DNA of 37,057 bases from a virus, in IMG/VR virus record IMGVR_UViG_3300028025_002021, positions 1 to 37,057 of that record, one strand, 5' to 3'. This document shows positions 1 to 37,057 of this stretch, one piece after another (the stretch's first letter is position 1; every line of letters begins with the position of its first letter). The notes beneath the pieces were generated by a model. The model did not search any database and was not told the origin of the DNA. It was given only the letters and a program-made list of their open reading frames with translations. The translations under genes and the position numbers were made by a program.

Positions 1-1
1 C

Positions 2-1645
2 TACGCCACGTTCTCCAAGGAGTTCCTAAACTCTGAGGTATTCCCCCACCATCAGTCTTGGATTGACGTTCTAGAGGGCAAAGACCCATCTTGGATTCAT
101 GAGTCTATGACCTATGAGCCAGGCAATCGTCGCCGCTTGCTTATTAACGTACCCCCAGAACACGCCAAGTCCACAGTCCTAACTGTAGGCTATGCCGCCT
201 ACCGCATTGCAATGGACCCAAATATCCGTATTGTTGTGGTATCCCAGACTCAGGCTCGCGCCAAGGAGTTCTTGTTCTCCATTAAACAAAGACTTACCGA
301 GCCAGCATGGGCTAAGTTACAATCTGTATACGGACCTGCTGGAGGCTACCAAGCCACCGCAGACCAGTGGACTCAGGATAGAATCTACCTAGAGCGCGAC
401 TCTGGCGAGAAAGACCCTACCGTACAGGCTATTGGTATGGGTCAACAGATTTACGGTACTCGCGCGGACCTCATCATCCTAGATGACGTTATCACCACTA
501 CCAACGCCCATGAATGGGAAAAGCAACTTAACTGGCTACAGAAGATGGTTATCACCCGTGTGGGTGCTACCGGTACCCTGGTTATTGCAGGAACCCGTGT
601 ATCCTCTATTGACCTATACAAAGAGATTCGTAACCCAGATAACTGGTCTGGCGATAAGTCCCCATTCACCTATCTGGCTATGCCAGCGGTTCTGGAGTAT
701 GCAGACAAGCCACAAGACTGGGTAACCCTCTGGCCTCACTCGGACCGTGTATGGGATGGGGCAGACCCCCAATACGATGCAGAACTTTTAGTACAGGATA
801 AAGATGGATACTACCCGAAGTGGGATGGCAAGCGGCTGTTCCACCGCCGCAGTGAAGTTAACCCTTCTACTTGGGCTCTTGTATACCAGCAGCAAGATGT
901 GGAAGAAGACGCAATCTTTCCGCTCATCTCTGTTAACGCGTGCATCAACCGCATGCGTAAGCCTGGTACTATCAAGCCCGGTACTCCAGGACATCCACGA
1001 GATGGACAATGGGTAACCATATTAGGATTTGACCCAGCCATGGTAGGTAACTCTGCTATGGTAGCCTATGCCGTAGAACGGCAAACAGGCCAACGTATGG
1101 TACTGGATGTGTTTAACATGACAGAACCTACGCCGTCAAAGATTCGTAACCTCATTGAAGAATGGGTTACTAAGTATAACCCGATGGAAATACGTATTGA
1201 AATTAATGCGTTCCAAAAAGCCTTCGCGCTGGATGAAGACCTCCGCATGTGGCTTGCCAATCGGGGTGTCCGATTCAGTGAGCAATTTACTGGTAAGAAC
1301 AAGTGGGACACAAACTTTGGCGTTGCTGGTATGTCTGGATTGTTTGGCTCTATCCGTGAGGGTAAGCATCAAAACGATAATCTGATTGAACTACCAGATA
1401 ATACTAATGAACACATCAAGGCTCTGGTTAATCAGTTAATTACTTGGAAGCCAGACACCAAGAATAAGACCGACTGCGTTATGGCACTATGGTTCTGTGA
1501 GTTGCGAGCGAAAGAACTTGTACAACAATCAGGAAGCCGTATCTACCATACCTACAACAGGTACGCGACACGTCGCAATGAAGAGCAACGTATGGTCTTT
1601 GACTTAGACGAACTTGCTGCAGAACAATCTATAATCTACATTTAG
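2..1645 (+). CDS. terL: Terminase large subunit (5' partial)
   Basis: This is the motor ATPase and nuclease that packages phage DNA into the prohead through the portal. The frame is open from base 2, so the first ATG (107) is internal and the gene begins left of the window. A Walker A-like motif NVPPEHAKST lies at about 146-175, in the PPxHxKS style of phage terminases. A Walker B motif LIILDD lies at about 467-484. The C-terminal RNase H-like nuclease shows GFDPAMVG (from about 1021), IEINAF (about 1198) and a late Asp in DCVMALWF (about 1472), the expected three acidic positions. It stops 7 bases before the portal gene, the usual order. The call is firm; only the N-terminus is missing. Confidence 0.95.
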   Translation, partial: YATFSKEFLNSEVFPHHQSWIDVLEGKDPSWIHESMTYEPGNRRRLLINVPPEHAKSTVLTVGYAAYRIAMDPNIRIVVVSQTQARAKEFLFSIKQRLTEPAWAKLQSVYGPAGGYQATADQWTQDRIYLERDSGEKDPTVQAIGMGQQIYGTRADLIILDDVITTTNAHEWEKQLNWLQKMVITRVGATGTLVIAGTRVSSIDLYKEIRNPDNWSGDKSPFTYLAMPAVLEYADKPQDWVTLWPHSDRVWDGADPQYDAELLVQDKDGYYPKWDGKRLFHRRSEVNPSTWALVYQQQDVEEDAIFPLISVNACINRMRKPGTIKPGTPGHPRDGQWVTILGFDPAMVGNSAMVAYAVERQTGQRMVLDVFNMTEPTPSKIRNLIEEWVTKYNPMEIRIEINAFQKAFALDEDLRMWLANRGVRFSEQFTGKNKWDTNFGVAGMSGLFGSIREGKHQNDNLIELPDNTNEHIKALVNQLITWKPDTKNKTDCVMALWFCELRAKELVQQSGSRIYHTYNRYATRRNEEQRMVFDLDELAAEQSIIYI

Positions 1646-1652
1646 GGTTACA

Positions 1653-3434
1653 ATGTTAACTATCGAACAAATCACTAACAAGGTAGTGTCCTTACAGGAA
1701 CGCTACTCTTCACGTGACCAACGCATGCGCGATATCACTATGGTTCGTCGTGGCAACATGGAATCCGTGGCTCCAGACATGTTCCCTGAGGGAATCTCTA
1801 AGCCAATGATTGCCAACTTTGTTGACGTTGTTGCTCGAGACCTAGCAGAAACCCTAGCCCCACTTCCATCGTTTAACTGCTCCACAGTTAATAGCACAAG
1901 CGATTCTGCTCGCAAGGCTTCGGACAAGCGAAGCATGATTGCTAATAACTACGTTCAGAATTCTGGGTTACAAACTCAGATGTACACTGGCGCGGACTGG
2001 GCATTTACTTATGCCTACATGCCCATTGTTGTAGAGCCTGACTTTGAGGCTCGTATGCCACGTATCCGTATAGAAAACCCAATGGGTGCTTACCCGGAGT
2101 ACAACCGCTATGGAAAGTGCGTATCATACACAAAGCGTTACTTGAAGACTATTCGGGAACTTATTGTAGATTTCCCTGAATATGAATCACGTATCGTAGG
2201 CAAACTTGGTTATCAAAACCAAGACCTAAACACCGAACTAGATGTCATGCACTATCAGGATAAAGACCAAATCGTCATGTTCCTGCCACAGCGTGACTCG
2301 CTGGTGTTGCGTAAAGCAAAGAATCCTTTAGGCAAACTATCCGTTGTTGTACCTCGTAGACCAGGTATTGACGTAGATGACCCACGTGGTCAATTTGATG
2401 ACGTGCTATGGGTGCAGATTGCACGAGCACGCTTTTCCCTTCTGGCAATGGAAGCAGCAGAAAAATCTGTACAGGCTCCACTTGTCGTTCCCCAAGATTT
2501 GCAAGAATTTGCATTCGGTCCTGATGCAATCCTTCGTACTAACAACCCTGCAGGTGTACGCCGTGTAGGTCTAGAACTACCTACCGGTGCATTTACCGAA
2601 CAGCAGATTCTAGAAACAGAAATGCGCATGGGTTCTCGCTACCCAGAAGGTCGCTCAGGAAACATGGATGCCAGCGTTATTACTGGTTCTGGTGTTCAGG
2701 CACTTATGGGTGGCTTTGATTCTCAAATCAAGGCTATGCAAATGATTATCGGTGAATCACTTGAAGAAGTTATTGCTCTTTGCTTTGAGATGGATGAGAA
2801 ATTATTCCCAGGCGAGAAGAAGCAACGCGGAACTTTCAATGGTGCACCGTATGAATTTAAGTATGACTCAGCAAAAGACATTGCTGGTGACTACACGATT
2901 CAGGTTCGTTATGGCCTTATGGCTGGACTTGACCCATCACGTGCACTTATCTTCTCACTACAGGCTTTACAAGCCAATCTAGTATCCCGTGATTTTATCA
3001 TGCGAGAGTTACCATGGAGCATGAATGTTTCAGGTGAACAAGAGCGCATTGATATAGAGCGAATGCGTGATTCACTATCAGCATCGCTAGCGTCTTTAGC
3101 ACAAGCAATCCCACAGATGGCTATGCAAGGACAAGACCCTTCAGGTATTGTGGAGCAGATTGCAAAGGTTATCGACCTTCGCCGTAAAGGTAATGCAATC
3201 GAAGAAGCAGTTGTCAAGGTATTTGAAAAACCAAAACCAGAGCCAACTCCTCAAGCACCACAAGCACCTGCGCAGATGTCACCAGAAGAACTGGTTGCAC
3301 AGTCTATGGGTCAGGCTGCTGCCCCAGCAGAAGAACCAACTCCTCCGACCGAGGAACAAGTTCCGCCTGCAGGTCCTGCTGGGGGGCAACCGCCAGTTGA
3401 CTTGGCTGGAATTCTTTCTCAACTTGGCGGATAG
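1653..3434 (+). CDS. Portal protein
   Basis: Probable portal protein, the dodecameric ring at the capsid vertex through which DNA enters and leaves. The 593-residue length, the position directly after the large terminase, and the acidic/helical middle followed by a low-complexity tail all fit. Roughly the last 75 residues are rich in Pro, Gln, Ala and Glu and are probably disordered. I recognise it mainly by context and overall character, with no single diagnostic motif. It starts at ATG 7 bases after the terminase stop, with only a weak ribosome site. The next gene follows after 2 bases, suggesting one transcript. Confidence 0.82.
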   Translation: MLTIEQITNKVVSLQERYSSRDQRMRDITMVRRGNMESVAPDMFPEGISKPMIANFVDVVARDLAETLAPLPSFNCSTVNSTSDSARKASDKRSMIANNYVQNSGLQTQMYTGADWAFTYAYMPIVVEPDFEARMPRIRIENPMGAYPEYNRYGKCVSYTKRYLKTIRELIVDFPEYESRIVGKLGYQNQDLNTELDVMHYQDKDQIVMFLPQRDSLVLRKAKNPLGKLSVVVPRRPGIDVDDPRGQFDDVLWVQIARARFSLLAMEAAEKSVQAPLVVPQDLQEFAFGPDAILRTNNPAGVRRVGLELPTGAFTEQQILETEMRMGSRYPEGRSGNMDASVITGSGVQALMGGFDSQIKAMQMIIGESLEEVIALCFEMDEKLFPGEKKQRGTFNGAPYEFKYDSAKDIAGDYTIQVRYGLMAGLDPSRALIFSLQALQANLVSRDFIMRELPWSMNVSGEQERIDIERMRDSLSASLASLAQAIPQMAMQGQDPSGIVEQIAKVIDLRRKGNAIEEAVVKVFEKPKPEPTPQAPQAPAQMSPEELVAQSMGQAAAPAEEPTPPTEEQVPPAGPAGGQPPVDLAGILSQLGG

Positions 3435-3436
3435 CA

Positions 3437-3958
3437 ATGACAACAATTATTGCCGTACAATACGACAATGGTTTTGTATTTGCAGCAGACAGTCAAGTTA
3501 CTGCTAATGAAAGACCCTACATCCATGGGGATGTTAAGAAAATCACCGAAGACGGTGACTATGTAATTGCTGGTGCAGGAAATGCGAGACTTTGTGATGT
3601 TGTCCAATATGGATGGAACCTACCTTCATACGATGGAACTGACGGATACCGCTTTATGGTTAGCAAGGTTATTCCAGAAATAAAAAAAGCCCACGATACA
3701 ACTGGGACTACTTTAGAAAAAGATGATGGATTCTCATTCCTCATTGGTTTAGATAATAAGATTTACTATGTTGCTGAAGATTACTCGGTACTACGTACCG
3801 ATACAGGAATCTATGCAATGGGTACTGGTGGAGAACTTGCACTAGGTGCATACCATGCTGGTGCCACAATAAGACAGGCAATGCGTACTGCTATTAAGTT
3901 TGATGTTAATAGCGGTGGTAAAATACAGATTGTGAAACGAGGAAAGCAAAATGGCTAA
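3437..3958 (+). CDS. Proteasome beta/HslV-like N-terminal threonine peptidase
   Basis: Ntn-fold hydrolase resembling proteasome beta subunits and HslV. The protein begins M-TTIIAVQY; removing Met exposes Thr as the nucleophile. Counting that Thr as 1, Asp falls at 17 (AADS) and Lys at 33 (DVKKI), the exact T1/D17/K33 catalytic spacing of the family. MGTGGELALGAY matches the GSGG..A block of HslV, with Thr replacing Ser at mature position 129. DVNSGG matches the D166-x-x-S169-GG element. At 173 residues it is HslV-sized, with no propeptide. It sits right after the portal, where prohead maturation proteases usually lie, so capsid maturation is a reasonable inference. No partner unfoldase is visible. 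The family call is strong and the role is inferred. Confidence 0.85.
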   Translation: MTTIIAVQYDNGFVFAADSQVTANERPYIHGDVKKITEDGDYVIAGAGNARLCDVVQYGWNLPSYDGTDGYRFMVSKVIPEIKKAHDTTGTTLEKDDGFSFLIGLDNKIYYVAEDYSVLRTDTGIYAMGTGGELALGAYHAGATIRQAMRTAIKFDVNSGGKIQIVKRGKQNG

Positions 3959-4421
3959 ACAAGGTGGGTACCGTAGACCAGCCAATCCAGCACCAGTTTC
4001 AGGACCTGGTAAATTATCACGTCGTACAGATGGTGGACCATCTAGCAAGTCAGCAGTTCAGGGTGTCCGCGAGATGTCCGGTGGTGGCAAGTACGGCGAA
4101 CGTAAAGCATTAGCAGAAGCGCAGTCAGGTGCTCCTATGGCTGGTAACCCAGTTATGGGTGTAGCCCCTGCTATGGCTACGTCAGCCCCTGTCGCTGGAC
4201 CAACCACTGGTTTGTTTGACCCAAGCGAACGACCTAATGAACCAGTTACTGCTGGTTTGCCTGTAGGTCCAGGAAGAACTCCTGCACCTGCTATGACTGG
4301 CAACTATGACATGATTATGAAATACATGCCAGCACTAGAACTTATGGCATCTCAAGAAGATGCACCAGAACCATTCAGAGCATTAGTAAACTACGTAAAG
4401 GTTACGGCAGAACAAGTATGA
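3951..4421 (+). CDS. Gly/Pro/Ala-rich small virion-region protein
   Basis: A 156-residue protein of unknown function. The N-terminal two thirds is low complexity (Gly, Pro, Ala, Ser, with basic residues near the start: MAKQGGYRRPANPAP). The last 45 residues (YDMIMKYMPALELMASQ onward) look like one or two amphipathic helices. It overlaps the end of the threonine peptidase gene by 8 bases and the next small gene by 4 (ATGA), so it is translationally coupled to both. Similar Pro/Gly-rich proteins occur near the portal in other phages. It could be a substrate or cofactor of the neighbouring peptidase, a scaffold accessory or a minor virion protein; nothing in the sequence decides. Confidence 0.7.
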   Translation: MAKQGGYRRPANPAPVSGPGKLSRRTDGGPSSKSAVQGVREMSGGGKYGERKALAEAQSGAPMAGNPVMGVAPAMATSAPVAGPTTGLFDPSERPNEPVTAGLPVGPGRTPAPAMTGNYDMIMKYMPALELMASQEDAPEPFRALVNYVKVTAEQV

Positions 4422-4585
4422 ATTTACAGGAAAACGTAGCGGCATTCGTTAATGTTTTTGGTGTAGAGAATTCTGAAGTAGCATTCCCATTTGGATTAGT
4501 TGATTGGGAGTCTTCAGATGACCGCAACAAATTCATTACGCAAATATTAGAACTTAACAATGGAGAAAGAATTGGTGACCTATAA
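4418..4585 (+). CDS. 55-residue hypothetical protein
   Basis: A short acidic protein (MNLQENVAAFVNVFGVEN at the start, ending GERIGDL) joined to its neighbours by an ATGA overlap upstream and a TAATG overlap downstream. Both junctions are of the kind used throughout this genome, which is the main reason to believe the gene is real. It has one Trp, two acidic stretches and no Cys, signal or membrane segment. Function unknown. Confidence 0.65.
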   Translation: MNLQENVAAFVNVFGVENSEVAFPFGLVDWESSDDRNKFITQILELNNGERIGDL

Positions 4586-7500
4586 TGGCTACCAATAAGA
4601 ATATCCTTGATAGTATTTTACAGGCACCAGGTAGCCTAGCCAATCGAGCCCTTCAAGGCGTAGCAAATACTGCTCGTGACGAAGAAGGTAAGACTGGAGA
4701 TGTTTCTAGAAGTATTGTAAACTTTCTTTCTGATGAAGGAAATGTAAGTAACATTGAAAAACTTGATAAGCCTTACCGAGTTGGCGTTGCTCGCCCAATG
4801 TCTACCTTTTTACAGACAGTTAAAGATATTGGTCAAGATGGTCTTAATCCACGTGAGACTTGGAACCGAGCATGGGAACGCTCTAAGAACGGCGTTACAA
4901 TTGGACAGGCTTCAGTTGGTTTAGTTTCACGGTACATTCCTGGCAAGCAGGGTGCAGACAAAGTTAACTGGTCTGATAAGAAAAGTGTAACTGACTATTT
5001 CCAAAAAGACAATACTGCTGCCGAGCGTATTTCTGGTGCCGTTGATGGCACGATGAACTTTTTCTTTGACCCACTTGTGCTTGGTGGTAAGGTTGCAAAA
5101 CTTACACGTCTTGCTGCTATGGGTGTACGTGGCACTCAAATAAAAGGTCCACTAAAATTTGGTCGCGATAACCTTGCGACACTTGTTGACGAAGCAGATG
5201 CTGCAAAAGCAGGAAAAGAAAACTCTGTTTCTATTGTTGCTGATTCAATTGAGAAAAGCATTGGAAACTATCTTGCTCTAGAATCAGTTCCAATTATTGC
5301 CAACTCACAGAACCCAACTGCAGTTGCTCGTGCTATGAACGAGGCTTATGCTGTTGGCGGTAGAGATGAAATATTTGAGGTACTTAAAGCAGGACTTGGT
5401 GATGAGAAAGCAATTTCTAGAATCCAGGCTCAGGATTCAATCCTAAGTGAAACTCTTACCACAATTAAAGGTGAAATTACTGCCGTTAATAATCAGATTA
5501 AGGGCATTCCTTCAAAGAGTGCAATTGGTAACGTACCTAAACTTACTCCAAAACAATTAAAGAATCTTGAAGAAAGCAAAGCAAAGTTAATTGCTGAAAG
5601 AGAAGCAGCACAAAAACAACTTGATGCAGGTCGCACTATTGTCTCTAAAGAAGACGAAGGTGGCATTGTAGGTAAACTTGGTGGAGAACTTGCATGGAGT
5701 CGCAGTAAGTTTATTGAATACCAACGCGCTAAAGCAGTTGAAATTAATAGTCGTGGATGGTTTACTGACTACGATGCTAGCGTTGATTCACTAGGTGCTG
5801 CTGCTTTACATAAGTTTGACCCTGAGGCTATGTCCGGAACCTCCTACCGTGTACTTCGTACAGTAGGTTATTTTGGTCGCAACTACAAGGCACGTGAAAT
5901 CCCAGCAGGTTCTGTAACTATTGCTGGTGAAGTTGGTGACTTTGCTAACAAAGAGTTTCGTGCTCGTATTATTTCTGCAGCACAAGATGCAGGCTTTAGT
6001 GTAAAGCAACAACAGGATTACTACAATGCTTTTTCTGCGCTAAAAACAGATACTGCTCGCTTTCAGGAACTTGAAAAGTTTGAAGAAGAAGCGTTAACCG
6101 CTATTCTTGTTCGTGCCGTTGATACAACTGGCATGTCAAAACAACAACTTAAAGTATTAAACGAAACATTTCTTTACATTGCTAGAGATATTGGTAAAAG
6201 CAAGAAAGCAAAACTAAAAGAAATTGCTAACGACCAGAATTATGTTAATCTTGACCCACGAAGTGGAGAAGCATACATTGTAAAAGACGTTAGAGATTCG
6301 GTTAGTCGCATTGCTGAGAGAATTGCTCAGGTTGCTGGTAGACCAGTTGAACCTAAAGACATCACTGCAGCCAAAGACATTCTTTCTGGAACCCCATTAA
6401 CAAGAACTCAGGTTCCTAACGTACATTATGGTGTAGACTTCAAAAGAATAGCAGAGATACTTGGAGATGAAAAGACTTTAATCTCTACCATTGCTACGCA
6501 AATCAAGGATGACGCAACTTTAACTTCCGCTAACATAAAAGAAATTATTGAAAGGTCAAAGATTCCTGGAATTGCCGAGGACAGTGGACTAGTCAGGTCC
6601 ATCAGAGAAACCGGTGGAGAGTTCTGGCACGAAAACATTAAGAGTGGATACGAAAATCTACAAAACTATGTTTGGAAACCAGCCGTTCTACTTTCTTTAC
6701 GCTACACTTCACGTAACGTGCTTGAAGGCTGGGCACGTATGCTGGCAAGTTTTGCAGATATGGCTACCCATCAAGGTTATTCCTTGAGAACTTTGGTATC
6801 TGGATTTGATATTCCAGAAATGATTGACTCTAAACTTCAGAATGTCTACAATACCGTAGAACAACGTAGAGCATACAAAGGTTTGGCCGGAACTGGTGGT
6901 GCTAAGAAGCAATTATCTGATGCACGTGCAGAAAGACTAGAAAACGAAGTAGAGATTGGTCGAAACTTTGGCGCACTTCCAGAAGATAGCCCAAGAACTG
7001 TTGTAGAAAAGATAAACAACAGGTACAAAGAAGAGGCAGAGTACTTCTTAAACACTGCTCAGGATGTTTTGTCTTCATCTATTGAGATGTCTCGCCAACA
7101 GTTTGTTGCTATTGGAAGATACAAGGGTAATCCTGAAGCCACAGCAAACGCACGTAAGATTTCTAAACTAGGTCAAAACATTTTTAATGTTAAAGACTCA
7201 GAAGGCTTATCTGTTTCATTCCTAACCGCAATGCGTAACGGAGATTACGGTAAGGCATACGCTATTGCTATTGATAGTGACCCAGAAATAATCTTTAATA
7301 CTCTAGAGCAGATAACAAAGAGTGCAGACTCTGCAATGGTGCAAATTGAGAAACTTGCTAAAACAACTGCTTTCAATCGTAGCCCTAGACTTAAGATGCA
7401 GATAGAAGCAGTTCAGGAAACATTAGAACTTATTAAGCAGAACTCAGATGTTACTAAGATGGCATTTGATAGTGATAACAGAATACGTATCATGAAAGAC

Positions 7501-10218
7501 TACAATGATGCACTTGAAGTATCTTCTGCTAAGCCAGAAAAGGTTCGTGCTTTCTCGCAGAACCGTGTGAAGATTTCCAAGAATGCTACTATCGATGCAT
7601 CCATGGCAAAGACCATGCGATACGAAACTGTTAGTGCTGCAAACAGCACATCAAAGGCCGTTCTAAACTCACGTAGAAACGCTTTAACTAGCCTAACCTC
7701 CGTTGGAAAAAAGCAGACAACCGCACAACCAACTGATGATTTCTGGACATCTGCACATGCAGACTACATGAATAACATTATCTACGGTGATGATGCTGGT
7801 AAGTTTATCATTGATATGTCTGTTCAGACTAGAGACATAAATAATCGTCATGTAGCAGCAGAAGTTGCTAGAATGAAAAAGTCTCGCAAGTCCAAAAAAG
7901 AAATAGATGATTATTTAGCATCAACTTATTCTGATGGTGAAATCAAAGCAAGTCTTTTAGACTGGATTAAGGGTGCAGATTCAGGCACCTGGAGAAGCGA
8001 AAAGTATCTTGACTTAATAGAGTACCGTAAAAAGGGACTTGATGATGCGCAGTGGTCAGACATAACTGATGGTATCTTTGAAGAAGTCAACCGCTACCTT
8101 CCAACAAGTGGACCTTCGGGTGAGGATTTATCCTTCCTTCGTCAGGCACTTGTTGATGATAAGTTTGATGATACTTTTTCTGCACGTATTCCCATGGGAT
8201 ACAGAGACCCAGTTTATGTAAATGCAGAAATTACAAGGGATAGAAGCCTAAAGAACCTGTACAAGAATGCAGTTGGAAACTTATTCCACATGCTTGCTAC
8301 AATGCCTGAAGATTTCTTGGTCCGTCATCCCTTCTACAATGGTGTTTACAAGGCCGAGGGCGAACGCTTAGCAAAGCAATTTGCAAAGCAGGGTGTTGAT
8401 GTCAGTACACGTGCAAAAGAGATTCAGAACGCTGCTCACGCTGCTGCACTAAAGGCAGTCAATGACCGTCTATACACGGTAGAACGCTTTACTAACGTAG
8501 GTCAACTAAGCCGATTCATCGAACCATTTTACATGGCTAAGCAGAATACTACAAAGTTCTGGGTACCAACGGTTGTTCGTAACCCTGAAATTGCAGTTCG
8601 CTTTGTTCAAGCATTTACGCTTCCTTACAAACTGGGAACAGTTTATGACCGTGAAGATAACTACAAGGTAGTTAATCAGATTGGTCATCCTTGGAATGCC
8701 AAGGGTAAAGTAATGATGTTTGAGTATCCACAATGGATGCAGGATAAGTTCTTTGGTGGAGACTCTGATGCTCTTGCACAGGTTTCACTATCTGGTTTTG
8801 ACGTAGTATTCCAAGGACAACCTATTGGTGTACCGCAAATTGGTAGCCCAGTAGGTAACGCATTCCTTGGACCTATCATGCGTGGCATGGTTGGTAAGCC
8901 GTATGACCCTGCCAAGTTCCTAGAGAAGCATGGTATTGCAGACCTAGATACTGTCATAAAGTACATTCAACCTTACTACGAAGCAACAGCAGGCGAGAGT
9001 GTAGTACAGCAAACAGTCGGTGCATTTGGTTCCGGCTCTGCTGCACTAGAATCTTTGATAGTTGCAGTTGGTGGCCAGGCTGGTATGTTTGCAAACACTG
9101 CTGGTGGACAGAAGTTCCATAACAGGTTGCTGGCAATTGAAGCAGATAAACTTGCAAAACTTTCTGAACAGAATATTGGTGTAACCGGTGCGATACTTGA
9201 ACAGATTCGTGAAGAGTCACTTGCACTTACAACGAAGTCATTCTATGCTGAAGCATTTACCAATGGCTTGCCGCTTGTGTCAACCACAAGATATAAGACA
9301 TACTACGAAGTAACTGGTGAACCTAAACTACGTGCACTTCGTGCAGAGTTTGGTTATGACCTAGGTACAGCAAAGTACACAGAAGAGATTGATTCACAGC
9401 AGGCTCAGTATATAGCAAATCTAATTACTAATACTACTACTGACAACCGCTTTGGATTCAATTCATCTGAGGCTACGCTTGAAGGTATCTACGCAAACGA
9501 ACAGTTGCTAAGTCGTGCTGACTCAATAGTTGCAGATACGAGTCTTATCGGTGCCTTGTTTAACCAAGGTGACTTTGTTGAAGACCGCTCTGACATCGCT
9601 TCAGATGTATTGTTTAACATTAGAATTAATGGCGAACCTATTAAGTTTAAGTTAGATAACCCTGGCAGATATGCAGAAGATGAACAAGTACGTGCTGGCA
9701 ACAAGGACTTCTATGCTGGTATTGAAATCATTGAACAGCATGCTAAGGACAATGGATTCAAGAAGGGCACCAAGGCTTACAACGAATTCTATGGTCAGTG
9801 GAAAAAGAACTGGACTGCAACCACAGAAGAAAAGTATCCTATGTGGGCTGTTAGAGATAGAAACATTCGACAAGACCGTGTAGAAAAGAACTTGTTTGCT
9901 GCACAGTTTGTTCTATCCGACCCACAGTACATGTCCACGGTTGGCGAAAAGAACCCTATGGCTCTTGCTACCGCAGAGTACTTGCGTGGTCGTGCTAAGT
10001 TGCAAGAAGAACTTGCACGTGCAATAGCAATAAGTGGTAACACTACAATTAATGCACAAAGCAACTCTTACGTTGCAGACTTGCGTGATAACTATGTTGC
10101 TGCACTAGATAAGAAGTATCCTGGATTCCAAAGAGTTCATGAGATTTACTTTAACAACGATAAACTATTAGACATACAAAAGTATCAAACTGGTTATGGC
10201 TTTGGAGGAACTGAGTAA
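4585..10218 (+). CDS. Giant (1877-residue) virion protein, probable internal/ejection protein
   Basis: At 1877 residues this is by far the largest protein in the window and takes 15% of it. It lies between the portal and the scaffold/capsid genes. It is mostly helical in character. A Lys/Glu/Gln-rich stretch at about 290-350 is a likely coiled coil. Near residue 696 there is WKPAVLLSLRYTSRN, and near 1311 FIEPFYMAKQNTTKFW, both hydrophobic-aromatic patches in an otherwise polar chain. I see no clear transglycosylase, protease or toxin active site. By size and by the lack of any tail-tube genes I infer a protein packed inside the head and ejected with the DNA, analogous to T7 gp16 or N4 vRNAP in position and size but not shown to be homologous. 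The ATG overlaps the previous stop (TAATG). Confidence 0.6.
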   Translation: MATNKNILDSILQAPGSLANRALQGVANTARDEEGKTGDVSRSIVNFLSDEGNVSNIEKLDKPYRVGVARPMSTFLQTVKDIGQDGLNPRETWNRAWERSKNGVTIGQASVGLVSRYIPGKQGADKVNWSDKKSVTDYFQKDNTAAERISGAVDGTMNFFFDPLVLGGKVAKLTRLAAMGVRGTQIKGPLKFGRDNLATLVDEADAAKAGKENSVSIVADSIEKSIGNYLALESVPIIANSQNPTAVARAMNEAYAVGGRDEIFEVLKAGLGDEKAISRIQAQDSILSETLTTIKGEITAVNNQIKGIPSKSAIGNVPKLTPKQLKNLEESKAKLIAEREAAQKQLDAGRTIVSKEDEGGIVGKLGGELAWSRSKFIEYQRAKAVEINSRGWFTDYDASVDSLGAAALHKFDPEAMSGTSYRVLRTVGYFGRNYKAREIPAGSVTIAGEVGDFANKEFRARIISAAQDAGFSVKQQQDYYNAFSALKTDTARFQELEKFEEEALTAILVRAVDTTGMSKQQLKVLNETFLYIARDIGKSKKAKLKEIANDQNYVNLDPRSGEAYIVKDVRDSVSRIAERIAQVAGRPVEPKDITAAKDILSGTPLTRTQVPNVHYGVDFKRIAEILGDEKTLISTIATQIKDDATLTSANIKEIIERSKIPGIAEDSGLVRSIRETGGEFWHENIKSGYENLQNYVWKPAVLLSLRYTSRNVLEGWARMLASFADMATHQGYSLRTLVSGFDIPEMIDSKLQNVYNTVEQRRAYKGLAGTGGAKKQLSDARAERLENEVEIGRNFGALPEDSPRTVVEKINNRYKEEAEYFLNTAQDVLSSSIEMSRQQFVAIGRYKGNPEATANARKISKLGQNIFNVKDSEGLSVSFLTAMRNGDYGKAYAIAIDSDPEIIFNTLEQITKSADSAMVQIEKLAKTTAFNRSPRLKMQIEAVQETLELIKQNSDVTKMAFDSDNRIRIMKDYNDALEVSSAKPEKVRAFSQNRVKISKNATIDASMAKTMRYETVSAANSTSKAVLNSRRNALTSLTSVGKKQTTAQPTDDFWTSAHADYMNNIIYGDDAGKFIIDMSVQTRDINNRHVAAEVARMKKSRKSKKEIDDYLASTYSDGEIKASLLDWIKGADSGTWRSEKYLDLIEYRKKGLDDAQWSDITDGIFEEVNRYLPTSGPSGEDLSFLRQALVDDKFDDTFSARIPMGYRDPVYVNAEITRDRSLKNLYKNAVGNLFHMLATMPEDFLVRHPFYNGVYKAEGERLAKQFAKQGVDVSTRAKEIQNAAHAAALKAVNDRLYTVERFTNVGQLSRFIEPFYMAKQNTTKFWVPTVVRNPEIAVRFVQAFTLPYKLGTVYDREDNYKVVNQIGHPWNAKGKVMMFEYPQWMQDKFFGGDSDALAQVSLSGFDVVFQGQPIGVPQIGSPVGNAFLGPIMRGMVGKPYDPAKFLEKHGIADLDTVIKYIQPYYEATAGESVVQQTVGAFGSGSAALESLIVAVGGQAGMFANTAGGQKFHNRLLAIEADKLAKLSEQNIGVTGAILEQIREESLALTTKSFYAEAFTNGLPLVSTTRYKTYYEVTGEPKLRALRAEFGYDLGTAKYTEEIDSQQAQYIANLITNTTTDNRFGFNSSEATLEGIYANEQLLSRADSIVADTSLIGALFNQGDFVEDRSDIASDVLFNIRINGEPIKFKLDNPGRYAEDEQVRAGNKDFYAGIEIIEQHAKDNGFKKGTKAYNEFYGQWKKNWTATTEEKYPMWAVRDRNIRQDRVEKNLFAAQFVLSDPQYMSTVGEKNPMALATAEYLRGRAKLQEELARAIAISGNTTINAQSNSYVADLRDNYVAALDKKYPGFQRVHEIYFNNDKLLDIQKYQTGYGFGGTE

Positions 10219-11087
10219 TGGTTGAGACACCAAACCAAAGAGAAGACCGTGGCACAACAACCACTTCATCTGGAGAAATTAATCCATTTGGTGATATGCC
10301 AATTGGTGTAGTTCCTACCGATACAACCGGTACTGGTCGCAGAACAACTACATCTAGAACTCTTCCTACAACCTACAACAAGGCTGCAGCGGATGCTCTT
10401 ATTGAAAAGGAACTACTTGATGCCCTAGGTTTTATGCCTAATGCAAAGATTAAGAGTGAGTTCTTAAAAGGAATCAATGCATTCCTAAAGGCTTACGGTG
10501 GTGGTTCTTCAAGTAGAACTACTGCTGCTGGTACTACAAGTTCTAGTGTACAGGGTGCAGATGTAGATACTTACGTCAAGCAGTTTGTTGCAGAGGTAGT
10601 TAAGGATTCTCTTAAGGCTAATCCAAATGTTAAGTTTGGTGGAAAAGTTGGAGATACTGTAAGTATCTTAAATAAGTACTCTGCTGACATGGGTATCTTT
10701 AAGACTCCAAGTGAGATTGCAAAAAACTCAATTGATGTTCTTGCTGGCAAGGCTCGTCAAGAAGACCTACTAACAAAGTATCGCAAAGATGCTCAGGCAT
10801 TGTACGCTAACTTTGCTCCACGTTTAGCAGAAGATGCTAGCCTTACTGTACGTGACTTGGCTAATCCATATATCCAAATGATGGCTGATACATTTGAGGA
10901 TGTCTCAGATAACATTAAGTTAACTGATGACACTATTCAAAAAGCAATCAATGACTCAAAGGGAATCATGAACCTAGGTGAATTTAGAAAGATGTTACGT
11001 AACGATTCACGTTACGGTAAGACATCTGCTGCCAAAAGAGAAGCGGCTGACCTCGGTATGTCTATGATTCGTTCGATGGGATTTTAA
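10218..11087 (+). CDS. Probable internal virion protein
   Basis: A 289-residue protein starting in a TAATG overlap with the giant gene. The first 55 residues are Thr/Ser/Gly-rich and probably disordered. A second Ser/Thr linker occurs at about 95-112, then a helical C-terminal domain ends DSRYGKTSAAKREAADLG. Endings of the form D-x-R-[YW]-G-x-T...A follow helical virion proteins in several actinophages, a resemblance I recall rather than can test. The next gene has the same plan (disordered head, helical body), so the two may form one ejection or core complex with the 1877-residue protein. Confidence 0.6.
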   Translation: MVETPNQREDRGTTTTSSGEINPFGDMPIGVVPTDTTGTGRRTTTSRTLPTTYNKAAADALIEKELLDALGFMPNAKIKSEFLKGINAFLKAYGGGSSSRTTAAGTTSSSVQGADVDTYVKQFVAEVVKDSLKANPNVKFGGKVGDTVSILNKYSADMGIFKTPSEIAKNSIDVLAGKARQEDLLTKYRKDAQALYANFAPRLAEDASLTVRDLANPYIQMMADTFEDVSDNIKLTDDTIQKAINDSKGIMNLGEFRKMLRNDSRYGKTSAAKREAADLGMSMIRSMGF

Positions 11088-11090
11088 GTT

Positions 11091-12206
11091 ATGGCTCCTC
11101 GTGGTGGTCCTGGTGCAAAGACCCAGACTAAAGACAAAACAATTCCTAATGTTGTTAACAAGCCAGTTGTGGCAGATGACAAAAAGAAAAAGAAGAAGGC
11201 CCCAGTAACTCCTGCAGCACCAGTTATTAATACTGGCTTAGCACTTGATGAGGCACTTAGTGAAGACCCAACTCAAACTCCAGAGCAAATTGCACGACGG
11301 ATTGCTGCAGAAGAAAAGGCAGCAGAACAAGCGGACTTCCTTGCTGATGCTGGTGCAGTATTCAGAAGCACACTAAAAACCGTGTTCCCTGGTGCAGAGA
11401 ATGACGTATGGATTAACCAGTTATTTGAAGCAGCAAAGCCACGTTTAACTGTTGGCTTTGATACCAATGACATCCTAGACTTGATGATTCAGAATGGTGA
11501 AACACCACCAAAGTTTAATGAAAGGTTCAAGGGTATCTTTGAACTTGACAGACGACGTGATGCTGGTGAACCAGTTTACGTTCCAAAGATTGCAGAATAC
11601 GAAACAGGAAGAGAAGCATACTCTCGCCTAATGAGTCGCATGGGTATGTCTAGTCTTGGAACAGTAGAGAACTATGGAACTCTTGTCGGTAATGACGTAT
11701 CTCTTGATGAAGTTACTGACCGAATTGCTAGTGCATACAGTAGGGTTAGTGCTCTAGATGACCAGGTACTTGCTGGTCTTAAAGAGCAGTTCCCTAGCCT
11801 AAAGCAAGAAGATTTAATTCAAGCAGTGCTAACTAAAGAAACACCTGGACAACTTGAGAACCGTATCATACGTTCTGAAATTGGTGTTGAGGCTAGACAA
11901 GCAGGAGTTGTATCAGTTCTTGGTGCTCAAGCATTGCAAGAGAAGGGTGTCACACGTGCTAAGGCTCGTGAAGGATTCCAAGCACTTGCTGAATACCAGC
12001 GTACTGCAGGTGCAGGTATTGCACAGGCACAACGTATGTTTGGTGATACCACATCTGCTGCTGACCTACAAACAGAACTTGAAAGTGAAGCACTACTTGG
12101 TCAGACATCTAAGACACGTAAGCGTCTTGAGTCTCAAGCACGTGCGCAATTTGGTGGACAGTCCGGTATTACTACTGGTTCACTAGGTCGCAAGAAGCAA
12201 GTATAA
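11091..12206 (+). CDS. Probable internal virion protein, Lys-rich N-terminus
   Basis: A 371-residue protein, 3 bases after the previous stop. The first 50 residues are basic and low complexity, with a KKKKKK run and then Pro/Ala. The rest is helical and polar, with repeated acidic/Ala segments. The last 30 residues turn basic (RLESQARAQFGG). No enzyme motif is evident. The basic ends could bind packaged DNA; that is inference. It closes the group of three non-capsid proteins before the scaffold gene and is followed by a 121-base spacer with a hairpin. Confidence 0.6.
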   Translation: MAPRGGPGAKTQTKDKTIPNVVNKPVVADDKKKKKKAPVTPAAPVINTGLALDEALSEDPTQTPEQIARRIAAEEKAAEQADFLADAGAVFRSTLKTVFPGAENDVWINQLFEAAKPRLTVGFDTNDILDLMIQNGETPPKFNERFKGIFELDRRRDAGEPVYVPKIAEYETGREAYSRLMSRMGMSSLGTVENYGTLVGNDVSLDEVTDRIASAYSRVSALDDQVLAGLKEQFPSLKQEDLIQAVLTKETPGQLENRIIRSEIGVEARQAGVVSVLGAQALQEKGVTRAKAREGFQALAEYQRTAGAGIAQAQRMFGDTTSAADLQTELESEALLGQTSKTRKRLESQARAQFGGQSGITTGSLGRKKQV

Positions 12207-12212
12207 TAAACT

Positions 12213-12239
12213 CTCGTTGGATTGACCGCCCCCAACGAG
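12213..12239 (+). other. 8-bp hairpin ahead of the scaffold gene
   Basis: A perfect inverted repeat, CTCGTTGG (12213-12220) with CCAACGAG (12232-12239) and an 11-base loop, begins 7 bases after the stop of the preceding gene. No T-run follows, so it may be an RNA processing or stabilising hairpin rather than a terminator. The spacer to 12327 has nothing else clear except a strong ribosome site, AGGGAG at about 12313-12318, for the scaffold gene. Confidence 0.45.
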
Positions 12240-12327
12240 TATTAGAGCGGCAGTACACACCAACCCGTATACCCCTGTATGGGAGTGAGCGTGTACGTTC
12301 AAACAACAATGTAAGGGAGAAGTTGCG

Positions 12328-12825
12328 ATGAGCAACAATAATCAAGACTGGTATGAAGATGATGAGTCAGACTTCGAAGACTATTCAGATGAACCACAAC
12401 GTGGTTCTGGTGATGATGTCCTGAAGAAAGTCCGAAGAGCAGAACGCTCGAAGGATAAGCAACTCAAAGAAGCACTCGCTGAGTTAGAAACTTTGCGCAA
12501 GTTCCAACGTGAGTCAACTATCAGCCAAGTCTTAAATGAGAAAGGTGTCAACCCTAAGGTTGCCAAATTCATTCCATCAGATATTGATTTATCTGCTGAT
12601 TCCATCAGTGAATGGTTAAATGACAATGGTGAACTATTCGGTTTTGCGGCACAAGCCAAAGAAAGCCCTGTGTCTTCTGAAGACCTAGGTGCTCTTCGAC
12701 AAATGGATATGGTCGCATCAGGCGCACTAACTCCAGACGATGTGAACGACGCGTTCAGCATGGTCAACAACGCACAGAGTGCAGCAGAGTTATTAGATTA
12801 TCTCTACTCACAAGGTGCGGATTAA
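12328..12825 (+). CDS. Scaffolding protein
   Basis: Probable capsid assembly scaffold: 165 residues, directly upstream of the major capsid gene. The first 28 residues are strongly acidic (WYEDDESDFEDYSDE), then a charged heptad-like stretch at about 30-65 (KKVRRAERSKDKQLKEAL) is a likely coiled coil, and a C-terminal helical part follows. This acidic-coil layout and the placement are typical of phage scaffolds. It starts at ATG after a strong Shine-Dalgarno sequence, in contrast to the tightly overlapped genes before it, which suits a product needed in large amounts. Confidence 0.8.
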   Translation: MSNNNQDWYEDDESDFEDYSDEPQRGSGDDVLKKVRRAERSKDKQLKEALAELETLRKFQRESTISQVLNEKGVNPKVAKFIPSDIDLSADSISEWLNDNGELFGFAAQAKESPVSSEDLGALRQMDMVASGALTPDDVNDAFSMVNNAQSAAELLDYLYSQGAD

Positions 12826-12857
12826 TCGCAAATCAAACTAACCCCTAAGGAATAATC

Positions 12858-13868
12858 ATGGCTGTAACAGGCTTATCCGGTGGTAGTGCCGGTACTAACG
12901 GTGGTCTTGGTGGTGGCGCATACGCTTCCGCTAACAACGTCGGTGCTTTCACCCCATCTAACGCAGCAGGTCTAGTTCAGAAGGCATACGACCGCCTTGT
13001 TGAATTTGAACTTCGCGCAACCCCATTGCTACGTTCCGTAGCAGACAAGAAGCCTGCTCGTCAGGCAATGCCAGGTTCATCTGTAGCACTACAGATTTAC
13101 ACTGACCTAGCAAAGGCAACTACTGCTCTATCTGAAGAGGTAGACCCATCAGCAGTTGCTCTTGGAACACCATCAATCGTGAACGTCACGCTGAATGAAT
13201 ACGGTAACTCTACTCTAGTGAGCCGTAAACTACAGTTGATGTCACTTGCTGATGTTGACCCTGCTGTTGCAAATATCATTGCATTCAACATGGCTGACAG
13301 CATTGATGACTTGGCCCAGACTGCACTTCTAACTGGTACCAATGTTATCTACGCAACCGGTGGTTCAACACAGGCAACACAGGTAACTGGTATCACATCA
13401 GATGACACAATCACTGCTGCAGATATCCGTCGCGCTGTTGCTAAGTTGCGTACCAACAAGGCTAACGGTCGCAAGGGCTCAATGTACTGGTGTGGTATTC
13501 ACCCAGAAGTTTCCCTTGACCTTCGTGCTCAGAGTGGTTCAGCCAACTGGCGTCTACCGCACGAGTACTCAGCAGCAGAGAACATCTGGGCTGGCGAAAT
13601 CGGAAACTTCGAAGGTGCTTACTTCGTAGAATCCCCTCGTTTGCGCAAGACCGCAAACGGTGCTAGTTCAATCAACACATACTCAACATTCATCTGTGGA
13701 CAGCAAGCACTTGCTGAAGCAGTTGCTGAAGAGCCACATGTAGTGATTGGCCCAGTTACTGACCGTTTGATGCGTCAACGCCCAATCGGTTGGTACGGTG
13801 TTCTAGGACACGCAGTATACCGTAACGATGCGCTATTCCGCATCGAATCTGCATCAAGCATTGGCTAA
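12858..13868 (+). CDS. Major capsid protein, N4 gp56-like
   Basis: A 336-residue major head protein. After a Gly/Ser/Asn-rich N-terminal arm (about 1-35) it reads like the HK97-fold capsid proteins of the N4 gp56 family: FELRATPLLRSVADKKPARQ, then ALSEEVDPSAVALGTPSIVN and NEYGNSTLVSRKL, and a C-terminal part ending in GWYGVLGHAVYRNDALFRIE. Length fits. The start has AAGGA 7 bases upstream. Codon choice is noticeably richer in C-ending codons than in neighbouring genes, as expected for a highly expressed gene. Two hairpins follow the stop codon. The gene is confident; the N4-type assignment is moderate. Confidence 0.9.
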   Translation: MAVTGLSGGSAGTNGGLGGGAYASANNVGAFTPSNAAGLVQKAYDRLVEFELRATPLLRSVADKKPARQAMPGSSVALQIYTDLAKATTALSEEVDPSAVALGTPSIVNVTLNEYGNSTLVSRKLQLMSLADVDPAVANIIAFNMADSIDDLAQTALLTGTNVIYATGGSTQATQVTGITSDDTITAADIRRAVAKLRTNKANGRKGSMYWCGIHPEVSLDLRAQSGSANWRLPHEYSAAENIWAGEIGNFEGAYFVESPRLRKTANGASSINTYSTFICGQQALAEAVAEEPHVVIGPVTDRLMRQRPIGWYGVLGHAVYRNDALFRIESASSIG

Positions 13869-13915
13869 TTAGCAACGCTAATCTCATCTCTAAATCATAT
13901 AACGGGTTTAGAGGT
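13868..13915 (+). terminator. Double hairpin after the capsid gene
   Basis: Two adjacent hairpins. ATTAGC/GCTAAT (13868-13873 and 13877-13882, 3-base loop) begins in the capsid stop codon. An 11-bp stem with two G-T pairs follows (13886-13896 with 13905-13915, 8-base loop). The bases after it are G/T-rich but hold no long T-run, so it may attenuate transcription or protect the capsid mRNA 3' end rather than stop transcription fully. Confidence 0.5.
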
Positions 13916-13946
13916 GGGGTTATGTTTCTAACATATAAGGATAATA

Positions 13947-14198
13947 ATGGGATATCTATTTGTACCACCAGTGGTTAATGAAGGACCAATGGGTGGTAAC
14001 TGGCTCTTTGCCAGATACACACGTAAACAAGGCGTTAGTGTATTTCGCATTGATGGTGATTGGTATGAAGATAGATTTCCTGCACAAGATGACTTAGACC
14101 TTGCTGATGTTGTTTACCTTGGTGGACATGAATACCCGGTAACCCTAGCCGAAAAGAATGACCTTGAGGCTGCTGGCTATGATGTGATTACGACATGA
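13947..14198 (+). CDS. Small conserved-looking virion-region protein (83 aa)
   Basis: An 83-residue protein that follows the capsid hairpins. It reads as a compact beta-rich domain: MGYLFVPPVVNEGP, then LFARYTRKQGVSVFRIDG, and VVYLGGHEYPVTLAEK near the end. There are no Cys residues and no membrane segment. Its place right after the capsid gene and its pattern resemble small proteins found after capsid genes in actinophages, so a head or head-tail role is possible. The start has AAGGAT about 7 bases upstream. It overlaps the next gene by 4 bases (ATGA). Confidence 0.7.
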   Translation: MGYLFVPPVVNEGPMGGNWLFARYTRKQGVSVFRIDGDWYEDRFPAQDDLDLADVVYLGGHEYPVTLAEKNDLEAAGYDVITT

Positions 14199-14422
14199 GT
14201 CTGTTAGAATCTTTATCTGTGGTATCGCTGGCTCTTGGCATTATTGCAATGCTAGGTAAGTTTTTAATTGTTAATCCCCTAAAGTCTTACATTAAAGACC
14301 AGACACACCCCATTCAACCCAATAGTAATGGTGGTCGTAGCCTTAGAGACGTATCAGAAACCGTAGCAAGAATTGAAACCCGTCTAAACGAACACATTGA
14401 CTTTCACCTAAAGGATAAATAA
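14195..14422 (+). CDS. Small membrane protein with one TM segment (75 aa)
   Basis: A 75-residue protein with one hydrophobic segment at about 7-30 (SVVSLALGIIAMLGKFLIV), followed by a polar tail PIQPNSNGGRSLRDVSETV and a short helix ending EHIDFHLKDK. One TM plus a charged helix could fit an accessory lysis or membrane-docking protein, but the true holin candidate lies at 25011. It is linked by ATGA upstream and by a TAATG junction downstream. Confidence 0.7.
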   Translation: MSLLESLSVVSLALGIIAMLGKFLIVNPLKSYIKDQTHPIQPNSNGGRSLRDVSETVARIETRLNEHIDFHLKDK

Positions 14423-14750
14423 TGAGTGGTAAGTACAACATTGTAGCCGACCAAGGTGCTACATTTAATCTCAACTTTACAGTTGCAACTGACGGTACTC
14501 CGTGGAATCTAACTGGCTACACCTTTGCGATGCAAGTTCGTCGCTCCTCTAACAGTTCTACCACACTACTTAATCTAACTTCTGCTACCATGAACTCTTC
14601 TGGTAATGTGGCAGTAACAGTTTCTGCAACAACAATGAACACTGTTCCTGCTGGTAGGTGGGTATACGACATTGAACTTACATCTTCTGGTGGACAAGTT
14701 ACTCGTATACTTGAAGGTCGCTTTATTGTAAAAGCACAGGTGACACAGTA

Positions 14751-14751
<1 letters not shown>
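14422..14751 (+). CDS. LtfC/p132/Gp6-like beta-sandwich protein
   Basis: A 109-residue all-beta protein. The pattern is [23 protein letters not shown], then [11 protein letters not shown], then [17 protein letters not shown] and a final RILEGRFIV. It matches my memory of the LtfC/p132/Gp6 beta-sandwich domain of phage tail-fibre assemblies. It lies immediately before the collagen-like fibre and overlaps it (TAATG), so a fibre-attachment or baseplate role is likely. The fold assignment is moderate; the function is inferred from context. Confidence 0.65.
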
Positions 14752-16214
<1,463 letters not shown>

Positions 16215-16236
16215 TGAAAATATACGGAGAAATAAA

Positions 16237-17274
16237 ATGAGAATACTCGGTGTTGTAGCAAAATTTGTTCGTAAAACCTCAACTGCTATTGCAGTTGCTT
16301 TTGACTTTTTCCCAGCAGTAGCCGTCTACCCTTGGTCTTCTACAGGCTTTGGTACGAAGTACGCAGACCCTAATACATCCGTTGGTGGTCCAGGCTTTAG
16401 TGTTTCTTTTAATCCAGCAGGAACTGATATTGCAATTACTCATAGTATGAATGCATTTATAAGCACTTACCCTTGGAACGCAGGGTTTGGCACAAAGTAC
16501 TCAAACCCTGCAACTGCAATTACTGGTACTGGTCGCGATGTCGCATTTAACCCACAAGGAAATGCTATCGCAGTTGCTCACGACATCACTCCATTTATAA
16601 GCACTTACCAATGGTCTTCTGGGTTTGGCACAAAGTACTCAAACCCTGCTACGTTACCTCCTGGCGCTGGTTATTCTGTTTCTTTTAATCCACAAGGAAG
16701 TTCAATAGCAGTTGGTCACAGCACTAGTCCATTTGTTAGTGCTTACCCTTGGAGTCTTCTCTCTGGCGGTTTTGGTACAAAATATCCTAACCCCACTGTG
16801 CTACCTACTGGTCTTGGTCGTGGTGTTTCTTTTAATCCAGCAGGAACTGTTATCGCAGTTGCTCATTCCATTTCTCCATTTATAAGTACCTACACTTGGG
16901 ATGCAACGCTTGGTGCAGGGTTTGGTACAAGGTACGCAAATCCTGCTACGTTGCCTGGTGGTACTGGTTATGGTGTTGCATTTAGCCCTGATTCAACCAC
17001 TATCGCAGTTACTCACGTTGGCTCTGCAAGAATTAGTGCTTACCCTTGGAACGCAGGGTTTGGTACGAAGTACGCAGACCCTGCTACATCATTACCTACT
17101 GGTTTTGCTACTAGTGTTTCTTTTGCTTCAGATTCAACTGCTATTGCAGTTTCTCACCAATCTTGGCCATATGTAACCGTTTACCAATGGTCTGCTGGCT
17201 TTGGTACGAAGTATTCAAATCCTGCTACAGCACCTTCGGCGCAGACTCAAGCAAATAAAGTCGCCTTCAACTAA
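16237..17274 (+). CDS. Seven-repeat beta-propeller, probable receptor-binding protein
   Basis: A 345-residue protein made almost wholly of a repeat of about 46-50 residues. Each copy carries [AT]YxW, then GFGT[KR]Y-x-[DN]P, then a V[SA]F and a hydrophobic strand with I-A-[IV]-x-H. There are seven GFGT[KR]Y copies. The last copy stops after VAF, and its missing strand is supplied by the N-terminus (STAIAVAFDFFPAVA), the classic overlapped closure of a ring. The repeats lack WD40 GH/WD signatures. Placed next to the collagen fibre, it could be a tip or receptor-binding domain. GGAG lies 8 bases before the ATG. Fold well supported; role inferred. Confidence 0.82.
   Translation: MRILGVVAKFVRKTSTAIAVAFDFFPAVAVYPWSSTGFGTKYADPNTSVGGPGFSVSFNPAGTDIAITHSMNAFISTYPWNAGFGTKYSNPATAITGTGRDVAFNPQGNAIAVAHDITPFISTYQWSSGFGTKYSNPATLPPGAGYSVSFNPQGSSIAVGHSTSPFVSAYPWSLLSGGFGTKYPNPTVLPTGLGRGVSFNPAGTVIAVAHSISPFISTYTWDATLGAGFGTRYANPATLPGGTGYGVAFSPDSTTIAVTHVGSARISAYPWNAGFGTKYADPATSLPTGFATSVSFASDSTAIAVSHQSWPYVTVYQWSAGFGTKYSNPATAPSAQTQANKVAFN
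16309..17274 (+). repeat. Seven tandem propeller repeats
   Basis: Seven coding repeats of roughly 135-150 bases. The segment encoding GFGTKY is the most conserved at the DNA level, including third positions in several copies, which suggests fairly recent duplication or gene conversion among repeats. Confidence 0.85.
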
Positions 17275-17295
17275 ACAACAAATAAAGGAAAAACA

Positions 17296-17589
17296 ATGAC
17301 AGAAATAACAGCACCAGAATTAACACCTAAAGAAGCAAGAGCATTAGAAGTTGCATCTTATGAAGCGAATATATTTACCTATCAAACTCTATTAGCCACA
17401 CTTGATGGCGATTGGGATAGCGATTTAATTCACCTTAAGGGTATTGAATCACAAGAAGCGGCTCGCCAGTGTCCCATGGATAGATTAGAACGCCTTGCAG
17501 TTCTACAGCAATATGACCAAGTAACTAACTTACTTAAGACTGAGATTGTTGAACGTGCAAAGGCTGCTGCAATTTTAGCAGTAATGTAA
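17296..17589 (+). CDS. 97-residue hypothetical protein, possible fibre-assembly helper
   Basis: A 97-residue acidic, helical protein (MTEITAPELTPKEARALEVA at the start). It lies 21 bases after the propeller gene with a good ribosome site (AAAGGA). Small helical proteins after fibre genes are often fibre-assembly chaperones, but no motif shows this here. It has one Cys, no membrane segment and two probable helices in the second half (DRLERLAVLQQYDQVTNLL). Confidence 0.6.
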   Translation: MTEITAPELTPKEARALEVASYEANIFTYQTLLATLDGDWDSDLIHLKGIESQEAARQCPMDRLERLAVLQQYDQVTNLLKTEIVERAKAAAILAVM

Positions 17590-17591
17590 AC

Positions 17592-17687
17592 ATGGCTTGC
17601 CGTACAGGTTGCCCTACACAGGACTGCGAATCATACGCAGACTGCTGTAAGGGTGTAGCAATTAATAAGTCCTCACTACGCCCCTAG
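17592..17687 (+). CDS. 31-residue Cys-rich miniprotein
   Basis: A tiny ORF beginning 2 bases after the preceding stop. It encodes MACRTGCPTQDCESYADCCK and then 11 more residues, with Cys at 3, 7, 12, 18 and 19. The density and spacing of Cys suggest a metal-binding knuckle or disulfide miniprotein. I recall short MACR-GCPTQD proteins near fibre genes in other actinophages, which supports it being real, but that cannot be checked here. The gene ends 10 bases before the -10 box of the next gene. Confidence 0.55.
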   Translation: MACRTGCPTQDCESYADCCKGVAINKSSLRP

Positions 17688-17694
17688 GCTAGTG

Positions 17695-17703
17695 TGCTAG
17701 AAT
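17695..17703 (+). promoter_or_regulatory. Extended -10 promoter for a leaderless mRNA
   Basis: TGC-TAGAAT: an extended -10 (TGn) followed by hexamer TAGAAT at 17698-17703. The usual start point 7 bases after the hexamer is base 17710, the A of the next ATG. There is no Shine-Dalgarno sequence before that ATG. No good -35 is seen, as expected for an extended -10. Confidence 0.55.
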
Positions 17704-17709
17704 AATAGC

Positions 17710-18783
17710 ATGGTTAAGATTGCAGTCTATGCTATAGCCAAGAACGAGGCTAAGCACGTTAAGAGATGGGTAGATGCTACCCAAGGGGCAGATGTCCGAA
17801 TTGTCCTAGATACTGGGTCGGAAGATAACACCTATGACCTACTCCAGAAGTACCCCGTAGAAGCCCACAGAGCCACGCTAAGCGACTTTAGGTTTGATGT
17901 GGCTAGAAACATGGCACTAGATTTAGTACCATCTGACGTGGATGTGTGTGTCTCTCTAGATATGGATGAGATACCAGACCCAGACTTCTTTGACCTACTT
18001 CGTGAGGGCTGGAAGCCAGACACAGGCAGAGCCTGGGTGATGTGGGACACAGGTAATATATGGGCTAACAATCTACGTGTCCATGCTAGACATGGATATA
18101 AATGGAAGTACCCTTGCCACGAAATTACTGAATCAACTACTGGTGTAGATAATTGCATTGTTATTGAGACCGCAGTACGGCACGTACCGGATGACAGTAA
18201 GCCACGTAGTAGTTACTTACCACTATTAGAACTGGGACATAAAGAAGACCCAGATGACCACCGCATGTTGGTCTACTTAATACGTGAGTATTACTTTAGA
18301 GGTATGTGGCAAGAAGTTATTGACCACGGTAAGAAGTTAGAACTTCAAACTGGTGGTTGGAATATAGAACTTGCTCAATCATGGCGAGCAGTAGGCGAAG
18401 CCTACATGAAACTTGGTAATGAACGTGAAGGTCTGCACTGGTATCAGTGTAATGCTGAGACAGCACCGGAAGACCTAGAGGCTTGGATGCCCCTAGCATT
18501 TCATTACTACGAGAAGAAGATGTGGCATCACTGTTATCAGGCTGCCATTAAAGTAACCGAACTTTCCCTTGAGTCCAAAAGCCATCACATGGCTGACTCT
18601 ACAATGCCATGGAGAATGTACGACTTGCTTGCTATTGCTTGCTGGAACCTAGATAAAAAGGGTTCTGCCAAAAAGTATGCACGCAAAGCAGTCGAACTAA
18701 ATCCTGACGATGAACGCTTAGTTGGAAACTATGAGTTCATTATGCATCAAACAGTTAAACAGTTCAAGGATAATAATGCATAG
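17710..18783 (+). CDS. GT2-family glycosyltransferase with TPR-like C-terminus
   Basis: A 357-residue GT-A fold glycosyltransferase. Nucleotide-sugar site features are AIAKNEAKH (about 8-16), DTGSEDNT (34-41) and a metal-binding DMD at 84-86 (SLDMDE). From about residue 200 the chain becomes helical with TPR-like repeats (AQSWRAVGEAYMKLGNEREG, then SAKKYARKAVELNPDDE near the end). It sits within the tail genes and has its own leaderless promoter. It could glycosylate a virion protein such as a fibre, or modify host surface sugars to block superinfection; the sequence does not decide. Confident on family, not on substrate. Confidence 0.85.
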   Translation: MVKIAVYAIAKNEAKHVKRWVDATQGADVRIVLDTGSEDNTYDLLQKYPVEAHRATLSDFRFDVARNMALDLVPSDVDVCVSLDMDEIPDPDFFDLLREGWKPDTGRAWVMWDTGNIWANNLRVHARHGYKWKYPCHEITESTTGVDNCIVIETAVRHVPDDSKPRSSYLPLLELGHKEDPDDHRMLVYLIREYYFRGMWQEVIDHGKKLELQTGGWNIELAQSWRAVGEAYMKLGNEREGLHWYQCNAETAPEDLEAWMPLAFHYYEKKMWHHCYQAAIKVTELSLESKSHHMADSTMPWRMYDLLAIACWNLDKKGSAKKYARKAVELNPDDERLVGNYEFIMHQTVKQFKDNNA

Positions 18784-19150
18784 TCATACAGCAAAAATTC
18801 TCACATGGAAACTTGATGAGAACTTTAACTACAAACCAGGTTCTTATGGTTGCACTGATTGCAACGAGACCTTTACTGAAGCACCAAGCAACGGAAACAT
18901 AACCGTTGAACACACACATACTTCCTATGTAGCAGGTTGTTTTGCTTGCAAGGTAGGAACTCTTCAGTTAAACACTGGGGATGCCCATGGTGGCAGAGAT
19001 ATGTCTCAGAAGAAGTGGGATAAGGAACTTGACTTATACCGCTCCGCAAGAGCGCAAGGAATACAACCAGAAGGTACAAGTACCGCCAAGATTCGCAAGG
19101 CTCTTGACGTATCGGATAAGACAGGACATGCGTACGGCAGTGCGCTTTAA
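18776..19150 (+). CDS. Zinc-finger-like virion-region protein (124 aa)
   Basis: A 124-residue protein, started at ATG 18776 (AAGGA just upstream) rather than the earlier in-frame ATG at 18722, which would overlap the glycosyltransferase by 62 bases. It has CTDC (about 25-28), an HTH cluster and CFAC (about 56-59), a probable four-ligand zinc site. The C-terminal half is basic-acidic (KKWDKELDLYRSARAQGIQP, then GTSTAKIRKALDVSDKTG) and may wrap or dock. The same CxxC...CxxC plus KKWD...YR..R.QG layout is familiar from actinophage genomes. Function unknown. Confidence 0.75.
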   Translation: MHSHTAKILTWKLDENFNYKPGSYGCTDCNETFTEAPSNGNITVEHTHTSYVAGCFACKVGTLQLNTGDAHGGRDMSQKKWDKELDLYRSARAQGIQPEGTSTAKIRKALDVSDKTGHAYGSAL

Positions 19151-19162
19151 CAAGGAAAAATA

Positions 19163-19912
19163 ATGGCATACAAACCAAGAAAAGATATTAAGGTTTCTGA
19201 GACATACATCCAGAAACTTCGTGATACAGGTTCAAAGAAGGCTGCCCTAGAAAAGTACGGTAGTTCAAGTGACCCTAAGATGCGTGAAGCATTACGTCGT
19301 TTTTACGGTGCTAGTGCACCTGCACCAATGAAGGATTCTAGTCGTGCTGTTGCTAGAACTCTACCAAAGAAGAGCGTTCCAATGAAGACTGTTGCACAGT
19401 CAAAGCCTTCTCGTACTGGTATTGCTCCAAAAAGCAAGACTGCAACCAAGTCAACTAAGCCAACATCAAATGAAACCATAACTATGGGTTCTCGCACTGC
19501 TGGAAAAATTACTGTTAATAAAGAAAACTACGAAAAGAATAAGGCAGCATTTGAAAAGCGCACGAATCGTGCCATGACAGTTGCATCTCTTATTCCAGCA
19601 GTTCGTGCTGGTCGTGCAGTTGCTACTGGTGCAAAGATGGCAAGTGGTATTAACAAGGCAAAGGACACTGCAAAATTCTACGGTGATGCCGCGAAGAACA
19701 TGGCACCTCGTGCTAAGAAGGCAGCAGAAATGCGTAACACACAACAAGCGGTTGCTGCTGCTAGTAAGAAGAAGGCTAGTGGATTACAAGGTGCTGCTAC
19801 TCGTGCAAAGAATGCTAAGGCTGCAGAAAAGGCAAGACTAGAGCGTAACGCTAAGGCTGCTGCTACTCGTAAGCGTAATGCTGCCGCTGCTAAGCGAGCA
19901 GGTAAAAAGTAA
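19163..19912 (+). CDS. Large basic Lys/Ala-rich protein (249 aa)
   Basis: A strongly basic protein. The N-terminal 50 residues look folded (VSETYIQKLRDTGSKKAALE), the middle is Lys/Ser/Thr/Pro-rich linker, and the C-terminal 60 residues are a Lys/Ala/Arg-rich tail ending RNAAAAKRAGKK, much like histone H1 tails. A short hydrophobic stretch (ASLIPAVRAGRAVATGAK) is present at about 137-154. The likely roles are DNA binding or condensation, or a core protein packaged with DNA. It starts a run of five basic or Cys-containing small genes joined by TAATG or 1-2-base gaps. Confidence 0.7.
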   Translation: MAYKPRKDIKVSETYIQKLRDTGSKKAALEKYGSSSDPKMREALRRFYGASAPAPMKDSSRAVARTLPKKSVPMKTVAQSKPSRTGIAPKSKTATKSTKPTSNETITMGSRTAGKITVNKENYEKNKAAFEKRTNRAMTVASLIPAVRAGRAVATGAKMASGINKAKDTAKFYGDAAKNMAPRAKKAAEMRNTQQAVAAASKKKASGLQGAATRAKNAKAAEKARLERNAKAAATRKRNAAAAKRAGKK

Positions 19913-20238
19913 TGCCAGGTCAACGTCAAATAGGTGGCGGTAAAGGTTCCGGTGGAGGAATGCGCACCGGTGGAGGCAGTGGTAAAGCAAGCAAGCCAAA
20001 GTCAAATGTTACTAAGATTGGCAGTAAGAAGCCAATGAGTGCTGCTGAACAAAAGGCTCGTGTCAAAATTGACCGAATCAAAAAGTCTCCTGCTGCTGAA
20101 GATATGCGCAAGGGTAATCTAGATAACCTAAAGAAGACTTTTGCTAAGCCAAAAGTAACTCGCAAGAACAACTCACCATTTGGTCCGGTTGCTGCAGGTA
20201 TTGTAAAGACTAAGCCAAAGCCGAAGGGTAAGAAATAA
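19912..20238 (+). CDS. Small basic Gly/Lys-rich protein (108 aa)
   Basis: A 108-residue protein, coupled by TAATG at both ends. The N-terminus is Gly-rich with basic residues (MPGQRQIGGGKGSGGG). The middle has AEQKARVKIDRIKKS and the end is KTKPKPKGKK. No hydrophobic core is evident, so it is probably disordered and nucleic-acid- or capsid-binding. Part of the basic cluster. Confidence 0.65.
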   Translation: MPGQRQIGGGKGSGGGMRTGGGSGKASKPKSNVTKIGSKKPMSAAEQKARVKIDRIKKSPAAEDMRKGNLDNLKKTFAKPKVTRKNNSPFGPVAAGIVKTKPKPKGKK

Positions 20239-20390
20239 TGTGTGCTAACTGTGGATGTAACCACATCAATTACAAGCATGAAATGCCAAAGGTAGAAGGC
20301 TCATCTTTTACCCCACAAAAAGTAAACTACAACATGCCGAAGGTACCAGCAGTTCCTGCCATGCCTCGCACAACCAAGAAGGGTAAGTAA
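20238..20390 (+). CDS. 50-residue protein with N-terminal Cys knuckle
   Basis: A 50-residue ORF in a TAATG overlap with the previous gene and ending 1 base before the next. It begins MCANCGCNHINYKHE, giving C2, C5, C7, H9 and H14 as possible metal ligands, and ends in a basic, Pro/Met-rich tail (PAMPRTTKKGK). Context and tight packing support it being real; function is unknown. Confidence 0.6.
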   Translation: MCANCGCNHINYKHEMPKVEGSSFTPQKVNYNMPKVPAVPAMPRTTKKGK

Positions 20391-20391
20391 C

Positions 20392-20937
20392 ATGGCAATA
20401 AAAAAGGAAACTATGGGCAAAAAGCCAGTAGTAAAAAAAACATCAGCCCAGCAAAAGGCTGCTCAAGTACAAAAGGCAATTAAAGCCGTTCAGAAGAGAG
20501 CAAATGTTACCGCTCGTGAAGCACGTGACATTGTAACTGAAATTGGAACTATTGCAAACTACAATGCCTCTGCTGCATTTCGTGGTATCTCCAAAAAAGA
20601 ACAAAAAGATATGGCTCTAAAAGAGGGCAAGATGTATTACAAGAATGCAAAAGGACAAACAGCGCGCTACGTAAAAATGGGCATGAGAAAAGATGGCACA
20701 TTTGAGGGTGTAACAAACCCAAGAAATCCAGCCGCTAAGTCTGGTGCTAAATCACTTGCAAAGCAAATCAAAGAAGTTGGTACTGCTGCAAAGACTGGTA
20801 AGTCTGGAACAAGTGCTTCTGTAATTCGCAAGGACCTTGGTTCATCTTCTGGAAATGTTTCACGTAGTGCACGTTCAAACGTAGCAAAGAACAATCGCAT
20901 GAAGACATACAAGTCAATGGGACCAAAGGGTCGTTAA
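20392..20937 (+). CDS. Basic protein (181 aa)
   Basis: A 181-residue protein with very high Lys/Arg content. Residues about 18-60 form a likely helix pair (QQKAAQVQKAIKAVQKRANV, then AREARDIVTEIG). A short folded-looking part follows (MYYKNAKGQTARYVKMGMRK), with a Ser/Lys-rich tail to KSMGPKGR. It is probably DNA- or capsid-associated, like its neighbours. Confidence 0.65.
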   Translation: MAIKKETMGKKPVVKKTSAQQKAAQVQKAIKAVQKRANVTAREARDIVTEIGTIANYNASAAFRGISKKEQKDMALKEGKMYYKNAKGQTARYVKMGMRKDGTFEGVTNPRNPAAKSGAKSLAKQIKEVGTAAKTGKSGTSASVIRKDLGSSSGNVSRSARSNVAKNNRMKTYKSMGPKGR

Positions 20938-20939
20938 TC

Positions 20940-21227
20940 ATGGCAGTCAAGAAGGACCCACGTTTAGCACGTGCCGGTGTTTCTGGCTACAACAAGCCAA
21001 AGCGTACACCTAATCATCCCAAGAAGTCACACGTAGTTGTGGCTAAGGTTGGTACCGAGGTTAAGACTATTCGCTTTGGTCAGCAAGGTGTGTCTGGCTC
21101 CCCTAAAAAATCAGGGGAGTCAGCAGCCTATGCTGCACGTAGACGGTCATTCAAGGCACGTCACGCATCTAATATTAATAAAGGCAAAATGTCCGCAGCA
21201 TACTGGGCAGATAAGGTGAAATGGTAA
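20940..21227 (+). CDS. Basic DUF5872-like protein (95 aa)
   Basis: A 95-residue protein with a recognisable pattern: KSHVVVAKVGTEVKTIRFGQ, a short linker, then RRRSFKARHASNINKGKMSA and AYWADKVKW at the very end. This order matches a small family I know from diverse phages (annotated DUF5872), function unknown. The N-terminus (DPRLARAGVSGYNKPKRTPN) adds a basic arm. It ends in a TAATG overlap with the adaptor-like gene. Confidence 0.7.
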   Translation: MAVKKDPRLARAGVSGYNKPKRTPNHPKKSHVVVAKVGTEVKTIRFGQQGVSGSPKKSGESAAYAARRRSFKARHASNINKGKMSAAYWADKVKW

Positions 21228-22129
21228 TGGCAACATTCGGTTCTATGACTGATGAGGTTGTACGTAAACTAGCAGGGTTTACGCTACGTCAAGACCGTCA
21301 GACGCACGTTATTACTACTGCAGTAACACCAACAGCAACTAGTATCACCGTAGCATCCGCAAACAATGTTTCAACTGGAATCATTCAGATTGATGATGAA
21401 TTAATCTATGTTGATTCCTATGACCGAAACACTGGCGTGTTAAGCATTCCACCTTATGGTCGTGGATACAACGGTACATCTGCTGCTACGCATCAGGTTG
21501 GTGCTCGTGTAATTATCTCTCCTACATTCCCATCGGTGGATGTTAAAGATGCAATTAACGAAACCCTTCTATCAACCTTCCCGGACCTATACACCACTGG
21601 TACACACACCTTCTCTTTCTCTACAGCAAAGTCCACCTATCCTCTTCCTGAGGAAGTTGAAACGGTTCTTGGAGTATCTTATGAAACCACTGGTCCTTCC
21701 AAGGAATGGCTACCTGTCCGTGGTTATCGGGTTGACCCTATGGCTAATACTGATACCTTTAATTCTCGTAATACTATTAGCCTGTATTCTGGTATTGAGC
21801 CTGGGCGTACTGTTCAAGTTTTTTACACTGCTGCTCCGGCAGTAATGGACAGTAATGATGATGACTTTGAAATAGTTACAGGTTTACCTGCATCTTGCAA
21901 GGATGTAATTGTTCTTGGAGCATCCGCACGTCTAGCATCATTCATTGACCCAGGTCGTTTGACCTTTGGTTCTGCTGAATCTGACCAACAATCACAAATT
22001 GCTGGTCGTGCCTATGGTGCTGGTACCAATGCATCTAAATATTTACTCGCTCTTTACGATAAGCGTCTTGCCGAAGAAGCACGCAAGATGAATGACCGTA
22101 ATCCAATTCGTATCCACTTCACCCGATAA
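21227..22129 (+). CDS. Probable head-tail adaptor / tail tubular-like protein
   Basis: A 300-residue protein. I start it at ATG 21227, which overlaps the previous stop as TAATG and lies 8 bases after AAGGTG; the ATG at 21221 is only 2 bases from that site. The first 100 residues are beta-rich (TSITVASANNVSTGIIQIDD, then GRGYNGTSAATHQVGA). The helical middle (DVKDAINETLLSTFPDLY) and the late helices (VIVLGASARLASFID) resemble adaptor proteins of short-tailed phages (T7 gp11 role). It precedes a fibre and a nozzle-like protein, which fits. Homology is not shown here. Confidence 0.6.
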   Translation: MATFGSMTDEVVRKLAGFTLRQDRQTHVITTAVTPTATSITVASANNVSTGIIQIDDELIYVDSYDRNTGVLSIPPYGRGYNGTSAATHQVGARVIISPTFPSVDVKDAINETLLSTFPDLYTTGTHTFSFSTAKSTYPLPEEVETVLGVSYETTGPSKEWLPVRGYRVDPMANTDTFNSRNTISLYSGIEPGRTVQVFYTAAPAVMDSNDDDFEIVTGLPASCKDVIVLGASARLASFIDPGRLTFGSAESDQQSQIAGRAYGAGTNASKYLLALYDKRLAEEARKMNDRNPIRIHFTR

Positions 22130-22137
22130 GGTAAACC

Positions 22138-22953
22138 ATGCCAGCACGTAAATATAAATCAACCGCAATAGCAACAACTTTAGATGGCTCCATGGTATCT
22201 ACATCCAATGGTGCAACAGGAACCATGAAGGTTGCCAGTACTTCTAGTTTTCCAACTTCGTATCCATTCACATTGGTGATTGCACCAGACACTGTATCTG
22301 AAGAAATTGTTACCGTTACTGGAGCAGCAACTTCAGGTACGTATCCAGTAATTCGTGGTGAAGATGGAACCAATTCTGTAACACATTCCTCTGGCGATGC
22401 AGTGCGTCACATGATTACCGCTCGTGACTTACAAGAACCACAGGACCATATTTTTGCTACTACTGCTGTGCATGGTCTTCTTCCTGGGGTATCAGTAGCA
22501 CCAGCCGCTAACCCTACATTTACTGGAACAGTCGTTCTGCCAGCAGCAACATCTATTGGTCCAGTTACTTCTACTGAAATTGAATATTTAGATGGTGTAA
22601 CTTCTTATATTCAAACACAATTAAATCAAGCAAAACTTATTGTTCAATCAACAAATAAGACTGCAAACTATACCCTTGCTTCTGGTGACGAAGGAAACTT
22701 AATTAAGTTAGATGCTACAAGTAGTGCTATTGTTGTAACAGTACCTGTTGATGCAACCTTTAATTTTGCCATAGGTACACAAATTAATTTAATTGCTGTT
22801 AATAATGCTAATCCAATTACTATTGCTCCTGCATCAGGTACCGTTGCAGTTAATTCAACTCTAGGATTAAATTTTCGTTTACAGTGGTCATGCGCTACTT
22901 TAATAAAAATTGCAAGCAATACTTGGATTGCTGTTGGAGATTTAGTAGCGTAA
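22138..22953 (+). CDS. Second tail fibre/spike protein with shared C-terminal module
   Basis: A 271-residue fibre-like protein. The N-terminal 95 residues are beta-rich (GTMKVASTSSFPTSYPFTLV) and end in a phrase typical of phage structural proteins (VIRGEDGTNSVTHSSGDAV). APAANPTFTGTVVLP at about 122-136 is the short tail-fibre repeat phrase. The last 95 residues (from LIVQSTNKTANYTLASGDEG) align along their length with the C-terminus of the collagen-like fibre, sharing DATFNF-x-x-GTQINL, LQWS-type and NTW-x-x-GDL-x-A blocks. It sits between adaptor-like and nozzle-like genes. Confidence 0.75.
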   Translation: MPARKYKSTAIATTLDGSMVSTSNGATGTMKVASTSSFPTSYPFTLVIAPDTVSEEIVTVTGAATSGTYPVIRGEDGTNSVTHSSGDAVRHMITARDLQEPQDHIFATTAVHGLLPGVSVAPAANPTFTGTVVLPAATSIGPVTSTEIEYLDGVTSYIQTQLNQAKLIVQSTNKTANYTLASGDEGNLIKLDATSSAIVVTVPVDATFNFAIGTQINLIAVNNANPITIAPASGTVAVNSTLGLNFRLQWSCATLIKIASNTWIAVGDLVA

Positions 22954-22985
22954 CAATTTTAGATTAAGGATTACAGGAAACGTAA

Positions 22986-25010
22986 ATGGTAAACAAAGAT
23001 ATAACTGAAGACTTTCAGTATGATTTCAATCCAACGCAGACTCAAAAAGGATTTGATTTAACAAATATTGCTTATGATATTACAATAAATGATTTACCAT
23101 TTGTCCTTAAATCAGATAACCAAAATCCTTACCGTAGAGAAACTGCTCCATATAAAAAAGAACAGTTTGATAATAGTCCAGAGCCAGGTGAACAGTCTTT
23201 AACTGGTTGGTGGCTACGTTCTCAAACATCATGGCACAATGGTGCTGGCATTGAGTTCTACGAACCTGGTACTGAGTATGAATACACAGCCAACAAGTTT
23301 CACGATTCTCGTGGTGTAGATATATGGACTCCTGGTGAATTACGTTTACATCATGATGTGTTTCATGCTTACACCGGTATTCAAGGTATCAATGCTGCTA
23401 CTGGTAATGATGGAACTAAAGATGTTCTTGTATCTGGTGATGCTAACGGTGTGCTAAAGAAAATTAGCCTTGGTGTTACTGCACCAAACGGTCCAATGGA
23501 CACTGCTAACTATGTTGCGTTTGGCGTAACTGGTGCGACAACACCAATGGGTCATACCGGTGCAACCTATCCATTTACTTCAGTAACTACATCTGGTGGA
23601 AAGTACTACGCTACTTGTAGTGGTGCTATTCATAGAGGAAATGTTAACGACCTTTCATCCGATGTTGTTTTTGCAAGGCACGATGGCGGAAACACCGCTG
23701 CGTTTGTTAAGTATGCAAAGGGTTTTGTATTCTTTGGTGAAGATAACATTCTAAATCTTCTTGATACAACTCAAAGTGATACTAACGCACACAACGGTCC
23801 ATTACCTGCTGGTAAGCAATATGATTCACGAACACATACTGACTCTACGTTTATTTGGAATGACATTACTGGTGGCACAACTCACATTTATGCTTCAGGA
23901 AACTCTGGAAATAATGGAGAGATTTTTAAGATACCTTTTGACACTACGCCAACATCTGCCAATAATGGAAGTCTGTTGCCAGACTTGTCAAGTTCAACAG
24001 TTACAGTAACTTTGCCAGATGGCGAAACAATTAAAGTAATACACTACTACCTTGGGTATCTTGCAGTTGGCACCAATAAAGGTGTACGTATCTGCCAAGT
24101 AAATCAAGATGGTGATTTAATTGTTGGTCCACTTTTGGTTGAAACAAGTTACGCAGTTAATGGATTCACTGAACGTGGTAGTTACTTATACGCTGCAACT
24201 AAAGTTCTTGAAGGTGCAAATACTAACGGTATTCTAATTCGCATTGATTTATCACAACAGTTCCCTGATGGAACATTTGCTTACGCATACGATTTAGAGT
24301 ACCAGTCAACCCCAGATAGTTCTGACTGCACAGAGGTTTACAACCTTAATGACCGTCTAGTTATGGTTATTGAAGAGGGTGGAGCATCAGGTGAACTACA
24401 GGTAGAGCATACAACTAACTACCGAACATCTGGTTATCTACAGACAGGTAAGATTCGATATGGTACAGTTGAACCTAAAACATTTAGATTCTTAAACATT
24501 AATGCTGATACAGATGGTGATTCAACTTTAGGTGTAAGTACTGTTTTGCAAAATGGAAACAAATTTTCATTAATTGATATAACGTCTAGCACTGTTTCTG
24601 GTGACAATATTTCAATCAAAACTCCTAGTGAACCAGTTGAATTTATCTCTCTATACTTTACTCTTAACTCCGCCCCTGATAATGCAACTTCATCAGTACT
24701 TAACTCTTACCAGATTAAATCAGTACCAGTGATAAAAAAACAAAGACTAATACAGTATGCGCTACAGTGTTACGACAATGAAATGGATAAGTTCAATGTT
24801 TCATTTGGTTACACTGGAAGAGCCTATGATTCAGTAAGAAGTCTTGAGCAACTTGAAGAGTTGTCAAAGTTTGTTTTGATTAAGGATTATAGAACTGGCG
24901 AAGCGTATGAAGGTCTCGTTGAAGAGGTTCGTTTTACTAACGAATCTTCCCCAGATAAAAATAGCAATGGCTTCGGTGGCTTATTGTTAGTAACAGTTAG
25001 GAAAATGTAA
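22986..25010 (+). CDS. Large tail protein, probable nozzle/hub
   Basis: A 674-residue, largely beta-rich protein. The N-terminus is polar, followed by EQSLTGWWLRSQTSWHNGAG (about residues 69-88), a phrase that recurs in phage tail proteins. The middle shows repeated strand pairs with GxYxxT/A turns (KYYATCSGAIHRG, YLYAATKVLEG), consistent with a beta-propeller or similar. Size and position after an adaptor-like gene and before lysis genes suggest the tail nozzle (T7 gp12 role) or a hub. No peptidoglycan-hydrolase motif is visible. Confidence 0.6.
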   Translation: MVNKDITEDFQYDFNPTQTQKGFDLTNIAYDITINDLPFVLKSDNQNPYRRETAPYKKEQFDNSPEPGEQSLTGWWLRSQTSWHNGAGIEFYEPGTEYEYTANKFHDSRGVDIWTPGELRLHHDVFHAYTGIQGINAATGNDGTKDVLVSGDANGVLKKISLGVTAPNGPMDTANYVAFGVTGATTPMGHTGATYPFTSVTTSGGKYYATCSGAIHRGNVNDLSSDVVFARHDGGNTAAFVKYAKGFVFFGEDNILNLLDTTQSDTNAHNGPLPAGKQYDSRTHTDSTFIWNDITGGTTHIYASGNSGNNGEIFKIPFDTTPTSANNGSLLPDLSSSTVTVTLPDGETIKVIHYYLGYLAVGTNKGVRICQVNQDGDLIVGPLLVETSYAVNGFTERGSYLYAATKVLEGANTNGILIRIDLSQQFPDGTFAYAYDLEYQSTPDSSDCTEVYNLNDRLVMVIEEGGASGELQVEHTTNYRTSGYLQTGKIRYGTVEPKTFRFLNINADTDGDSTLGVSTVLQNGNKFSLIDITSSTVSGDNISIKTPSEPVEFISLYFTLNSAPDNATSSVLNSYQIKSVPVIKKQRLIQYALQCYDNEMDKFNVSFGYTGRAYDSVRSLEQLEELSKFVLIKDYRTGEAYEGLVEEVRFTNESSPDKNSNGFGGLLLVTVRKM

Positions 25011-25217
25011 ATGAGAAACTTTGGTATTTGGTTAGCAGATAGTCCATTCGGTGGCATGTTAAAGGCAGCACTAGGTGCTGTACTTGTATATGTTCTAGAT
25101 AATGTTTCATCTTTTGATTTAGCACCTGTAGTTATTATTGCACTTGGTGCGGCATTACCAGTAGCAATCAACTATGTTAATGGTATGGATGTACGTTACG
25201 GAAGCGTGAGCGAATAA
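25011..25217 (+). CDS. Holin (two TM segments)
   Basis: A 68-residue protein with two hydrophobic segments, about 16-33 (MLKAALGAVLVYVLDNV) and 38-57 (APVVIIALGAALPVAIN), a short turn with an Asp between them, and a polar tail. This is the class II holin layout. It starts right after the tail gene and overlaps the endopeptidase gene (TAATG), a standard holin-endolysin pair. It would permeabilise the membrane to release the enzyme at lysis. Confidence 0.8.
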   Translation: MRNFGIWLADSPFGGMLKAALGAVLVYVLDNVSSFDLAPVVIIALGAALPVAINYVNGMDVRYGSVSE

Positions 25218-25618
25218 TGTATCCAGTAAAGAAGCCTGTTATCTCCCAGAGGTACGGTGTTAAGTCCAAGCGATACAGGGTTGGATACCATGATGGTATT
25301 GACTTTGCTTGCAAGACTGGTACGCCAGTCTATGCAGCGCGCAAGGGTGTAGTAACCGCAGGTAACTGGGGTGCTGACTATGGCAAGCACATCGTGCAGC
25401 GCAGGACATTTCCTGTTGGTACCAAGAACCATCTGGTATACGCACACCTGTCTAAGGTGTTTACACAGCCTGGCGATAAAATTAAAAAGGGACAGTTGAT
25501 TGGACTCAGTGGTAACACAGGTCAAAGCACTGCTCCTCATCTTCACTTTGGTGAACGTAATGGTGCTCGCTGGAGTACGAGTCAGCCAGTTAATCCTCAG
25601 CAGACATTGGATGCATAA
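25217..25618 (+). CDS. Endolysin, M23 (LytM-type) zinc endopeptidase
   Basis: A 133-residue peptidase that should cut peptide cross-links in peptidoglycan. Zinc ligands are H25 and D29 (YHDGID) and H110 in HLHFG, with H77 (YAHLS) and H108 as catalytic histidines: the complete LytM set. The catalytic domain is the whole protein; there is no signal peptide and no cell-wall-binding domain, so export depends on the holin. It overlaps the holin by TAATG and the next gene by 1 base (TAATG). Confidence 0.88.
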   Translation: MYPVKKPVISQRYGVKSKRYRVGYHDGIDFACKTGTPVYAARKGVVTAGNWGADYGKHIVQRRTFPVGTKNHLVYAHLSKVFTQPGDKIKKGQLIGLSGNTGQSTAPHLHFGERNGARWSTSQPVNPQQTLDA

Positions 25619-26004
25619 TGATTGACAAAGTAGAATCAAACAAAGATAAGCAATCCATCATCTCAGGTAAGGCTGTTGCTGTTCGCATCAATGGCAAGAC
25701 CCAGTGGAAGGGTTCAGTACGCAGTAAGCGCAACCTATGGGAGACTACCGTACAGGTAGAACTACCAGGTGGTGGACTACCAAACGTAATCCGTTTCCGC
25801 TTCTGCCGTTATCCAGGAACTGCTAAGGCAGATTACACTGGGCACTTCTCTTATCCAGTGCATGCAGGTATGGCAGGTAAGACTGTATGGGTAACACTAG
25901 CCCACTCGTTCATCTCTGGTGGTGCTATGCCAGTAGGTCTATTCATTGACCATGATGGTACTGCACCCATCACTCTAGATGGTAGACAAATTAAATCTAA
26001 CTAA
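25618..26004 (+). CDS. 128-residue protein at the end of the lysis cassette
   Basis: A 128-residue beta-rich protein of unknown function, coupled by TAATG to the endopeptidase. It shows a central run (WETTVQVELPGGGLPNVIRF, then RFCRYPGTAKADYTGH) and ends DHDGTAPITLDGRQIKSN. It has one Cys and no membrane segment. By placement it could be a cell-wall-binding partner of the M23 enzyme, which lacks such a domain, or a late structural protein. That is a guess from order only. Confidence 0.6.
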   Translation: MIDKVESNKDKQSIISGKAVAVRINGKTQWKGSVRSKRNLWETTVQVELPGGGLPNVIRFRFCRYPGTAKADYTGHFSYPVHAGMAGKTVWVTLAHSFISGGAMPVGLFIDHDGTAPITLDGRQIKSN

Positions 26005-26020
26005 ATAAACAAACAAGAAA

Positions 26021-26054
26021 ACCCCCCAAGGAGAAATCCAAGGGGGGTCTTTTT
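26021..26054 (+). terminator. Strong, probably bidirectional terminator
   Basis: ACCCCCC (26021-26027) pairs with GGGGGGT (26042-26048), with an inner GG/CC pair, followed by CTTTTT on the + strand. Read on the - strand the same stem is followed by a TTTTC-rich stretch. It lies between the converging + and - gene blocks, so it can end both. Confidence 0.88.
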
Positions 26055-26058
26055 GCTT

Positions 26059-26157
26059 TTAAGTTATAGCCTTAACTGAATGCTGACAGTAGCAATCAAC
26101 TGCTTTACACATAGCATGCAATGTCTTAGCCTTGTACCATAGTTCCCTCCGGAACAT
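26059..26157 (-). CDS. Possible 32-residue miniprotein
   Basis: A short ORF downstream of the last clear - strand gene, encoding MFRRELWYKAKTLHAMCKAV and then DCYCQHSVKAIT. The mix of Trp, Tyr, Cys and charged residues looks protein-like, and it fills the gap before the terminator. Against it, no Shine-Dalgarno sequence precedes the ATG. Treat as tentative. Confidence 0.35.
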   Translation of the reverse strand: MFRRELWYKAKTLHAMCKAVDCYCQHSVKAIT

Positions 26158-26173
26158 ATGGGCTAGGGTAAAC

Positions 26174-26377
26174 TCAGAGGACAATCTTGATGCATTTCCT
26201 GCTCTCTGGCACTCTTGGCAAATCAATTTCATCTCCCTCTAGTTTGTAAATGCGCTCCCATAGGTCATCAATCTCTTCGTAAAATCTATCACGTAAGTTC
26301 TGAGATTCTATCCAATGATTGGTCCTCATCTCTAGTATCTGTTTCGATATCTGTCTCTTCAACTTTCTGTTCCACAT
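26174..26377 (-). CDS. 67-residue charged helical protein
   Basis: A short gene overlapping the 3' end of the sigma-like gene by 89 bases in another frame. I choose ATG 26377 because AAGGA lies 8 bases upstream; an earlier in-frame start at 26407 has none. The product (MWNRKLKRQISKQILEMRTN, then FYEEIDDLWERIYKLEGDE) looks like a coiled coil with a basic front and acidic back. The long overlap makes it less certain, but the amino-acid pattern is protein-like. Function unknown. Confidence 0.5.
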   Translation of the reverse strand: MWNRKLKRQISKQILEMRTNHWIESQNLRDRFYEEIDDLWERIYKLEGDEIDLPRVPESRKCIKIVL

Positions 26378-27005
26378 AATCGTTATCCTTCTGTGGCGCA
26401 AAGCCACCTAGTTTACGAACCATCTTGTTGAGTGAACGATTGGCTGCCATTGCCGTAGCCCTAGCAGTTGGTCGCTCGTTGTTAACCATGTCATGAAGTG
26501 TCTTTGAATCAACATCCTCACCATAGAACAAGAACACTAGGTTCTGTTCTGTCTCATCAAGTTCTTCAAATGCTTTCTTGATGTCCGCAGCATAAGCCAT
26601 GAAGTCACCTGACTCCGATGGGGCTTTCATGGTACGACCCATGTTAGCCATGCTGTTCTCAATCTTCTGCCAATCATCTGATAGCACAGCAGGAATCATC
26701 ATCTTGATGAACTCCTTCTTGTAGAAGAATACATCATCAGGTGCATACCCTTCTACTCGTGCTTTCTCCTTGATGCAATAGTCATGCGAAGCATTCCGGA
26801 GGGAGCGAGCAATCAACTTGTCAGAGTCTTTCGACTCATGATTAGTTGTCCACTCCTCCATCTTGCGTGGGTGCTGTACAAACCACAACCATATCTCTTG
26901 TTCTAAATCTGCTTTCTCCACCATTGGATACTTGCGATGATATTCGGATGCAATCTGTCGAACCATACCTTCATACTCTTGGACAAAATTATCATTAGAA
27001 CTCAT
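26289..27005 (-). CDS. Sigma-70-family-like RNA polymerase factor
   Basis: A 238-residue protein with sigma-like regions. Region 2: YEGMVRQIASEYHRKYPMVE followed by KADLEQEIWLWF (about 11-42), matching the Y..lv..iA..y...D.eDl.QE pattern. Region 4: FEELDETEQNLVFLFYGEDV then a helix-turn-helix-like stretch to SLNKMVRKLGG. A 30-residue acidic tail follows. I start it at ATG 27005 (GAGGG 8 bases upstream), overlapping the phosphoesterase by 11 bases. It would redirect host RNA polymerase to phage promoters; no phage RNA polymerase is seen in this window. Divergent, so moderate confidence. Confidence 0.65.
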   Translation of the reverse strand: MSSNDNFVQEYEGMVRQIASEYHRKYPMVEKADLEQEIWLWFVQHPRKMEEWTTNHESKDSDKLIARSLRNASHDYCIKEKARVEGYAPDDVFFYKKEFIKMMIPAVLSDDWQKIENSMANMGRTMKAPSESGDFMAYAADIKKAFEELDETEQNLVFLFYGEDVDSKTLHDMVNNERPTARATAMAANRSLNKMVRKLGGFAPQKDNDYVEQKVEETDIETDTRDEDQSLDRISELT

Positions 27006-27753
27006 AAACCTTACCCTCAACTACGAATGAGCGACCATTGATTGGCACATTAACAGGGGTTACATTGCCTCTACGTTGATAGAGTATAGTGAATCCCTGT
27101 TGCCAGTTAGCACCAGTCTGTCCGAGATAGTGCGCTTGCGATATGTCCATGAGATGGCCAACTTCCACCCCATATAACTTGTGTCTAATCTGACCGCCGA
27201 AGCCGGTGTGCTCATGTTGTATACCCTGTTTGTGCGTGTGACCACACACAACCGAAGCCCCAATTTGTTTAGCAAGGGTAAGAGCAGTCCCACCAGGTTG
27301 TTTGTTGGCACGACCCTCATCTCCATGAGCGAGAATCCATCCTGGGGTGAACTGATAAAATTTATCATGATATGTAATCTCATTCTCACGATACCTAAGT
27401 AACTTGGAATATTCAAGGTCACGTAACGATGCAAGCGCAGGGGCAAATCGTGTGACGTAGTTTTGGATTCGGTCTCCATGATTACTCCTCATTGTATGGA
27501 AAGGCTTGTCGCCTAACGCTTCCTTGAAACCTGTCATTACTTTTGTTGTTTCGTCTAGACCTTTCTGTAGAGTTCCTTCAAACTCTCCAGCCAAACCCTT
27601 GTTCCAACGTGACGGTTCTGGGCTATCAGCCTCATCACCTACACAGAACAACTCATCTGGTTCGTAGTCTGCAACAAAGTTCATAACTGCACGAGTTGCA
27701 CGTTTATCGTTATACGGTATTTGCATGTCGGATAGTACTACGATACGCTTCAT
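26995..27753 (-). CDS. Calcineurin-like metallophosphoesterase
   Basis: A 252-residue two-metal phosphoesterase. Motifs in order: SDMQ (8-11; Asp metal ligand, with Gln where many relatives have His), GDEAD (39-43), SNHGD (89-93, the N-H-G catalytic/metal block), AHGDE (141-145) and CGHTHKQG (169-176). All metal ligands but the first His are present. It probably acts on nucleotides or nucleic acid ends in the phage replication set, but the substrate cannot be read from sequence. It lies between the nucleotide-metabolism protein and the sigma-like gene. Confidence 0.85.
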   Translation of the reverse strand: MKRIVVLSDMQIPYNDKRATRAVMNFVADYEPDELFCVGDEADSPEPSRWNKGLAGEFEGTLQKGLDETTKVMTGFKEALGDKPFHTMRSNHGDRIQNYVTRFAPALASLRDLEYSKLLRYRENEITYHDKFYQFTPGWILAHGDEGRANKQPGGTALTLAKQIGASVVCGHTHKQGIQHEHTGFGGQIRHKLYGVEVGHLMDISQAHYLGQTGANWQQGFTILYQRRGNVTPVNVPINGRSFVVEGKVYEF

Positions 27754-27770
27754 GTTGTTTCCTTATCTGT

Positions 27771-28235
27771 TTACTCGGAGTCCCATACACCATCTATGAC
27801 CATGATTGCAATGGTTGCATAGTTGGCGATGTCCACGAGTGTGTCTCGGATTGATTCATGCTTTGGTTCTTTTTTGTTATCTATTAAGTTATTGAGTCGT
27901 GCTACCTTGTCATGCATACGAACACGAATACCATTGAGTGCACCGCCAGGTGCATCACTAATGTTCTTCGGACCATAGTCATTGTGCTTGCTTAGTAAGA
28001 TGTCTGCCAGTTCATCCTGTATGTCATACAGTGCAAACTTCAAGCAGAAATCATCTACCTCTTCTTTGGCAAACTTAGAGTTACCTGAAGAAGGGTGTCG
28101 TTGTTTAGCCTCTTCGCGCTTTCTATCTTCATCCCGAAGTTTTGAAGTAGGCTTATCACTGCCCCAATCTCCTGCGATGTAAACATATCCTTCGCCGAAG
28201 TACTCGTCATACCATTCATCTTTCATCTTACTCAT
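27771..28235 (-). CDS. Nucleotide-modification-associated domain 1 (MazG-like fold) protein
   Basis: A 154-residue protein. The C-terminal domain (about 70-150) has LSKHNDYGPKN, RVRMHDKVARLNNL, HESIRDTLVDIANYA: the KH-DYG, DK..R and D...D..NY signature of a small helical family (DUF1599/Nmad1) related to all-alpha NTP pyrophosphatases. It may clear or process nucleotides or act in base modification. The N-terminal 60 residues are charged and probably flexible. The ATG overlaps the primase stop (ATGA). Confidence 0.75.
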   Translation of the reverse strand: MSKMKDEWYDEYFGEGYVYIAGDWGSDKPTSKLRDEDRKREEAKQRHPSSGNSKFAKEEVDDFCLKFALYDIQDELADILLSKHNDYGPKNISDAPGGALNGIRVRMHDKVARLNNLIDNKKEPKHESIRDTLVDIANYATIAIMVIDGVWDSE

Positions 28236-28849
28236 GCTGCTACCTTCTCCCTAAAGAACTCTGTTCCTTGTTTGTTGAATATACTGTTAACGTCTTCCCC
28301 ATCTGGCATGTTGATTACAATAACTCCCTGAACTTCTCTCGCCAGTTTCTTACCAAAATCCGAACCTGGCTGGTCGCCATCCGCAAAGACATAGATACGC
28401 TCGAAGTCTTGTAAGAGTTTCGAGTAGTGTCTCTTCCACGAATTGGCTCCCGGAACTCCGATGGCTGGGATGCCACACTTTTGCGTGAGCGTGATTGCAT
28501 CTATCTCTCCTTCACATACTGCTATGAAGTCAGTTGCCTGACCGATTGCTGCTACGTTGTATAACCTTGTCTCACTGCCTGACATGCCCATGTACTTAGG
28601 TTCTTCTCCATTGATAGAACGGAACCTAATGTCCACCACACCGGTAGGTGTGATGTACGGGATTGCTAACCTGCCAATGAATTGTTCATGGCCTGGTAGA
28701 GGCTCTACGACCAAGCCCAGGTGGGCTGTATGCGCGTCTGCTAAGGTGATTCCCCGACTTGCTAGATACCCCTCTGCCTGCGCTATGTACTTTGCGTAGT
28801 GTAGAACTGCTTTGCCCAGTGATTCCTTCTGCGACCTTGACTGCTTCAC
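28232..28849 (-). CDS. DNA primase, TOPRIM half
   Basis: A 205-residue DnaG-type catalytic half. It has the N-terminal RNA-polymerase-like part (YLASRGITLADAHTAHLG, then GRLAIPYITPTGVVDIRFR), and the TOPRIM motifs CEGEIDAIT (E113) and FADGDQPG (D157, D159). The start is GTG at 28849, with AAGGA 10 bases upstream inside the preceding gene; a TAG lies just before in this frame. The zinc-finger half is encoded by the upstream gene in another frame with a 164-base overlap, so the two halves are separate polypeptides unless a frameshift joins them. Confidence 0.85.
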   Translation of the reverse strand: MKQSRSQKESLGKAVLHYAKYIAQAEGYLASRGITLADAHTAHLGLVVEPLPGHEQFIGRLAIPYITPTGVVDIRFRSINGEEPKYMGMSGSETRLYNVAAIGQATDFIAVCEGEIDAITLTQKCGIPAIGVPGANSWKRHYSKLLQDFERIYVFADGDQPGSDFGKKLAREVQGVIVINMPDGEDVNSIFNKQGTEFFREKVAA

Positions 28850-29066
28850 GAAACTCTATTCCTTCCTTCTCCATAATGATTTTGTAAGTATCACCTTTAA
28901 TGCCACATCCAAAGCAATTGAATGCGTTCTCTTCTATGTTCACAGTGGCTGATGCATGTGAGTCATCGTGGAATGGACACTTAAGTTTCTGCCATCCATT
29001 ACGCTCACGATAGATTGACCCACCATAATGCTCAAGCACTGCGAGTATGCTGTGCTTTTCAGTCAT
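28686..29066 (-). CDS. DNA primase, CHC2 zinc-finger half
   Basis: A 126-residue protein with the primase zinc-binding domain: C30-P-F-H33 and C51-F-G-C54, the C-x2-H-x17-C-x2-C pattern, in CPFHDDSHASATVN and FNCFGCGIKGD. EGIEFREAVKVAEGITGQ follows, as in DnaG relatives. The last 45 residues are basic, Ser/Gly/Arg-rich and lie over the TOPRIM gene in a different frame. I start at ATG 29066 (8-base overlap with the upstream gene); an earlier TTG at 29099 is possible. The domain recognises template for primer start. Confidence 0.82.
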   Translation of the reverse strand: MTEKHSILAVLEHYGGSIYRERNGWQKLKCPFHDDSHASATVNIEENAFNCFGCGIKGDTYKIIMEKEGIEFREAVKVAEGITGQSSSTLRKVHSAGRGVSSKSGNHLSRRAYSPPGLGRRASTRP

Positions 29067-29310
29067 AGTCAGACCACTTACCCTTTGCCAACTCAACAAT
29101 TGCCTTTAGGTATGCTTCTTCTCTGGCTTGATGAATTCTTACCATCTGACTAGTATTTCGGTAATCGGCTTCCATTTGCGCTTTTAACTGATTAACCTTA
29201 TCAACTAATACGCTTTGATTGCTCATGGTTAGATACTGCACTTGTGCTTGTGTCTGAGCAAGTTCAAGCAATTGCTTACATATTTCTTCATCTGTAATTA
29301 ATTCCTCCAT
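29059..29310 (-). CDS. 83-residue helical protein
   Basis: A short, mostly helical protein, rich in Gln and Glu (EEICKQLLELAQTQAQVQYL, then DKVNQLKAQMEADYRNTSQM), probably a coiled coil. It starts in a TGATG overlap with the nuclease gene and overlaps the primase zinc-finger gene by 8 bases. Function unknown; context suggests a replication accessory. Confidence 0.65.
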   Translation of the reverse strand: MEELITDEEICKQLLELAQTQAQVQYLTMSNQSVLVDKVNQLKAQMEADYRNTSQMVRIHQAREEAYLKAIVELAKGKWSDYD

Positions 29311-29645
29311 CAGTAACCTGCTTCCTCCAACAGTTTATACCATCCATGTACTGGCATTGTGGCGTACCACATGCCTACATCGGTAGTACCTTTCTTCTTG
29401 TGTACTACTGCACCGGTATCTGCCTTGTCGTTATGCATCTCAACGTCTAACTCTTTGAGCCATGCTGAAAGTTCCATACGCTGATGGTTCTTTACCTCGA
29501 TAACAACACCAGGAATACCAGCAATATCGCCCCTGTCAAGAAGGCCAGATAGTGCTCGTCGTTCCACATGTTTTCTTCCCTTACTGTTAAGCCAGTTAAC
29601 TACAGCAGTTTCTGCTGACGTACCCTTTTGTTTACTCTTACTCAC
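29310..29645 (-). CDS. Holliday-junction-resolvase-like PD-(D/E)xK nuclease
   Basis: A 111-residue nuclease. Catalytic residues in order: E12, D40 (DRGDIAG), E50 and K52 (VVIEVKNH), with ERRALSGLLDRGD ahead, as in small archaeal/phage resolvases. KADTGAVVHKKKG follows. I take GTG 29645 as start, giving MSKSKQKGTSAET and an 8-base overlap with the preceding small gene; a TTG at 29669 would add 8 residues. It probably resolves branched DNA during replication or before packaging. Confidence 0.78.
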   Translation of the reverse strand: MSKSKQKGTSAETAVVNWLNSKGRKHVERRALSGLLDRGDIAGIPGVVIEVKNHQRMELSAWLKELDVEMHNDKADTGAVVHKKKGTTDVGMWYATMPVHGWYKLLEEAGY

Positions 29646-29784
29646 GTAGTTCTCGTTCCAGTTCGGCAATGAGTTTCTTTGCGTAGTGTCTTACATTCCT
29701 ATCGCATTCAACTATGTGGATAAAGATTGTTGCTGTCTCTTGTTCCTCATGGCATTGGTTACACTTGATTCTTTTCTTTCTCAT
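29638..29784 (-). CDS. 48-residue CxxC miniprotein
   Basis: A small ORF linked by ATGA to the glycosyltransferase stop and overlapping the nuclease start. It begins MRKKRIKCNQCHEEQETATI, giving C8, C11, H12 and a later Cys (IVECD) as possible zinc ligands, then a charged helix (KKLIAELERELRE). The double overlap and composition support it being a real gene. Function unknown. Confidence 0.6.
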   Translation of the reverse strand: MRKKRIKCNQCHEEQETATIFIHIVECDRNVRHYAKKLIAELERELRE

Positions 29785-30353
29785 TGCTGCCCAGCCCTAC
29801 TCATATGAACTATCCTATCCTCACTGGCTAGTGCCAGTAGTTTAGGACTGTTACTTGTTAATTCATTACCATGTAAATGTACCACGCTTGCTGCTGCACC
29901 TATGACACCACCAAGTTTCTTGGCTTGATTCCATAGGTCATCATCACCATACCACCAGCGATAGGATTCATCTGGCATTATGCCATGCTCAAGGTTAAGC
30001 ACAAAGCAATAGCCAGATATTTTTCCACTGTGTGGTACTGGATAACCAAGTGTTGCGCCACTCTCTTCCATGAGTCTAGCAATCTTATTCAATGGGTCAT
30101 CATTAAGGATTAAGTCATCGTTAAGTACTGCTACGTAATCAGCACCAGCACTCTTAGCAAACTCAATACCTCTATTCCACCAACGATGAATGTTAATCTC
30201 ACCGTGGTCATAGATGTTATGTACATGTGGTGTAGGTGTATTGTCAAAGGTATTAACAATAACTATACGCTCTGGTGGTATGTTGCTCTCCTTGATGATG
30301 TCATCTAAGTACTGACGACGTTCACCCACAGGTATCGTCAACCACAGGTTCAT
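29781..30353 (-). CDS. Small GT2-family glycosyltransferase
   Basis: A 190-residue GT-A-type glycosyltransferase. It has IPVGERRQYLDDII near the start, a conserved-looking HRWWNRGIEFAKSAGADYVA block and the metal-binding NDD at 78-80 (VLNDDL), then a WWYGDDDLWNQAKKLGG block where GT2 enzymes place the catalytic Asp. It is encoded among replication genes, not tail genes, so its acceptor could be modified DNA bases or a host molecule. It is linked by ATGA at both ends. Confidence 0.75.
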   Translation of the reverse strand: MNLWLTIPVGERRQYLDDIIKESNIPPERIVIVNTFDNTPTPHVHNIYDHGEINIHRWWNRGIEFAKSAGADYVAVLNDDLILNDDPLNKIARLMEESGATLGYPVPHSGKISGYCFVLNLEHGIMPDESYRWWYGDDDLWNQAKKLGGVIGAAASVVHLHGNELTSNSPKLLALASEDRIVHMSRAGQQ

Positions 30354-30553
30354 GGTGTACCACCTAACTCCAATATTTTTAGATGTTGCTTATGTCTAAT
30401 GTCATTTGAAATTGCCAACTCATCTTTCAATCCACGATTGGCATACCTTAAGAATACTATATCATCTAATGCTTTTTGATATAGTTCTTCTAAAGTTAGT
30501 TCTGGTTTTGGATTGGGATTGTCACGAACATAGATTCCATCTACACCTTTCAT
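30350..30553 (-). CDS. 67-residue hypothetical protein
   Basis: A small charged protein (MKGVDGIYVRDNPNPKPELT, then LEELYQKALDDIVFLRYANR) with one probable long helix. It has ATGA overlaps with genes on both sides. No motif recognised. Confidence 0.6.
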   Translation of the reverse strand: MKGVDGIYVRDNPNPKPELTLEELYQKALDDIVFLRYANRGLKDELAISNDIRHKQHLKILELGGTP

Positions 30554-31332
30554 CTTGCTTCCTCTAGGTCAGCCAAGTACATGTACTCAGGATTGAATCG
30601 CAGCCACACTGGTGTGTTACCGGATGGGTCAGCCTTACCATAACGGTTCTTTACAGGTGCAACAGCCATCATTTCTTGGTGTTGTCCGACTGTAAGGATG
30701 AGTGCTGGTAGTTGATTAACCATTCCCTGTACTGCGCTTCGTGGTGGGCATGGGTCTGCGCTGTAGGATTCTTTAGTGTGGTGCAGTACAAGCACAGCCG
30801 CATTGGTATCTCTTGCAAGGTACTTCAACTCCTTCATAGCAGAACGCATACCACCGAACTCCTCGCCACCATCCATCGCCACATCCATGAGGTTATCAAC
30901 AATGATTAGTGCAGGTGATTCACCTAGCAATTCTTCGATTGCTGTTACCTCATCATCAATGTCACCAAGTCCAGGGTTGGAATCGAATGACCAGTAGATG
31001 TGTCGTGCTTGGGCTAGTGCTTGCTTGGCTTGCTCTGGATTGTCAGAGATTATCTTCTCTGATTCTGATTGTGAATTACCAGTAATCATTGAGTACAATC
31101 TCATTGCCATAGTGTGTGCATTGGTATCTGCCGATAGGTACAGAGTTGGTGCCTGCATTCGCAGGGCCAGCGCAAGGGCAAGTGTAGATTTACCTGCCCC
31201 TGGCTGACCTGCAATCATGCTGACCTCTGCCCTACGGAAGATGATTTGGTTATCATCAAATGCACGAAACACTGGTGGCATAGGCTCGCCCCCTATATCG
31301 GGGCGACCTACTGCTCTCATTAGTGTCTTCAT
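30550..31332 (-). CDS. DnaB/RadA-like RecA-fold ATPase
   Basis: A 260-residue RecA-fold ATPase without an N-terminal DnaB domain. Walker A GQPGAGKST (42-50), LYLSADT (64-70), Walker B LIIVDN (142-147), a HHTKE block (184-188) and a late PVKNRYGKADP segment, where DnaB-like helicases carry their arginine finger and loop. It is likely the replicative helicase, or a RadA/Sak4-like recombination ATPase; the primase genes nearby favour helicase. A TATAAT box and AGGAG lie just upstream in a 24-base gap, one of the few gaps in this block. Confidence 0.8.
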   Translation of the reverse strand: MKTLMRAVGRPDIGGEPMPPVFRAFDDNQIIFRRAEVSMIAGQPGAGKSTLALALALRMQAPTLYLSADTNAHTMAMRLYSMITGNSQSESEKIISDNPEQAKQALAQARHIYWSFDSNPGLGDIDDEVTAIEELLGESPALIIVDNLMDVAMDGGEEFGGMRSAMKELKYLARDTNAAVLVLHHTKESYSADPCPPRSAVQGMVNQLPALILTVGQHQEMMAVAPVKNRYGKADPSGNTPVWLRFNPEYMYLADLEEAR

Positions 31333-31355
31333 GTTATCTCCTAGGTAGTGATTAG

Positions 31356-31361
31356 ATTATA
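31356..31361 (-). promoter_or_regulatory. Candidate -10 box for the ATPase gene
   Basis: A perfect TATAAT on the - strand, overlapping the stop of the upstream gene. It would start RNA about 17 bases before the ATPase ATG, with AGGAG between. I see no good -35 at 17-bp spacing, so this is tentative. Confidence 0.35.
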
Positions 31362-31812
31362 GTGTGTTCCAAGCAGGGTCTTTCTTGGTGAGCCACTGCG
31401 GTTGGCACTGGTCCGGTGTACCCTTAGGTGTTGGACAGAAGTAACCCTTCCACTCACCCTTAGCACCGTTACCCTTACGACCAATCATTGGACCATGTGA
31501 ACATGATACCTGACCTGCTGACGTAGGTGCTGCAGCACTAGGTGGTGGTGGTACTGGTGCGAAGCCAGTAGTTGGTGTCTCACTTACTACTGTCCCACCT
31601 AACGAAGCAACCACTGTATCGATTGCGCTGTTACTGGGAGGTACCGGTGGCGTACCTGTCAGCACTTGCTCTAGTACGGCGATAACATCTCCAGCACCCT
31701 GCTTGATGAGTGCCTCAATGTTATTCATTAGTTCCTCTGCACTATCTCCACGTGCTGTGACGATAGTACCCTTGGTTGTCTTGACATTGACTACATAGTT
31801 TTTCTCAGTCAT
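31357..31812 (-). CDS. Possible ssDNA-binding/zinc-ribbon protein
   Basis: A 151-residue protein. Residues 1-52 form a small alpha-beta domain (YVVNVKTTKGTIVTARGD, then AEELMNNIEALIKQ). A Pro/Ser/Thr/Ala linker follows (about 53-100). The C-terminal domain has C104, H106, C126 and C136 (SCSHGPM, YFCPTPKGTPDQC), a probable zinc site. I start at ATG 31812, in TAATG overlap with the nuclease gene and preceded by AAGGAAGGA. Its place between a Cas4-like nuclease and a RecA-fold ATPase suggests DNA binding in recombination or replication. Confidence 0.65.
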   Translation of the reverse strand: MTEKNYVVNVKTTKGTIVTARGDSAEELMNNIEALIKQGAGDVIAVLEQVLTGTPPVPPSNSAIDTVVASLGGTVVSETPTTGFAPVPPPPSAAAPTSAGQVSCSHGPMIGRKGNGAKGEWKGYFCPTPKGTPDQCQPQWLTKKDPAWNTL

Positions 31813-32459
31813 TACTTTCCTTCCTTGTTCCATTCGCATTCTGTCTTAAATCCACACATCTTGCAGTGATTGTAGTTAGGCATGAACAGTGCAGACTTAC
31901 GTGCTCTGTCGAAGTCACCAACTATTTTCTCTATCATGTTCTTAGTGTAGAAGTCTAGGTCAATCAGTGGTGATGTTGTACCACTACGTGCCATCCAGTA
32001 AGTACCATACTTTGGTCGGATACCAAAGGTCTTCTCCATACCCACAGCATACAGTGCTAACTGTAAGTCTGATGATGGTGTGTACTTACCAGTCTTTAAG
32101 TCTACAATAACTAACTCACCATCTGGTGTCACCATCACACGGTCAATACCCATTTGGACTGGGACATCACCCATGCTAGGGGTCATTGAGATTTCAATAG
32201 CAGGCTTACCGTCAGGTGTAGTCCATACACTCCAGCCTAGTTGACCAGTCCGGAACTGAACCCATGAGTCCAGCATCTTGCGACCCTCTTCTAGCCACCA
32301 CTTCTCATCTTCCCCGTCTGGGTTAGCCTTAGTGGTACGCCCTGCCTTACGCCAGAGTGCCGATTCCTGCCCCGTAGAGGCACTGTGAGCGGTCTTAACC
32401 TTATCCCACGTATCTTTCCACACCTTGTCCAGGAATGCTGGCTCTGTTGCTTGAATCAT
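31812..32459 (-). CDS. Cas4/RecB-like exonuclease, catalytic half
   Basis: A 215-residue PD-(D/E)xK nuclease. Catalytic residues: E89 (AIEIS), D106 (GIDRVM), D120 and K122 (IVDLKTG), then the QLALYA motif (133-138). C199, C202 and C208 (CKMCGFKTEC) match the three C-terminal iron-sulfur ligands of Cas4/AddB enzymes. The fourth Cys and the family N-terminal region are encoded by the upstream gene, in another frame with a 4-base ATGA overlap. It probably makes single-stranded ends for phage recombination or degrades DNA. Confidence 0.85.
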   Translation of the reverse strand: MIQATEPAFLDKVWKDTWDKVKTAHSASTGQESALWRKAGRTTKANPDGEDEKWWLEEGRKMLDSWVQFRTGQLGWSVWTTPDGKPAIEISMTPSMGDVPVQMGIDRVMVTPDGELVIVDLKTGKYTPSSDLQLALYAVGMEKTFGIRPKYGTYWMARSGTTSPLIDLDFYTKNMIEKIVGDFDRARKSALFMPNYNHCKMCGFKTECEWNKEGK

Positions 32460-32662
32460 TTGCCCAACTCCTCGTACATAGCATGGTCAAAGGCTTCAGT
32501 AGCCTCATGAACTGATGAACCTCCTACTAACCACCAAGAACCATCCTCTTTTAACTGAACGATACGTGATAGGTAGTACTTCCAACCACAATCTAACCAT
32601 GTGGTTAGTTGTGAGTATGAGATATGACTTGGTAAATCATATCCATTTATTTTCACAGACAT
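32456..32662 (-). CDS. Cas4/RecB-like exonuclease, N-terminal half
   Basis: A 68-residue protein matching the start of Cas4/RecB-family nucleases: SHISYSQLTTWLDCGWKYYL with C25 in the usual first iron-sulfur ligand position, then VGGSSVHEATEAF with the conserved His (H52). In single-chain relatives this region is fused to the catalytic domain. Here a stop follows GK and the catalytic half starts in the ATGA. AAAGGA precedes the start. Because C25 would share a cluster with Cys of the other chain, the two should assemble together. Confidence 0.78.
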   Translation of the reverse strand: MSVKINGYDLPSHISYSQLTTWLDCGWKYYLSRIVQLKEDGSWWLVGGSSVHEATEAFDHAMYEELGK

Positions 32663-32688
32663 CTTGTGTCCTTTCTGTTGTACTTGCG

Positions 32689-32763
32689 TGGCAGCAACAG
32701 GGATTGCACCCGAACAATCAGATGATGCTTCCCCTCATCATCTGTTGACCACTTGGTGCTGCC
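32689..32763 (-). ncRNA. tRNA-like element (75 nt), D-arm-poor
   Basis: On the - strand, GGCAGCA (5', at 32763) pairs fully with TGCTGCC (to 32690), leaving an unpaired A at 32689, like a 7-bp acceptor stem with discriminator base. A perfect 9-bp stem CAGATGATG/CATCATCTG with an 8-base loop sits at the anticodon-arm place. A T-arm-like hairpin with loop TGCAATC follows, after a 5-base variable region. AAGTGGTCAA resembles a D-loop, but no D-stem forms. The central loop AGGGGAAG is not a standard anticodon loop, and CCA is not encoded. It could be a degenerate tRNA or a tRNA mimic. Confidence 0.5.
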
Positions 32764-32834
32764 TTGTGGTGGTGAGCATGCACTAGGAACATACCCACCA
32801 CCCATCACTAGGAGAGTAATGAACTACTATAACT

Positions 32835-32855
32835 AGAAGCCCTTAAGGGGCTTCT
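32835..32855 (-). terminator. 8-bp hairpin in the intergenic gap
   Basis: AGAAGCCC pairs with GGGCTTCT around a 5-base loop. It lies between the 110-residue protein gene and the tRNA-like element. No long T-run follows on either strand, so terminator or attenuator function is tentative. Confidence 0.45.
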
Positions 32856-32871
32856 TATATAGTACTATATA
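32856..32871. promoter_or_regulatory. 16-bp AT-rich palindrome
   Basis: TATATAGTACTATATA is a perfect palindrome directly beside the hairpin at 32835-32855. Its AGTACT centre is the same as in the three palindromes at 34562, 34709 and 36619, although the flanks differ. It could be an operator or part of a promoter for the nuclease genes downstream. The rest of the gap (32764-32834 and 32872-32888) holds a GTGGTGG/CCACCAC inverted repeat and nothing else clear. Confidence 0.4.
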
Positions 32872-32888
32872 TGATACTATGTTTTGTT

Positions 32889-33221
32889 TTAACGTGTGTC
32901 AAATAAATCACCTTGTATCGGCGTGTCGTCAAAGATTTTACTAGGTGCAAGCACCTTGAATACCCTTGCCACGTCACCGGACTTTAGTGCTTGTATGTTA
33001 CCGCGACCTTCAAAGTCTTTGGTAGCCATAGCCTCTGACTCGTAAGGTCCAAAGAGAAATTGTCCAACCCCCTGGTAGTTAACACCTACCACGTACACAT
33101 CTCTTTCCCTACGGTATGAATCTATCAGGTCCCATACGTCTTTGGCTAATTCATCCACCGATTCGGCGGGTCGTGACAGTGCATCGGAGATAGCATCGAG
33201 TTCCTTCTTCCTTGTTCTCAC
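32889..33221 (-). CDS. 110-residue hypothetical protein
   Basis: A 110-residue protein starting at GTG 33221, inside a 4-base overlap with the membrane miniprotein stop. The first half is helical and charged (KKELDAISDALSRPAESVDE). The second half has a beta-rich pattern (VYVVGVNYQGVGQFLFGPYE) and ends in GDLFDTR. Function unknown. It is the last gene before the 227-base gap. Confidence 0.65.
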   Translation of the reverse strand: MRTRKKELDAISDALSRPAESVDELAKDVWDLIDSYRRERDVYVVGVNYQGVGQFLFGPYESEAMATKDFEGRGNIQALKSGDVARVFKVLAPSKIFDDTPIQGDLFDTR

Positions 33222-33337
33222 TTGACTCCTAACATCTTCATAACTTTTTCGTAACGATTTATGGTTGTCTTTGCATTCGATAAAGCAATCAACAACACAA
33301 GGTTAAGTGCATAAGACAGTGCGTTAATCCATCTCAT
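33218..33337 (-). CDS. 39-residue single-TM miniprotein
   Basis: A short ORF encoding MRWINALSYALNLVLLIALS followed by a basic tail (KTTINRYEKVMKMLGVK). One clear membrane segment spans about residues 5-20. It overlaps the upstream gene end by 14 bases and the next gene start by 4 (GTGA), matching the packing style here. Function unknown; small phage membrane peptides often block superinfection or alter host membranes, but there is no direct evidence. Confidence 0.55.
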   Translation of the reverse strand: MRWINALSYALNLVLLIALSNAKTTINRYEKVMKMLGVK

Positions 33338-33518
33338 CCGTTACCTCCTTAAGGTAATCGTCAGCGTGTACTACATCGTGCGCTAAATGCTCATAGTATG
33401 CAGCAGATACTACTAACATCTTAAGAGCAGGGTGTGCATGTGTATTCCACCATATGCCAGCCTCCTCCCTGAACTCATCGGTCATGTCGAGCAGGAACAA
33501 TGGACTGTTATCTTCCAT
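33324..33518 (-). CDS. 64-residue acidic protein
   Basis: A small acidic protein (MEDNSPLFLLDMTDEFREEA, with WWNTHAHPALKMLVVSAAYY next). I choose ATG 33518 (11-base overlap with the zinc-ribbon gene) over ATG 33536 (29-base overlap); neither has a strong ribosome site. No motif recognised. Confidence 0.6.
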   Translation of the reverse strand: MEDNSPLFLLDMTDEFREEAGIWWNTHAHPALKMLVVSAAYYEHLAHDVVHADDYLKEVTDEMD

Positions 33519-33732
33519 AGTCTTGCTCACTATCATAGTCAGTTACCCACTCAAGGCGTTGCTCGTCTGTAATTATCTTCTCATAGTTACAGTCGGGACA
33601 ATAACTAACAGTAGTACCATCATCATCTGCCGGTACGTCTATGTCAATGACCTCGACACCACACTCAGGGCAATCCCAATCATCACTTCTATCACTGGTC
33701 AGCCAGCCTGACCCATGTAAACTATTGCTCAT
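33508..33732 (-). CDS. Zinc-ribbon protein (74 aa)
   Basis: A 74-residue acidic protein with a two-CxxC zinc ribbon: CPEC (21-24) and CPDC (45-48), separated by VIDIDVPADDDGTTVSY. I choose ATG 33732 because GGGAGG lies 8 bases upstream; the GTG/ATG codons at 33741 and 33738 overlap or crowd that site. The gene overlaps the WhiB stop by 11 bases. Probably a nucleic-acid- or protein-binding adaptor; the exact role is unknown. Confidence 0.7.
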   Translation of the reverse strand: MSNSLHGSGWLTSDRSDDWDCPECGVEVIDIDVPADDDGTTVSYCPDCNYEKIITDEQRLEWVTDYDSEQDYGR

Positions 33733-34222
33733 CTTCATCACCTCCCATATTAACTTCTACCTTTCCTATGTGTACTTGATAGTCTATCTCATTGACTCTG
33801 ATGCCACGCATGATGCGCTCTGACTCACGTTCAGTAGCAGTCATACCACCCCAGAACCCATACCTCTCACGTTTTATGCCCCACTCCCTGCACTCTTGTA
33901 CTACTGGACATGACAGGCACATACGCCTGAGGTATGCATGTTGTATCGGTTTGTTTGATGACCAGATTGTATCGTCTTGGTCTATCGGTGCTTCAACCTC
34001 TAGTCCATCATCATAGAAAGCCTGATGTCCAATGCCCTTGCATGATGCATTCTCAAAGTCAGGTAGTTCAAGCACCAAGTCACTCATCTTCTGGCGATTT
34101 CTGACTGGCATGGAGGCAGGGTTACCACCGTCTCGCGACCGGAACTCAAACAAATCTATCTTTGATTCGGCAGCGATTGACCTTACGTCAAGCATAACCT
34201 CATTGAAATACTCGCGAATCAT
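33722..34222 (-). CDS. whiB: WhiB-family iron-sulfur transcription factor
   Basis: A 166-residue WhiB-like protein. Cluster ligands are C61, C102, C105 and C111 (CLSCPVVQEC), followed by the family G[FVI]WGG turn as GFWGGMT at 122-128 and a charged helix (TERESERIMRGIR). The first spacing (40 residues between C61 and C102) is longer than in typical short WhiB proteins, and there are N- and C-terminal extensions, the latter acidic. WhiB proteins bind the host primary sigma factor and tune promoters. It is start-coupled with AGAGGA 5 bases upstream. It marks the host as actinobacterial. Confidence 0.88.
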   Translation of the reverse strand: MIREYFNEVMLDVRSIAAESKIDLFEFRSRDGGNPASMPVRNRQKMSDLVLELPDFENASCKGIGHQAFYDDGLEVEAPIDQDDTIWSSNKPIQHAYLRRMCLSCPVVQECREWGIKRERYGFWGGMTATERESERIMRGIRVNEIDYQVHIGKVEVNMGGDEDEQ

Positions 34223-34502
34223 GGTCGTCCTCTCTCTGTGCTAGGGTATTGTACCCTGGGAATTGATAGAGAAGTTCTCCCCTATCATCTTCCACTGTGA
34301 GTACACCTGCTTGGTCAAGGGCTGATGGAATCATAGGGATACCACCACTCATGCTAACAAACTTATCTAGTGCATTGTATACAATAGCCTCGTCTGTTAT
34401 TGGATGCTGTCCTAGTCCGTACTGTCCACTGTCTAGCATTTCCTTGAGTATGTCATGATAGAAATACTCAACCTCATATGTAATCTTAATAGTCTCGGTC
34501 AT
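34200..34502 (-). CDS. 100-residue hypothetical protein
   Basis: A 100-residue protein that starts 1 base after the amidotransferase stop and overlaps the WhiB start by 23 bases. It begins MTETIKITYEVEYFYHDILK and has a Gly-rich centre (FVSMSGGIPMIPSALDQAG), ending acidic. No motif recognised. Its place suggests it belongs to the same transcript as the amidotransferase. Confidence 0.6.
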   Translation of the reverse strand: MTETIKITYEVEYFYHDILKEMLDSGQYGLGQHPITDEAIVYNALDKFVSMSGGIPMIPSALDQAGVLTVEDDRGELLYQFPGYNTLAQREDDHDSRVFQ

Positions 34503-34503
34503 G

Positions 34504-35400
34504 TTACCAATCCAATTTCTCTAGTTGTTGTTGTTCTTGCTTCCACCAGTAGTCGTTACTTCTAACAGTACTGTTAGGTGTGTAGCACATGCAATGTGCC
34601 ATGTGTTCGTTGCAGTCTATACATGTATTGCATGACATGCAAGCCCCCTCATTGTAGTCGTCCTCTCGCAGTTGTGAGTAGCAATGGTAGCACACATCAT
34701 AGATAGTTCTGACAGTACCGTCAGCATCTAACAATTCATCAGATGATAGCAGTAGATGCTTGTCTCTCTCGAAGAAGTCATAATCCTCCTTAGATGCATA
34801 GCCATTGTAGTACCCACCAGTGTAACTGGTAGCCCAGTAACTGCGTGACTTGTATGAGGTGTTAGACCACCACACACCATCAGCCCAATGACCGTCCTTC
34901 TCGTTGAGAATGTACACGTCGTCCTTGAGGTCAGGTGATGTGTTGAGGATAGCAATCTTGCTACCTCTAGCCCAGTCCTCTAGTTGCTTGAAGTATGCAG
35001 GGTCGTCGAGCACACCGACACCCATGCTAGGTAGCAAATCCTCAGCAAAGATACGGGTATCTGAGCGTTTGTCACCAGGTTTGATAGTAACTGGAAGCAT
35101 ACCATTGTGACCTAACACAATGTCTTTGCGACCATCTACCCTGAATGGGTGATTGTTCTCAACGTGTGTCGTACCATGTGTGGTAAGACGGGCATGGAAC
35201 ATACCGATAGCATTAGGATTCTTATCTAACTCAGCAAAGAACCTGTCAATGGTTACGTCTACTCGCATACCACGACCTGCCACAATGTGGTCGCCGTGAT
35301 GTACTGCATAGCCGAAGCCATCGTTGTTGTTGTAGCAAGCAATCTCTAACTGCTCGCGTGTTGGTCGTGACCCTGGAAGGGATACACATAGCATACACAT
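34504..35400 (-). CDS. Class II glutamine amidotransferase with Cys-rich tail
   Basis: A 298-residue Ntn-type amidotransferase that should release ammonia from glutamine. Cys2, exposed by Met removal (M-C-M-L-C), is the nucleophile. FHARLTTHG (R71), NNHPF (82-86), GHNGM (97-101) and SDT (113-115) are the class II glutamine-site motifs in order. The C-terminal 70 residues carry a cluster of about nine Cys (CYHC, CMSCNTCIDC, HCMC) of zinc-finger type, unusual for this family. The amidoligase gene lies immediately upstream with 2 bases between, so they probably act together. Two palindromes fall within its 3' part. Confidence 0.82.
   Translation of the reverse strand: MCMLCVSLPGSRPTREQLEIACYNNNDGFGYAVHHGDHIVAGRGMRVDVTIDRFFAELDKNPNAIGMFHARLTTHGTTHVENNHPFRVDGRKDIVLGHNGMLPVTIKPGDKRSDTRIFAEDLLPSMGVGVLDDPAYFKQLEDWARGSKIAILNTSPDLKDDVYILNEKDGHWADGVWWSNTSYKSRSYWATSYTGGYYNGYASKEDYDFFERDKHLLLSSDELLDADGTVRTIYDVCYHCYSQLREDDYNEGACMSCNTCIDCNEHMAHCMCYTPNSTVRSNDYWWKQEQQQLEKLDW
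34562..34577. promoter_or_regulatory. 16-bp palindrome A (operator candidate)
   Basis: CTAACAGTACTGTTAG, a perfect palindrome with the ACAGTACTGT core shared with 36619 and, with one change, 34709. It lies inside the amidotransferase coding region. Confidence 0.5.
34709..34724. promoter_or_regulatory. 16-bp near-palindrome B (operator candidate)
   Basis: CTGACAGTACCGTCAG, 15 of 16 bases identical to the site at 36619. One mismatched pair breaks the palindrome. It is 147 bp from site A, inside the same coding region and in the same frame. Confidence 0.45.
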
Positions 35401-35402
35401 AA

Positions 35403-36602
35403 TTACTCTCCACTATTCTGAGAAGTATAAGACTTCTCGCTAAAGCCGAACTCGACTGATTGATTGATGTAACTTAATAGGTTTGGATACAAGACCTTGT
35501 TGCCTCGTAACCATTGGATAAATGCAGGTGCTGTTAAGTATTCCTCAGCACCAACACCTGACCTAGCACCGCGTGAATACTCTACGGCACTATGCACATA
35601 CTCAAGTGCAGCAAGTATGCGTTCTTTCTTTAGTGAACCCCTGAACATACGCACTTCAAGGGTAGATGTTGGTAGTACATTGACAGCAGAATACCGTTGA
35701 GCACAGTTGTCTTGACCCTTTAGATGCTTAGGTATTTCTGTGCGTACGTTCTTGTCAAAGGATGCATACGAGTTGCCTTGTCTACCTGCAATTAGGTAAG
35801 ACAAAGCCTTGTTGCGCATGAGTAACAGAGTGAATGAGTACTGATGCAACCTGCCATTGAAGCCACGTCTATCAACGTGAACATGTAAGCCACAGGTACT
35901 CCTGTCCCATGAGCGATAGCCCTTATCCAGTAACCCTTGAGTCCATTCCCAGTTCATGCTGTGTGCATAGGCAAGGGTCATTGGGTGTGTGACTATCTCG
36001 AAGCCGTCACTAAGTGAGCCGTCTTCCTTGAAGTAAGCAAGGTCGCCTAAGTATGACTCCACCAATTCCGGACCATCATAGTCATCACCATTAGACTCAA
36101 CCTCTAACTCAAACCCCATGTAAACATGGCGGTCAGCATCAGGGTCATTCTCTACCCAATGGAATTGAGGATAAGGCTTGTAACCATAGTCATGAACATC
36201 ATGAGTACCACCACAGCACCTGCCCTGTCTAGGGTCATAACTGTAATCGCAACGACTGCAATGCTCAGAGTAATCCTCGTAACAACTGTGACACCAATCA
36301 TCACTGCTAATATTGTACATGTCATTCTCGTGTTCAGTCCTACCACATCTGTCACATGTAGACATTCTGTTGCCACATGGGACACAGTAACCACCGAAGT
36401 TATCGTGCACCTCGGTGTCTGGGAATGTGCAGTCACACCAGTTACATACGAAGATGTGAGCCTCACAGTACGCATCTTCTGCACTATCAAGTGCGTATGT
36501 ATCATTGTCCATGTCTATGGTGTTAGTACATGTACCATAACAACATACTACTTGTCGTTCATCTGTCTCAATGTCTAGTGACATTGTATCTATCTCACTC
36601 AT
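35403..36602 (-). CDS. Amidoligase (COOH-NH2 ligase fold) with Cys-rich zinc-finger N-terminus
   Basis: A 399-residue protein. Residues 20-130 hold 17 Cys in CxxC-type pairs (CNWCDC, CVPC, CDRC, CHSC, CSRC), suggesting several zinc knuckles. Residues 160-340 match the amidoligase fold: GFELEVE (163-169), KEDGSL (192-197), GFEIVTHPMT (200-209), CGLHVHVDR (237-245), RYSAVN (303-308) and TLEVRMFRGSL (314-324). Members of the glutamine-synthetase-like COOH-NH2 ligase group form amide or isopeptide bonds using ATP. AGGAGG lies 7 bases before the ATG. Paired with a glutamine amidotransferase, it may amidate or crosslink a host protein, peptidoglycan peptide or virion protein. Confidence 0.82.
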   Translation of the reverse strand: MSEIDTMSLDIETDERQVVCCYGTCTNTIDMDNDTYALDSAEDAYCEAHIFVCNWCDCTFPDTEVHDNFGGYCVPCGNRMSTCDRCGRTEHENDMYNISSDDWCHSCYEDYSEHCSRCDYSYDPRQGRCCGGTHDVHDYGYKPYPQFHWVENDPDADRHVYMGFELEVESNGDDYDGPELVESYLGDLAYFKEDGSLSDGFEIVTHPMTLAYAHSMNWEWTQGLLDKGYRSWDRSTCGLHVHVDRRGFNGRLHQYSFTLLLMRNKALSYLIAGRQGNSYASFDKNVRTEIPKHLKGQDNCAQRYSAVNVLPTSTLEVRMFRGSLKKERILAALEYVHSAVEYSRGARSGVGAEEYLTAPAFIQWLRGNKVLYPNLLSYINQSVEFGFSEKSYTSQNSGE

Positions 36603-36784
36603 CAGAGTGCCTCCTGTTCTGACAGTACTGTCAGGTTATTTGGTTCCATCCACTCGATACTATCCATGTTGGCAAGCCTGTCCATGAGTATCTTGTGTGC
36701 TTCACCACTAGCATAGCCGACCTTGATTAGTTTATCAAGTTCAGTCTGATACCAGTAGAGAGCGGTCATGTGTGCCTTAGCCAT
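36602..36784 (-). CDS. 60-residue hypothetical protein
   Basis: A small helical protein (MAKAHMTALYWYQTELDKLI) that overlaps the upstream gene by 8 bases and the amidoligase ATG by 1. It ends NLTVLSEQEAL, with the palindrome at 36619-36634 inside its last codons. No motif recognised. Confidence 0.6.
   Translation of the reverse strand: MAKAHMTALYWYQTELDKLIKVGYASGEAHKILMDRLANMDSIEWMEPNNLTVLSEQEAL
36619..36634. promoter_or_regulatory. 16-bp palindrome C (operator candidate)
   Basis: CTGACAGTACTGTCAG, a perfect palindrome 17 bases before the amidoligase ATG, just upstream of its AGGAGG ribosome site. In RNA it could also fold and affect initiation. It reads in a different codon frame from sites A and B, so the shared bases are not explained by a shared peptide. 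Confidence 0.55.
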
Positions 36785-36932
36785 TGCTGTCCTCCAAGTA
36801 TCTTTGAACGGTATCGCATAGCATTCCCTGAAACTTACCCCATTCTTCAGCAGTATTTATGTAACCCAATTCATAAAGGTCAATAGCGTGCCAAGAAATT
36901 TCTTCATCTTGCCATGTTGGTTCTTCACTCAT
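36777..36932 (-). CDS. 51-residue acidic protein
   Basis: A short acidic protein (MSEEPTWQDEEISWHAIDLY, then ELGYINTAEEWGKFQGMLCD). I start at ATG 36932, 7 bases after AAGGTG and overlapping the previous stop as ATGAGTGA; upstream in-frame starts at 36938 and 36965 fit less well. Function unknown. Confidence 0.6.
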   Translation of the reverse strand: MSEEPTWQDEEISWHAIDLYELGYINTAEEWGKFQGMLCDTVQRYLEDSNG

Positions 36933-37057
36933 TGTCATACACCTTGCCTGGGTATGCCCAGCCATAATGCTTAGCCATCTCTAGCAACTCATCATAAATA
37001 GGGGTATCGCTATCAGTACCTGACCAGCCCAACTCTGCATGGCTTGCAGGTGTGAGT
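36925..37057 (-). CDS. Partial gene at the right edge (3' end only)
   Basis: On the - strand a frame is open from the window edge to a TGA at 36925-36927. It encodes HAELGWSGTDSDTPIYDELL followed by EMAKHYGWAYPGKVYDNE. The 8-base overlap with the next gene and the protein-like composition support it as the end of a real gene whose start lies outside. Function unknown. Confidence 0.55.
   Translation of the reverse strand, partial: LTPASHAELGWSGTDSDTPIYDELLEMAKHYGWAYPGKVYDNE

Follow-up and report, generated by a model that had tools for sequence, protein, structure and literature searches.

The locus analyzed here raises the question of what a proteasome-like threonine peptidase does in a phage that encodes it directly behind the portal protein, and in particular whether this enzyme matures the phage head. 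Herein, the window refers to the whole analyzed stretch of DNA, 37,057 nucleotides of the IMG/VR virus record IMGVR_UViG_3300028025_002021. Its head genes are arranged in the order terminase, portal, peptidase, phrog_8200, giant protein, two more proteins, scaffold, and capsid. The main features are as follows:

2-1645, + strand: terminase large subunit (phrog_38), 5' end open at the window edge
1653-3434, + strand: portal protein (phrog_104), 45-47% identical to the portals of Streptomyces Beephvirinae; marks the slot
3437-3958, + strand: HslV/proteasome-like threonine peptidase (phrog_1040), 173 aa, assigned by Pfam, PHROG, structural model, and profile alignment
3951-4421, + strand: phrog_8200 protein (PHROG match), downstream edge of the slot
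4585-10218, + strand: 1877-aa protein (phrog_10618), with homologues downstream of the portal in many relatives, both peptidase-carrying and peptidase-less ones
12328-12825, + strand: probable scaffold protein, a separate gene (phrog_7813, weak match to scaffold phrog_3760)
12858-13868, + strand: major capsid protein (phrog_1357)
33722-34222, - strand: WhiB-like transcription factor (PF02467, E 1.9e-11)

The preliminary description of this DNA had placed the peptidase gene between the portal and capsid genes. This holds, although the capsid gene follows only after 8.9 kb and five more genes. The giant 1877-aa protein has no Pfam match and is probably a virion or ejected protein. The WhiB gene indicates an actinobacterial host, and the phage, whose hosts are aquatic bacteria, thus probably infects Actinobacteria.

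The peptidase open reading frame starts with ATG at 3437, ends with a stop codon at 3958 on the + strand, and encodes a protein beginning with MTTIIAV. A gap of 2 bases separates it from the portal stop codon, and it overlaps the 3951-4421 gene by 8 bases. The protein was matched by PF00227 (Proteasome) at 24.6 bits (cut-off 22.4), with the best stretch in residues 2-50, and by phrog_1040 ("peptidase HslV family") at E 2.3e-34 and 120.3 bits over residues 1-171, PHROGs giving no cut-off. All 35 aligned relatives matched phrog_1040 and no other PHROG at E 0.001. An AlphaFold2 model of the monomer, built from an alignment of 35 rows (the window and IMG/VR relatives), had a mean pLDDT of 92.1 and a pTM of 0.89. 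In the structural alignment of this model, the beta-proteobacterial proteasome homologue BPH (5ovt) was found at Z 18.8, HslV (4hnz) at Z 18.4, and Anbu (5nyg) at Z 18.0. Comparison with HslV, Anbu, and proteasome beta had been proposed as a check, and the Z scores of 17-19 against BPH and these three point to an Ntn fold. Foldseek likewise ranked BPH first, and 44 viral models in BFVD matched the model at E ≤ 0.001. The model contains both helices, at residues 50-59 and 70-88, the second being 19 residues long. Thus, the threonine peptidase gene first noticed in the bare sequence is real, its Pfam, PHROG, and fold matches lying far above chance, and its identity as a proteasome/HslV-like peptidase is supported by the predicted fold and active site. 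Values of dN/dS of 0.045-0.115 (13 of 14 comparisons computable) indicate purifying selection. Designed dTor repeat proteins, the first PDB sequence matches, were dismissed since a short repeated helix alone aligned. PADLOC gave no match, and no bacterial relatives of the peptidase were found in two genome-contig scans with narrow patterns.

The predicted active site was assigned to the following codons, each encoding a residue invariant in 35 of 35 aligned relatives:

3440-3442, + strand: Thr2, predicted N-terminal nucleophile (mature T1) after removal of Met
3488-3490, + strand: Asp18 (mature D17), predicted catalytic residue
3539-3541, + strand: Lys35 (mature K34), predicted catalytic lysine, also from the HslV/BPH alignment
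3578-3580, + strand: Gly48 (mature G47), predicted oxyanion hole

The catalytic spacing had been described as exactly that of proteasome beta subunits, with Thr1, Asp17, and Lys33. The first two positions agree. The lysine is off by one, because K35 is invariant whereas position 34 (mature 33) varies, with K in 48 of 120 relatives and R, V, T, A, or others in the rest. In the profile alignment, K35 stands opposite the lysine of the "K[VI]" motif of HslV and BPH. Judged from these alignments, the predicted catalytic set in mature numbering is T1, D17, K34, and G47, with an Asp-Lys spacing one residue longer than in HslV; the peptidase of phage DSL-LC01 has a still longer loop between Asp and Lys. 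The "DxxSGG" element of the preliminary description is also less strict than it appeared, as 32 of 120 relatives have S, T, or N in place of D156. The set of 120 relatives was trimmed at the first [MVL]TT, which makes T2 counts in it circular (at least one locus, L167, was mis-trimmed), and the invariance of T2, D18, K35, and G48 is therefore taken from the 35-row alignment.

Phage members of the proteasome family have already been described, in PHROGs and by Fuchs, Alva and Lupas (2021; PMC8665760). What is newly seen here is another member of this family in an unusual and informative setting. Nothing tested sets the window protein apart from phrog_1040 as a family; other phrog_1040 members with inspected neighbors mostly lie outside head modules. 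BPH (5ovs, 5ovt, 5ovu) gave both the best profile match (E 5.7e-11) and the best fold match (Z 18.8 over 163 residues), and its active-site residues align with those of the window peptidase. The identity is only about 23%, however, and BPH is bacterial whereas the window peptidase is phage-encoded. The loop after the second helix also appears shorter than the long acidic pore loop of BPH as described in PMC8665760. The window peptidase shares with HslV (ClpQ) the fold (Z 17-18), the N-terminal "TTI", and the order of active-site residues. The HslV matches are weak, at 27.6 and 29.2 bits against NCBIfam equivalog cut-offs of 157.75 and 137, one extra residue precedes the catalytic Lys, and no HslU-like gene was seen in the window. 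A Pfam scan of 16 proteins of the window, which may lack its ends, found no HslU, and the sole AAA protein among these 16 is AAA_25/DnaB-like.

Fuchs et al. (PMC8665760) list PPH, AAH, and CPH as group I proteasome homologues of phages, each of them radiating from the BPH cluster, and report no actinophage with AAH. In their description, PPH has ~140 residues and no helix H2. Since the window peptidase has 173 residues and a 19-residue second helix, it is not PPH. By both peptidase and portal, the nearest named phages among the matches listed are LanE43AprE7 (OX376640) and LanE43AprF5 (OX376641), herein referred to as E7 and F5. These cultured phages carry the terminase, portal, peptidase, and phrog_8200-like genes in the order of the window, and in E7 the giant gene follows the phrog_8200-like gene, as in the window. 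Their peptidases are 35-36% identical to that of the window. E7 and F5 infect "Ca. Planktophila" (PMC10202952). The authors list genes degrading host "cell wall, proteins, and DNA" without naming the peptidase gene, and HslV, protease, peptidase, and proteasome are not mentioned in the main text of that paper (PMC10202952).

The distribution of the gene was surveyed in a census of 30 distinct contigs of 33.9-63.7 kb (minimum 33.8 kb), selected by portal among the matches listed (600 stretches, best 80 loci); the portal search took in relatives regardless of the peptidase. The peptidase was found in 23 of these 30, at another place in 7 of them and directly after the portal in the other 16. No peptidase was found in the remaining 7, although an absence may reflect a missing end because the records are classed as linear and their completeness is not given. 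The usual record size in this lineage is 39-40 kb. The IMG/VR copy of isolate Manuel (L094), which has no peptidase match, lies outside the census; counting it would give 23 peptidase carriers among 31. Two larger sets, one of 125 portal loci (75 adjacent, 43 without, 7 cut) and one with counts of 149, 187, 15 cut, and 4 unknown, include peptidase-fetched loci and repeated contigs, and the census was therefore limited to the 30 portal-selected records.

One of the census records, G008 (the record of L117, 63.7 kb), has, besides a portal belonging to this lineage, both an HslV-like gene and a serine protease of the S78 family. The HslV-like gene lies 0.9 kb from the record start and the portal near the opposite end; the record may be a chimeric assembly or another kind of phage. 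It was counted among the 7 records with the gene elsewhere and was excluded from the portal tree. Without it, the peptidase is present in 22 of 29 records (16 in the slot, 6 elsewhere) and not found in 7. In G003, the relocated peptidase is encoded on the minus strand, where the late and early regions meet; the gene next to it resembles, by eye, the glycosyltransferase-like gene at 29781-30353 of the window.

Whole-record searches found no peptidase in any of six complete Streptomyces Beephvirinae genome records, which have homologous portal, scaffold, and capsid genes. Their gene order is the same up to the capsid gene, with small unrelated ORFs in the slot between the portal and phrog_8200 genes. 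Abafar, a member of Beephvirinae whose own record is outside the six searched, is described as a plaque-forming podovirus (PMC11536984). The slot is a small hot spot: among L088-L164, the slot of loci lacking the peptidase there is either empty or carries ~85-aa proteins of several kinds, ~70-aa proteins, or short basic proteins.

The portal tree comprised 33 rows, namely 29 of the 30 census records (all but G008), the window, E7, and two Beephvirinae. At least 5 changes of peptidase presence were found in it, all forced by starred branches, and 7 changes are needed for three states; a long-branch join of the L147 group with Beephvirinae was flagged. In the peptidase tree, the slot versus other locations requires 6 changes, 2 of them forced by starred branches, where "other" means that the stretch holds no portal homologue (less than 100 bases upstream in L056 and L058) and four long branches were flagged. 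This suggests that the portal slot has been occupied by more than one peptidase lineage; late expression with the head operon may therefore be an advantage, although it is not required. These sequence comparisons show gains, losses, and relocations of the peptidase gene against an unchanged head module.

These data bear directly on the idea that the peptidase is a prohead protease, which in the prohead would cleave the capsid or scaffold protein before packaging. Its position right behind the portal, shared by the window and 16 of the 30 long relatives, speaks for such a role, as does the negative search of the window for S78 and ClpP-type proteases. The earlier remark that no serine prohead protease lies nearby holds for the families searched, S78 and ClpP, with S49 and S77 outside the search. 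None of 13 records (the window and 12 others) contained an S78 protease, 1 of 26 further records did (G008), and the ClpP family was not found in any of 31 records. Since S78 and ClpP are missing from the searched peptidase-less relatives too, heads of this type can apparently do without such a protease. Known prohead proteases have serine-protease folds, whereas the fold predicted here is of the Ntn type. P22 and T7 have a separate scaffold and no delta domain, and need no protease. By analogy, no protease seems necessary for a head whose scaffold is a separate protein and whose capsid protein has no delta domain.

The head proteins themselves were then compared between relatives with and without the peptidase. 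The capsid proteins have 13-43 residues ahead of the first conserved block, too few for a delta domain. The N-terminal tails are equally long without and with the peptidase: 38 residues in G035 against 38 in G033, 20 in G051 against 21 in G050, and 21 in G047 and G048 (without) as in G046, G030, and E7 (with). The remainder of the capsid protein after this tail, of about 294-309 or 367-378 residues, varies out of step with the peptidase. In both groups, the scaffold is encoded separately and measures 155-179 aa. This comparison of lengths cannot reveal small cleavages; an earlier comparison agrees with it, with some rows cut at contig ends and with "P-" standing for no peptidase in the stretch, L117 and L164 carrying a relocated copy. 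Maturation of the capsid or scaffold, as proposed at first, is thus at odds with the capsid N-termini and scaffold lengths, which do not follow peptidase presence, and with a gene located elsewhere or not found in 14 of 30 relatives and absent from 6 of 6 Beephvirinae with homologous head genes. Moreover, Salmonella phage pSal-SNUABM-04 is described as encoding serine prohead proteases separately from its two HslV genes and as carrying no HslU (PMC7823757). A prohead protease is therefore highly improbable and was rejected as the main reading on the census, whole-record searches, capsid/scaffold comparison, and portal tree.

Another virion protein could instead be processed optionally, such as the 1877-aa protein or the C-terminus of the portal. 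Such processing would agree with the tight linkage of the peptidase gene to the portal and to the next gene, with its 8-base overlap, and with the tree's hint that the slot was repeatedly occupied. Yet the giant gene has homologues in relatives whose slot has no peptidase, and the peptidase gene also occurs at other genome places, so this explanation is judged unlikely.

Because the gene is optional and movable among relatives, its product is probably a helper protease and not a shell-finishing enzyme. It is reasonably likely that the peptidase is an accessory, self-compartmentalizing threonine peptidase of the HslV/BPH type that acts in the infected cell and not in capsid maturation. Removal of the initiator Met would free Thr2, and the subunits would form a closed single or double ring, like HslV and BPH, without a phage HslU. 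In the host cytoplasm, such a chamber could degrade proteins that are small, unfolded, or specifically delivered to it, the candidate substrates being host proteins or misfolded or surplus phage proteins during late expression. The chamber, its independence of an ATPase, and its substrates are extrapolated from BPH and HslV. Several points weigh against an accessory peptidase. HslV lacking HslU is weakly active; the frequent location directly behind the portal (16 of 30) and the re-occupation of the slot hint at an advantage of head-linked late expression; and some absences in the possibly incomplete census records could be missing ends.

The same family was found in diverse genomic settings in other phages. 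The peptidase gene of DSL-LC01 lies before a WhiB gene, ~5 kb upstream of the terminase; that of Pumpernickel follows ThyX among tRNA genes, with MazG also near; that of phAPEC8 is located two genes after PhoH; and that of VpV262 lies at the end of the early/replication region. An Hsp20-like gene was found 89-166 bases downstream of the peptidase in 14 of 51 loci whose stretch contains no portal homologue, these 51 comprising IMG/VR loci, named records, and relocated copies, some of them near copies of each other. The 14 loci, from aquatic phage contigs, are L041, L042, L049-L052, L061-L064, L068, L073, L078, and L082; the downstream gene of L041 belongs to phrog_432 (Hsp20). It is possible that the HslV-like and Hsp20-like genes form a chaperone-protease cassette in these other aquatic phages. 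By analogy, this pairing fits a role of the accessory peptidase in handling unfolded proteins, although it comes from other phages and not from the window's lineage. Among other neighbors (10 proteins from 7 loci), an endolysin, a primase, a helicase ~2 kb off, an exonuclease, and a tail protein were found, and four were unmatched.

Interference with the host proteasome or chaperone-protease system was also considered. The phage subunit would join host rings or serve as a decoy, so that phage proteins are spared. Actinobacteria often have a 20S proteasome, and the WhiB gene and relatives of the phage indicate actinobacterial hosts; in the model, the subunit is compact and has the pair of helices with which proteasome subunits face the opposite ring. 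A decoy, however, would not need the invariant active site, and peptidase homologues were also found, among the matches listed, in phages of Gammaproteobacteria, which are mostly without a proteasome. Interference of this kind is thus distinctly unlikely.

Finally, the protein may be a non-degradative Ntn enzyme, for example an amidase or a protein ligase like connectase, which is a proteasome homologue acting as a ligase according to PMC8665760. The closest proteins by both profile and fold are BPH and HslV, and the model is without the helical insertion among the first strands that the same paper gives for connectase, which makes a non-degradative function very unlikely.

No paper testing the function of a phage proteasome-like peptidase was found in the open-access literature, as searched through short result lists. 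This lineage is a good test case for such work, with cultured members (E7 and F5) and an active site kept across aligned relatives. It also offers natural relatives with the same head genes, in which the peptidase is located in the head operon, located elsewhere, or missing. The comparison speaks against a proteasome-type capsid maturation protease, the most attractive idea, and narrows the question to which proteins a proteasome-like chamber would break down for the phage inside its host.

Two further genes of the window were found in association with the slot peptidase:

34504-35400, - strand: class-II glutamine-amidotransferase-like Ntn protein (two Pfam GATase models, below cut-offs)
35403-36602, - strand: amidoligase-like protein (PF12224, E 2.3e-4, 21.6 bits, cut-off 22)

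Cys2 of the GATase-like protein is invariant in 10 aligned rows, and the amidoligase-like protein has many conserved cysteine pairs. The pair was found in 12 of 18 genomes with a slot peptidase versus 0 of 15 others (33 portal-tree rows; Fisher p 5e-5). Correction for kinship leaves 5 independent pairs, on average 3 for the association, 0 against, and 2 not differing (median p 0.25). All 15 of the 38 searched records that carry the pair have a slot peptidase. Among fragments without a peptidase in the record stretch, L109 and L148 carry the pair and L106 carries the GATase gene. The pair was also found in Mycobacterium phages, e.g., Marvin (19 records for each gene); Mycobacterium was missing among the peptidase matches listed (60 of 121 rows, ten organism names). 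E7 is without this pair, unlike the window. The association is treated as a lead only, because there are 5 independent comparisons and the fragments break the strict link. It is extremely unlikely that the peptidase is the degrading arm of a phage protein-tagging system in which the amidoligase and GATase would tag host proteins by an amide bond, like the kindred Pup ligase, and pass them on to the phage's proteasome-like chamber.

Additional genes were noticed elsewhere in the window. A collagen-like protein with Gly-X-X repeats, seen in translation, is encoded downstream of the capsid gene (14751-16214, + strand). Weak glycosyltransferase-like proteins, below Pfam cut-offs, are encoded at 17710-18783 (+ strand) and 29781-30353 (- strand), and an M23 peptidase, a probable endolysin, at 25217-25618 (+ strand).

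Follow-up and report, generated by a model that had tools for sequence, protein, structure and literature searches.

A predicted seven-bladed WD40/YVTN-like propeller beside a phage collagen-like tail fibre, with a closely linked small partner gene

The DNA that we analysed, referred to below as the window, comprises positions 1–37,057 of the IMG/VR virus record IMGVR_UViG_3300028025_002021. One of its genes encodes a protein predicted to form a closed seven-bladed propeller of WD40/YVTN type, which probably serves as a head that contacts the host from the distal end of a tail fibre or close to it, with the gene directly upstream supplying the shaft or tip. That phage propellers have been proposed as receptor binders, and that collagen–propeller fibres occur in extracellular contractile injection systems (eCIS), is already known; the strict pairing of this propeller with a small downstream gene is, as far as the literature that we searched shows, the unreported part. 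The features of the locus are given below in window coordinates, with the basis of each assignment in parentheses.

14751–16214, + strand: collagen-like tail fibre with a C-terminal tip domain (Pfam and PHROG matches, neighbours in relatives)
16226–16229, + strand: GGAG, a likely ribosome-binding site 7 nt 5' of the ATG (sequence)
16237–17274, + strand: seven-bladed beta-propeller ORF, 345 aa, stop included (sequence, predicted model, structure superposition)
16282–16362, + strand: blade 1 strands B and C and outer strand D, derived from the N-terminus, residues 16–42 (motif, predicted strands)
16393–16500, + strand: blade 2, residues 53–88 (motif, predicted strands)
16531–16638, + strand: blade 3, residues 99–134 (motif, predicted strands)
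16669–16785, + strand: blade 4, residues 145–183 (motif, predicted strands)
16816–16935, + strand: blade 5, residues 194–233 (motif, predicted strands)
16966–17073, + strand: blade 6, residues 244–279 (motif, predicted strands)
17107–17214, + strand: blade 7, residues 291–326 (motif, predicted strands)
17248–17271, + strand: closing strand A of blade 1, QANKVAFN, derived from the C-terminus, residues 338–345 (predicted strand 339–344; ring superposes over 16–345)
17296–17589, + strand: small protein of 97 aa, predicted propeller partner or chaperone (linkage to the propeller gene)

The seven GFGT[KR]Y repeats described in the first-pass annotation are all present, at residues 37, 83, 129, 178, 228, 274, and 321 (spacings of 46, 46, 49, 50, 46, and 47 aa), and DNA repeats of 132, 64, and 69 nt lie in register with them, confirming the periodicity. 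The closed seven-bladed propeller proposed there is likewise borne out, through a confident model, superpositions on known structures, and the quantisation of blade number among relatives described below. The AlphaFold2 model of the window protein, built from an alignment of 71 propellers (71 rows), has a pLDDT of 92 and a pTM of 0.91, and its predicted strands (seven each of A, B, and C, with an irregular outer D) form four-stranded blades arranged in a closed ring. In comparisons against the PDB (VIA-align, Foldseek list), closed seven-bladed WD40/YVTN crystal structures superpose on the model with Z of 35–39 at 1.9–2.0 Å, the ring aligning over residues 16–345: the designed seven-bladed 7bid gives Z 39.0 (rmsd 1.9 Å over 284 of 286 residues), the YVTN crystal structure 1l0q Z 35.5, and 2ymu, a naturally occurring repetitive WD40 protein, Z 34.8.

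The manner of closure differs in part from what had been described, namely a last repeat without its final strand and a matching strand, STAIAVAFDFF, from the N-terminus. The model does show a split-blade ("velcro") closure with an N-terminal contribution, but with other strand roles: the C-terminal QANKVAFN is the lone innermost strand A of blade 1, and N-terminal residues 15–42, a longer segment than STAIAVAFDFF alone, supply strands B and C together with the GFGTKY outer strand. The break in the ring therefore falls between strand A and strand B of a single blade, and the sharing of blade 1 by both termini (A from the C-terminus, B–D from the N-terminus) would lock it.

If the ring is closed at seven, blade number should be constrained among relatives, which we gathered with a whole-protein profile, a one-blade profile, searches of cellular genome contigs, and the neighbouring small gene; the one-blade profile was chosen so that ranking would be independent of blade number and seven would not be favoured. 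Repeat number proved to be almost constant and not freely variable: 126 of the 145 non-redundant complete ORFs carry a multiple of seven (7 blades in 98, 14 in 27, and 21 in one). The chance odds of 1/7 per protein ignore shared ancestry, and we give the resulting p-value no weight. The mean blade gap is 55 at the 7/8 and 14/15 boundaries and 47 at other boundaries, and in 25 of the 27 14-blade proteins the longest gap, a linker, falls exactly after blade 7, which fits two closed rings in tandem; this layout is seen directly in one contig protein (L006) and in MW202701. The exceptions include L001 (8 blades), L097 and L133 (6), L099 (5), L140 (5+4), and L121 (3), as well as L085 and others with 7+6. 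Several are highly repetitive genes that may have been collapsed in short-read assembly, and others are divergent proteins (POR1, ZRG1) that the repeat HMM under-counts. The 8-blade L001 was modelled with 7 folded blades and residues 1–58 at pLDDT <50, a result biased by the seven-bladed proteins that make up the other alignment rows and not counted as proof. An open solenoid or freely variable array with no closed ring would account readily for near-identical blades and for the few proteins with 3, 5, 6, 8, or 9 copies among the 145; given the multiples of seven, the linker that follows blade 7, and a closed model of high confidence, and with several of the exceptions possibly artefacts of assembly or of counting, we regard it as extremely improbable.

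The first-pass annotation held that the repeat is not WD40, Kelch, or NHL, and this stands only in part. Judged from the repeat sequences and column counts, the GH and WD dipeptides of strict WD40 repeats are missing, and no Kelch or NHL family is listed by Pfam for the window protein up to E 1. The protein exceeds no Pfam model's cut-off (the only WD40-related entry listed is ANAPC4_WD40, E 0.25, 12 bits), has no match in NCBIfam, and matches PHROGs weakly, to families without known function. Homology to the WD40/PD40 superfamily is nevertheless detectable by sequence, as the family profile matches 2ymu in the PDB at E=1.2e-31, and a two-propeller relative, P0006, matches Pfam PD40 at 48.2 bits (cut-off 20.9). 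In BFVD, the best structural matches come from uncultured phages and are labelled "WD40/YVTN repeat-like". On the basis of the 2ymu profile match and the structural superpositions, the gene product is WD40/YVTN-like both by sequence and by its modelled fold.

Among known structures, the prokaryotic, highly repetitive WD40 propellers (2ymu and the WRAP designs 7bid–7big) share the seven near-identical four-stranded blades (2ymu profile E=1e-31; Z 34–39), whereas the window protein lacks the GH and WD dipeptides, closes with one C-terminal strand, and lies in a phage tail-fibre locus. The YVTN surface-layer propeller 1l0q and seven-bladed lactonases share the fold and have a similar strand pattern, VAFSPDG..IAVAH......V.VY (Z 33–36), but the YVTN signature is absent from the window protein and no conserved catalytic pattern was seen. 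Proteins of the same family include A0A6J5SDD4 and others from uncultured Caudovirales ("WD40/YVTN repeat-like", 40% identity, found by structural match) and MW202701 ("wD40 repeat protein", 57% identity), all annotated by fold only.

The genomic setting connects the propeller to tail fibres. As had been noted, it lies beside a collagen fibre: the collagen-like ORF ends 22 nt upstream of the propeller ORF. An isolated phage, Pseudomonas phage POR1, has the same arrangement, with a "putative collagen-like protein" gene directly upstream of its propeller gene. More generally, most related loci have a relative of the fibre's tip domain ahead of the propeller gene: single-linkage clustering places the C-terminal tip domains of 65 of 82 upstream ORFs together. 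Only 9 of the 82 are collagen-like, and of 10 upstream ORFs sampled, 8 have matches among the tail families of PHROGs. Twelve non-redundant proteins carry a long N-terminal part ahead of the propeller in the same ORF. In L081 this part matches a tail-fibre PHROG and in L004 it ends, by eye, in a similar tip domain, while most of the fused N-terminal parts have no PHROG match. A second tail-fibre-like ORF lies at 22138–22953 of the window (PHROG 38058), a family also matched by the fibres that precede propellers in L003 and L020. On two cellular genome contigs (L091 and L099) a long Ala-rich part, common to both and ending GGFGSSRMGSSKSGS.RFW, comes after the propeller.

Across 809 blades, the entropy between blades of one protein is greatest in two loops, D-A (columns 10 and 12, at 1.88 and 2.03 bits) and B-C (columns 28 and 29, at 2.10 and 1.70 bits). 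The A-B and C-D loops of the opposite face differ between proteins and less within one: within-protein entropy at bottom-loop columns 19–22 and 39–41 is at most about 1.0 (columns 19, 21, and 22 about 1.0; columns 39–41, 0.3–0.7). A four-stranded meander brings the D-A and B-C loops to one face, making that face the likely binding surface, and the top face formed by these loops in all seven blades is the probable ligand surface; the loops differ from blade to blade while the remainder of each blade is kept alike. No reverse transcriptase family occurs among the window ORFs scanned, leaving variation driven by a diversity-generating retroelement (DGR) unsupported.

Taken as a receptor-binding head in the first-pass annotation, the propeller does find support for such a role in the tail-fibre context, the fusions, and the variability of one face; from these we infer its place in the virion and its binding, and consider receptor binding likely. 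Counting against a head, nothing in the window protein apart from the ring is an obvious virion-attachment domain, most of the fused N-terminal parts have no PHROG match, and the upstream fibre has a tip domain of its own, so that the propeller could be a separate component. The lack of an evident attachment domain and the usual neighbour, a fibre with its own tip domain, also favour an assembly or scaffold protein, or a virion decoration, with no receptor binding, and WD40 rings are general protein-interaction platforms. Such a role would not lead one to expect between-blade variation concentrated in the loops of one face, nor fusions in which longer proteins, one of them fibre-like, terminate in the ring at their C-terminus, and we judge it unlikely. 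Many propellers are enzymes, and a tail-borne lactonase- or sialidase-like enzyme modifying surface glycans would be in keeping with the 6-phosphogluconolactonases among the structural matches (Z about 33) and with a distant relative from Xanthomonas phage XacN1 that forms part of an ORF bearing a phosphodiesterase annotation. The invariant columns of the 71 relatives are, however, structural only (Y, W, F, G, P), and at no unique place is an acidic, basic, or His residue invariant, a result that argues against a conserved active site; the near-identical blades of some relatives (L011, L091) leave scant room for an asymmetric one; an enzymatic role is accordingly quite unlikely in our estimation. 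A host-contacting head thus remains our preferred reading.

Near-identical DNA in the repeat cores had been taken to suggest ongoing conversion. The likeness is real: where different blades of the window gene have an identical residue, they use the same codon in 65% of cases, versus 46% in codon shuffles (0/2000 reaching this value), and the longest exact DNA repeat in the gene is 29 nt, versus a shuffle mean of 16.6 (1% of shuffles reach 29). Positional orthology of blades between proteins is also lost, as comparison of the window protein with its relatives shows blades at the same position to be barely more similar than blades at different positions (for L011, 0.670 versus 0.663), with codon sharing of 0.31–0.52; blades are near-identical within L011 and within L091. 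Together, the likeness of the repeat DNA and the loss of positional orthology make it likely from sequence comparison that the blades have been homogenised or re-amplified, although amplification and conversion are indistinguishable here. Repeated amplification or conversion has been described for propellers in general (PMC9218822). The family offers a natural data set on the general question raised in that work, with blade number held at seven while blades re-amplify.

Directly downstream of the propeller gene lies the small gene, and the same order is found in 82 of 114 non-redundant cases. In a reciprocal search, with a subset of the small-protein alignment as query, 83 of 84 members adjoin a propeller gene and the remaining one lies at a contig edge, a count read from the best 80 loci, so that rare free-standing members may be missed. 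The family is marked by the motif RExEVxxYQINIDNYT, degenerate in the window copy, and has no consistent family in Pfam or PHROGs. Three related subtypes can be distinguished (the window gene at 17296–17589; L004, L056, L091, and others); divergent relatives, which profile comparison joins to the family with modest strength, are found after fused forms or ahead of the propeller gene in five loci. Two or more consecutive propeller genes occur on contigs L018, L082, L084, and L159, and those of L018 and L082 are separated by partner genes. Other small tail-fibre helpers exist, and by analogy with these and from the linkage, the small protein is probably a dedicated chaperone or adaptor that would fold the propeller or dock it onto the fibre. 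We propose more tentatively, as plausible rather than probable, that the propeller and the small "YQINIDNY" protein constitute an obligate two-gene host-recognition cassette, mobile between phages and borne on many different fibres. The small protein would then represent a new family of dedicated chaperones or adaptors, and the top face would be a binding surface diversified seven-fold, its shape kept by homogenisation.

Other tail-derived propellers provide a point of comparison. PhiKZ gp131C (4GBF, seven blades) and phi11 Gp45 (five blades) are tail-periphery propellers and proposed receptor binders (PMC4901313, PMC6115969). The present family resembles them as a phage propeller with a proposed receptor role, known here from genes and a model, but its profile gave no sequence match to either, and the phi11 propeller lies inside one trimeric fibre protein whereas the window family is mostly a separate ORF. 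The eCIS fibre likewise combines a collagen shaft and a propeller in a tail-derived fibre; there they form one protein of an injection system, in contrast to two adjacent phage genes here, with collagen-like upstream genes in 9 of 82 cases. We found no description of the module or the blade rule in the literature searched, nor of this propeller family in that on WD40 phage receptor binders. The family is present in 6 of 50,697 records of sequenced phages and is common in environmental contigs (hundreds in IMG/VR), pointing to a type of phage adhesin that is widespread but has hardly been cultured, and to which a partner gene is strictly linked.

Elsewhere in the window, a WhiB-like regulator (33722–34222, − strand) suggests an actinobacterial host. 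A glycosyltransferase with TPR repeats (17710–18783; PHROG 13126, E 1.7e-76) adjoins the fibre module, and an HslV-family peptidase (3437–3958; PHROG 1040, E 2.3e-34), possibly a prohead protease, lies between the portal and structural genes.
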